From positions 1 through 34,735 of the IMG/VR virus record IMGVR_UViG_3300045999_006979: a stretch of 34,735 nt of DNA, one strand, 5' to 3'. The stretch is from a virus. Positions 1 to 34,735 of this stretch are shown in pieces; position 1 is the stretch's first letter; every line of letters starts with the position of its first letter. The notes below the pieces were generated by a model. That model ran no database searches, was not told the DNA's origin, and saw only the letters and a program-made list of their open reading frames with translations. The position numbers were made by a program, and so were the translations under genes.

Positions 1-1
1 T

Positions 2-796
2 GGAGATGAGGCTCACCAGTTCAAAGCCAAGTCTCTGATTACGATTATGGAAAAACTGCATAATTGTAAGCATAGAATTGGCTTCACAGGTACTCTGGAT
101 GGGTCCAACACAAATCAACTCGTATTAGAGGGGTTATTCGGTCCTGTTAACAAGGTTATTAAGACCAAAAAACTGATAGACAAGGGCTACCTCTCAAACC
201 TCAAAATCAATATCCTGTTGCTTCAGCATGGAGAATCTAGCTTTGAATCATATCAAGAAGAACTAGATTATATTTGTAGATCTGAAAAGAGAAACAACTA
301 TATCAAAAAATTAGCTATCAATCAAGAGGGTAATACTTTGATATTATTTGCTATGGTAGAAAAACATGGCAAGATACTTCACGAAATAATAAATAGTGAT
401 GTAGGCCATGAGCGAAAAGTATTTTTCGTATATGGTGGAGTTGATACTGAAGAAAGAGAATTAATCAGAAAACTAACAGAAGAAGAGTCTAATGCTATCA
501 TCATTGCTTCTTACGGCACTTTTTCTACTGGTATTAACATTAGAAATCTGCATAATGTTATCTTTGCTTCCCCTAGTAAATCAAGAATCAGAAACCTCCA
601 ATCAATCGGAAGAGTATTGAGAAAAGGAGACAATAAATCAAAAGCAAAGCTATTTGATATTGCAGATGATTTCTCCAAAGGAGATAAAAAGAATTATACC
701 TTAAATCACTTAGTAGAAAGAATTAAAACTTACTCAGAAGAAAACTTTGAGTACGAGATAATTCCAGTAAATTTTAAAAGGAAGGAACATGACTGA
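2..796 (+). CDS. uvsW: UvsW-like DNA/RNA helicase, 3' part (5' end outside window)
   Basis: Superfamily 2 helicase of the T4 UvsW type, which unwinds branched DNA and R-loops in recombination-dependent replication. The frame is open to the left edge: codons from base 2 read GDEAHQFKAKSL, a DEAH Walker B box, so the gene starts upstream of the window. Downstream come an FTGTLDG segment (motif III position), a second RecA-like domain with ASYGTFSTGINIRNLHNV, and the SIGRVLRKG motif VI with its arginines. The ATG at 47 lies inside the helicase core and is not the real start. The end overlaps the next gene by 8 bases. Identification is strong; only the upstream boundary is unknown. Confidence 0.93.
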   Translation, partial: GDEAHQFKAKSLITIMEKLHNCKHRIGFTGTLDGSNTNQLVLEGLFGPVNKVIKTKKLIDKGYLSNLKINILLLQHGESSFESYQEELDYICRSEKRNNYIKKLAINQEGNTLILFAMVEKHGKILHEIINSDVGHERKVFFVYGGVDTEERELIRKLTEEESNAIIIASYGTFSTGINIRNLHNVIFASPSKSRIRNLQSIGRVLRKGDNKSKAKLFDIADDFSKGDKKNYTLNHLVERIKTYSEENFEYEIIPVNFKRKEHD

Positions 797-1187
797 ATTT
801 TATGGAATAATTAAATTAATTGACGGAGCAGAGTTAGTTGGTAATGTAGTTGTATGTGAAGAGGAAGATGGATTTGTTATAGAAAATCCATTTGAAATAA
901 CTGTAGAACAAATATCAACTCCTGCTGGAGAGATGTACAAAGTTGATATGAGACCCTGGATTAAGTTCTCCAAAGAAGATATATTTTTTATTGAAAAGAA
1001 TAAAGTATTTACTGTAGGAGAAGCAGATAATAAAATATTAATTTTGTATCGTAGTACTTTAAAGAAATATCTAAATCAAGATAACAACAATAAGGTATCA
1101 CTAGATAAAGAACTAGGATTCAAGAATAAGATTGAAGAAGCAAGGAAGCTTCTAGAAAAATCATTTAAACTGAATATAGACTCTTAA
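789..1187 (+). CDS. Small Sm/Lsm-like phage protein (132 aa)
   Basis: Function unknown. The N-terminus (IIKLIDGAELVGNVV) is an alternating beta pattern like the start of an Sm/Lsm fold, followed by an acidic CEEEDGF turn and an ENPFEI strand. The C-terminal part is charged. The start overlaps the uvsW stop and has a good Shine-Dalgarno (aaggaaggaac), so the two are probably translationally coupled. It appears distantly related to the protein at 12407-12772: both have LI(D/N) followed by a hydrophobic strand and an acidic cluster, an (E/K)NP(F/Y) strand, and an ILxLYxxL ending. The Sm-fold assignment is an inference from pattern; the gene itself is secure. Confidence 0.85.
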   Translation: MTEFYGIIKLIDGAELVGNVVVCEEEDGFVIENPFEITVEQISTPAGEMYKVDMRPWIKFSKEDIFFIEKNKVFTVGEADNKILILYRSTLKKYLNQDNNNKVSLDKELGFKNKIEEARKLLEKSFKLNIDS

Positions 1188-1216
1188 AGAACTCTAAGTA
1201 CTTAAAGTAAAGTTCT
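1187..1216. other. Imperfect hairpin after the Sm-like gene
   Basis: AGAACT (from 1188) can pair with AGTTCT near 1211-1216, with TACT/AGTA pairing inside. It lies between the plus-strand stop and the minus-strand promoter and could stop either transcript, but neither side has a strong T tract. Weak evidence. Confidence 0.35.
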
Positions 1217-1240
1217 GAACCCTGACAGAGTTATTATACA
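1214..1240. repeat. 27-nt element repeated inverted at 30270-30296
   Basis: The plus strand here is the exact reverse complement of 30270-30296. In both places the element begins one or two bases before a TATAAT -10 box and runs about 18 bases past it, so it contains the start site and first transcribed bases of a consensus sigma70 promoter. Here it is read on the minus strand. Confidence 0.9.
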
Positions 1241-1261
1241 CACTTTCAGCAGTCTTGTCAA
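1233..1261 (-). promoter_or_regulatory. Consensus sigma70 promoter on minus strand
   Basis: Read on the minus strand: TTGACA (1261-1256), a 17-bp spacer, TATAAT (1238-1233). Both hexamers are perfect. It points left, into the 3' ends of the small Sm-like gene and uvsW, where no minus-strand gene is visible, so its product would be an antisense or short non-coding RNA. Confidence 0.75.
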
Positions 1262-1273
1262 CCCCCCCCCCCC
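1262..1273. repeat. Homopolymer run of 12 C
   Basis: Twelve consecutive C lie between the divergent promoters at 1261-1233 (minus) and 1281-1309 (plus). Such a run is out of place in this AT-rich sequence and would be prone to length change by slippage. Confidence 0.85.
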
Positions 1274-1280
1274 TCTCCTC

Positions 1281-1309
1281 TTGACAAGATGCTAGGAATG
1301 TGTTACGCT
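1281..1309 (+). promoter_or_regulatory. Sigma70-like promoter for gp55-gp47-gp46
   Basis: TTGACA at 1281-1286, 17-bp spacer, TACGCT at 1304-1309, with TG one base before the -10 (extended -10). The -10 is weak but the -35 is perfect. It lies just upstream of the gp55 start and is divergent from the minus-strand promoter. Confidence 0.6.
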
Positions 1310-1335
1310 TAGTACACTTGAAATAAAAACCTTGA

Positions 1336-1806
1336 ATGAAGAAAAAAGAACATTACGTAAATAACAAAGATTTTCTTGATGCTTTGATGGTTTACCGAAA
1401 GGAAGTTAAACTATCTAAAGAAGAAGGTAGAGACAAACCAAAGGTCCCAAACTATATTGGTGAATGCTTTTTAAAGATTGCTACTCACCTATCATATCGA
1501 CCTAACTTTGTTAATTACATGTTCAAGGATGATATGATTTGTGATGGCATTGAAAACTGCCTTCAGTATATTGATAACTTTGATCCAGAAAAGTCTACTA
1601 ATCCTTTTGCATACTTCACTCAGATTATCTACTTTGCATTCCTTCGTCGTATTCAAAAAGAAAAGAAGCAATTAGAAATTAAAACTAAACTTCTAGAACG
1701 ATCTGGGTTTGATGAAGTATTTGCTGCAGATAGCAGTATCATGGGATATAATATGTCAGACATGAATAGCATTAAGGAAAACTTGGAGTATCGCAACAAC
1801 CGATGA
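1336..1806 (+). CDS. 55: gp55-like late-transcription sigma factor
   Basis: Small sigma factor that, in T4, directs host RNA polymerase to TATAAATA late promoters together with the sliding clamp gp45. At 156 aa it is close to T4 gp55 in size. The start YVNNKDFLDAL and the central segment (CDGIENCLQYIDNFDPEKSTNPFAYFTQIIYFAFLRRI) resemble sigma region 2 core-binding and -10 recognition, with the conserved NPFAYF turn. No clear Shine-Dalgarno precedes the ATG. The stop overlaps the gp47 start (ATGA). NATAAATA motifs before virion genes elsewhere in the window agree with a functional gp55. Confidence 0.92.
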   Translation: MKKKEHYVNNKDFLDALMVYRKEVKLSKEEGRDKPKVPNYIGECFLKIATHLSYRPNFVNYMFKDDMICDGIENCLQYIDNFDPEKSTNPFAYFTQIIYFAFLRRIQKEKKQLEIKTKLLERSGFDEVFAADSSIMGYNMSDMNSIKENLEYRNNR

Positions 1807-2852
1807 ATAGTGCCATTATTACTGATCAACATCTTGACGGAAGAAAAGGATCTCAGGCATTCTGGGACTTCTTTCTAAAGTTCTACAATGAAGTATTTTT
1901 CCCCACGCTAGAAAAGAATAATATCAAAATTCTTTTTGATCTTGGAGATACATTTGATAACAGAAAACAAATAGATTTTCTTGCATGGGATAGGATCAAG
2001 AAAAACTATTATGATCGACTTCAGGAGATGGGTGTTCAAATTCATATGATTGTGGGTAACCACACTGCATACTATAAGAACACTAACAGAGTAAATACTC
2101 CAACTCTTCTTCTTGATTGCTATGATAATATTACAATTTATGATGAAATTTGTGATATTGATGTTTTAGGAAACACCATTACAATGATTCCCTGGATTAA
2201 CTCTGAGAATCAATTCAAAGTGATGAATCACCTAGAGAATACAAAATCAGAAGTATTGATGGGTCATTTGGAAATCAATGGATTTGAAGCTCACCCAGGA
2301 CATATGTTTGAAGGTGGATTAGACAGAGACATCTTTTCTAAATTTAAACGAGTTTATTCTGGGCATTTTCATCACAAATCAAGAAGTGATAACATCTATT
2401 ATCTTGGCAATCCATATGAAATGACATGGAGTGATTACAATGAAGAACGTGGGTTTCATCTTTATGATTTAGATTCCAGGAAACTTGAATTCATTCGTAA
2501 TCCATTTAGAATGTTCAAGAAGTTTTATTATGATGATGCGAAGAATGATTATACCAAAGCAGATCTATCAGAATATGCCGATAGCTACGTTAAAGTTATC
2601 GTAGAAAATAAAAATGACTTATATACCTTCGATAAAGTAATTGAGAAATTCTATACTATTGGAGTTCATGATCTAAAAATTATTGAAGATACTCAAGTAT
2701 TTTCTGATCAAGATGATCAAGAAGTTACTGAACATGAAGATACCCTAACCACTTTGCAGAGATATATAGAAGATATGAAAAATAATTATGATAAATCTCA
2801 ATTGAAATCTATCATAAAATCTATTTACCTGGAAGCTTCTGAAATTCAGTAA
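1803..2852 (+). CDS. 47: gp47-like recombination endonuclease subunit (Mre11 family)
   Basis: Metallophosphoesterase subunit of the gp46/gp47 complex, which resects DNA ends for recombination-dependent replication. The phosphoesterase motifs are in order: DQHLDG (8-13), GDTFDNR (48-54), GNH (85-87), GHLE (154-157) and SGHFHH (186-191). Together they supply the usual Asp/His metal ligands. The length of 349 aa is normal. The start overlaps the gp55 stop, and the stop overlaps the next start by one base (TAATG), so the cluster is translationally coupled. Confident call. Confidence 0.95.
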   Translation: MNSAIITDQHLDGRKGSQAFWDFFLKFYNEVFFPTLEKNNIKILFDLGDTFDNRKQIDFLAWDRIKKNYYDRLQEMGVQIHMIVGNHTAYYKNTNRVNTPTLLLDCYDNITIYDEICDIDVLGNTITMIPWINSENQFKVMNHLENTKSEVLMGHLEINGFEAHPGHMFEGGLDRDIFSKFKRVYSGHFHHKSRSDNIYYLGNPYEMTWSDYNEERGFHLYDLDSRKLEFIRNPFRMFKKFYYDDAKNDYTKADLSEYADSYVKVIVENKNDLYTFDKVIEKFYTIGVHDLKIIEDTQVFSDQDDQEVTEHEDTLTTLQRYIEDMKNNYDKSQLKSIIKSIYLEASEIQ

Positions 2853-3127
2853 TGTACATACTAACTCTCAAAGACAAAAAGGAAGAAGGTGCATACGCAG
2901 TAGAAACTTCTGACGGAAGTAAAGTTTTACAAATGTTTGTTGACGAAGACGATGCACTTCGATATGTTGGTCTTTTAGAAGCAGATGGATTTCCTGAACT
3001 ACAATTAGTTGAGATCGAGGAAGAAGATGCCGTGACTGCTTGTGAGAGTTTTGGATATAATTACTGTGTTATAACCCCTGATGATTTTGTAATTCCTCCT
3101 GATACCATTTCCTATGATTTTATTTAA
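2852..3127 (+). CDS. Small DUF3110-like protein between gp47 and gp46
   Basis: 91 aa, starting MYILTLKDKKEEGAYAVE. A beta-alpha-beta pattern (a strand, then a helix DEDDALRYVGLLEADGF, then QLVEIEEE) and an acidic composition recall DUF3110, a small family of cyanobacteria and plastids also found in cyanophages. Function unknown. The gene sits between the two subunits of the recombination nuclease, overlapping gp47 by 1 base and gp46 by 14 bases, so it is co-expressed with them. The family assignment is from memory of its pattern and is tentative. Confidence 0.82.
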   Translation: MYILTLKDKKEEGAYAVETSDGSKVLQMFVDEDDALRYVGLLEADGFPELQLVEIEEEDAVTACESFGYNYCVITPDDFVIPPDTISYDFI

Positions 3128-4826
3128 GACTGTAACATACTCTAATTTTCTTGCAGTTGGTAATACTCCGATTACTGTCAATCTAAATGATTCCAATACT
3201 ACACTCATAATTGGATCTAACGGTGCTGGTAAAAGTACAGTCATTGAGGCAATCATATTTGCACTGTTCAACAAGTCCTTTCGCAAGGTCAATAAAAACC
3301 AGTTAATTAACTCTATAAACGAGAAAGACTGTAAAGTAGACCTAGAGTTCAATATAGGATCAAAAGAATACCGTATTATTCGTGGACTGAAACCAAACAT
3401 CTTTGAGATTTGGATTGATGGTAAACTTCTAGATCAAGTTGCGGCTGCCTCCGATCAGCAAAAGTATCTGGAGCAAAACATCCTAAAGCTAAATTACAAA
3501 TCATTTACTCAGATTGTAATTTTGGGATCCAGCACCTTTGTTCCTTTCATGCAACTTCCTGCAGCGCATCGTAGAGAAATTATTGAAGATCTTCTAGACA
3601 TTCGTATCTTCTCGACAATGAATGTCATTCTAAAAGATCGAATTAAAACCAATAATGATAACATCAAAACTTTTGAGACTGAGATTCAGTTTTTAAAAGA
3701 AAAGGTTGGAATGCAAAAGGATCACATTGATTATATTACCAGTCAGTCTCAGAAAAATATTGATGATAAAAAATCTCAAATACTAGATTACGAAGTGCAA
3801 ATTAAAGATTGCAATGAGACCTACGATAAACTTTGCCAAGAGCTAGAAGTAAAACAGCAAGAACTCTCATCCCTTCCAAAAATTAATATCAAAGATCTAG
3901 AAAAATATAAGACTAAATTCTCAACTAAACTATCTGATTATACTACCAATATCCAGTTTTATAATGAGAATGATGTATGCCCAACTTGTCAGCAAGATTT
4001 GACAGAAGAAGTTAAGAAAACTCATATCTCAAAATGCAACACTGAGATTGAAAAACTTGAATCTGCAATTCAAGAAGTCGAAACCAAGATTAAAGAATCT
4101 CAAATTATTATTGATAAATCTCAAGAGATCTTGACAGATATAAATGATTTAAATGTAAAGATTGCTTCTCAAAATTACAACTGCAAAAGTCTTCAGAAGT
4201 TTATTGATGCATTAAATGATGAAATTCAAAAAATCAATGAAACCGACAAAGACATTGCAACTGAAAAGCAAAAGCTAACCACACTTGCTTCTGAGGGAGT
4301 AGTATTAAAGAAGCAAGTGGACAAGATGAAGAATAATAAAACCTATTATGAAATTGTCTCAACTTTATTGAAAGATACTGGAATTAAATCCAAGATCATC
4401 AAGAAATATCTACCAGTGATGAATCAACTCATTAACAAGTATCTTCAGTTGATGGACTTCTATGTAAACTTCAATCTCGATGAGAACTTTGAAGAAACTA
4501 TCAAATCTAGATTTAGGGATGAATTTAGTTACACTTCATTCTCAGAAGGCGAGAAAATGAGAATTGACTTAGCCTTGATGTTTACATGGAGGGCAGTTGC
4601 TAAACTAAAGAATTCAGCAAGCACAAATTTACTTATCCTAGACGAAGTGTTTGATAGTTCTCTAGATACATCTGGCACTGAAGATTTTCTAAAGATACTT
4701 CGTGGAATTGATAGTGATACAAATGTATTTGTAATCTCTCATAAAGGTGACATGCTACATGATAAGTTTGAGAAAGTTCTTCAATTTGAAAAAGTCAAGA
4801 ATTTCAGTAAAGTAAAAGAGCTATAA
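3114..4826 (+). CDS. 46: gp46-like recombination endonuclease subunit (Rad50/SMC ATPase)
   Basis: ATPase partner of gp47. Walker A GSNGAGKST is at residues 35-42, a long coiled coil spans about 170-430, and it is broken by a zinc hook CPTCQQD at about 289-295 (C289, C292). The ABC signature FSEGEKMR lies near 475 and Walker B LLILDEVFD near 507. At 570 aa it has the size of T4 gp46. This is the complete Rad50 layout in miniature: two half-ATPases joined by a hooked coiled coil. The start overlaps the upstream small gene by 14 bases. Confident call. Confidence 0.95.
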   Translation: MILFKTVTYSNFLAVGNTPITVNLNDSNTTLIIGSNGAGKSTVIEAIIFALFNKSFRKVNKNQLINSINEKDCKVDLEFNIGSKEYRIIRGLKPNIFEIWIDGKLLDQVAAASDQQKYLEQNILKLNYKSFTQIVILGSSTFVPFMQLPAAHRREIIEDLLDIRIFSTMNVILKDRIKTNNDNIKTFETEIQFLKEKVGMQKDHIDYITSQSQKNIDDKKSQILDYEVQIKDCNETYDKLCQELEVKQQELSSLPKINIKDLEKYKTKFSTKLSDYTTNIQFYNENDVCPTCQQDLTEEVKKTHISKCNTEIEKLESAIQEVETKIKESQIIIDKSQEILTDINDLNVKIASQNYNCKSLQKFIDALNDEIQKINETDKDIATEKQKLTTLASEGVVLKKQVDKMKNNKTYYEIVSTLLKDTGIKSKIIKKYLPVMNQLINKYLQLMDFYVNFNLDENFEETIKSRFRDEFSYTSFSEGEKMRIDLALMFTWRAVAKLKNSASTNLLILDEVFDSSLDTSGTEDFLKILRGIDSDTNVFVISHKGDMLHDKFEKVLQFEKVKNFSKVKEL

Positions 4827-4837
4827 GCAATCCTTAT

Positions 4838-4868
4838 GGTCCATCCCATTGACATGGTGGGGTGGACC
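4838..4868. promoter_or_regulatory. 10-bp inverted repeat enclosing the -35 box
   Basis: GGTCCATCCC (4838-4847) pairs with GGGGTGGACC (4859-4868), with one G-T pair, across an 11-bp centre containing the TTGACA of the promoter below. No T tract follows, so a simple terminator is unlikely. It may be an operator for a dimeric regulator or a cruciform. Confidence 0.6.
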
Positions 4869-4877
4869 TGTTACTAT
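4849..4877 (+). promoter_or_regulatory. Sigma70-like promoter for the VWA/metalloprotease gene
   Basis: TTGACA 4849-4854, 17-bp spacer, TACTAT 4872-4877 with an extended -10 TG at 4869-4870. It lies just upstream of the ATG at 4901. Confidence 0.65.
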
Positions 4878-4900
4878 ATGAGGACTGAATTGAGGCACCT

Positions 4901-7060
4901 ATGTCCGACATCAAACAGTCCAAGAGTATTCTTGCTAAACTTTTGGCAACAGAAAACCTTACTGTTGAACATCGTTCTGTTCCCACTGCAAGCTTCGATA
5001 CTCACAATCGTGTGCTGACTCTTCCTATTTGGGAAGGTACTTCTAACGATGTATATGACCTTCTTGTTGGTCATGAAGTTGGTCATGCCATCTATACTCC
5101 AGATCTATATGGTAGTGATCTAAATCTTCCTCAGGGATATCTGAATGTGGTTGAGGATGCTCGCATCGAGAAGTTGATGAAGCGTAAGTATCCTGGTCTT
5201 GCTCGTTCATTTTATCGTGGATACTCAGAACTGAATGATCAGGACTTCTTTGAGATTGATTCTATTGATGTTAATGAACTGAAGTTTATTGATAAAATCA
5301 ATCTCCACTTCAAACTTGGCAACGTCCATGCTGGAGTGTTTATTAACTTTACTCCAGAAGAGCAGGTATTTATTGGTAAAATTGCCAATGCAGAAACCTT
5401 TGAAGATGTAGTAAATATTGTAAAAGAACTAGTAGAGCATACTGAAAAACAAGTTGAACTTCAACTGTCTTCTGCCACAGGAAACTCACTTGAAGGTGAA
5501 GGAGAACAGTCTGAATCTCAGGAGAATCAAAGTTCTGAAAGTAACGTAAGTGATAGTGAGAATCAGACTTCTGCTCAATCTGATTGCGATAATAAAGAAG
5601 ATGCTCCTAAGGAATCTACTCCTAAGGAATCTACTCCATCTTCTTCCAACAACTCTGGGAAGCAAGCAGATTTTACTTCTGATACAGATAAGGCATGGTC
5701 TAAAAATCAACAACAACTTGCTAGTCTTACTGGCGACACCTACATCTATCTGACTCCACCATCTATTGATATTGATAATCATCTTCTTCCCTGGAAAGAA
5801 TGTGTCAAAGATCTTCCTAAGATTTTCACAAGCATGATTGATTATGCTAATCAGTCTGGGTATAAAAGCAAAAGTTATTACAAGAGCATGTTTGATAGAG
5901 CAGAGAGTAACTATAAAAATTACAAGGATGATTGTAAGAAGTCTGTATCATATCTGATTAAAGAATTTGAAATGAAAAAGCGAGCAACTGAATACAATCG
6001 GTCTGCTACCGCTGGAACTGGTGTTCTTGATACCAACAAAATGCATTCCTATAAGTGGAATGATGATATCTTCAAGAAGGTAACTGTAGTTCCTAAAGGT
6101 AAGTCTCATGGTCTAATCATGTATCTTGACTGGTCTGGTTCCATGCAAGGAAACCTAGTAGGTACTATCAAGCAACTGTTCAATCTGATTCAGTTCTGCA
6201 AAAAAGTACAGATTCCCTTTGAAGTGTATTCCTTCAATGACAGGAATACCGCAAAGAATTATAATCAAATATCTCGCAGTAAGAAATTATCCGTAAAGGA
6301 AAATCAAATTTTTATCAATAATGATTTCCTTCTTGTGAATTTGCTGAGCAGTAAAATGAATACTGCTCAACTGGATAGTCAGATGAAGAATCTCTGGAAA
6401 CTTGCACATGCTCTAGATCTGCAATCATATCTAACTACTGAGTATACTCATTATGATCTAGGTAGCACTCCTTTGAATGAATGCGTATTTGCAGCGATTG
6501 ATGTGTTTGATAAATTCAAGAAAACTTATAAAGTAGATAAAGTTAACACAGTTTTCTTGACTGATGGGGAATCTAACTCAGTTGCATACAATCGTTCAAC
6601 TTATGGTAATACGAACATTGTTCATTCTGGTTGGCTAAGTGCAAATGAAATTCTATGTCTTCAGGACAAGAAAAACAAAATTACTATGATGAATATCAGT
6701 AAAAATGGAAGTATGGGAATTACCAGTGCATTTGTAGATTACTATCGTCAAATCACTGGATCAAATGCTGTAGGATTCCGACTTATTGATTTCTATGGTG
6801 CCAAGTCTTTTGTTGCTCGATATCTAAAAGATGAGTTTTCAAATTGGACTGCAGTATCTTCCGAGTGGGCAAAAACTAGGTCATTTACTGCAACTTCTTT
6901 GGGGTACAACGAACTCTACTTTATTGAGATCGGCAATAGTACTCCCACAGACATTGCCCCTGCAATCCCAGCAAATCCGTTGACCGCATTCAAAACTCAA
7001 ATGAGTAAGAAGGCTTTCAATAAGATCATCTTATCGAAATTCATCGAGCAAATCGCTTGA
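4901..7060 (+). CDS. CobT-like protein: N-terminal HExxH-type metallopeptidase motif plus C-terminal VWA domain
   Basis: 719 aa. Near the N-terminus is GHEVGHAIYTP, with a zinc-protease motif HEVGH at 58-62 and a possible third ligand Glu in VVEDARIE at about 85. A Ser/Glu/Asn-rich linker covers about 190-265. The C-terminal half has a von Willebrand factor A domain: MIDAS DWSGSM (D410, S412, S414), a later STPL Thr and FLTDGES Asp. The next gene is a MoxR/CobS-type AAA+ ATPase, the usual partner of VWA proteins such as CobT, BchD and RavA-ViaA. Cyanophage versions are often labelled peptidase or CobT. The zinc motif argues for a role beyond metal chelation; the substrate is unknown. A TGAGG ribosome site precedes the ATG. 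Confidence 0.88.
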   Translation: MSDIKQSKSILAKLLATENLTVEHRSVPTASFDTHNRVLTLPIWEGTSNDVYDLLVGHEVGHAIYTPDLYGSDLNLPQGYLNVVEDARIEKLMKRKYPGLARSFYRGYSELNDQDFFEIDSIDVNELKFIDKINLHFKLGNVHAGVFINFTPEEQVFIGKIANAETFEDVVNIVKELVEHTEKQVELQLSSATGNSLEGEGEQSESQENQSSESNVSDSENQTSAQSDCDNKEDAPKESTPKESTPSSSNNSGKQADFTSDTDKAWSKNQQQLASLTGDTYIYLTPPSIDIDNHLLPWKECVKDLPKIFTSMIDYANQSGYKSKSYYKSMFDRAESNYKNYKDDCKKSVSYLIKEFEMKKRATEYNRSATAGTGVLDTNKMHSYKWNDDIFKKVTVVPKGKSHGLIMYLDWSGSMQGNLVGTIKQLFNLIQFCKKVQIPFEVYSFNDRNTAKNYNQISRSKKLSVKENQIFINNDFLLVNLLSSKMNTAQLDSQMKNLWKLAHALDLQSYLTTEYTHYDLGSTPLNECVFAAIDVFDKFKKTYKVDKVNTVFLTDGESNSVAYNRSTYGNTNIVHSGWLSANEILCLQDKKNKITMMNISKNGSMGITSAFVDYYRQITGSNAVGFRLIDFYGAKSFVARYLKDEFSNWTAVSSEWAKTRSFTATSLGYNELYFIEIGNSTPTDIAPAIPANPLTAFKTQMSKKAFNKIILSKFIEQIA

Positions 7061-7085
7061 CACCCCACTCCTTTTGCCCTATACT
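7057..7085 (+). promoter_or_regulatory. Sigma70-like promoter for cobS
   Basis: TTGACA 7057-7062, overlapping the stop codon of the previous gene; 17-bp spacer; TATACT 7080-7085. Near consensus. The ATG of the AAA+ gene is 30 bases downstream, with GAGG as ribosome site. Confidence 0.8.
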
Positions 7086-7114
7086 ACTTTCATACCAAAC
7101 GAGGTAACTTCATT

Positions 7115-8221
7115 ATGACTCAAATGATTGATCAGCTTGTTCAAAACCTGACTGCTCTTTACGGCGAAACTGTGACTCGCCAACAACTGATTGAATATGC
7201 TGCAAACTCAAACACTTCCCTTGCAACTATTTGCAAGACACTTGAACCTAACAAATCTGGTCGTGGAGTCTGGAATTTGACTGTAACTGAACAACTTGAA
7301 AAGACCTTTAATTCTATGTCTGCAACTCCTGCTACACCTGTAGTTAGCTTCATTCCCCAGAAAGACAAAAACTATGTCTCGTTTGGCAACTTCAGTGATG
7401 TGAAGCGAATTGTCAAGTCTGGGATGTTCTATCCTGTTTTCATCACTGGTCTTTCTGGTAACGGTAAAACTGTCAGCGTGGAGCAAGCTTGTGCTCACCT
7501 GAAGCGTGAACTGATTCGTGTCAACATCACTATTGAGACCGATGAGGATGATCTGCTGGGTGGCTTCCGACTTGTTGATGGGGAAACCGTATGGCATGAT
7601 GGTCCTGTAGTCAATGCCCTGAAGCGTGGTGCAGTCCTTCTGCTTGATGAGATCGACCTTGCTTCTAACAAGATCATGTGTCTACAGTCTGTGCTAGAAG
7701 GTAAGGGTGTTTTTCTAAAGAAGATCAACCAGTATGTAACTCCCACTGCTGGCTTCAACGTCATCGCCACTGCCAACACCAAAGGTAAAGGTTCTGATGA
7801 TGGTCGTTTCATTGGCACCAACGTGATGAACGAAGCATTCCTTGAGCGTTTCCCCATCACGTTTGAGCAACCTTATCCTTCTATGGCGACTGAGAAAAAG
7901 ATTCTCATGAACCTGATGAACTCTTTTGAAGTTGTTGATGAAGAGTTTGTTGACAAGCTGATTGTCTGGGCAGATACTATTCGTAAGACCTTCTATGATG
8001 GTGGCGTAGATGAAATCATCACCACTCGTCGTCTGGTTCATATCGTTCAGTCATTTGCTATCTTTAAGAATCGCAAGAAGGCTATCAATGTTTGTATCAA
8101 TCGTTTTGATGATGACACCAAGAGTTCCTTCCTAGATCTCTACAAGAACATTGATGCTTCTGCTCTAGATACCACTGAGGAAAGTGTGGTAGATCAAGAA
8201 GCACTTGACAGCTCTATCTGA
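7115..8221 (+). CDS. cobS: CobS-like AAA+ ATPase (MoxR type)
   Basis: 368 aa. An N-terminal helical domain (1-75) precedes an AAA+ module with Walker A GLSGNGKT (112-119), Walker B LLLDEIDLA (D178, E179), sensor-1 type NVIATANTKG and an arginine-finger region after NEAFLERFP. It matches the CobS subunit of aerobic cobaltochelatase, and such genes are common in T4-like cyanophages, where a role in cobalamin synthesis has been proposed. The chelatase activity is unproven. It may instead be the motor for the adjacent VWA/metalloprotease protein. It has its own near-consensus promoter and is followed by a terminator. Family certain, biological role open. Confidence 0.9.
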   Translation: MTQMIDQLVQNLTALYGETVTRQQLIEYAANSNTSLATICKTLEPNKSGRGVWNLTVTEQLEKTFNSMSATPATPVVSFIPQKDKNYVSFGNFSDVKRIVKSGMFYPVFITGLSGNGKTVSVEQACAHLKRELIRVNITIETDEDDLLGGFRLVDGETVWHDGPVVNALKRGAVLLLDEIDLASNKIMCLQSVLEGKGVFLKKINQYVTPTAGFNVIATANTKGKGSDDGRFIGTNVMNEAFLERFPITFEQPYPSMATEKKILMNLMNSFEVVDEEFVDKLIVWADTIRKTFYDGGVDEIITTRRLVHIVQSFAIFKNRKKAINVCINRFDDDTKSSFLDLYKNIDASALDTTEESVVDQEALDSSI

Positions 8222-8233
8222 TTGATGTATACT
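8205..8233 (+). promoter_or_regulatory. Sigma70-like promoter for the gp45 operon
   Basis: TTGACA 8205-8210 inside the end of cobS, 17-bp spacer, TATACT 8228-8233. The expected start site near 8240 falls inside the hairpin of the terminator that follows, so new transcripts would carry only half of that hairpin. Confidence 0.78.
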
Positions 8234-8234
8234 A

Positions 8235-8257
8235 GGGGAGTTCTCTCCCCATTTTTT
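8235..8257 (+). terminator. Intrinsic terminator after cobS
   Basis: GGGGAG (8235-8240), loop TTCT, CTCCCC (8245-8250), then ATTTTTT. It is a perfect 6-bp GC-rich stem with a T run, placed directly after the promoter for the next operon. Confidence 0.8.
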
Positions 8258-8274
8258 ATTCGGAGATTTTAATT

Positions 8275-8589
8275 ATGCAATGGAAGTACAACGAAGACAG
8301 AATCTTCAAGGATATTGAGGAGTATGTAGTAAGTACTTATGGAAGCCATTACTGTGGTCACGATGAAGATTATCGTGATGTTCAGACTATTGATCTTATG
8401 GCAGCCAAAGGATTGGCTCAAGACTTCTGTCAAGCCAATATCCTGAAGTACGGCTCACGCTATGGTGATAAAGATGGTCACAACAAACGTGATCTAATGA
8501 AAGTCATTCACTACGCTATGCTTCTGCTTCATTTTGACAAGCATTATTCACGTACCAATAACGGTCTCCAGGAGTTCAAATCTGTATGA
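8275..8589 (+). CDS. Small DUF3310-like protein
   Basis: 104 aa, starting MQWKYNEDRIFKDIEEYVV. The segment FCQANILKYGSRYGDKDGHNKRDLMKVIHYAMLLL fits the pattern FCxxNxxKYxxRxxxK...DLxKxxxY of DUF3310, a small family found in phage replication regions, function unknown. It is the first gene of the clamp operon, with ribosome site CGGAG 10 bases before the ATG, and overlaps the gp45 start (ATGA). The family assignment is moderate; the gene is secure. Confidence 0.85.
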   Translation: MQWKYNEDRIFKDIEEYVVSTYGSHYCGHDEDYRDVQTIDLMAAKGLAQDFCQANILKYGSRYGDKDGHNKRDLMKVIHYAMLLLHFDKHYSRTNNGLQEFKSV

Positions 8590-9254
8590 AAATTTCTAAC
8601 GAAACACTGAATGTTCTAAAGAATTTCTCTACCATCAACTCTTCACTTGTCGTGAAATCGGGTAGTGTTATTCGTACTGTTTCTCCAGTAAAAAATATTC
8701 TTGCAGAGTATACTTGCACTGAAACCTTTGAGCAGAATTTTGCTCTGTATGACTTGAACGAATTCCTTGGTGGACTTACTTTGTTTAAGGATCCTGAATT
8801 TGTATTTGACAACCCTAGTTATTTGACTATTAAAAGTGGTCGTTCAAAGGTAAAGTATTTCTTTTCAGATCCGAATCTGATTGCCAGCCCATCTGACAAG
8901 CAAATTCCAATGGATGGGGAAAATGTAGAGTTTGAACTTGGAGAAGAGGTTCTTTCTTCGCTTTTAAAAGCTGCGAGCGTGTATCAGCTAAAAGATCTAT
9001 CTCTAATTAGTGAAGATGGAGAAATCAATCTTGTAGTTCGCAACAAAGACAACGACACATCAAATAGTTTCTCAGCTAAAGTTGGTGAGACTGATAATCA
9101 ATTTGTCTTCAACTTTAAAATTGAAAATATCAAGATCATTCCTGATGTGTACAAAGTCTTAGTGTCTCCGCAGAATGTATCTCAGTTTATTAGTTCCAAA
9201 TACAATCTTCAATATTGGATTGCCCTTGAACCAGATTCTACTTTTGGAGGTTGA
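8586..9254 (+). CDS. 45: gp45-like sliding clamp
   Basis: Processivity ring for the phage DNA polymerase; in T4 it also activates late transcription with gp55. 222 aa, close to the 228 of T4. The N-terminus (MKISNETLNVLKNFSTINSS) and FALYDLNEFLGGLTLF match the T4-type clamp fold, and an LVSPQNVSQFIS segment closes the second domain. Its position directly before gp44 and gp62 confirms the assignment. The ATG overlaps the upstream stop. Confidence 0.93.
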   Translation: MKISNETLNVLKNFSTINSSLVVKSGSVIRTVSPVKNILAEYTCTETFEQNFALYDLNEFLGGLTLFKDPEFVFDNPSYLTIKSGRSKVKYFFSDPNLIASPSDKQIPMDGENVEFELGEEVLSSLLKAASVYQLKDLSLISEDGEINLVVRNKDNDTSNSFSAKVGETDNQFVFNFKIENIKIIPDVYKVLVSPQNVSQFISSKYNLQYWIALEPDSTFGG

Positions 9255-9258
9255 TTAA

Positions 9259-10206
9259 ATGATTCGTAATGATTTTCTGTGGGTTGAAAAGTATCGTCCA
9301 CAAAAAGTAAGTGACTGTATTCTTCCAAAAAATGTAAAGGATACATTTCAAAATTTTGTAGAGAAGGGAGAAATCCCTAATCTACTTTTGTGTGGTCCTC
9401 CAGGCATTGGTAAGACCACCATCGCCAAGGCACTATGCAATGAACTAGGAGTAGATTTTTATGTCATCAACGGATCTGATGAAGGACGATTTCTGGACAC
9501 GGTACGGAACCAAGCAAAAAACTTTGCATCGACCGTCTCACTTCAAGGAAATGGTAAACCAAAAGTCATCATCATTGACGAGGCAGATAACACAACCAAC
9601 GACGTTCAACTCCTCCTACGGGCTAATATTGAGACGTTTCATAGCAACTGCAGATTCATCTTCACCTGCAACTACAAGAATAAAATCATTGAACCGCTAC
9701 AATCTAGGTGTGCCGTCTTCGATTTCGGTATCACAGGGAAGGACAAGCCAAGAGTTGCAGGACAATTCTTCAACCGTATCCGGACTATTCTTGAGGAAGA
9801 GAATGTCCAATATGATGAAAAGGTTGTTGCAGAAGTAATCAATAAATTCTTTCCTGATTGGCGTAGGGTTCTCAATGAACTCCAACGATATGCATCTTCT
9901 GGAATTATTGATATTGGAGTTCTGGCTTCGGTTAGCGATATCAACCTGAAGAATCTTGTAAATTCTCTAAAGGAAAAGAACTTCAAAGAGGTTCGTAAGT
10001 GGGTTGTGGAGAATCTTGATAATGATGTGAATTCTATTATCCGAAAGATCTACAATACTATGTACGAGTGTTTGGATGCTGGGTCGATTCCTCAAGCAGT
10101 ATTGATTCTTGCTAAGTATCAGTATCAATCAGCATTTGTTGCTGATCAAGAGATCAATACTCTTGCTTGCTTCACTGAAATTATGTGTGACTGTAAATTT
10201 AAATAA
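9259..10206 (+). CDS. 44: gp44-like clamp loader large subunit (AAA+)
   Basis: ATPase that opens gp45 and loads it at primer ends. 315 aa. It opens with LWVEKYRPQKVSDC, typical of clamp loaders. Walker A GPPGIGKTT is at 46-54, Walker B IIIDEAD at 104-110, sensor 1 near FTCNYK (135-140) and the SRC motif at 149-151, which carries the arginine finger. It overlaps gp62 by one base (TAATG), giving coupled translation of the two loader subunits. Confidence 0.95.
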   Translation: MIRNDFLWVEKYRPQKVSDCILPKNVKDTFQNFVEKGEIPNLLLCGPPGIGKTTIAKALCNELGVDFYVINGSDEGRFLDTVRNQAKNFASTVSLQGNGKPKVIIIDEADNTTNDVQLLLRANIETFHSNCRFIFTCNYKNKIIEPLQSRCAVFDFGITGKDKPRVAGQFFNRIRTILEEENVQYDEKVVAEVINKFFPDWRRVLNELQRYASSGIIDIGVLASVSDINLKNLVNSLKEKNFKEVRKWVVENLDNDVNSIIRKIYNTMYECLDAGSIPQAVLILAKYQYQSAFVADQEINTLACFTEIMCDCKFK

Positions 10207-10595
10207 TGTACGATCTCAAAGACTATCTAAATTCAATCAATACCACTAAACAGAACTTGATCGACTCCGACGCAGAGGCGGAGTCCAAGTATCTTCCATA
10301 CATTGTTAATAGGTGCTATTCTGGTTTTATTGATACTATTCTTCTTGCTAATGAGATGAATTTAAATTCTCATATTGACAAGAAACTTCAATATGATTTT
10401 TATATAAATATTATCAGACCAAAGAAACGTTTCTCTCCTTGGTTAAAGAAAGAGAAATTAGATTCATTGGAATGCATTAAAGAATATTATGGCTATAGTG
10501 ATGAAAAGGCTAAGGTTGCCTTGAAAATATTAACAGACGAACAAATTGAATTTATCAGAACGAGATTGAATCGTGGAGGAAAAAATGAACGTTGA
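10206..10595 (+). CDS. 62: gp62-like clamp loader small subunit
   Basis: 129 aa, with MYDLKDYLNSINTTKQNLID at the N-terminus and a mixed helical C-terminus (LKILTDEQIEFIRTRLNRGG). T4 gp62 is longer (187 aa); cyanophage versions are short. Sequence similarity alone would be weak, but the position between gp44 and regA and the overlap with both make the call reliable. The last 11 bases overlap the regA start. Confidence 0.88.
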   Translation: MYDLKDYLNSINTTKQNLIDSDAEAESKYLPYIVNRCYSGFIDTILLANEMNLNSHIDKKLQYDFYINIIRPKKRFSPWLKKEKLDSLECIKEYYGYSDEKAKVALKILTDEQIEFIRTRLNRGGKNER

Positions 10596-11007
10596 TAGTG
10601 AAGTGAGTTGGTCACCAGATCAAATGGTTGAAGTAACTCTAAATGAGCCAGATGACTTTCTAAAAGTCAGGGAAACTCTAACTCGTATTGGAGTTGCATC
10701 ACGAAAAGAAAAGAAGCTATATCAATCTTGCCATATTCTTCATAAGCAAGGTAGATATTATATTGTACACTTTAAAGAGCTTTTTGCATTAGATGGCAAA
10801 AGAGCCAATCTATTCTTGAACGATGTTCAACGAAAGAATAGAATTGCTCAGCTACTTCAGGATTGGGGTCTTGTACAGATTGTAAATGCTGAACAAGTAG
10901 CAGACGCAGCACCGCTGAGTCAGATTAAAGTTCTTTCATTCAAAGACAAACCAGAGTGGACTCTGGAAAGTAAATACAACATTGGCAAAAAGAAACAGCC
11001 AGAATAG
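10585..11007 (+). CDS. regA: RegA-like translational repressor
   Basis: RNA-binding protein that in T4 represses translation of many early mRNAs by covering their start regions. 140 aa. After an 18-residue extension the core EVTLNEPDDFLKVRETLTRIG and SCHILHKQGRYYIVHFKELFALDGK are very close to T4 RegA. I chose the ATG at 10585: the in-frame GTG at 10573 contains the GGAGGA ribosome site itself, which sits about 5 bases before this ATG. Last gene of the clamp operon, ended by a strong terminator. Confidence 0.94.
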   Translation: MNVDSEVSWSPDQMVEVTLNEPDDFLKVRETLTRIGVASRKEKKLYQSCHILHKQGRYYIVHFKELFALDGKRANLFLNDVQRKNRIAQLLQDWGLVQIVNAEQVADAAPLSQIKVLSFKDKPEWTLESKYNIGKKKQPE

Positions 11008-11014
11008 TAGAAAG

Positions 11015-11037
11015 GGGGCTTTAAGCCCCTTTTTTTT
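11015..11037 (+). terminator. Intrinsic terminator of the clamp operon
   Basis: GGGGCT, loop TTA, AGCCCC, then eight T. It lies right after regA. Its T tract overlaps the stop codon of the converging minus-strand gene. Confidence 0.9.
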
Positions 11038-11182
11038 ATTTCATTGCCATTACAAGTTGTGCTTCTTTCAGTTTATTTTCTTTTTCAATCTGACTGCGAA
11101 TTACTGCTAGCCAGTTAGAAGCAATTTGATTTTGGCGTGTATCGGTGTCGTATTTGGCACCACGATAAGTTGCTTGTGACAT
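11036..11182 (-). CDS. Small DUF4278-like protein (48 aa)
   Basis: Reads MSQATYRGAKYDTDTRQNQI and on to VMAMK. The opening TYRGxxYD is the hallmark of DUF4278, a tiny cyanobacterial family also present in cyanophages; function unknown. A good ribosome site AAGGAG precedes the ATG by 7 bases. It is transcribed against regA, and its stop lies in the T tract of the regA terminator. With the gene at 11353-11673 it forms a minus-strand island in a plus-strand genome segment. The gene is short but the start context and family motif support it. Confidence 0.75.
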   Translation of the reverse strand: MSQATYRGAKYDTDTRQNQIASNWLAVIRSQIEKENKLKEAQLVMAMK

Positions 11183-11352
11183 TAGGTTTCTCCTTAATTT
11201 TTAGGCTAAAGAGCGTTCCTTCAGTCGGCTTTTGCGTCCTCTATGAGGATGAACGATCCGTTCCGAGTCGGCTTACTTCCGTTCGCTATTTGCGAATAGC
11301 GAATGAACGTATTATTATATATGCAAGTATAATTGTAACATTTGATACTGTT
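11183..11352. other. Structured intergenic leader between the two minus-strand genes
   Basis: Holds a perfect 9-bp hairpin TTCGCTATT-TGCG-AATAGCGAA (11282-11303), a small hairpin TCCTC-TAT-GAGGA (about 11238-11250), and two imperfect direct copies of GTTCC..AGTCGGCTT (about 11214-11231 and 11259-11274). A minus-strand TATAAT (11319-11314) has no convincing -35. It may be a 5' leader of the DUF4278-like gene or a small RNA. Confidence 0.5.
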
Positions 11353-11673
11353 TTAATCTCGTTGTCTCCAGTCTTCTGGTTTATCTTCGGTGAAAAAATC
11401 TACAATATCATCTACGGTATCAAATCTACTGATTCCTTTTCGTTCATTTCCAAATCCACCAATATCAAGTTGATTTAAGAAATCATCTAGATCACCTTCT
11501 TGCATGTCTGGGTTTTCTGCTCTACGTCTTGCCTGGCGGAGCATAGTTCCTGCAGTTCTGTTTGCTTGTGCCAATTTCTCTGCCCAAATAATATCTTGCA
11601 ATGAAACTTCGTTCCCATCCACGATGTTATTGCAAATTGCTTCTAGTTTGAGTCGATAATTTGTAGAGAGCAT
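11353..11673 (-). CDS. Conserved-type hypothetical protein (106 aa)
   Basis: Starts MLSTNYRLKLEAICNNIVDG. The helical, charged N-terminal half (EVSLQDIIWAEKLAQANRTA...LRQARRRA) is followed by an acidic C-terminus (GDLDDFLNQLDIGGFGNE, VDDIVDFFTEDKPEDW). No family recognised. A minus-strand late-type motif AATAAATA (11703-11696) lies 23 bases upstream, and a TATAAT (11692-11687) is also present, so late expression is possible. The coding region is open and its composition looks like a real soluble protein. Confidence 0.75.
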   Translation of the reverse strand: MLSTNYRLKLEAICNNIVDGNEVSLQDIIWAEKLAQANRTAGTMLRQARRRAENPDMQEGDLDDFLNQLDIGGFGNERKGISRFDTVDDIVDFFTEDKPEDWRQRD

Positions 11674-11695
11674 AATATGTACACTGATTATACTG

Positions 11696-11703
11696 TATTT
11701 ATT
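11696..11703 (-). promoter_or_regulatory. Possible late promoter on minus strand
   Basis: AATAAATA read on the minus strand, 22 bases before the ATG at 11673. The spacing resembles the late promoters at 18548 and 19775. One mismatch to TATAAATA. Confidence 0.45.
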
Positions 11704-11718
11704 TTCGGAAATCCGAAC

Positions 11719-11748
11719 TGGACATTCGACGATAATTATATATATAAT
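11719..11748 (+). promoter_or_regulatory. Sigma70-like promoter for hsp20
   Basis: TGGACA 11719-11724, 18-bp spacer, TATAAT 11743-11748. The leader to the ATG at 11811 would be about 55 bases and contains two hairpins. Confidence 0.6.
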
Positions 11749-11783
11749 TGTGAAGAGATGCCTTCGGGGTCTCTAGAAATAAC

Positions 11784-11801
11784 TCTCGCTTACCAAGGAG
11801 A
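11784..11801 (+). promoter_or_regulatory. Hairpin masking the hsp20 ribosome-binding site (candidate RNA thermometer)
   Basis: TCTC (11784-11787) pairs with GAGA (11798-11801), G11788 is bulged, and CTT (11789-11791) pairs with AAG (11795-11797) across loop ACC. The right arm is exactly the Shine-Dalgarno AAGGAGA, 10 bases before the ATG. Upstream, at about 11755-11775, AGAGA..TCTCT with a TTCG-type loop makes a second hairpin. A short, imperfect stem over the ribosome site of a small heat-shock gene is the usual design of an RNA thermometer. Confidence 0.55.
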
Positions 11802-11810
11802 TTAATAACA

Positions 11811-12275
11811 ATGAGATTCACTACTCAATCACTAGACACATTTTGGACCGAATACGCTCCACTTGCTGTAGGTCTGGATGAAATGTTTAACCGATTAGAT
11901 TCAATGCAAAATTCGGTAAACGTAAACTATCCTCCCTACAACATCGTCAAACATGACAACAGTAACTACACAGTTGAAGTCGCTCTTGCAGGATTTAAAC
12001 CAGAAGAGATTGAAGTCTTTACAGAACAAAACATTCTCACAATTGCCAGCAAAGTTGAGGAACGAGATACTACAAGACAGTATGTACACCAAGGTCTATC
12101 AAAACGTTCCTTCACCCGTAAGATTCAACTCTCCGATGAACATAGAGTATCCTCTGTGAATTTTGAACATGGACTATTATCTGTAGACATTGAAAAAATT
12201 ATTCCCGATCATCAAAAGAAAACAACCTGGGATATTCCAGGAGTCAAGACTGAAAAAGCTCTCTTGACAGAATAA
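11811..12275 (+). CDS. hsp20: Hsp20 small heat-shock protein
   Basis: Alpha-crystallin-type chaperone, 154 aa, a marker gene of T4-like cyanophages. The N-terminal arm (1-40) includes MFNRLDSM. The alpha-crystallin domain runs from PPYNIVKHDNSNYTVEVALAG (41-61) through EEIEVFTEQNILTIASK to SFTRKIQLSD and GLLSVDIEKIIP (121-132), the canonical end strand. The C-terminal tail is DIPGVKTEKALLTE. In T4-like cyanophages it has been linked to scaffolding or folding during assembly, but the function is unproven. Its ribosome site AAGGAGA can be closed in a hairpin. It sits alone between its own promoter and terminator. Confidence 0.95.
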   Translation: MRFTTQSLDTFWTEYAPLAVGLDEMFNRLDSMQNSVNVNYPPYNIVKHDNSNYTVEVALAGFKPEEIEVFTEQNILTIASKVEERDTTRQYVHQGLSKRSFTRKIQLSDEHRVSSVNFEHGLLSVDIEKIIPDHQKKTTWDIPGVKTEKALLTE

Positions 12276-12309
12276 ATAGAGTTGGGAAATCCCCAAATAT
12301 CGTCGGCAC

Positions 12310-12348
12310 AGACCCACCCTGGCAACTTTCAGGGATCGGGTCTTTTTT
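12310..12348 (+). terminator. Intrinsic terminator after hsp20
   Basis: AGACCC (12310-12315) pairs with GGGTCT (12338-12343), with CCCTG/CAGGG stacked inside, followed by a T run. The next promoter starts at 12350. Confidence 0.9.
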
Positions 12349-12349
12349 C

Positions 12350-12378
12350 TTGACATGGGCTCCTGGGTATGCTATACT
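12350..12378 (+). promoter_or_regulatory. Sigma70-like promoter for the gp43 operon
   Basis: TTGACA 12350-12355, 17-bp spacer, TATACT 12373-12378 with extended -10 TG at 12370-12371. Two bases separate it from the terminator T run. Confidence 0.82.
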
Positions 12379-12406
12379 ACATAGAGTTGTTCCCATGGAC
12401 CCTGCC

Positions 12407-12772
12407 ATGAATATTAAACTGATTCAACTTATCAACAATGATTATATTATCTGTGAATATGAGGAGCTAGACGAAGAACCTTCTCTATACATGAAAAATC
12501 CATATCGAGTTCTAGACCTGACTTATTGGGATTACAATGATAAGGATAAACATTTCCCTCCAGATAATGCAGTATTTTTACGGACCACGGAAGAAAAAAA
12601 TATCAAAGACGAAAAGGAAATTACAACTATTCAAACTGATTATGCTCAACTGGTTAGGTATCCTCTATTTACAGAAGACGTAGATATTCTTCTCAATTCA
12701 GATAAAATCATGACCATAGTAGAACCCTGTCCAGAAATTCTAACCCTATACACTCAACTGATTGCTAAATGA
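12407..12772 (+). CDS. Small Sm/Lsm-like protein upstream of DNA polymerase
   Basis: About 121 aa, starting MNIKLIQLINNDYIICEYEE. Function unknown. The opening beta pattern and acidic turn, the MKNPYRVLDL strand and the [13 protein letters not shown] ending resemble the protein at 789-1187, so the two look like distant paralogues. An ATG at 12395 is also in frame (MDPAMNI); I prefer 12407 because the homologous region begins there and the start site expected near 12385 then leaves a normal leader. A longer TTG start at 12350 would lie in the promoter -35 and is rejected. No clear Shine-Dalgarno. Overlaps gp43 by four bases (ATGA). Confidence 0.8.
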   Translation: MNIKLIQLINNDYIICEYEELDEEPSLYMKNPYRVLDLTYWDYNDKDKHFPPDNAVFLRTTEEKNIKDEKEITTIQTDYAQLVRYPLFTEDVDILLNSDKIMTIVEPCPEILTLYTQLIAK

Positions 12773-15261
12773 GGTTTTACACCAATGTACAACTAATTCG
12801 TGATGTAGTCCACTATCGTGGGTACAACAACGGAGTCAAGGAAATCTTCCAAGATACCTTTTCTCCCACATTGTTTGTGCCCTCGCCAAAACCTACTAAG
12901 TATAAAACCCTTACTGGTGATTATGTTAGTCCTATTGAATTTACTAGGACTAACGAAGCAAAAGACTTTCTAAAAAAGTACGATGGTGTAGACAACTTTA
13001 CAGTGTATGGATATGAAAGGTTTTTGTATCAATACATAGCAGATCAATTTCCAGAGGACGAGATCAAATTTGATATCTCTTCTATGCACATTGTATCTCT
13101 AGACATTGAGGTGGCTTGTGAAAACGGGTTCCCGAATGTAGAGGCAGCTGCAGAAGAAATGCTCTGCATTACTGTAAAGGATATCAATACTAAACAAATC
13201 ATTGTGTGGGGTGTCCGTGAATATGAAAACACTCGCTTAGATGTAGAATATCGAGTATTTTGGACCGAGCAAGAAATGCTTTCAAACTTTCTTGAATGGT
13301 GGGTTCAAAATACTCCTGATGTGGTTACTGGGTGGAACGTGACTTTGTATGACATCCCATACATTATGAGAAGGTTGGAGAAGGTACTGTCCACCAAACA
13401 CATGAAGTCGATTTCCCCCTGGACAGTTGCCACCAACAGGGAAGTTGTGATCATGGGTAGGGCTCATATCATTTATGAGATTGCAGGACTATCTGTACTG
13501 GACTATCTGGATCTGTACAAGAAGTTTACTTATACAAACAGAGAATCCTACCGACTAGATTACATCGCCCAAGTAGAACTAGGAGAACAAAAGCTCGATC
13601 ACTCTGAGTTTGAAAACTTCAAAGAATTTTATACCAGGGACTGGCAGAAGTTTATTGATTACAACATTCGTGACGTAGAACTTGTCGATCGTCTCGATGA
13701 CAAGATGAAGCTGATTGAACTTGCTATTACGATGGCATATGACGCAAAAGAGAATTTTGAAGATGTATATTCTCAGGTAAAAACTTGGGACAATATTATC
13801 TTCAATTATTTGAAGAAGGGTCACATTGTAGTTCCCCCAAAGATTAGCCAGAAGAAAGATTATGCATATGAAGGAGCTTATGTAAAGGATCCCATAATCG
13901 GTAAGCATGATTGGGTGGTGAGTTTTGACTTGAACTCACTATATCCACACTTGATCATGCAGTACAATATTTCTCCTGAAACATTATTGACTGAACGATT
14001 CCCTGGTATAACAGTAGATAAAATCCTACAGAAATCAGTAGATACAAGTTCACTAGAGTGTGCATCGGTCTGTGCAAATGGTGCAATGTATGATACCCAT
14101 GAGATGGGGTTTCTTCCAAAGCTTATGCAGAAGATGTATGATGACCGAGTTATCTTCAAGAAAAAGATGCTTGAATCTAAAAAGCTTTATGAAGAAACTA
14201 AAGATAAGAAGCATCTGAAAGATATCGCACGATATGAAAACAATCAGATGGCACGTAAGATTGCACTAAACTCTGCTTATGGTGCGATTGGAAATGAATA
14301 CTTCAGGTATTTTCTAATTACTAATGCAGAAGCAATCACCCTATCTGGTCAAGTTTCAATCCGCTGGATTGAGAACAAAATGAATGCATATCTAAATAAA
14401 CTGTTGAAAACAGATGGGGAGGATTATGTTATTGCTTCTGATACCGATTCCATTTATCTTAATCTGGGTCCTTTGGTTCAAACTATATACAAGGGAAGAG
14501 AGGAAGCTCCTGAGAAAATTGTCGGGTTCCTTGATAAGATCTGTAAAGTGGAACTTGAACCTTATATTGAAAGTTGCTACCAAGAACTGGCAACGTATGT
14601 GAATGCGTATGACCAGAAGATGAAGATGAAACGAGAGAACATTGCAGACAAAGGAATTTGGACTGCGAAGAAACGTTACATGCTCAACGTCTGGGATTCA
14701 GAAGGTGTACGATATGAAAGTCCCAAGATGAAAATCATGGGATTGGAAACTGCCAGATCATCTACACCATCATATTTTAGGGACAAGTTGTTCAAAGCAT
14801 TTCAAATTATTCTAACCAAAGATAATGATACATTGATCAATTTCATTAATCAGGTTAAAACTGATACGAGGAAACAAGATGTTGTAGACATTTCATTTCC
14901 AAGAAGCCTGAACAATCTTCATAAGTATAAGGGATCTTCTACTTTATATGCAGAGAAAACTCCAATCCAAGTACGGGGTGCTATTCTGTACAACCATCTG
15001 GTAAAAACTAAAAAACTGAATAACAAATATCCATATATCCAGGAAGGGGAAAAGGTTAAGTTTGTATACTTGAAAGTTCCTAACCCCATTCAAGAAAATG
15101 TAATTTCATATTTTCAAACACTTCCATCAGAGTTTAACCTAGAAAAGTATATTGATTACAATATGCAATTCTCCAAGAGCTTCCTTGAACCACTAAACTC
15201 TGTGTTAAATTCGATCGGATGGGTATCCGAAAGACGTGGTACACTAGAAGCATTCCTATAA
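12769..15261 (+). CDS. 43: gp43-like replicative DNA polymerase (family B)
   Basis: 830 aa. N-terminal 3'-5' exonuclease: SLDIEVA (D112, E114), [13 protein letters not shown] near 188-200, and YNIRDVELV. Polymerase motif [15 protein letters not shown] starts near D387, motif B ([16 protein letters not shown]) near 495-510, and motif [11 protein letters not shown] near 556 with the DTD catalytic Asp pair. The thumb and clamp-contacting C-terminus follow. Slightly shorter than T4 gp43 (898 aa), as usual in cyanophages. No intron or split was seen. Co-transcribed with the small gene upstream. Confidence 0.97.
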
Positions 15262-15277
15262 AATTAATGAGGTAATT

Positions 15278-16318
15278 ATGAGTTTCTTAAATAGTGTAAT
15301 TAAAGAACTGGACAATGAGTATGCAGGAATCGTCGAAGATGGAGTCGCCGCAGGAGATTGCGGTGGCTTTGTTGACACTGGGAGCTATATCTTTAATGCT
15401 CTCCTTAGTGGTAGTATTTTTGGGGGGCTACCTAACAACAAGATTACAGCTCTCGCTGGTGAGTCATCTACTGGAAAAACTTTCTTTGCTCTGTCAATCG
15501 TTAAATACTTCCTTCAACAAAATCCTAATGGAGAAGTAATTTACTTTGAAACTGAGTCTGCTATCACAAAAGATATGATGACTAGTCGTGGCATTGATGC
15601 CAAGCGAGTTGGTCTAGTCCCAGTATCTACTGTGCAGGAGTTTCGTACTCAGTCAATCAAAGTAGTTGATGAGTACATGAAACTTAAGAAGGATGAGCGC
15701 CCACCCCTCATGTTTGTGCTAGACTCTCTTGGAATGCTTGCCACCACCAAGGAGATTGAGGACGCCTCTGCGGGCAAGGAGACCCGTGATATGACCCGTT
15801 CGCAGGTCATCAAGTCTGTGTTCCGTATCCTGTCTCTGAAGCTTGGCACAGCGGGCATTCCGATGATCGTGACCAACCACACCTATGATGTGATTGGATC
15901 ATACATGCCAACCAAAGAAATGGGTGGTGGATCTGGTCTTAAATATGCTGCTTCAACCATCGTTTACCTTTCTAAATCAAAGGAGAAAGATGGAACTGAA
16001 GTAGTAGGAAACATCATCAAATGTAAAGCATTCAAGTCTAGGTTCACAAAGGAAAATTCACTAATCGAAACGAGGTTGTTCTATGATGAGCGTGGACTTG
16101 ACAAATACTATGGATTACTGGAACTGGGTGAGAAGTACGGAATCTTCATTAAGTCTGGGGGTCGTTATGAAATTAATGGGGGCAAGTTTTATGCTAAGGC
16201 TATTCTTTCAGAGCCTGAGAAATTCTTCACTCCCGAAGTGATGGAAGCACTTGACGAATGTGCCAAGAAGGAGTATAGTTATGGTACAGTGGACACCCTT
16301 GATGGAGATGATGCTTGA
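15278..16318 (+). CDS. uvsX: UvsX-like RecA-family recombinase
   Basis: Strand-exchange protein for recombination and recombination-dependent replication. 346 aa. Walker A GESSTGKT at 61-68, Walker [11 protein letters not shown] with D149, and a DNA-binding loop region near [19 protein letters not shown]. The C-terminus is acidic (DTLDGDDA), as in other UvsX and RecA proteins. Ribosome site GAGG before the ATG. The stop shares a base with the gp41 start (TGATG). Confidence 0.95.
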
Positions 16319-17697
16319 TGGATCGAATTGAATCTAAAATTCTTTCAAATTTAATTTATGATGAAACATACACACGAAAAGTAATTCCCTTCATTAAAGA
16401 AACATATTTTGAACTCCTTCCAGAAAAAGTTGTATTCCAGGAGATTCAGAAGTATGTTATGAAATATGATGATATTCCATCTCAGTCAGTATTGAAGATT
16501 GAGATTGAGAATAGAAAAGATATTTCGGATGATGCTTTTCAAACTTCAGTCAATTTAGTAAATGATTTGAAGGAAGAAAAATTCGATGATCAATGGCTAT
16601 TAGATACCACTGAAAAGTGGTGTAAGGACAGAGCCATTTATTTGGCTCTACTAGACTCAGTTAAAATTGCAGACGGAAAGGACAAGACTAGAAGCAAGGA
16701 TTCAATCCCTTCTATCCTTTCCGATGCACTTGCAGTTTCATTTGATGACCACATTGGTCACGACTACATTTCAGATTCACAATCCCGATATGATTTCTAT
16801 CACAAAAAAGAAGACAAAATTCCATTCGACCTTGAGCTATTCAACAAAATTACAAAAGGTGGCCTCCCTAACAAGACTCTCAATGTCGCTCTTGCTGGTA
16901 CGGGTGTCGGCAAAAGTTTATTCATGTGCCACATGGCTAGCTCCATCCTCTTGCAGGGGCGCAATGTTCTCTACATTACACTTGAAATGGCAGAGGAAAG
17001 GATTGCTGAACGAATTGATGCGAATCTCTTGAATGTAAATATTCAAGACATCACCAATCTACCTAAAGCTACATATGAATCTAAACTAGCAAAGATATCA
17101 GAAAAGACTAGAGGTAAATTAATCATCAAGGAATATCCTACTGCTTCCGCACATGTGGGACATTTCAAAGCATTGCTAACTGATCTAGCTTTAAAGAAAG
17201 GATTCAAGCCAGATATGATTTTCATTGACTATCTAAATATCTGTGCTTCTTCACGATACAAAGGAACTATTGTAAACTCCTACACTTACGTCAAAGCTAT
17301 TGCTGAGGAGTTACGTGGACTTGCGGTAGAATGCAATGTTCCGATTGTATCTGCCACTCAAACTACTCGATCAGGTTATGGTAACTCTGACGTTGAGCTT
17401 ACTGATACATCTGAATCATTTGGTCTTCCCGCTACTGCTGATTTTATGTTTGCTCTTATCAGCACCGAAGAGCTTGAGAATCTAAATCAGATCATGGTCA
17501 AGCAGTTGAAGAATCGTTACAATGACCCCACTGCCTTCAAGAGATTCGTGGTGGGTATTGACAGGGCGAAGATGAAGCTGTATAATGTGGAGGACAGTGC
17601 TCAGCGAACCCTGATCCAAAGTGGTCAGCCAACTGAAGATGAGTACGAATCTAAATTTACTAAATCACAACGATCATTTGAAGGTTTTAAAGTATGA
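16318..17697 (+). CDS. 41: gp41-like replicative DNA helicase (DnaB family)
   Basis: Hexameric 5'-3' helicase that works with primase gp61. 459 aa from the ATG at 16318, which shares a base with the uvsX stop; the TTG three bases earlier would add only one residue. An N-terminal helical domain (1-165) precedes the RecA-like motor: Walker A GTGVGKS (194-200), YITLEMAEERIAERID, Walker B FIDYLNI near 300 and SATQTTRSGY (H3 region). The C-terminal tail is basic and charged. It overlaps mazG by four bases. Confidence 0.96.
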   Translation: MDRIESKILSNLIYDETYTRKVIPFIKETYFELLPEKVVFQEIQKYVMKYDDIPSQSVLKIEIENRKDISDDAFQTSVNLVNDLKEEKFDDQWLLDTTEKWCKDRAIYLALLDSVKIADGKDKTRSKDSIPSILSDALAVSFDDHIGHDYISDSQSRYDFYHKKEDKIPFDLELFNKITKGGLPNKTLNVALAGTGVGKSLFMCHMASSILLQGRNVLYITLEMAEERIAERIDANLLNVNIQDITNLPKATYESKLAKISEKTRGKLIIKEYPTASAHVGHFKALLTDLALKKGFKPDMIFIDYLNICASSRYKGTIVNSYTYVKAIAEELRGLAVECNVPIVSATQTTRSGYGNSDVELTDTSESFGLPATADFMFALISTEELENLNQIMVKQLKNRYNDPTAFKRFVVGIDRAKMKLYNVEDSAQRTLIQSGQPTEDEYESKFTKSQRSFEGFKV

Positions 17698-18134
17698 CAA
17701 AAAAACTAATTAGTCTCGACGCATACCAAAATTTTGTTGGCGATACTACTAGTATTGCATCTAGCAATCCAGAAGAATTTGTTAATCGGGTAACTGAACT
17801 GGAACGCAAGGTGCCTGAAGACCACGTAAATGGTGTTGGCGTTGACTTGAACCGACTTCTCACTGCTGCAATTGGTCTTACTGCTGAAGGTGGTGAGTTT
17901 GCAGAAATTGCAAAGAAGATTGCATTCCAAGGTAAGCCATATAACGAACAATCTCGTACACATATGATTAAAGAGATGGGAGACGTGATGTGGTATATTG
18001 CTCAAGGTTGTATTGCTCTAGGTACTAATATTGAAGAAGTCTTAGAAACTAATGTAGAAAAACTAACTGCTCGTTATCCTGAAGGAGCATTCCGAGTATT
18101 CCATTCCGAAAACCGTAAAGAAGGAGACATCTGA
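17694..18134 (+). CDS. mazG: MazG-like nucleoside triphosphate pyrophosphohydrolase
   Basis: 146 aa. Hydrolyses (d)NTPs to monophosphates; cyanophage MazG has been proposed to adjust host nucleotides or (p)ppGpp. The metal-binding pattern ExxE...ExxD is present: EGGE (E65, E68) and EMGD (E94, D97) with a 25-residue gap, inside the helices LLTAAIGLTAEGGEFAEIAKK and MIKEMGDVMWYIAQGC. The N-terminal 50 residues precede the core. Overlaps gp41 (ATGA) and the following gene by one base. Confidence 0.9.
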   Translation: MTKKLISLDAYQNFVGDTTSIASSNPEEFVNRVTELERKVPEDHVNGVGVDLNRLLTAAIGLTAEGGEFAEIAKKIAFQGKPYNEQSRTHMIKEMGDVMWYIAQGCIALGTNIEEVLETNVEKLTARYPEGAFRVFHSENRKEGDI

Positions 18135-18547
18135 TGAACAATAATGATTGCCTAAAAGATGTATTTGGCAAGAACTCTACAATGATTTTGTCTGATGTAG
18201 AAAAACTACGATCTATTGGGCAGTCATTTAACTTCACAGTTTCTCAGCATAAGATGTTCATGATTGCTCTTAGAAACGCAGAGAATTCAATCAAGAAAAA
18301 CTCTGCGTTTCTAAATTTTATTTTCAAGAATCAGACGTTTTATTTGTTTGTAATATTCAAATCATTTATACAAACGCCAGGAAATTTAGATACATTTGAA
18401 GAGTATTATTCCAAAGCTACTCGCAATAATAAAAATGCAAAGTATGGATTGGACTTCTTCAAATTGTATCAGCAAAACTTTGAAGAGATTTATAGACTAG
18501 CAAAGTATTTGACCACCGCTAAATCCATTGTAAGAACTAAGTTTTAA
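18134..18547 (+). CDS. Hypothetical protein after mazG (137 aa)
   Basis: Starts MNNNDCLKDVFGKNSTMILS. Helical throughout, with an aromatic hydrophobic stretch (FLNFIFKNQTFYLFVIFKSFI) that may be a buried or membrane-proximal helix, and a basic C-terminus. No family recognised. It is coupled to mazG by a TGATG overlap, so it is the last gene of the polymerase/helicase operon before late-type genes begin. Confidence 0.75.
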   Translation: MNNNDCLKDVFGKNSTMILSDVEKLRSIGQSFNFTVSQHKMFMIALRNAENSIKKNSAFLNFIFKNQTFYLFVIFKSFIQTPGNLDTFEEYYSKATRNNKNAKYGLDFFKLYQQNFEEIYRLAKYLTTAKSIVRTKF

Positions 18548-18555
18548 CCTAAATA
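18548..18555 (+). promoter_or_regulatory. Late promoter motif
   Basis: CCTAAATA, six of eight bases of TATAAATA, 24 bases before the ATG at 18580. It marks the switch from replication genes to virion-type genes. Confidence 0.45.
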
Positions 18556-18579
18556 ATAGATGTAGAACTTTTGTTTTTG

Positions 18580-19773
18580 ATGAAAACTTTTAGGCAATTT
18601 ATAACAGAAGCACGAACTCCTGCGGGAAAGGAAGCGGAGAAAAAAGGTCTTGCCCATGCAGGAAAAGGATATTACACTGACGCTAAGGGAAACGTTGTAG
18701 CCAAGAGTGAAAAGGGTGGACAGAAGCTAGTACCTATTTCAAAGGAAGATAAGAAGAAGTTAAAAGATGGTAAACCTCTTATGGGACCATCTTCTGTTGC
18801 AGACATGCAAAACATGTCTCAACCACCACAACCCCAGTCACAATCACCAGAAACCACTGCAGAACAACCTCCAGAGCAACTTGAGCCTGGTGATGGTCCT
18901 GCAGTGGTTATTACTTTTGGAAGATTTAATCCCCCTTCAATTGGGCATGAAAACCTCATCAATGCGGTTCAGGAACAGGCAGAAGAACTGGAAGCAGAGT
19001 ATAGAATTTATCCAAGTAGAACATCAGATAAAAAGCAGAATCCGTTAGACTTCAAAACCAAGTATAATATTCTCCAGCATGTATTCACCGATCATGCAGA
19101 GAATATTATCAATGATCCCGAAAATGGAGATAATATTTACGACATTCTGACTTCACTGCATGATGAAGGATATCACCATGTAGTCATTATGTGCGGTGAC
19201 GAAAATGTTCAAAAGTATGAAAAGATTGCACAAAAATATAATGGTACAGTTTACGATTTCTATGGAGTAGAAGTTGTTGGTGCTGGAATGCCAGATCCAG
19301 ATAATGATAAATCTGAAGGCATTACAAGTTCTATGATGCGTAAGTCAGCACTTGAAAATGATTACGAGACATTCAAGCAAGGTCTTCCCGGCAATGTAAG
19401 TAAAAAGGAATGCCGTGCAATCTATAGTCAAGTTCGTAAGTCTATGAGTTTGAAGGAAGAACTTTGGATGATCGCTCCAAATCTAGATAGTAGCAATCTT
19501 CGTGAAGAATACTATCAAGGTAATATTTACAATCTCGGTGAGCATGTAATAGATTCAGTTACTGGCATATCTGGAAAGATTGTTACCAGAGGATCTAACT
19601 ATGTAATCTTTGTAGATGAGCAAAAGAAAATTCACCGTACATGGATTAAAGATCTAAGCTATCATCCAGGTCCACTTGAAATTGGAACTGATGATTACAG
19701 AGAATATCTACAACGAATGCATCCTACCGAGCCAGTTAAGTCATTTACTAAAGGTAAGCGAAAAGATAAATAA
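18580..19773 (+). CDS. Nucleotidyltransferase-fold protein with T4-type capsid-targeting N-terminus
   Basis: 397 aa from the ATG at 18580; an in-frame TTG at 18571 adds three residues but no ribosome site is seen for either. The start MKTFRQFITEA closely matches the capsid-targeting sequence of T4 internal proteins (MKTYQEFIAEA, recalled), including an I-x-E site for the prohead protease. A Pro/Gln-rich linker (75-105) leads to a HIGH-superfamily nucleotidyltransferase: ITFGRFNPPSIGHENLI (114-123 core) and TSSMMRK (249-255, the ISSTxxR motif). This combination fits NMN adenylyltransferase-like enzymes, but the substrate is not shown. A small C-terminal beta domain (310-385) follows. A late promoter motif lies upstream. 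Confidence 0.85.
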   Translation: MKTFRQFITEARTPAGKEAEKKGLAHAGKGYYTDAKGNVVAKSEKGGQKLVPISKEDKKKLKDGKPLMGPSSVADMQNMSQPPQPQSQSPETTAEQPPEQLEPGDGPAVVITFGRFNPPSIGHENLINAVQEQAEELEAEYRIYPSRTSDKKQNPLDFKTKYNILQHVFTDHAENIINDPENGDNIYDILTSLHDEGYHHVVIMCGDENVQKYEKIAQKYNGTVYDFYGVEVVGAGMPDPDNDKSEGITSSMMRKSALENDYETFKQGLPGNVSKKECRAIYSQVRKSMSLKEELWMIAPNLDSSNLREEYYQGNIYNLGEHVIDSVTGISGKIVTRGSNYVIFVDEQKKIHRTWIKDLSYHPGPLEIGTDDYREYLQRMHPTEPVKSFTKGKRKDK

Positions 19774-19774
19774 T

Positions 19775-19782
19775 AATAAATA
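19775..19782 (+). promoter_or_regulatory. Late promoter motif
   Basis: AATAAATA, 22 bases before the ATG at 19805. A second copy, GATAAATA, lies at 19765-19772. Confidence 0.6.
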
Positions 19783-19804
19783 GAACTTCAATAACGTACA
19801 GAAT

Positions 19805-22120
19805 ATGGATTTATCTATTGTCTCACAGTTCATGTCACTAACTCCTGACATGATGTATAAGGCTACAAAGATGGTTGAAACTGTTCAATCATATTTTCCA
19901 GGTGATGTGGAATCTCAAGAGGAGTATCTAAAAGAAAATCTAATTGATCAAACTCTTGAGTATGCTTTAACTCTTCTTGAAGATAAAAAGGTTAGAGATT
20001 ACATGGGTACATCAGTGTACACCAATGGAACTACTTTTAGTGCTCCAACTCTAGCACTTTATAATGTTCCTTCTCTGCCAGAAATGAAGAAGCGCATTCA
20101 GGCTAAGCTAAATGCAAGAGGTAATAATGCAAATGTACGTAGGGAAGAAGTTGAAATTATTGATGAAAAGCTAAAAGGTCTCAAGTTCAATGGTGAGAAT
20201 CCTTGGTGGGATAGTGATGGCGATGGCAAGCCATATGAGCCAGGTGATGATGTACGTAAGACTAGAAAAGCACGTAAGACTAGAAAGGAATCTGTAGATT
20301 ATGTAGCGGATCTTTGGAGAAATAGACATTCTGATGATCAGTTAGATGAAGTAAAAGGATATGGTGGACATGTTGATCCAAAGACTGGAAAATCATCTGG
20401 CCTAAGATCACCTTCTCAGCAAGCACATACACAATATTGGGATAATGTAAGACGTGGAAAACAAGCACCTGATCCTAGAAGATCCAAGTTTTATTCTGGT
20501 GGATCAAAGGGATCGACAACTGGTGCTCAACAAGGTGAACCACCAGAATATTTTGCGAAAAACCAAAATCCTGATCTTGCAACTACTCCTGCAAATAGAA
20601 TGCGAGCAAGAGCAACTTCATTAGCAGCAAAAGGTAAGACCAAACAGGCAAATAAAATTCGTTCTGTTATGAATCGTCCAAACATGGGCGAAGAGTTTAC
20701 CGTTGAAGCAAAAAATAAAGAAGGTAAAGAGCAAGGTCTTGATGGAAAAGCTTGCTGGAAAGGTTATAGAAGAGCTGGCACTAAAATGAAGGGTGGTAAG
20801 CGTGTAGACAATTGTGTGAAAATGGAAGATGTAGATTTCGTTGCAGACTATCTAATTGCAGAGGGACTCAATGAATATGGCATTGATATCCTAATTGAAG
20901 AGATGGGTCTTGATGATTTCTGTGATTTTGTAGATGAAATTTCATCTGAAGAGTTTCTTGTAGAATGGAGACGTGGTGCTGGTGGAACTAAAGTTCGTGG
21001 CTCAGGAATGTCCAAGAGTGGCAAGTCAATTGGTTCACTAAAGGGTGGTGCTAAAGCATCTGCTATTCGTGCAACTCCTGAACACAAATCAAGAAAGGCA
21101 GAAAGAGAAAGAGAGCCATCAAAATCTTCTGGAATGAAGGATGCACTTCAGAGTCAGTCAAAAATTGCAAGGGCTAAGAAATCACAGCCAGCAACTAAAT
21201 CAACCCCAACACAAACTAAAGAAAAGGCAAAAGGTGGTATTCTTGGAGCACTCAAAGCAAGGGCAGAAAAGGATATTGCATCTGTTGGTCAATCAGTACA
21301 AACATTAAGAAACGTAGGAGCAAGACGTGCTGCAGAAGTTCAAGCAACTTATCATGCGGTTAGGGAGAAGGGAAGACAAGCAGAAACATCTCCACAAGCA
21401 ACTAGGGCAAGAAGACAAGCTACTGTTGCAGTTGGTAGAACAGCTCAGGCTACAGGTAGAAATGCAGTCAAAGCTGCAGGCGCTGCTGGAGCGGCTGCAG
21501 GACAAGCAGTAGCTGCCAGAAGATCTGGAGCAACTGTAGCTCAGGCTTTAGGTAGGGGTGTTGGAACCTTTGTTAAAAGAATGAAGAAGGAAGAGAGAGA
21601 ACTTCTAACTCATTACTTCATCGAATCTGAAATTGCATTTAATTATGATGAAGTTCAGGAAATCTTTGAGACTCTAGATCAAGAGCACTTTGATTATTTC
21701 ATGGAGCAAGCAATTCTCATGGTAGAAGAATCTGGTCCTTCTGCTCGTGAAATCATCGAAGAAACTCTTTATAATACTTTTGATATTGAAAGATTTCATT
21801 TCGCTGACTGGAGGCAGTTAACCGAAAAAAAGTCTGATGATGACGCAACTGGAAAGTTCGTCAATCTAACTCAGACAAATAGAACTGACAACACTCCTGG
21901 TGTAAGGGGTAAAAGAAAGGATGGTGTAATCATCAATCCTCAGGTTGATATGAGATGTGAAGAAGTTGAGAACATTGAAGAGAAAGCACCTCCAGGCGCT
22001 AAGTATAAAAGAATGGCTAAACATATTAAAGCTGGTTATGCAGAAGATGGACTAACCAAAAAAGAAAAGTCAATTGCATATGCAACTGCATGGAAAGCCA
22101 AAAACAGGAGTCGTAAATAA
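19805..22120 (+). CDS. Large virion-type protein with basic Ala-rich core and acidic helical modules
   Basis: 771 aa. The N-terminal helical part (1-125) is followed by ENPWWDSDGDGKPYEPGDD, with an EF-hand-like DxDxDG loop at 136-141, then a run of RKTRKARKTRK. The segment GLDGKACWKGYRRAGTKMKGGK (about 310-335) is a motif I associate with marine phage structural proteins. An acidic module DFVADYLIAEGL (about 341-380) precedes a long basic Ala-rich region (380-590), then another acidic module (596-640). The C-terminus APPGAKYKRMAKHIKAGY is basic. It resembles cyanophage proteins labelled structural or prohead core. The basic centre suggests DNA contact inside the head. Function not established. 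Confidence 0.8.
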   Translation: MDLSIVSQFMSLTPDMMYKATKMVETVQSYFPGDVESQEEYLKENLIDQTLEYALTLLEDKKVRDYMGTSVYTNGTTFSAPTLALYNVPSLPEMKKRIQAKLNARGNNANVRREEVEIIDEKLKGLKFNGENPWWDSDGDGKPYEPGDDVRKTRKARKTRKESVDYVADLWRNRHSDDQLDEVKGYGGHVDPKTGKSSGLRSPSQQAHTQYWDNVRRGKQAPDPRRSKFYSGGSKGSTTGAQQGEPPEYFAKNQNPDLATTPANRMRARATSLAAKGKTKQANKIRSVMNRPNMGEEFTVEAKNKEGKEQGLDGKACWKGYRRAGTKMKGGKRVDNCVKMEDVDFVADYLIAEGLNEYGIDILIEEMGLDDFCDFVDEISSEEFLVEWRRGAGGTKVRGSGMSKSGKSIGSLKGGAKASAIRATPEHKSRKAEREREPSKSSGMKDALQSQSKIARAKKSQPATKSTPTQTKEKAKGGILGALKARAEKDIASVGQSVQTLRNVGARRAAEVQATYHAVREKGRQAETSPQATRARRQATVAVGRTAQATGRNAVKAAGAAGAAAGQAVAARRSGATVAQALGRGVGTFVKRMKKEERELLTHYFIESEIAFNYDEVQEIFETLDQEHFDYFMEQAILMVEESGPSAREIIEETLYNTFDIERFHFADWRQLTEKKSDDDATGKFVNLTQTNRTDNTPGVRGKRKDGVIINPQVDMRCEEVENIEEKAPPGAKYKRMAKHIKAGYAEDGLTKKEKSIAYATAWKAKNRSRK

Positions 22121-22126
22121 TAAATA
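22119..22126 (+). promoter_or_regulatory. Late promoter motif
   Basis: AATAAATA overlapping the stop of the large virion-type gene, 26 bases before the ATG at 22153. Confidence 0.6.
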
Positions 22127-22152
22127 TAGATGATCCATTATAGGAGAAAATC

Positions 22153-22326
22153 ATGGGAGTATTAGTAGACGTAGTTAAGCCACTACTCTTAGCTGCAATG
22201 AATAGTTGCCACACTAAGAGACTTGTTTGTGAACTACTTGATCGTTATGTAAATACCACTGATAATGATATTGATAATGTACTTGCTGCAACTGTAAGAA
22301 CTGCACTTCTTAGAGATTGTAAGTGA
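22153..22326 (+). CDS. Small hypothetical protein (57 aa)
   Basis: Starts MGVLVDVVKPLLLAAMNSCH and ends ATVRTALLRDCK. Probably an all-helical protein with three Cys; no family recognised. Ribosome site TAGGAGA lies 6 bases before the ATG and a late promoter motif just upstream. Its stop overlaps the GTG start of the next small membrane protein, so the two are likely coupled. Confidence 0.7.
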   Translation: MGVLVDVVKPLLLAAMNSCHTKRLVCELLDRYVNTTDNDIDNVLAATVRTALLRDCK

Positions 22327-22475
22327 TTGAATGTTTACTTCTGAACTGGGGAGTAGAGTTAATTTTAATTCTACTCTTAGCAGGTTCAGAGTACTTAGGT
22401 AAAACAAAACGATTTAAAGAGAATACTATAATAGATTTTACTAAAAATACAATTAAACGTATGTTGGGGAGGTGA
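22323..22475 (+). CDS. Small single-pass membrane protein (50 aa)
   Basis: Starts with GTG overlapping the previous stop (GTGA): MIECLLLNWGVELILILLAG, then SEYLGKTKRFKEN and a basic tail ending KRMLGR. One hydrophobic segment at about residues 4-20 precedes a positively charged cytoplasmic tail. No family recognised. A holin, antiholin or virion membrane protein are all possible. The GTG is the only start that keeps the hydrophobic segment, and coupling to the upstream gene supports it. The stop lies in the loop of the terminator hairpin. Confidence 0.6.
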   Translation: MIECLLLNWGVELILILLLAGSEYLGKTKRFKENTIIDFTKNTIKRMLGR

Positions 22476-22488
22476 CTCCCCATTTTTT
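22466..22488 (+). terminator. Intrinsic terminator fused to a late promoter
   Basis: GGGGAG (22466-22471), tetraloop GTGA, CTCCCC (22476-22481), then ATTTTTT. The last T is also the first base of the late promoter TATAAATA. Confidence 0.85.
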
Positions 22489-22495
22489 ATAAATA
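22488..22495 (+). promoter_or_regulatory. Late promoter (perfect TATAAATA)
   Basis: Exact T4-type late promoter, 33 bases before the ATG at 22529, directly after a terminator. Confidence 0.75.
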
Positions 22496-22528
22496 TTAAT
22501 AGAATAAAAATTTCAAGAGGATTTTTAG

Positions 22529-23131
22529 ATGTCTTTATACGGAAGAACTGACTCTAACGCAAACAAGACCAAAGTTGAAAGAACTATTGCTCCTTCATCC
22601 CAGGCTAAAACTATTGTTTTTGTTGATGAAACTGAGGCTCGTTTAAACGAAAACCGTCAGCGTGGTATTGATGGTCCTGGCTGGTGGGCGTATTTTACCT
22701 ATACTGATAATGCAGGGAATACTCGCCACAAGGCAGAGAAGCTAGTTGCACTTGGAAATCCAGATACTACTGAAACTCAGGCTGATGACGCTATTGTAGC
22801 TGACGTTGCATCTTCAGTAACAATTAATGTTGCATATCCACAGAATGCTACTACAACATCTGGCGGGGCAACATTTACTGTATCTGGACAAACTACTACC
22901 ACTGGAACTCCAGGAACTTTACTATACCAGTGGCAAATTCAAACCCCAACTGGTACTCGTTGGACCAACCTAACAAATACTGGAATTTACACTGGTTCTA
23001 CCACTCATACCCTAACTTTAACTGGAGCAACATCTGCAGTTTCTGGAAGTAAGTATAGAGTAAAAATCACCTCTACTGGTGGTACTGAAGAAGTAATTTC
23101 TAGAACTGCCACACTAACATTTGGAACCTGA
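22529..23131 (+). CDS. Virion decoration-type protein with Ig-like domain
   Basis: 200 aa. The N-terminal domain MSLYGRTDSNANKTKVERTI... with FVDETEAR and GIDGPGWWAYFTYTD (1-90) is one I associate with T4-like cyanophage virion proteins. The C-terminal half (about 95-200) is a Thr/Ser-rich beta sandwich: TINVAYPQNATTTSGGATFTV, LLYQWQIQTPTGTRWTNL, SGSKYRVKITSTGG. The YQWQ strand and the tyrosine near the end are typical Ig-like features. Surface decoration (Hoc-like) is a reasonable guess. A perfect late promoter and the ribosome site AAGAGG precede it. Confidence 0.82.
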   Translation: MSLYGRTDSNANKTKVERTIAPSSQAKTIVFVDETEARLNENRQRGIDGPGWWAYFTYTDNAGNTRHKAEKLVALGNPDTTETQADDAIVADVASSVTINVAYPQNATTTSGGATFTVSGQTTTTGTPGTLLYQWQIQTPTGTRWTNLTNTGIYTGSTTHTLTLTGATSAVSGSKYRVKITSTGGTEEVISRTATLTFGT

Positions 23132-23137
23132 TAATAA

Positions 23138-23500
23138 ATGAGATTTAATGAGTTGAATGATGATAACTTTTTGTTATTTGCAATTAAACATTATGACAAC
23201 CCAAATGCGATGACAAAAGATGATTTTCTTGAAGACCTGAAACGATTTAAGTATATCAAAAGATTACTTAAAAGATATGATAAAACAGGAATTCTGAAAA
23301 CTCATCTTTTGTTAAATCATATTATAGTTGTATATAATATTTTCGGTGACGCTGCGACCCCTTTATTGTTTTTCAAAATTGAAACTCAATATTGGACATA
23401 TTTGAAGTCCTTTATATTATTTTTAGATCGACTGGAACCAGACACTATTCCCCATATAAGTCCAGATAATTATTGTTTAGAAGAACTCAACAAGATATGA
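23138..23500 (+). CDS. Hypothetical protein (120 aa), cyanophage type
   Basis: Starts MRFNELNDDNFLLFAIKHYD. Helical, with many Leu, Phe and Tyr and a basic patch (LKRFKYIKRLLKRYDKTG). The LLNHIIVVYNIFGDAATPLLFF segment is hydrophobic but interrupted by charged and helix-breaking residues. I recall similar proteins in T4-like cyanophages but no function. It follows the Ig-like gene by six bases and overlaps the next start (ATGA), so all are in one late unit. Confidence 0.78.
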   Translation: MRFNELNDDNFLLFAIKHYDNPNAMTKDDFLEDLKRFKYIKRLLKRYDKTGILKTHLLLNHIIVVYNIFGDAATPLLFFKIETQYWTYLKSFILFLDRLEPDTIPHISPDNYCLEELNKI

Positions 23501-23883
23501 ATTACAACGAAGAAGTTGCTGCTAATAGTGTTGGTGATGGATCAGCAGTATCAATCCCTCCAAGTGTTGAGCCACCTGGAATTCCTGCGTCTAAAAGAAA
23601 AAAGAGAAAAAAAGTAAATGAACAAACATTATTTGAAAGTGGCGGTAAAGTAATTGACCAATTAAAGCAAATTGCATTAGCTGGCCAGCAAGGAGTTGTC
23701 ATGTTTGATAATGGAGAGAAAGCTCAAGTTTCTCCTGATGGTGCAAATAAATTAGTTGACTTGTATCGAAACTTAAACGCTAGTAATAGAGTTAAAATGA
23801 TTAAAACAATCAATTCATCTTCTTCTGGATTTGAAAAGATTTCGACATTCGCATCCACTAGAGGTTCCCAACCAGCACAATAA
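23497..23883 (+). CDS. Hypothetical protein (128 aa) with basic cluster
   Basis: The real start is the ATG at 23497 (MNYNEEVAANSVGDGSAVSI), overlapping the previous stop; a TTG at 23473 lies inside the previous gene. A Pro-rich stretch and a strongly basic KRKKRKK cluster (33-41) precede a compact domain with VVMFDNGEKAQVSPDGANKLVDLY. The C-terminus is Ser-rich. No family recognised. Probably a virion or assembly protein by position. Confidence 0.75.
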   Translation: MNYNEEVAANSVGDGSAVSIPPSVEPPGIPASKRKKRKKVNEQTLFESGGKVIDQLKQIALAGQQGVVMFDNGEKAQVSPDGANKLVDLYRNLNASNRVKMIKTINSSSSGFEKISTFASTRGSQPAQ

Positions 23884-23897
23884 CCAATAGAGGTAGC

Positions 23898-24314
23898 ATG
23901 TTTCAGTCTCAAACTACAGAAACTAAATTAGCTTTACTGGAAGAGAAGCTAAACATATACGAGCAAATGATGAGAAAGATTGAATCTGCAATAGAAAAGA
24001 TTAGCGAGACTAGTCAAACAATCAGTAAAATGTTGGCTATTCATGAAGAGAGACTAGAGCAAACATCTAAATCTGATGAAGTTATTATTAGTATGGTGCA
24101 TGATATCAAAAAAAGTAATACTGAAGAACATAAAAACGTTATTGAAAGAGTAGAAGAAGTAGAAAAAACAGTTGGAGATTTATTAAAGTTTAGGTGGCAG
24201 GTGGCCGCCATCTCAGGGGCAGTTGTCCTAGTGGTCGGCCTGGTGGTCCCATTCATTGACAACATGCTCGCAATGCCCTATAATGGAGGGACTGAGCAAA
24301 CCACCAAAAAATGA
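23898..24314 (+). CDS. Coiled-coil protein with C-terminal membrane segment
   Basis: 138 aa. Residues 8-95 form a long charged helix with heptad-like spacing (LALLEEKLNIYEQMMRKIES and onward). Residues 101-120 are a transmembrane helix (VAAISGAVVLVVGLVVPFI) after an RW pair, with a short polar tail. The layout recalls XhlA-type lysis proteins and other membrane-anchored coiled coils. No catalytic motif. GAGG ribosome site. Overlaps the primase start by four bases. Lysis function is a guess from architecture. Confidence 0.78.
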   Translation: MFQSQTTETKLALLEEKLNIYEQMMRKIESAIEKISETSQTISKMLAIHEERLEQTSKSDEVIISMVHDIKKSNTEEHKNVIERVEEVEKTVGDLLKFRWQVAAISGAVVLVVGLVVPFIDNMLAMPYNGGTEQTTKK

Positions 24315-25291
24315 GTTACATTGACATCAAATACATTAATCTCATTTCAATTAGACTAGACAAATTTGCAAAGAAGAAAGATAATCTATATAACTTTAGG
24401 TGTCCTTATTGCGGTGACTCTACGAAAAATAAAAACCGTGCAAGGGGATTCCTCTACCGAAAAAATGCAGACATGGTATTCAAGTGCCATAACTGTGGGG
24501 TAGGACGTTCATTAGCTAATTTTCTAAAGGATCTAGATGTCACTGTCCATGATGAATATGTCATGGAGAGATTTAAGTCTGGATTGACTGGTCGTGGTTC
24601 AAACACTGCAGAGCCTAAGTTTGAGTTTCAGAAACCAGTATTTAAAAAGACTCCATTATCAGAGCTGGAAAAGATATCAGAACTAAATAATTCACACCCA
24701 GCAAAAAAATACCTTCTCAACAGACAGATCCCAGAAAAGTTCTTTTCTAAATTCTATTACGCCGAGGATTTTCATGCTTGGGCCAAGACTGAAACAAAAA
24801 TCAAAGAGTCTAGAATCATCATCCCACTCATGTCCAAAAGTGGAAAACTTTTTGGATATCAGGGGAGGGCTCTTGACAAAACTGCAAAACTACGCTATAT
24901 TACTACCATCCTGGATGATAAGTACGCTAAACTATTTGGACTTGATTCTTTAGATTTCGACAAAACCATCTATGTCACAGAGGGTCCTTTCGACTCTCTT
25001 TTTCTGTCTAATGCAATTGCCATGTGTGGATCTGATGTATATCTAGAAAAGTCTATCTACAAAGATAGAGTTTTCATTTTAGACAACGAACCTCGCAATC
25101 TTCAAATTGTTCAACGCTATGACAAACTTATCAGTGCAGGAGAGAAGGTGGTTATTTGGCCTTCTAATGTCAAAGAAAAGGATATAAACGATATGATTAT
25201 TGCTGGACTCAACCCACAGCAATTAGTTACAGACAATACCTATCAGGGGTTGGAAGCTAAAGTTAAATTTACTACATGGAAGAAAGTATGA
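24311..25291 (+). CDS. 61: gp61-like DNA primase
   Basis: 326 aa, partner of helicase gp41. The N-terminal zinc-binding domain has CPYC at 31-34 and CHNC at 59-62. The central RNA polymerase domain contains SRIIIPLMSKSGKLFGYQGR. The TOPRIM fold has YVTEGPFDSLFL (E224, D228) and FILDNEP at about 255-261. This is the standard T4-type primase layout. Overlaps the nrdA start (ATGA at 25288), so primase and ribonucleotide reductase are translationally linked. Confidence 0.94.
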   Translation: MSYIDIKYINLISIRLDKFAKKKDNLYNFRCPYCGDSTKNKNRARGFLYRKNADMVFKCHNCGVGRSLANFLKDLDVTVHDEYVMERFKSGLTGRGSNTAEPKFEFQKPVFKKTPLSELEKISELNNSHPAKKYLLNRQIPEKFFSKFYYAEDFHAWAKTETKIKESRIIIPLMSKSGKLFGYQGRALDKTAKLRYITTILDDKYAKLFGLDSLDFDKTIYVTEGPFDSLFLSNAIAMCGSDVYLEKSIYKDRVFILDNEPRNLQIVQRYDKLISAGEKVVIWPSNVKEKDINDMIIAGLNPQQLVTDNTYQGLEAKVKFTTWKKV

Positions 25292-27588
25292 GTAACGGTA
25301 CTAAAGTTAAAAAACGTAATGGTACTTTTGAATCTCTAGATCTAGACAAGATTCATAACATGGTTGAATGTGCTTGTGGTGGATTAGCAGGTGTTAGTGC
25401 ATCTCAAGTGGAGATTCAGTCTGGTCTTCAATTTTATGATGGGATTACAACAGATGAAATCCAAGAAATCCTGGTTAGGTCAGCTAGCGACCTTATCAGT
25501 CTCGATAATCCAAATTATCAGTATGTTGCTGCTCGTCTCTTGCTTTTCGGTTTATATAAGCAAGTCTTTGGAGCTAATTGGAAGAACGGGTTCCCCTCAA
25601 TAGGAGATCATCTATATCATGGGGTAATGAAAGGTGTTTATGATAAAGCCCTTTCTGGAAAGTATACTGATGATGAATGGGACAAAATTAATTCTTGGAT
25701 TGATCATGAAAGAGATTATATCTTTACTTATGCTGGACTCAGGCAAGTAGTAGACAAATATCTTGTACAAGACAGGAGTTCAAAGACAATATATGAAACT
25801 CCCCAATACATGTACATGCTAATTTCTGCAACCATGTTTGCAGAATATCCAAAGGAAACTAGACTTGATTATGTCAAACGATACTACAACGCAATCTCCA
25901 AACACCGAATTAACATTCCCACGCCAATTATGGCAGGTGTTAGAACCCCTCTTCGTCAATTTGCTTCTTGTGTGCTTATTGATTCTGACGATTCTCTTAA
26001 CTCTATCTTCAGCTCTGACATGGCTATTGGCCGTTATGTGGCTCAGCGTGCAGGAATCGGTATCAACGCAGGCCGAATCAGGGGTATCAATAGCAAAATC
26101 CGTGGAGGAGAAGTCGCACATACAGGAGTCATTCCGTTTCTCAAGAAATTTGAAGCGACGGTCAGGTGTTGCACTCAAAACGGCATACGAGGTGGCTCAG
26201 CTACAGTTCATTTTCCTATTTGGCATCAAGAAATTGAAGACATCATAGTTCTAAAGAATAATAAAGGAACTGAAGATAACAGAGTTCGTAAGCTAGACTA
26301 TAGCATTCAAATTAGCAAGATCTTCTATGAACGATTCATTCAAAACGGAGAAGTCTCACTCTTCTCTCCACACGACGTTCCTGGTTTGTATGATGCTTTT
26401 GGCACTGATAGATTTGACGAGCTATATGTATCTTATGAACGAGATACATCTATTCCAAGAAAAACTATCGGCGCTCAAGAACTATTTCTAAACATCCTCA
26501 AGGAACGTGCAGAAACAGGTCGTATTTACATCATGAATATCGACCATTGCAATTCACACTCTTCCTTCCTTGATAAAGTGAACATGTCTAATCTCTGCCA
26601 AGAGATTACACTTCCAACAGTTCCCATCAATCATATTGATGATTCAAGTGGCGAAATTGCACTTTGTATTCTATCTGCAGTTAATGTAGGTAAGATTAGC
26701 AACTTTGATGAGATGGAAGAACTATGCGATCTGTCTATTCGTGCCCTAGATGAACTGATTGATTATCAAGATTATCCAATCGAAGCTGCACGTATTTCAA
26801 CCAAGGCACGTCGTTCTCTTGGTGTTGGCTACATTGGTCTTGCTCACTTCCTTGCTCGTAATGGAGTAAAGTATGAAGACCCCCAAGCATGGAAACTAGT
26901 TCACGATCTGACAGAAGCATTCCAGTATTATCTTCTCAAGGCATCCAATCAACTTGCTATTGAAAAGGGTAAGTGTGATTATTTTGGTCGTACTAAGTAT
27001 TCTCATGGTGTTCTCCCAATCGATACATACAAAAAAGATGTAGACGAAATCACACCAAACGATCTTCAGTATGATTGGGAAACTCTTAGAACATCCATCC
27101 TGGCTCACGGTCTCAGGCACTCAACATTGTCCGCACAAATGCCTTCTGAGAGCAGTTCCGTTGTGTCAAATGAAACAAATGGAATCGAGCCACCTAGAGA
27201 TTACTTGTCCGTTAAAAAATCAAAGAAGGGACCACTTAAGCAAATTGTTCCCAGCTATCAATCTCTCAAGAAGAACTATACGCTTCTCTGGGATATGCCT
27301 AGCAACACTGGTTATATTAATATTGTTGCTGTGATGCAAAAGTTCTTTGACCAGGCAATCTCTGGTAACTGGAGTTACAATCCAGAGAACTATCCAGATA
27401 ATGAAGTTCCAGTATCTGTTATGGCTCAAGATCTTCTATCAACATACAAGTATGGCTGGAAGACAAGCTACTATCAGAACACCTATGATAGTAAGTCTGA
27501 CGGAGATGTAGAAGAAAAAGGTGAAGCATTAACTCAATTACTTGCTCAACTAGAATCAGACGACGACTGCGAAAGCTGCAAAATCTAA
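25288..27588 (+). CDS. nrdA: Ribonucleotide reductase class Ia, alpha subunit
   Basis: 766 aa from the ATG at 25288 (MSNGTKVKKRNG), chosen because it overlaps the primase stop and follows GGAAGAA; an ATG at 25276 adds four residues. The N-terminal ATP-cone runs from VKKRNGTFESLDLDKI. Active-site features: RQFASCVLID (redox Cys), SNLCQEITLPT (thiyl radical Cys), ALCILSAVNVG (second redox Cys), the YY pair in TSYYQNTY for radical transfer, and the C-terminal CESCKI pair that receives electrons. All essential residues are present. It makes dNDPs for phage replication with NrdB, 11 bases downstream. Confidence 0.96.
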   Translation: MSNGTKVKKRNGTFESLDLDKIHNMVECACGGLAGVSASQVEIQSGLQFYDGITTDEIQEILVRSASDLISLDNPNYQYVAARLLLFGLYKQVFGANWKNGFPSIGDHLYHGVMKGVYDKALSGKYTDDEWDKINSWIDHERDYIFTYAGLRQVVDKYLVQDRSSKTIYETPQYMYMLISATMFAEYPKETRLDYVKRYYNAISKHRINIPTPIMAGVRTPLRQFASCVLIDSDDSLNSIFSSDMAIGRYVAQRAGIGINAGRIRGINSKIRGGEVAHTGVIPFLKKFEATVRCCTQNGIRGGSATVHFPIWHQEIEDIIVLKNNKGTEDNRVRKLDYSIQISKIFYERFIQNGEVSLFSPHDVPGLYDAFGTDRFDELYVSYERDTSIPRKTIGAQELFLNILKERAETGRIYIMNIDHCNSHSSFLDKVNMSNLCQEITLPTVPINHIDDSSGEIALCILSAVNVGKISNFDEMEELCDLSIRALDELIDYQDYPIEAARISTKARRSLGVGYIGLAHFLARNGVKYEDPQAWKLVHDLTEAFQYYLLKASNQLAIEKGKCDYFGRTKYSHGVLPIDTYKKDVDEITPNDLQYDWETLRTSILAHGLRHSTLSAQMPSESSSVVSNETNGIEPPRDYLSVKKSKKGPLKQIVPSYQSLKKNYTLLWDMPSNTGYINIVAVMQKFFDQAISGNWSYNPENYPDNEVPVSVMAQDLLSTYKYGWKTSYYQNTYDSKSDGDVEEKGEALTQLLAQLESDDDCESCKI

Positions 27589-27599
27589 GGAGAACTTAC

Positions 27600-28763
27600 A
27601 TGCAATTCATCAAAAATACCAACAGTGAAATCAAGGGTATGACCGTATTCAACAGCAATCATGTAGACACCAAAAAGCAACCAATGTTTTTTGGTGCTCC
27701 TCTTGGAGTTCAAAGGTATGATTCATACAAGTATCCTATCTTTGAAAAGCTCACCCAGCAACAGCTTGGATATTTCTGGAGACCTGAGGAGGTCTCCCTC
27801 CAAAAAGATCGTGCAGATTATCAAACACTTCGCCCTGAACAAAAGCACATCTTTACTTCAAATTTGAAGTATCAGATCATGCTTGATTCCGTTCAGGGTC
27901 GTGGTCCTGGCATGGCATTTCTACCATACTGCTCACTTCCAGAACTGGAAGCTTGTATGACCATCTGGGAAACTATGGAGATGATTCATAGTCGCTCATA
28001 TACCTATATCATCAAGAATGTATACTCAGATGTATCTGAAGTATTTGATACTATTCTTGATGATGAAAAGATTCTAGAACGTGCAACCAGTGTAACTCAA
28101 GCCTACGATGAACTAATTGAGTCTGCCCAGCAATGGGGTGGCGGTAAGCTATGGGAACTTGGCGATCATACTACTGCAAACATTGAACTCAAAGAACTAA
28201 AGAGAAAACTATATCGTGCTGTCATGAATGTGAATATTCTTGAGGGCATTCGTTTCTATGTTTCCTTTGCATGTTCGTTTGCATTTGGTGAACTTAAACT
28301 CATGGAAGGATCTGCTAAGATCATTGGCTTGATTGCTCGTGATGAATCTCAGCATCTAGGTATTACTCAGAACATTATCAAGAATTGGAAGAATGGTGAT
28401 GATCCACAGATGCTAGAAATCATTGAAGAAGAGCAAGATAATGTACGTCAAATGTATGCCCGTGCAGTAAATGAAGAGAAAGCTTGGGCAGAGTATCTGT
28501 TCAAAGATGGTTCAATGATTGGCTTGAATGCAAAACTACTATCCTCCTATGTTGAGTACATTGCAAACCGTAGGATGAAGTCTATTGGACTGAAGCCAAT
28601 GTTTGATATTTCAATGTCAAACAATCCACTTCCTTGGACTGAGCATTGGCTAAATTCTAAGATGATGCAGAATGCTCCCCAAGAAACAGAGATTGAATCT
28701 TATGTGATTGGTGGCATCAAACAAGACATGAAGAACGATACTTTCTCTGGGTTTAAACTGTAG
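27600..28763 (+). CDS. nrdB: Ribonucleotide reductase class Ia, beta subunit
   Basis: 387 aa. Diiron-tyrosyl radical subunit. Ligands and radical site by comparison with E. coli NrdB: D96 (NLKYQIMLDS), E127 and H130 with Tyr134 in MEMIHSRSYTYI, Glu in ILEGIRFYVSFAC, and Glu and His in ARDESQHLG. The tyrosine is kept, so it is a normal radical-forming subclass. AAGGAG ribosome site nine bases before the ATG. It ends the primase-nrdA-nrdB unit. Confidence 0.96.
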   Translation: MQFIKNTNSEIKGMTVFNSNHVDTKKQPMFFGAPLGVQRYDSYKYPIFEKLTQQQLGYFWRPEEVSLQKDRADYQTLRPEQKHIFTSNLKYQIMLDSVQGRGPGMAFLPYCSLPELEACMTIWETMEMIHSRSYTYIIKNVYSDVSEVFDTILDDEKILERATSVTQAYDELIESAQQWGGGKLWELGDHTTANIELKELKRKLYRAVMNVNILEGIRFYVSFACSFAFGELKLMEGSAKIIGLIARDESQHLGITQNIIKNWKNGDDPQMLEIIEEEQDNVRQMYARAVNEEKAWAEYLFKDGSMIGLNAKLLSSYVEYIANRRMKSIGLKPMFDISMSNNPLPWTEHWLNSKMMQNAPQETEIESYVIGGIKQDMKNDTFSGFKL

Positions 28764-28779
28764 TCAATGCGGGAGTTTT

Positions 28780-28787
28780 TATAAATA
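28780..28787 (+). promoter_or_regulatory. Late promoter (perfect TATAAATA)
   Basis: Exact late promoter after nrdB, 31 bases before the ATG at 28819. It is followed directly by a hairpin CTATAAA-GTAACA-TTTATAG (28791-28810) in the leader. Confidence 0.75.
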
Positions 28788-28818
28788 ATACTATAAAGTA
28801 ACATTTATAGAAACTCCA

Positions 28819-30126
28819 ATGACAAGTACCCAAAAACTTTATGAGTCTTACTTCGCCGTATATGACGACGAACTAAGAGAAGATATTTTCGCAGTTGAAG
28901 AAGATTTATCATTTGTTGATGATCTTTCCGATAATGAGCTTACCATAATTATGGAAGCCATTTTTTCTGAAGGTGAGTTCAAACTTAACGAGTGTGTGCA
29001 ATTACTTGACTCTCAGATTCTTTCCGAAGAAAGTGAAATGGAAAGAATGAATAGACTGCAAAACAAAGCAACTCGTGAGAGAAAATCCGCAGCGGCAACC
29101 GCAAAGAGAGAAAAGTCTGCTGAGCGTGAAAGAGTTGGCAGAAAACATGCAATAAAAAGAATGCAAGTTGCTGCAGTTCGTGCTGGTCGTAATATTGCAG
29201 ATAGAGCAAAGACTTTAGGTGCTGGTGCTGCTTCTGCTGCTATGGGAGGCGCTGCTGAAGTTGGACGCAAACTATCATCTGCCAAGGAGAAAGTTAAAGG
29301 ATTTTTGAGTAATGTTAAAAAATCCGCAAAAGCTGGGTATAGTGCTGCCAAGAAAGAATTTAGTGGACAAGCAGCAAAGGAAGCAAAGGCAAGAGAAACT
29401 GGTCGTCAAATGAGAAGAGCAGCAAGAGCCCAAGCTTCTGCTGCAAGACGTGCGGATACTTCTGAGTTTGAATCAAAACCATCATCATCAGCATCATCAT
29501 CAAAACCAACATGGAGACCTGGTGGGCAGAATGTAAACAGAACATTCAAACCTCAGCAGGGTCCAAAACCAGCATCATCATCATCATCATCAAAACCAAC
29601 TTGGAGACCTGGTGGACAGAATGTAAACAGAACATTCAAACCCCAACAAGGTCCATCTCCAGCACCAAAAGGTCCAAGATCTCCTGCTCCTTATAGGAAT
29701 GTAGGCGGTGCAATTAAAAATTCTGTTGAACCTTCTTCAACCGGAAGAGCACTTCCTCCTGTGGGTGCAGGAACACGAACTCCTGGTGGAAATCTAAGAC
29801 GCCCATCTCAAAGAGCTTTAGCTATGAGTAGAGCTATAAAACAAGGAAGAAAGAGACTCGGTGAGGATTTTGATTTTATTCTTGAATATCTAATTAACGA
29901 AGGTTATGCTGAAACCTTTGACCAGGCAGTTGAAGTTCTTGATTCATTTAGCGATCATGAAGTAAATCAGATTGTTGAAAACTATTATTCAGAAGAAAGA
30001 GAAGATCTTTATGATGTAGTTCTTGCTCATCTCCTAGATGAAGGCTATGCCGATACTCCAGAAGATGCTCAATCTATCATGGCTAACATGTCAGATGCAT
30101 GGATCTCTGAGATTCTAGAAGGCTGA
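28819..30126 (+). CDS. Basic, Ala-rich virion-type protein with acidic modules and internal repeats
   Basis: 435 aa. The N-terminal acidic part (1-75) contains LSFVDDLSDNELTIIMEAIF. Residues 80-220 are a basic Ala/Lys/Arg-rich region (AAVRAGRNIADRAKTLGAG, KKSAKAGYSAAKKEF), like a histone-tail or DNA-packing segment. A tandem 30-residue repeat with KPTWRPGGQNVNRTFKPQQG starts near 228 and 258. The C-terminus holds two acidic modules, FILEYLINEGYAETFDQAVEVL (from about 349) and VVLAHLLDEGYADTPEDAQSIM (from about 391). Same overall design as the protein at 19805-22120. Probably in the prohead core or capsid interior; unproven. Confidence 0.8.
   Translation: MTSTQKLYESYFAVYDDELREDIFAVEEDLSFVDDLSDNELTIIMEAIFSEGEFKLNECVQLLDSQILSEESEMERMNRLQNKATRERKSAAATAKREKSAERERVGRKHAIKRMQVAAVRAGRNIADRAKTLGAGAASAAMGGAAEVGRKLSSAKEKVKGFLSNVKKSAKAGYSAAKKEFSGQAAKEAKARETGRQMRRAARAQASAARRADTSEFESKPSSSASSSKPTWRPGGQNVNRTFKPQQGPKPASSSSSSKPTWRPGGQNVNRTFKPQQGPSPAPKGPRSPAPYRNVGGAIKNSVEPSSTGRALPPVGAGTRTPGGNLRRPSQRALAMSRAIKQGRKRLGEDFDFILEYLINEGYAETFDQAVEVLDSFSDHEVNQIVENYYSEEREDLYDVVLAHLLDEGYADTPEDAQSIMANMSDAWISEILEG
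29501..29680 (+). repeat. Two tandem 90-bp units within the basic virion-type gene
   Basis: Bases 29501-29590 and 29591-29680 repeat with period 90; the first about 65 bases of each unit are nearly identical, and both are preceded by TCATCA runs encoding Ser. The reading frame is preserved. Confidence 0.85.
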
Positions 30127-30148
30127 TTTTAAGCTCAAACCTTTTCCT

Positions 30149-30173
30149 GAGACCCTATGGGGTCTCTTTTTTT
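30149..30173 (+). terminator. Intrinsic terminator
   Basis: GAGACCC, loop TATG, GGGTCTC (7-bp perfect stem), then seven T. It ends the unit starting at 28780. Confidence 0.92.
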
Positions 30174-30248
30174 ATGGCTGAGAACCCTAGTAAAACCGTA
30201 GAAAAAAAGCATGTTTTCTGGCTTATTAAGGATTTTCGATATGGGGGC

Positions 30249-30277
30249 TTGACAAGACCCGTAAAACCCTGTATAAT
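30249..30277 (+). promoter_or_regulatory. Consensus sigma70 promoter
   Basis: TTGACA 30249-30254, 17-bp spacer, TATAAT 30272-30277. Both hexamers are perfect. It drives the nuclease/peptidase pair. From the base before the -10 onward it carries the 27-nt element also found inverted at 1214-1240. Confidence 0.88.
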
Positions 30278-30296
30278 AACTCTGTCAGGGTTCAGA
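30270..30296. repeat. 27-nt element repeated inverted at 1214-1240
   Basis: Exact copy in opposite orientation of the element at 1214-1240. It contains the -10 box and the expected first transcribed bases (ACTCTGTCAGGGTTCAGA). Confidence 0.9.
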
Positions 30297-30302
30297 TAAA
30301 TA
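30295..30302 (+). promoter_or_regulatory. Possible late promoter motif
   Basis: GATAAATA, 26 bases before the ATG at 30329, placed just downstream of the sigma70 promoter, so this gene pair may be read both early and late. A hairpin AATATC-TTA-GATATT (30299-30313) overlaps it. Confidence 0.5.
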
Positions 30303-30328
30303 TCTTAGATATTACTTAGAGATATATT

Positions 30329-30673
30329 ATGAAACCTCAGAGTGCTAAAGCTAAAGGTAGGAATCTACAGAAGTGGGTTAGAGATCAACTCATAGAACAA
30401 CTAGATGTACATCCTGAAGATATTGAATCAAGATCTATGGGTGCTGGTGGTGAAGATTTAATCATGGCCAGAGCTGCTAGAAGTAAGTTTCCTTTTTCTA
30501 TTGAATGTAAGAATGTTGAGAAGTTGAATGTATGGGAAGCTTATGAACAAGCTAAAGCTAACTGTGGAAATTATGAACCTATTGTAGTCATGAAAAAAAA
30601 TCACAAGAAACCTTTAGTCGTTGTTGATGCAGAGTACTTTATCAAACTATTCGGAGAGACCAATGCAAATTGA
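30329..30673 (+). CDS. PD-(D/E)XK-type nuclease
   Basis: 114 aa. An N-terminal basic helix (KAKGRNLQKWVRDQLIEQL) leads to a small nuclease core: Glu in IESRSMG, GGEDLIM (D43) and a strand FSIECKN with E59-x-K61, the catalytic D...ExK arrangement; then VWEAYEQAKAN and a final strand pair VVMKKN/PLVVVDAEYF. It resembles small phage resolvases and recombination nucleases; the DNA substrate is unknown. It overlaps the next gene by 11 bases. Confidence 0.85.
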   Translation: MKPQSAKAKGRNLQKWVRDQLIEQLDVHPEDIESRSMGAGGEDLIMARAARSKFPFSIECKNVEKLNVWEAYEQAKANCGNYEPIVVMKKNHKKPLVVVDAEYFIKLFGETNAN

Positions 30674-31355
30674 CTTACACAACTTTTTTAAACACTACGA
30701 CGAAACTAATCCAAAGCATGTAGCTGCGGTAGAGCAATTTGAAAAGGATCTAGTTATCAAAGCTCAGGAGCTAATGCAGGATGAAGCTAACTGGGTTAGA
30801 ATTTTTAGGACTAAGCCAGATAAACCAAAATCAAATATCCTAGAAGTTCCATTCTTCCCACAGACAGATAATTACAGAGATGCTAACCGTACTTGTAACA
30901 GTTCTGCTTGTGCTATGTGTCTTGAGTATTTTAAACCTGGCACTTTAAAAGGACCTAAGGGTGATGATGCATATGTTCAAAAGGTATTCTCAATCGGTGA
31001 TACAACTGATCATGTGGTTCAAACCAAAGTTCTTGCAAGCTATGGTATTAAGTCACACTTTAGTTACAATCTCACTTTTAATGCTCTTGATAGTGAGCTA
31101 TCCAAAGGCAGACCTGTGGTTATTGGTATCTTGCACAGGGGTTCTTTATCTGCACCTACTGGCGGGCACATGGTTGTAGTAATTGGTAAGACTCCAGCAG
31201 GAGATTATGTAGTCAATGATCCATACGGTTCACTTAATGATGGCTATACTGGAGCAGTAACTAATGGTAAAGGAGCTGTATATAAGAGATCAGAACTATC
31301 CCGTAGATGGTGCCCTGCAGGAAACGATGGATGGGGTAGGGTTTTCCAACCCTGA
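30663..31355 (+). CDS. C39-like papain-fold cysteine peptidase
   Basis: 230 aa from the ATG at 30663, which has GGAGAG just upstream; an earlier in-frame start lies inside the nuclease gene. A helical N-terminus (1-50) precedes the catalytic domain: oxyanion Gln in FFPQTDN (Q67), Cys in RTCNSSACAM (C78), His in TGGHMVVVIG (H169) and Asp in VNDPYG (D186). The triad is complete. Such genes occur in cyanophages; a role in cutting peptidoglycan cross-links during lysis or entry is possible. No signal peptide is seen, so if it acts on the wall it needs a holin or delivery with the virion. Confidence 0.87.
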   Translation: MQIDLHNFFKHYDETNPKHVAAVEQFEKDLVIKAQELMQDEANWVRIFRTKPDKPKSNILEVPFFPQTDNYRDANRTCNSSACAMCLEYFKPGTLKGPKGDDAYVQKVFSIGDTTDHVVQTKVLASYGIKSHFSYNLTFNALDSELSKGRPVVIGILHRGSLSAPTGGHMVVVIGKTPAGDYVVNDPYGSLNDGYTGAVTNGKGAVYKRSELSRRWCPAGNDGWGRVFQP

Positions 31356-31362
31356 GAAACGG

Positions 31363-31370
31363 TATAAATA
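31363..31370 (+). promoter_or_regulatory. Late promoter (perfect TATAAATA)
   Basis: Exact late motif after the C39 peptidase gene. It would read through the tRNA-Tyr gene into the RlpA-like gene. Confidence 0.6.
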
Positions 31371-31381
31371 TCCCAAGCACC

Positions 31382-31410
31382 TTGACAACTGAATGCGAGT
31401 GTGGTAACAT
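31382..31410 (+). promoter_or_regulatory. Sigma70-like promoter for tRNA-Tyr
   Basis: TTGACA 31382-31387, 17-bp spacer, TAACAT 31405-31410 with an extended -10 TG. Starts ten bases before the tRNA gene. Confidence 0.68.
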
Positions 31411-31419
31411 TTTGTTATC

Positions 31420-31501
31420 GGGTAGGTGTCCGAGTGGTTAATGGAGGCGGACTGTAAATCCGCTGGCTCTGCCTACGGGGGTTCAAATCCCTCCCTGCCC
31501 A
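31420..31501 (+). tRNA. tRNA-Tyr (anticodon GTA)
   Basis: Acceptor GGGTAGG pairs with CCTGCCC. The anticodon arm is GCGGA-CTGTAAA-TCCGC with GTA at 31454-31456. It has the long variable arm of a class II tRNA and a T arm with GTTCAAATCC. The 3' CCA is not fully encoded. Confidence 0.93.
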
Positions 31502-31520
31502 TTGGTAACACCAACTTTTA
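31502..31520 (+). terminator. Weak terminator-like hairpin after tRNA-Tyr
   Basis: TTGGT, loop AAC, ACCAA, then CTTTT. A 5-bp stem; may trim or end the tRNA transcript. Confidence 0.4.
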
Positions 31521-31621
31521 TCATAAGCGATTGAGTGTTATCATTTAGAGCCTAGGAGATTCCCCCTTGAGAGAGGGGATGTGTGGTTTCTCTATTAGGA
31601 TGTAGAGTTCAATTTAAATTA

Positions 31622-31984
31622 ATGCGTTTTATTTCAACCCTTTTAATTGCTTCAACACTTCTTGGATTTACGCCCCAAAAAGCTGAGGCAGCCAGCGGAT
31701 GTTCCCTGGCATCACATTATGGTGTAGGTGATGGATATCACGGCCAAACCACCGCAAACGGTGAAACATATAATGCATATGGTCGATCTGTGGCACATAG
31801 GTGGCTTCCATTCGGCACTAGATTACGTGTTACAAATCAACGAAATGGAAGATCAGTTATTGTGCGAGTGAATGATAGAGGTCCATATGTCGGAGGACGA
31901 GACCTCGACCTGTCCTACGGGGCATTCTCTACTATTGCGTCTCCAGGACAGGGAGTGGCAAGAGTCTGTTACTATAGAGTTTAA
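31622..31984 (+). CDS. Secreted RlpA-like double-psi beta-barrel protein
   Basis: 120 aa from the ATG at 31622, which begins a clear signal peptide MRFISTLLIASTLLGFTPQK with probable signal peptidase I cleavage after AEA (residue 23). The mature part is nearly only the RlpA domain: ASHYGVGDGYHGQTTANGETYN, then RLRVTNQRNGRSVIVRVNDRGP and RDLDLSYGAF, including the Glu of NGETYN and Asp of VNDRGP used by RlpA lytic transglycosylases. Cys27 and Cys116 may form a disulfide. It has no lipobox and no SPOR domain, unlike bacterial RlpA. It likely acts on periplasmic peptidoglycan. Possibly taken from the host. Confidence 0.88.
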   Translation: MRFISTLLIASTLLGFTPQKAEAASGCSLASHYGVGDGYHGQTTANGETYNAYGRSVAHRWLPFGTRLRVTNQRNGRSVIVRVNDRGPYVGGRDLDLSYGAFSTIASPGQGVARVCYYRV

Positions 31985-31986
31985 CA

Positions 31987-31994
31987 GATAAATA
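31987..31994 (+). promoter_or_regulatory. Possible late promoter motif with leader hairpin
   Basis: GATAAATA, followed at 31997-32015 by the hairpin GGGGAGA-TAAGT-TCTCCCC in the leader of the gene at 32044. Confidence 0.5.
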
Positions 31995-32043
31995 ATGGGG
32001 AGATAAGTTCTCCCCTTCCTCATAAAGAACTATAAAGAGCATC

Positions 32044-32337
32044 ATGAAAACCTTTCAAGAGTTTTGTTTAGAAGCATATATAGTAAATCTTAATGAATCT
32101 ATTTTAGATGGGTTTGATGATGCTCATAAAAAACTTATGCAACAAGATCTAGAACGACATCAAAGACAACTAGATAGAATTAAAAAAATGAGACAAATGG
32201 CTGCATCGGTTGTTGGTGATGAACCATCAAAACCCAGTAAGCCGTCTTCTAAAAAAACAACAAAAAGTCCACAAGAAAGAATCAAAAAAATCAAAGGTAT
32301 AATAGACCGTGAGCTATCACATGATGACCCAAAATGA
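32044..32337 (+). CDS. Small internal-protein-like gene with capsid-targeting N-terminus (97 aa)
   Basis: Begins MKTFQEFCLEAYIVNLNE, close to the T4 capsid-targeting sequence MKTYQEFIAEA (recalled) and to the N-terminus of the nucleotidyltransferase at 18580. A possible prohead protease site LNE follows at about residue 18. The rest is a charged helix (KLMQQDLERHQRQLDRIKKM) and a basic Lys/Ser/Pro-rich tail. No enzyme motif. Small, basic and CTS-bearing is the profile of T4 internal proteins IPI-IPIII, which are packaged and injected with the DNA. Activity unknown. Confidence 0.8.
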   Translation: MKTFQEFCLEAYIVNLNESILDGFDDAHKKLMQQDLERHQRQLDRIKKMRQMAASVVGDEPSKPSKPSSKKTTKSPQERIKKIKGIIDRELSHDDPK

Positions 32338-32344
32338 TTAACCT

Positions 32345-32749
32345 ATGAAATTTAATTTTTCTTTTGGTAAAAAGAAAACATCTATTAGAACTATTCTAGT
32401 TTTATCTTTAATAGTAGCATCACTCTCTTCTTGCTTAAAGATAGAAGAAAAACATATCTGGGATATTGTTTATGAATATTTTCAAACATATCAACCAGAT
32501 TCTCCACTAATCCCAGAACTTCAAAAAAATCCTGGTGTAGTGGAACGAGATGTCGAGCGAACCGTGGACAAAGCAATCCGTGATTATGAACGCTTGACAA
32601 AAGACGATAAATATGCTAAGGTATTAACTCCACGGTACTCAGAGAAACCAGTTGACACTGATGTGTGTTATACTGATGAGTGTCGAGCACTTGGCGGGGA
32701 AATGAGGTTGTGTGCCCCATGGGTTGACAACTGCCCCAAGACATGGTAA
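32345..32749 (+). CDS. Lipoprotein with lipobox (134 aa)
   Basis: The basic start MKFNFSFGKKKTSIR is followed by a hydrophobic segment TILVLSLIVAS and the lipobox LSSC, with the lipidated Cys at residue 30. The mature part is charged and helical (YEYFQTYQPDSPLIPELQKN, VVERDVERTVDKAIRDYERL) and ends in a Cys-rich section with CYTDECRALGG and LCAPWVDNCP, two likely disulfides. No family recognised; an outer-membrane-directed phage lipoprotein could be a spanin subunit or an exclusion factor. Follows the previous gene by seven bases. Confidence 0.82.
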   Translation: MKFNFSFGKKKTSIRTILVLSLIVASLSSCLKIEEKHIWDIVYEYFQTYQPDSPLIPELQKNPGVVERDVERTVDKAIRDYERLTKDDKYAKVLTPRYSEKPVDTDVCYTDECRALGGEMRLCAPWVDNCPKTW

Positions 32750-32752
32750 ACT
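32724..32752 (+). promoter_or_regulatory. Sigma70-like promoter for tRNA-Arg
   Basis: TTGACA 32724-32729 inside the end of the lipoprotein gene, 17-bp spacer, TAAACT 32747-32752 with extended -10 TG. It shares TTGACAACTG and TGGTAA with the tRNA-Tyr promoter. Confidence 0.65.
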
Positions 32753-32829
32753 AAATCAGTTGGTTCGGAAGTCCTCTAATACTTCTGGTAATATACATAA
32801 GGTAAATATCTTATGAGTTTCCAACAATT

Positions 32830-32903
32830 GACTCAGTAGCTCAGTTGGATAGAGCATCTGCCTTCTAAGCAGTTGGTCGGGGGTTCAAGTCCCTCCTGAG
32901 TCG
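32830..32903 (+). tRNA. tRNA-Arg (anticodon TCT)
   Basis: Acceptor GACTCAG/CTGAGTC is perfect, D arm GCTC/GAGC, anticodon loop CTTCTAA with TCT at 32864-32866, T arm GGGGGTTCAAGTCCC region. The outermost anticodon-stem pair is a T-T mismatch. Reads AGA/AGG codons. Confidence 0.93.
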
Positions 32904-32932
32904 TGACAACTGAATATTTAAGGTATGAAACA

Positions 32933-33187
32933 ATGTACACAATCAGATGTAAATGTTGCAATGCAACACTTCAGGTAGCAACACCAAACAGAGGTCAGTC
33001 ATGTAAGTGTCCTAACGAGACCTACATAAGACTTGACAACAATGGGTTACCTGTTATAATAGGACAAGACATCAGCCAAGTTGAAATGGTAAGTGGATTT
33101 ATGAAACCAAAACCAAAACCCAAAGTTATTGATCAAGTTGATGTGCCGAAAAGGCGAATACGTAGACTAGATTACGAAGTTCGATAA
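32933..33187 (+). CDS. Small zinc-ribbon-like protein (84 aa)
   Basis: The ATG at 32933 gives MYTIRCKCCNATLQVATPNR. A GTG at 32903 overlaps the tRNA-Arg gene and is not used. The pattern CKCC ... CKC (four or five Cys in the first 35 residues) suggests a small zinc-binding domain. A Lys/Pro stretch (MKPKPKPKV) and a basic tail RRIRRLDYEVR follow. Function unknown. A strong promoter for downstream tRNAs lies inside the gene at 33033-33060. Confidence 0.72.
   Translation: MYTIRCKCCNATLQVATPNRGQSCKCPNETYIRLDNNGLPVIIGQDISQVEMVSGFMKPKPKPKVIDQVDVPKRRIRRLDYEVR
33033..33060 (+). promoter_or_regulatory. Strong sigma70 promoter inside the zinc-ribbon gene
   Basis: TTGACA 33033-33038, 16-bp spacer, TATAAT 33055-33060 with extended -10 TG at 33052-33053. 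All elements are consensus except the spacer. It would drive tRNA-Ile, tRNA-Pro and what follows. Confidence 0.78.
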
Positions 33188-33196
33188 TTTAGTCTA

Positions 33197-33267
33197 GGGA
33201 GCATAGCTTAATGGTAGAGCGGCCTGCTTATAACGGGTTGGTCTGGGTTCAATTCCCAGTGTTCCTA
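33197..33267 (+). tRNA. tRNA-Ile (anticodon TAT)
   Basis: Acceptor GGGAGCA with TGTTCCT (two G-T pairs), D arm GCTT/GAGC, anticodon arm GCCTG-CTTATAA-CGGGT with TAT at 33229-33231, T arm CTGGGTTCAATTCCCAG. Reads the ATA codon directly. Confidence 0.9.
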
Positions 33268-33270
33268 TTT

Positions 33271-33345
33271 CGGGATGTAGCTCAGTTTGGCTAGAGCGCC
33301 GCTTTTGGGAAGCGGAAGTCGTAGGTTCGAGTCCTATCATCCCGA
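33271..33345 (+). tRNA. tRNA-Pro (anticodon TGG)
   Basis: Acceptor CGGGATG/CATCCCG is perfect, D arm GCTC/GAGC, anticodon arm CCGCT-TTTGGGA-AGCGG with TGG at 33306-33308, T arm GTAGG-TTCGAGT-CCTAT. Three bases after tRNA-Ile. Confidence 0.93.
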
Positions 33346-33462
33346 TTACCGTTAACAGAACTTCCATTCTGACGGTAAATTGTCGGTGAACTGCAAAGTC
33401 AGTATACGGATAGAGATTAAGTCCCTGTTATATCCTTATGAGATATATCACACTTAATCCAT
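33346..33462 (+). ncRNA. Structured non-coding segment between tRNA-Pro and tRNA-Ala
   Basis: Two nested hairpins. First, TTACCGT (33346-33352) pairs perfectly with ACGGTAA (33372-33378), enclosing CAGAA/TTCTG. Second, GATTAAGT pairs with ACTTAATC (about 33416-33460), enclosing TATATC/GATATA. There is no T-arm motif and no open reading frame. It sits inside a tRNA transcript and may be a small RNA or a processing element. Confidence 0.5.
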
Positions 33463-33464
33463 CT

Positions 33465-33537
33465 GGGGAATTAACTCAGTTGGTAGAGTGCCTGCTTTGC
33501 AAGCAGGATGTCAGGAGTTCAAGTCTCCTATTCTCCA
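33465..33537 (+). tRNA. tRNA-Ala (anticodon TGC)
   Basis: Acceptor GGGGAAT/ATTCTCC (one G-T), anticodon arm CCTGC-TTTGCAA-GCAGG with TGC at 33498-33500, T arm AGGAG-TTCAAGT-CTCCT. Confidence 0.93.
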
Positions 33538-33556
33538 TCCCCACTATATAATTAAC

Positions 33557-33796
33557 ATGGGCGATTCAGTTAAGTATCAAATTGAAAAGGCTGAACATGC
33601 ACTTCGTTCTGCACTTGAACTAGGTGCAATGCATGAAGATCCTTATACTCTTCATTCTATTGCTGAAGCACTACAAAAATTAGGTTACATTATTGTAATG
33701 AATAAAGCTCAAGAGTCTGGTGCAAAATACCAAATTAAACTAGGAGATACCGTAATTCCATCATCAACACCTGATGTAATTACATTTAATAAATAA
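33557..33796 (+). CDS. Small hypothetical protein (79 aa)
   Basis: The ATG at 33557 gives MGDSVKYQIEKAEHALRSAL. A longer in-frame start lies inside tRNA-Ala and is rejected. The N-terminal half is helical (IEKAEHALRSALELGAMHED, SIAEALQKLGYIIVMNKAQ), followed by a short beta part (AKYQIKLGDTVIPSSTPDVI). No family recognised. Weak ribosome site. Lies between tRNA-Ala and tRNA-Gly. Confidence 0.68.
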   Translation: MGDSVKYQIEKAEHALRSALELGAMHEDPYTLHSIAEALQKLGYIIVMNKAQESGAKYQIKLGDTVIPSSTPDVITFNK

Positions 33797-33845
33797 AATC
33801 AACACCCCTCAAGCCTATCGACGATGCTCAAACAGAGGGGTCACT

Positions 33846-33916
33846 GCGGGAATAGTGTAGCGGTAACACGCAATCCTTCCAAGTTTGAATCACGGGTTCG
33901 ATCCCCGTTTCCCGCT
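33846..33916 (+). tRNA. tRNA-Gly (anticodon TCC)
   Basis: Acceptor GCGGGAA/TTCCCGC is perfect, anticodon loop CTTCCAA with TCC at 33878-33880, T arm ACGGG-TTCGATC-CCCGT. The anticodon stem has one T-T mismatch. Confidence 0.9.
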
Positions 33917-33935
33917 TCCTCATCTTGAGGTTATT

Positions 33936-34094
33936 ATGTCACTTATTTCACAAACTGATCGTCAGATGGTCATTGAAGCTCTTGAGTTTTACATTCATCG
34001 ACTTAAAGAAGATAATTGTACTCAAGCATCCATCAATGCATTTCAGACACTTCTTAATTGGATTGAACTAGAGTATTATAAACATGAAGATTAA
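33936..34094 (+). CDS. Small hypothetical protein (52 aa)
   Basis: The ATG at 33936 follows a GAGG ribosome site and gives MSLISQTDRQMVIEALEFYI. A longer start would lie in tRNA-Gly. A single helical hairpin is likely (VIEALEFYIHRLKED and SINAFQTLLNWIELEYY). Unknown function. It overlaps the next gene by 11 bases, so the two are probably translated together. Confidence 0.68.
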   Translation: MSLISQTDRQMVIEALEFYIHRLKEDNCTQASINAFQTLLNWIELEYYKHED

Positions 34095-34248
34095 TCTTTG
34101 GTATTGTAAAGATATGGATCAGTGGAGGTGGACTCTAACTGATGATCATAGACCGGTTATTAAACAAGAGTCTGGTCAACGTCCCAATCTTCGTGATGCT
34201 ATGAATGATGTAGCAAATACAGTTGAATATCTTCTAGGTGAAAATTAG
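34084..34248 (+). CDS. Small hypothetical protein (54 aa)
   Basis: Reads MKINLWYCKDMDQWRWTLTD, then HRPVIKQESGQRPNLRDAMN and VANTVEYLLGEN. A compact beta-beta-beta-alpha pattern with several Trp; I recall similar short proteins in T4-like cyanophages but no function. It starts inside the previous gene's end. Confidence 0.65.
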   Translation: MKINLWYCKDMDQWRWTLTDDHRPVIKQESGQRPNLRDAMNDVANTVEYLLGEN

Positions 34249-34253
34249 TTAAT

Positions 34254-34325
34254 CCTCTGTTAGTCTATTGGTAAGGACAGGCAGACAATGCACTTGGAAA
34301 CTGGGTTCGATTCCCAGCCAGAGGT
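34254..34325 (+). tRNA. Degenerate tRNA-like element (isotype not assignable)
   Basis: 72 nt. Acceptor CCTCTG pairs with CAGAGG, D arm GTCT/GGAC with TTGGTA loop, and a perfect T arm CTGGG-TTCGATT-CCCAG. The anticodon arm fails: no 5-bp stem with a 7-base loop and T33 can be formed. The best fold, AGGCA-GACAA-TGC(A)CT, has a 5-base loop. Probably a decayed tRNA or a tRNA mimic. Confidence 0.6.
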
Positions 34326-34454
34326 ACTAAGAGCCCTAGACTGATAAACTAGAATGCTGTAGTAAAGGGTGCAACAAGGAACGTTGTATTAAACAAAGGA
34401 TCCCCTCGGCCACATCGTAGATTTTATCGTAGGTGGACATCCTTGCCCTTAAAT
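34326..34454. other. Gene-free segment with several hairpins
   Basis: No open reading frame of note. TGCAAC/GTTGTA around AAGGAA (about 34369-34388), and AAGGAT with ATCCTT (about 34397-34444) enclosing CCAC/GTGG and two copies of ATCGTAG. It could be the structured 3' end of the tRNA transcript or a small RNA. Confidence 0.4.
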
Positions 34455-34712
34455 TCAATATATAGTTATGCCAGCATGAATTTCACGATGGCAATTTGCA
34501 CATACAAGGATGCATTTTTTTGCTTCCTCTCTTTGCTTTGCTAAAGATGCAGTGGAACCAATAATTCTTCCTTCTTTAGCATCTGGGTCTAAATGATGAA
34601 AATCCAATGCTGCAGTGCATTTGTTGTATCCACAAATACAGCATTTTCCTCCAGCTTCTTCTTTAATTAATGATACATTTTTTCTTCTAGTTGCAGATAC
34701 TCTTTTTGCCAT
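34455..34712 (-). CDS. Free-standing HNH endonuclease
   Basis: 85 aa, minus strand. The basic start MAKRVSATRRKNVSLIKEEA is followed by a zinc-stabilised HNH core: CCIC (C24, C27), LDFHHLDP (H39, H40), LVCANCHREIHAG (C71, C74, H75, H79). This is a typical small homing-type endonuclease of phages. It runs opposite to its neighbours at the edge of the tRNA region, in line with insertion as a mobile gene. No intron is visible around it. Confidence 0.88.
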   Translation of the reverse strand: MAKRVSATRRKNVSLIKEEAGGKCCICGYNKCTAALDFHHLDPDAKEGRIIGSTASLAKQREEAKKCILVCANCHREIHAGITIY

Positions 34713-34735
34713 CGTTTTAGCCCAGTTAGGATTTT

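Follow-up and report, generated by a model that had tools for sequence, protein, structure and literature searches.

Phage T4 carries an enzyme, Alt, in its virion and delivers it with its DNA, and the closest described counterparts of the system reported here are the T4 internal proteins, which are packaged by an N-terminal capsid-targeting sequence (CTS). Excerpts from one source describe the T-even internal proteins as highly diverse, with the tag alone conserved (PMC3012670). Suppressor mutagenesis of the T4 IPIII tag, as related in part of a review, placed targeting mainly at positions 4 and 7 and processing at positions 8 and 10 (PMC9026906). The virion RNA polymerase of phage N4 is likewise an enzyme carried in the virion and delivered with the DNA (excerpts of PMC10665884). 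Alt and the N4 polymerase are different enzymes from the one considered here, and the likeness drawn is one of delivery in the virion. The enzymes found in several cyanophage virion proteomes are unexplained and have in part been suspected to be contamination; a CTS offers a mechanism for their presence. One of them, T4-GC190, is a cyanophage core gene according to excerpts of PMC3037559, so the question is a broad one. Sources on virion proteomes, the T4 tag, and related phages, all available in part (PMC3037559, PMC10665884, PMC9602691, PMC9146016, PMC9026906, PMC9964418, PMC3012670, and PMC10229621), already include a cyanophage virion NMNAT-like protein that possibly enters the cell (PMC10665884 among them). 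Virion presence and a role in NAD are therefore published, and what is new here is the CTS as the route into the virion: in the literature searched, which lay outside most subscription journals and all bioRxiv preprints, we found no link between the CTS and cyanophages, and "capsid targeting" and "cyanophage" co-occurred only via the title of a reference.

The window, by which we mean the whole stretch of DNA analyzed, comprises 34,735 bases and is a virus record in IMG/VR. A 172-kb IMG/VR record (G001) covers nearly all of it at 99.9 to 100% identity, with a 91% stretch at the window end. G001 contains a photosystem reaction-center gene (PF00124), a T4-type major capsid gene, and, about 1.6 kb from the latter, a prohead protease gene (Peptidase_S77, PF03420); the window's phage is therefore a T4-like cyanophage. 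Gp23 was present in 7/7 related records. The window encodes a late sigma factor, an SbcC/D-like nuclease, clamp, clamp loader, hsp20, DNA polymerase, UvsX, replicative helicase, and MazG, followed by an island with the open reading frame (ORF) under study and head genes and then by primase and both ribonucleotide reductase subunits. The same gene order occurs in isolates Syn9, S-SM1, S-SCSM1, and S-SZBM1, and the slot itself, with mazG upstream and primase and nrdA downstream, is common to Syn9, S-SM1, and S-SCSM1. The ORF and its parts are as follows.

18580 to 19773, plus strand: CTS-tagged nucleotidyltransferase gene, 397 amino acids (aa), T4-GC190 / phrog_395 "cytidyltransferase" (ORF, homology)
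18580 to 18612, plus strand: CTS, MKTFRQFITEA, with a predicted prohead protease cut after E10, between 18609 and 18610 (sequence)
18613 to 18765, plus strand: post-CTS mini-domain, residues 12 to 62, common to S-CREM2 kinase gp14, S-CREM2 gp12 (annotated as Cas9), and S-CRM01 130c and 128c (HMM search, models)
18766 to 18897, plus strand: variable linker, residues 63 to 106, of low confidence from about residue 70 (alignment, model)
18898 to 19449, plus strand: HIGH-type nucleotidyltransferase domain, residues 107 to 290 (Pfam, model, fold search)
18919 to 18948, plus strand: active-site motif GRFNPPSIGH, residues 114 to 123 (alignment)
19321 to 19341, plus strand: motif ITSSMMR, residues 248 to 254, with S251 and R254 invariant in 84 sequences (alignment)
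19462 to 19674, plus strand: C-terminal SH3/KOW-like module, residues 295 to 365, a separate ORF in P-HM1 and ACG-2014e (model, fold search, HMM)
22529 to 23131, plus strand: head protein (phrog_613), in the same island (PHROGs)

The ORF opens with ATG and runs without an internal stop; a TTG nine bases upstream is also in frame, and homologues start at the ATG. By tblastn, homology extended from residue 1 over 98 to 100% of the query among the 40 matches listed. Because it is homologous along its whole length to SSM1_190 and Syn9 gp184 and lies in a syntenic position, the predicted product is identified as the cyanophage "cytidyltransferase" T4-GC190. Homology over the full length holds for many isolates (S-SM1, S-SCSM1, S-SZBM1, and S-CREM2 carry T4-GC190); the best full-length matches among the isolate proteins are ~39 to 40% identical to the window protein. 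The window also departs from the family in having E-N at residues 208 and 209, where D and R are each found in 81/84 rows; this replacement of a near-invariant D208-R209 in the window's lineage could matter for activity. In the islands of S-SCSM1 and S-SZBM1 that are syntenic to the window's, several genes encode virion-detected proteins. By eye, the large Lys/Ala-rich proteins encoded at 19805 to 22120 and 28819 to 30126 resemble S-SM1_191 and Syn9 gp185 and are probably virion proteins. The sequence TATAAATA, which we take to be a T4-type late promoter -10 element, occurs at 22488 to 22495 and 28780 to 28787, ~40 bases upstream of the 22529 head protein gene and of the 28819 ORF; as a promoter signal it is weak, because the window holds 4 matches versus 2.6 expected, and the scan of the window found none near the start at 18580.

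An earlier note on this DNA had matched the first 11 residues to the T4 CTS and had seen in them an I-x-E site for the prohead protease, and both observations were borne out. In NC_000866, the N terminus of T4 ipII and that of ipIII are MKTYQEFIAEA, as the note had given; the window protein is identical to this sequence at 6 of positions 2 to 11 and contains I-T-E/A (the slash marks the presumed cut), a site judged here at the level of sequence. When 964 candidate starts in the window were ranked by identity to the T4 CTS, the start at 32044 was best (7/10) and that at 18580 was second (6/10), the next reaching 4, so that the likeness exceeds chance. We then examined conservation in 84 diverse sequences, the window's included, with pairwise identities of <82%; alignment A4 omitted L166 and L197, which are truncated at the 5' end. 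As aligned, F occupies position 4 in 79/84 (L in 4 and I in 1) and position 7 in all 84, position 8 always has one of L, I, F, and V, and position 10 has E in 83/84; M1 and K2 are each present in 83/84, and positions 3, 5, 6, and 9 vary. Averaged by stretch, the most common residue had a frequency of 0.76 for residues 1 to 11, 0.54 for 12 to 20, 0.62 for 21 to 50, 0.33 for 51 to 107, and 0.76 for 108 to 130. Since the constraint falls at positions 4, 7, 8, and 10, evolution has kept what matters in the T4 experiments.

The CTS motif was found in 85/86 IMG/VR loci in the first two scans and in 75/80 more distant loci in the third, 2 of the 5 misses being cut at the 5' end. The scan patterns all lay outside the tag; the second and third scans took the best 80 of 579 and the best 80 of 587 relatives, with slightly different forms of the regular expression, and 16 second-scan loci (L031 to L046) repeat contigs of the first. 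Scanning genome contigs yielded 4 loci, of which three lie in MAGs. Mere shared ancestry of close relatives was ruled out as the source of the common N terminus because S-SZBM1_140 and S-CREM2 gp154 lack ~75 residues between the tag and the enzyme and have kept the CTS. Relatives in P-HM1, ACG-2014e, and jumbo phages have no CTS, and the start in HTVC008M is degenerate, so packaging is not universal. Major capsid proteins carry similar presumed cut sites (LLTE/A in S-CREM2, ILTE/A, FLAE/A, and, in the window's phage, VLSE/V). The linker that the earlier note had placed behind the tag was in part confirmed, as model confidence is low from about residue 70, but residues 12 to 62 form a conserved small module.

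The tag thus resembles those of T4 ipII and ipIII in having aromatic or aliphatic residues at positions 4 and 7, an aliphatic residue at 8, E10, and A11, and small basic CTS proteins are also encoded by the window's phage. It differs in that the cargo is a conserved multidomain enzyme in which an additional module follows the tag, in that the phage infects cyanobacteria, and in that it is known here from sequence. The system is a variant of the T4 internal-protein system that carries an enzyme.

We consider it fairly probable that the product is a T4-like cyanophage cargo enzyme that is docked by its CTS, cleaved after E10, held inside the head, ejected with the DNA, and active in nucleotidyl transfer at time zero, likeliest on NMN or NaMN; its location inside the head, cleavage, ejection, and substrate are what we infer. 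Through F4 and F7, the newly made enzyme would dock on the scaffold core of the prohead. Cleavage by the prohead protease after E10 (F-I-T-E/A) would follow, as presumably happens to the major capsid protein at its comparable site. The mature enzyme, consisting of the mini-domain, linker, HIGH nucleotidyltransferase, and SH3-like module, would stay in the head with the DNA, enter the cell alongside it, and there, at time zero, catalyze nucleotidyl transfer with an NTP as donor and with NMN or NaMN as the likeliest acceptor substrate, feeding NAD.

The nucleotidyltransferase domain was claimed from the outset to be intact and of the HIGH type, and this is supported by a PF01467 (CTP_transf_like) match of 23.9 bits against a cut-off of 21, by matches of fold, and by the invariance of R115, H123, S251, and R254 in the 84 sequences; in GRFNPPSIGH, S replaces the H/T at the first position of the HIGH motif. 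The AlphaFold (AF2) model had a pLDDT of 84, with a low-confidence linker. Foldseek ranked NaMN/NMN adenylyltransferases first, but VIA-align placed NadD, PPAT, and NadM together at a Z score of about 12 to 13; by fold the three are tied, the best matches being NadD/NMNAT and PPAT at a Z score of about 13. The alignment with Methanobacterium NMNAT starts at residue 108 of the model and residue 4 of the chain, so that, if it is gapless, R115 and H123 would fall on NMNAT R11 and H19, mutated sites named in the entry titles, and R254 probably corresponds to R136 in the modeled superposition. Cellular NadD, NadM, and NadR have in common with the window enzyme the fold, the GRFxPxxxGH-type motif, and the second motif. 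They differ from it, however, in sequence (12 to 19% identity among the matches listed, and below every curated cut-off) and in that the window enzyme is fused to a CTS, a mini-domain, and an SH3-like module.

The specificity proposed in the earlier note, that of an NMN adenylyltransferase, fared less well than the domain itself. Among NCBIfam models, 10/10 family members matched at least one NMN/NaMN adenylyltransferase model, all below cut-off; for the window protein the best NadD/NadM/NadR-type model scored 15.2 bits against a cut-off of 164. We rate NMN or NaMN the leading guess from sequence, at roughly even chances. The main alternative is that the enzyme is packaged likewise but acts on something else, for example in RNA or DNA end processing with DUF6267, in acyl adenylation, or in CDP/FAD-type chemistry. 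The tie of NadD, NadM, and PPAT by fold is consistent with this, as are the best sequence match in the PDB, UPF0348 protein MJ0951 (E value of 0.06, ranking above MJ0541 and an NMN adenylyltransferase/Nudix enzyme), FAD_syn matches in 12/84 members, and the joining of the domain in S-PM2 to DUF6267, with its ligase-like KxDG and EGxV motifs. Against it, the sub-cut-off matches of all 10 members were to NMN/NaMN models, no PPAT or glycerol-3-phosphate cytidylyltransferase model was listed for them, and an FAD-synthetase model was listed once; moreover, DUF6267 had no match in the window or the 172-kb record, a negative that shows little because that search matched nowhere at all. A substrate other than NMN or NaMN is thus a serious possibility, if one that we hold somewhat below even.

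DUF6267 (T4-GC71; L028 31758 to 32951, L115 1817 to 3022, L111 1547 to 2779, and L002 5037 to 5999) has invariant KxDG and EGxV, which we take to be motifs like those of covalent nucleotidyltransferases and ligases, and adjoins or stands near the cytidyltransferase gene. The earlier note also suggested that the phage could bring NAD-synthesis capacity into the cell with its DNA, for example to counter NAD-depleting defenses, which would be a conjectural use of the enzyme. One type of NAD-restoring antidefense pathway pairs NAMPT with NMNAT; a partner gene of this kind, NAPRT/NAMPT (PF04095), was found in 0/7 related records, perhaps incomplete, among them the 172-kb G001. SSM1_208 (L203 35919 to 36380), annotated as "NAD synthetase," has 153 aa and is GIY-YIG-like by eye; the label is a probable misannotation, and we did not adopt this protein as an NAD synthetase partner in S-SM1.

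A second alternative is that the protein is a CTS-packaged core or DNA-condensing internal protein whose catalysis is unimportant in the new host cell. The same tag directs the packaging of the T4 internal proteins, which the other gene-like CTS proteins encoded by the window's phage resemble in being small and basic.

32044 to 32337, plus strand: second CTS-bearing ORF, MKTFQEFCLEA..., 97 aa, basic (pI 9.6 after residue 10) (closest of the 964 window starts to the T4 CTS)
G001 21953 to 23196, minus strand: two tandem basic proteins of 201 and 211 aa with starts MKTFAQFLEEA and MKTYSEFLLES (L219 2154 to 2759 and 2762 to 3397) (candidate internal proteins)

The first of these is, by its sequence, a candidate internal protein. 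Neither it nor the 211-aa protein had relatives by tblastn in the phage collection, and the 97-, 201-, and 211-aa proteins had no match in PHROGs; such relative-less small basic CTS proteins recall the diversity of the T-even internal proteins behind a conserved tag. In the enzyme, however, the catalytic residues are invariant in 84 sequences, and stand-alone homologues without a CTS retain the same motifs. A purely structural or condensing role is therefore unlikely, and we return to packaging of an active enzyme.

Orthologues of the enzyme have been reported in four virion proteomes. Sullivan et al. (2010) detected the T4-GC190 "putative citidylyltransferase" in S-SM1 virions, according to the main text, and reported no detection of it in virions of S-PM2 (PMC3037559). 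Excerpts of the other reports record detection by mass spectrometry (MS) of S-SZBM1_140 (2 peptides) and S-CREM2 gp154 (3 unique peptides) and detection in virions of S-SCSM1 ORF91, named "NMNAT." All four virion-detected orthologues have a CTS start, among them SSM1_190, which is T4-GC190 (MKKFSAFLNEA), and ORF91 (MKSFLQFLKEA). The S-PM2 GC190 protein is without a CTS: its nucleotidyltransferase domain comes after a DUF6267 domain, and the reading frame is broken in the record. S-PM2, with no CTS and no detection, is one natural negative and not a statistic. The frame (~103 to 104.8 kb; L232) is interrupted inside DUF6267, by sequencing error, decay, or programmed frameshift. In S-CREM1, the orthologue is tagged (MKRYTNFLSEA); 14 virion proteins were detected in that phage, and the available text on them does not name the enzyme (PMC9964418).

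To see how the tag is distributed on other proteins, we used motifs in successive versions: a narrow one, a looser one with a small or polar residue required after E, and a "strict" one from which this requirement was dropped after S-CREM2 N termini had been seen (the N termini compared leave out the MS proteins gp85 and gp130). Strict MKxFxxF..E-type starts gave 6 matches in each of 6,236 (S-CREM2), 6,833, and 4,313 candidate starts, versus shuffled means of 0.43, 0.59, and 0.64, which rules out that such starts are simply common in these genomes. In the 172-kb record, two of the six appear to be noncoding; of S-SZBM1's six, 2 are not at annotated starts and that of S-SZBM1_57 (MQVIDDFLPEE) looks like chance. 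All six in S-CREM2 are annotated (gp6 SAM hydrolase, gp13, gp14 APH-like kinase with a GTG start, gp136, gp154, and gp175), and five, all except gp175, are among the 52 MS-detected of 219 proteins (P = 0.003; 0.011 without gp154); these P values are optimistic, since the motif had been widened on seeing S-CREM2. The second, looser version gave three annotated starts in S-CREM2 (gp136, gp154, and gp175), two of them MS detected (P = 0.14). In S-SZBM1, 1/4 annotated strict starts was detected, that of the enzyme (P = 0.45), and 1/3 with the second pattern (P = 0.36). S-CREM2 and S-SZBM1 combined gave 6/10 strict starts detected (P = 0.004) and, without the enzyme family, 4/8 (P = 0.041). In S-SCSM1 (first 193,999 of 228,827 bases), with the motif fixed beforehand, the two annotated starts were those of the enzyme, a virion protein, and SSCSM1_30, which is not labeled as one. 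Aside from the enzyme, then, CTS-like starts were reported as virion proteins in 4/5 cases in S-CREM2, 0/3 in S-SZBM1, and 0/1 in S-SCSM1 (194 of 229 kb), so that detection of other CTS proteins rests on S-CREM2 and a CTS-like start is no general predictor of presence in the virion. An even looser motif gave mostly internal or noncoding hits. S-SZBM1_191 and S-SCSM1_30 (L029 23812 to 24129 and L240 44215 to 44535) are similar to each other, ~105 aa long, and start with MKSFKSFLSESVNISG and MKTFKQFMSESVNISG; their neighbors were reported in virions and these two were not.

We consider it very unlikely that an unrelated helix accounts for the N-terminal motif and lysate carry-over for the virion detections: the authors of two of the proteomes, in the excerpts available, raised carry-over as possible, the reported peptide counts are low (2 and 3), and S-SZBM1_191 and S-SCSM1_30 have conserved CTS-like starts on proteins unreported in virions, but the enzyme was detected, as far as these reports were available, in four separate preparations, the constraint falls at the T4 targeting and processing positions, and the two undetected proteins have only ~105 aa, the S-SCSM1 gene lying between two labeled virion genes. 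Capsid packaging through a T4-type CTS, the central prediction of the earlier note, is thus well supported from sequence by the constraint at T4 positions, together with orthologues in four virion proteomes and a CTS-less S-PM2 orthologue that went undetected.

The module directly behind the tag also occurs on other proteins. Residues 11 to 60 of the window protein are modeled with pLDDT block means of 88 to 95; modeled alone, the mini-domain had a pLDDT of 69.6 and no PDB match at an E value of ≤0.001, which is not proof of a new fold. We searched 13 groups of phage sequence (S-CREM2, S-SZBM1, and G001 complete and the others in part) with an HMM built solely from residues 12 to 64 of the enzyme family. 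Beyond the enzyme family it matched S-CREM2 gp14 (two copies), S-CREM2 gp12, the S-CRM01 kinase 130c, and S-CRM01 128c, with nothing further at an E value of 0.5 in the 13 groups. The tag and module therefore sit on unrelated enzymes, a kinase and a Cas9-annotated protein, and excerpts of the proteome report list both gp12 and gp14 as virion detected. A passage in PMC10665884 describes its kinase as 32% identical to one detected in S-CRM01 virions; 130c, at 31.8% identity, is very probably the kinase meant. The mini-domain might serve in docking, either to the core or to DNA.

The conservation of gp13-like and gp12-like proteins depends less on motif tuning: MKxLxxFLxE is kept in gp13-like proteins of 5/5 phages compared, and an F/L-xx-F-I/L/M-x-E-A core from residue 19 or 20 is kept in gp12-like proteins of 5/5. 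Kinase orthologues are CTS-like in 3/5 compared (S-CREM2 with the GTG start, S-CRM01, and S-B68) and degenerate in S-N03 and MA01. In the S-CREM2 gp6-gp15 region (L200 3837 to 13331), the virion-detected SAM hydrolase, Cas9-annotated protein, APH-like kinase, and small proteins are clustered, several with CTS-like starts; gp12 has an HNH-like stretch by eye, and no Pfam family was found in it. Evidence for the tag on other virion cargo is suggestive and mixed. We tentatively hypothesize, with slightly less than even confidence, a cargo code in which a T4-type CTS, often with the mini-domain, is carried by varied cyanophage enzymes (nucleotidyltransferase, APH-like kinase, SAM hydrolase, and HNH/Cas9-annotated protein) and by small basic proteins, all of which would be packaged and injected as early effectors.

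The CTS is a sequence-level prediction that can be checked against existing mass spectrometry data. If it is true, common viruses of aquatic cyanobacteria would inject an enzyme at time zero, and an 11-residue tag would let metagenomes be mined for injected effectors. If the cargo code also proves true, the injected proteome of uncultured T4-like viruses would be predictable from sequence alone.
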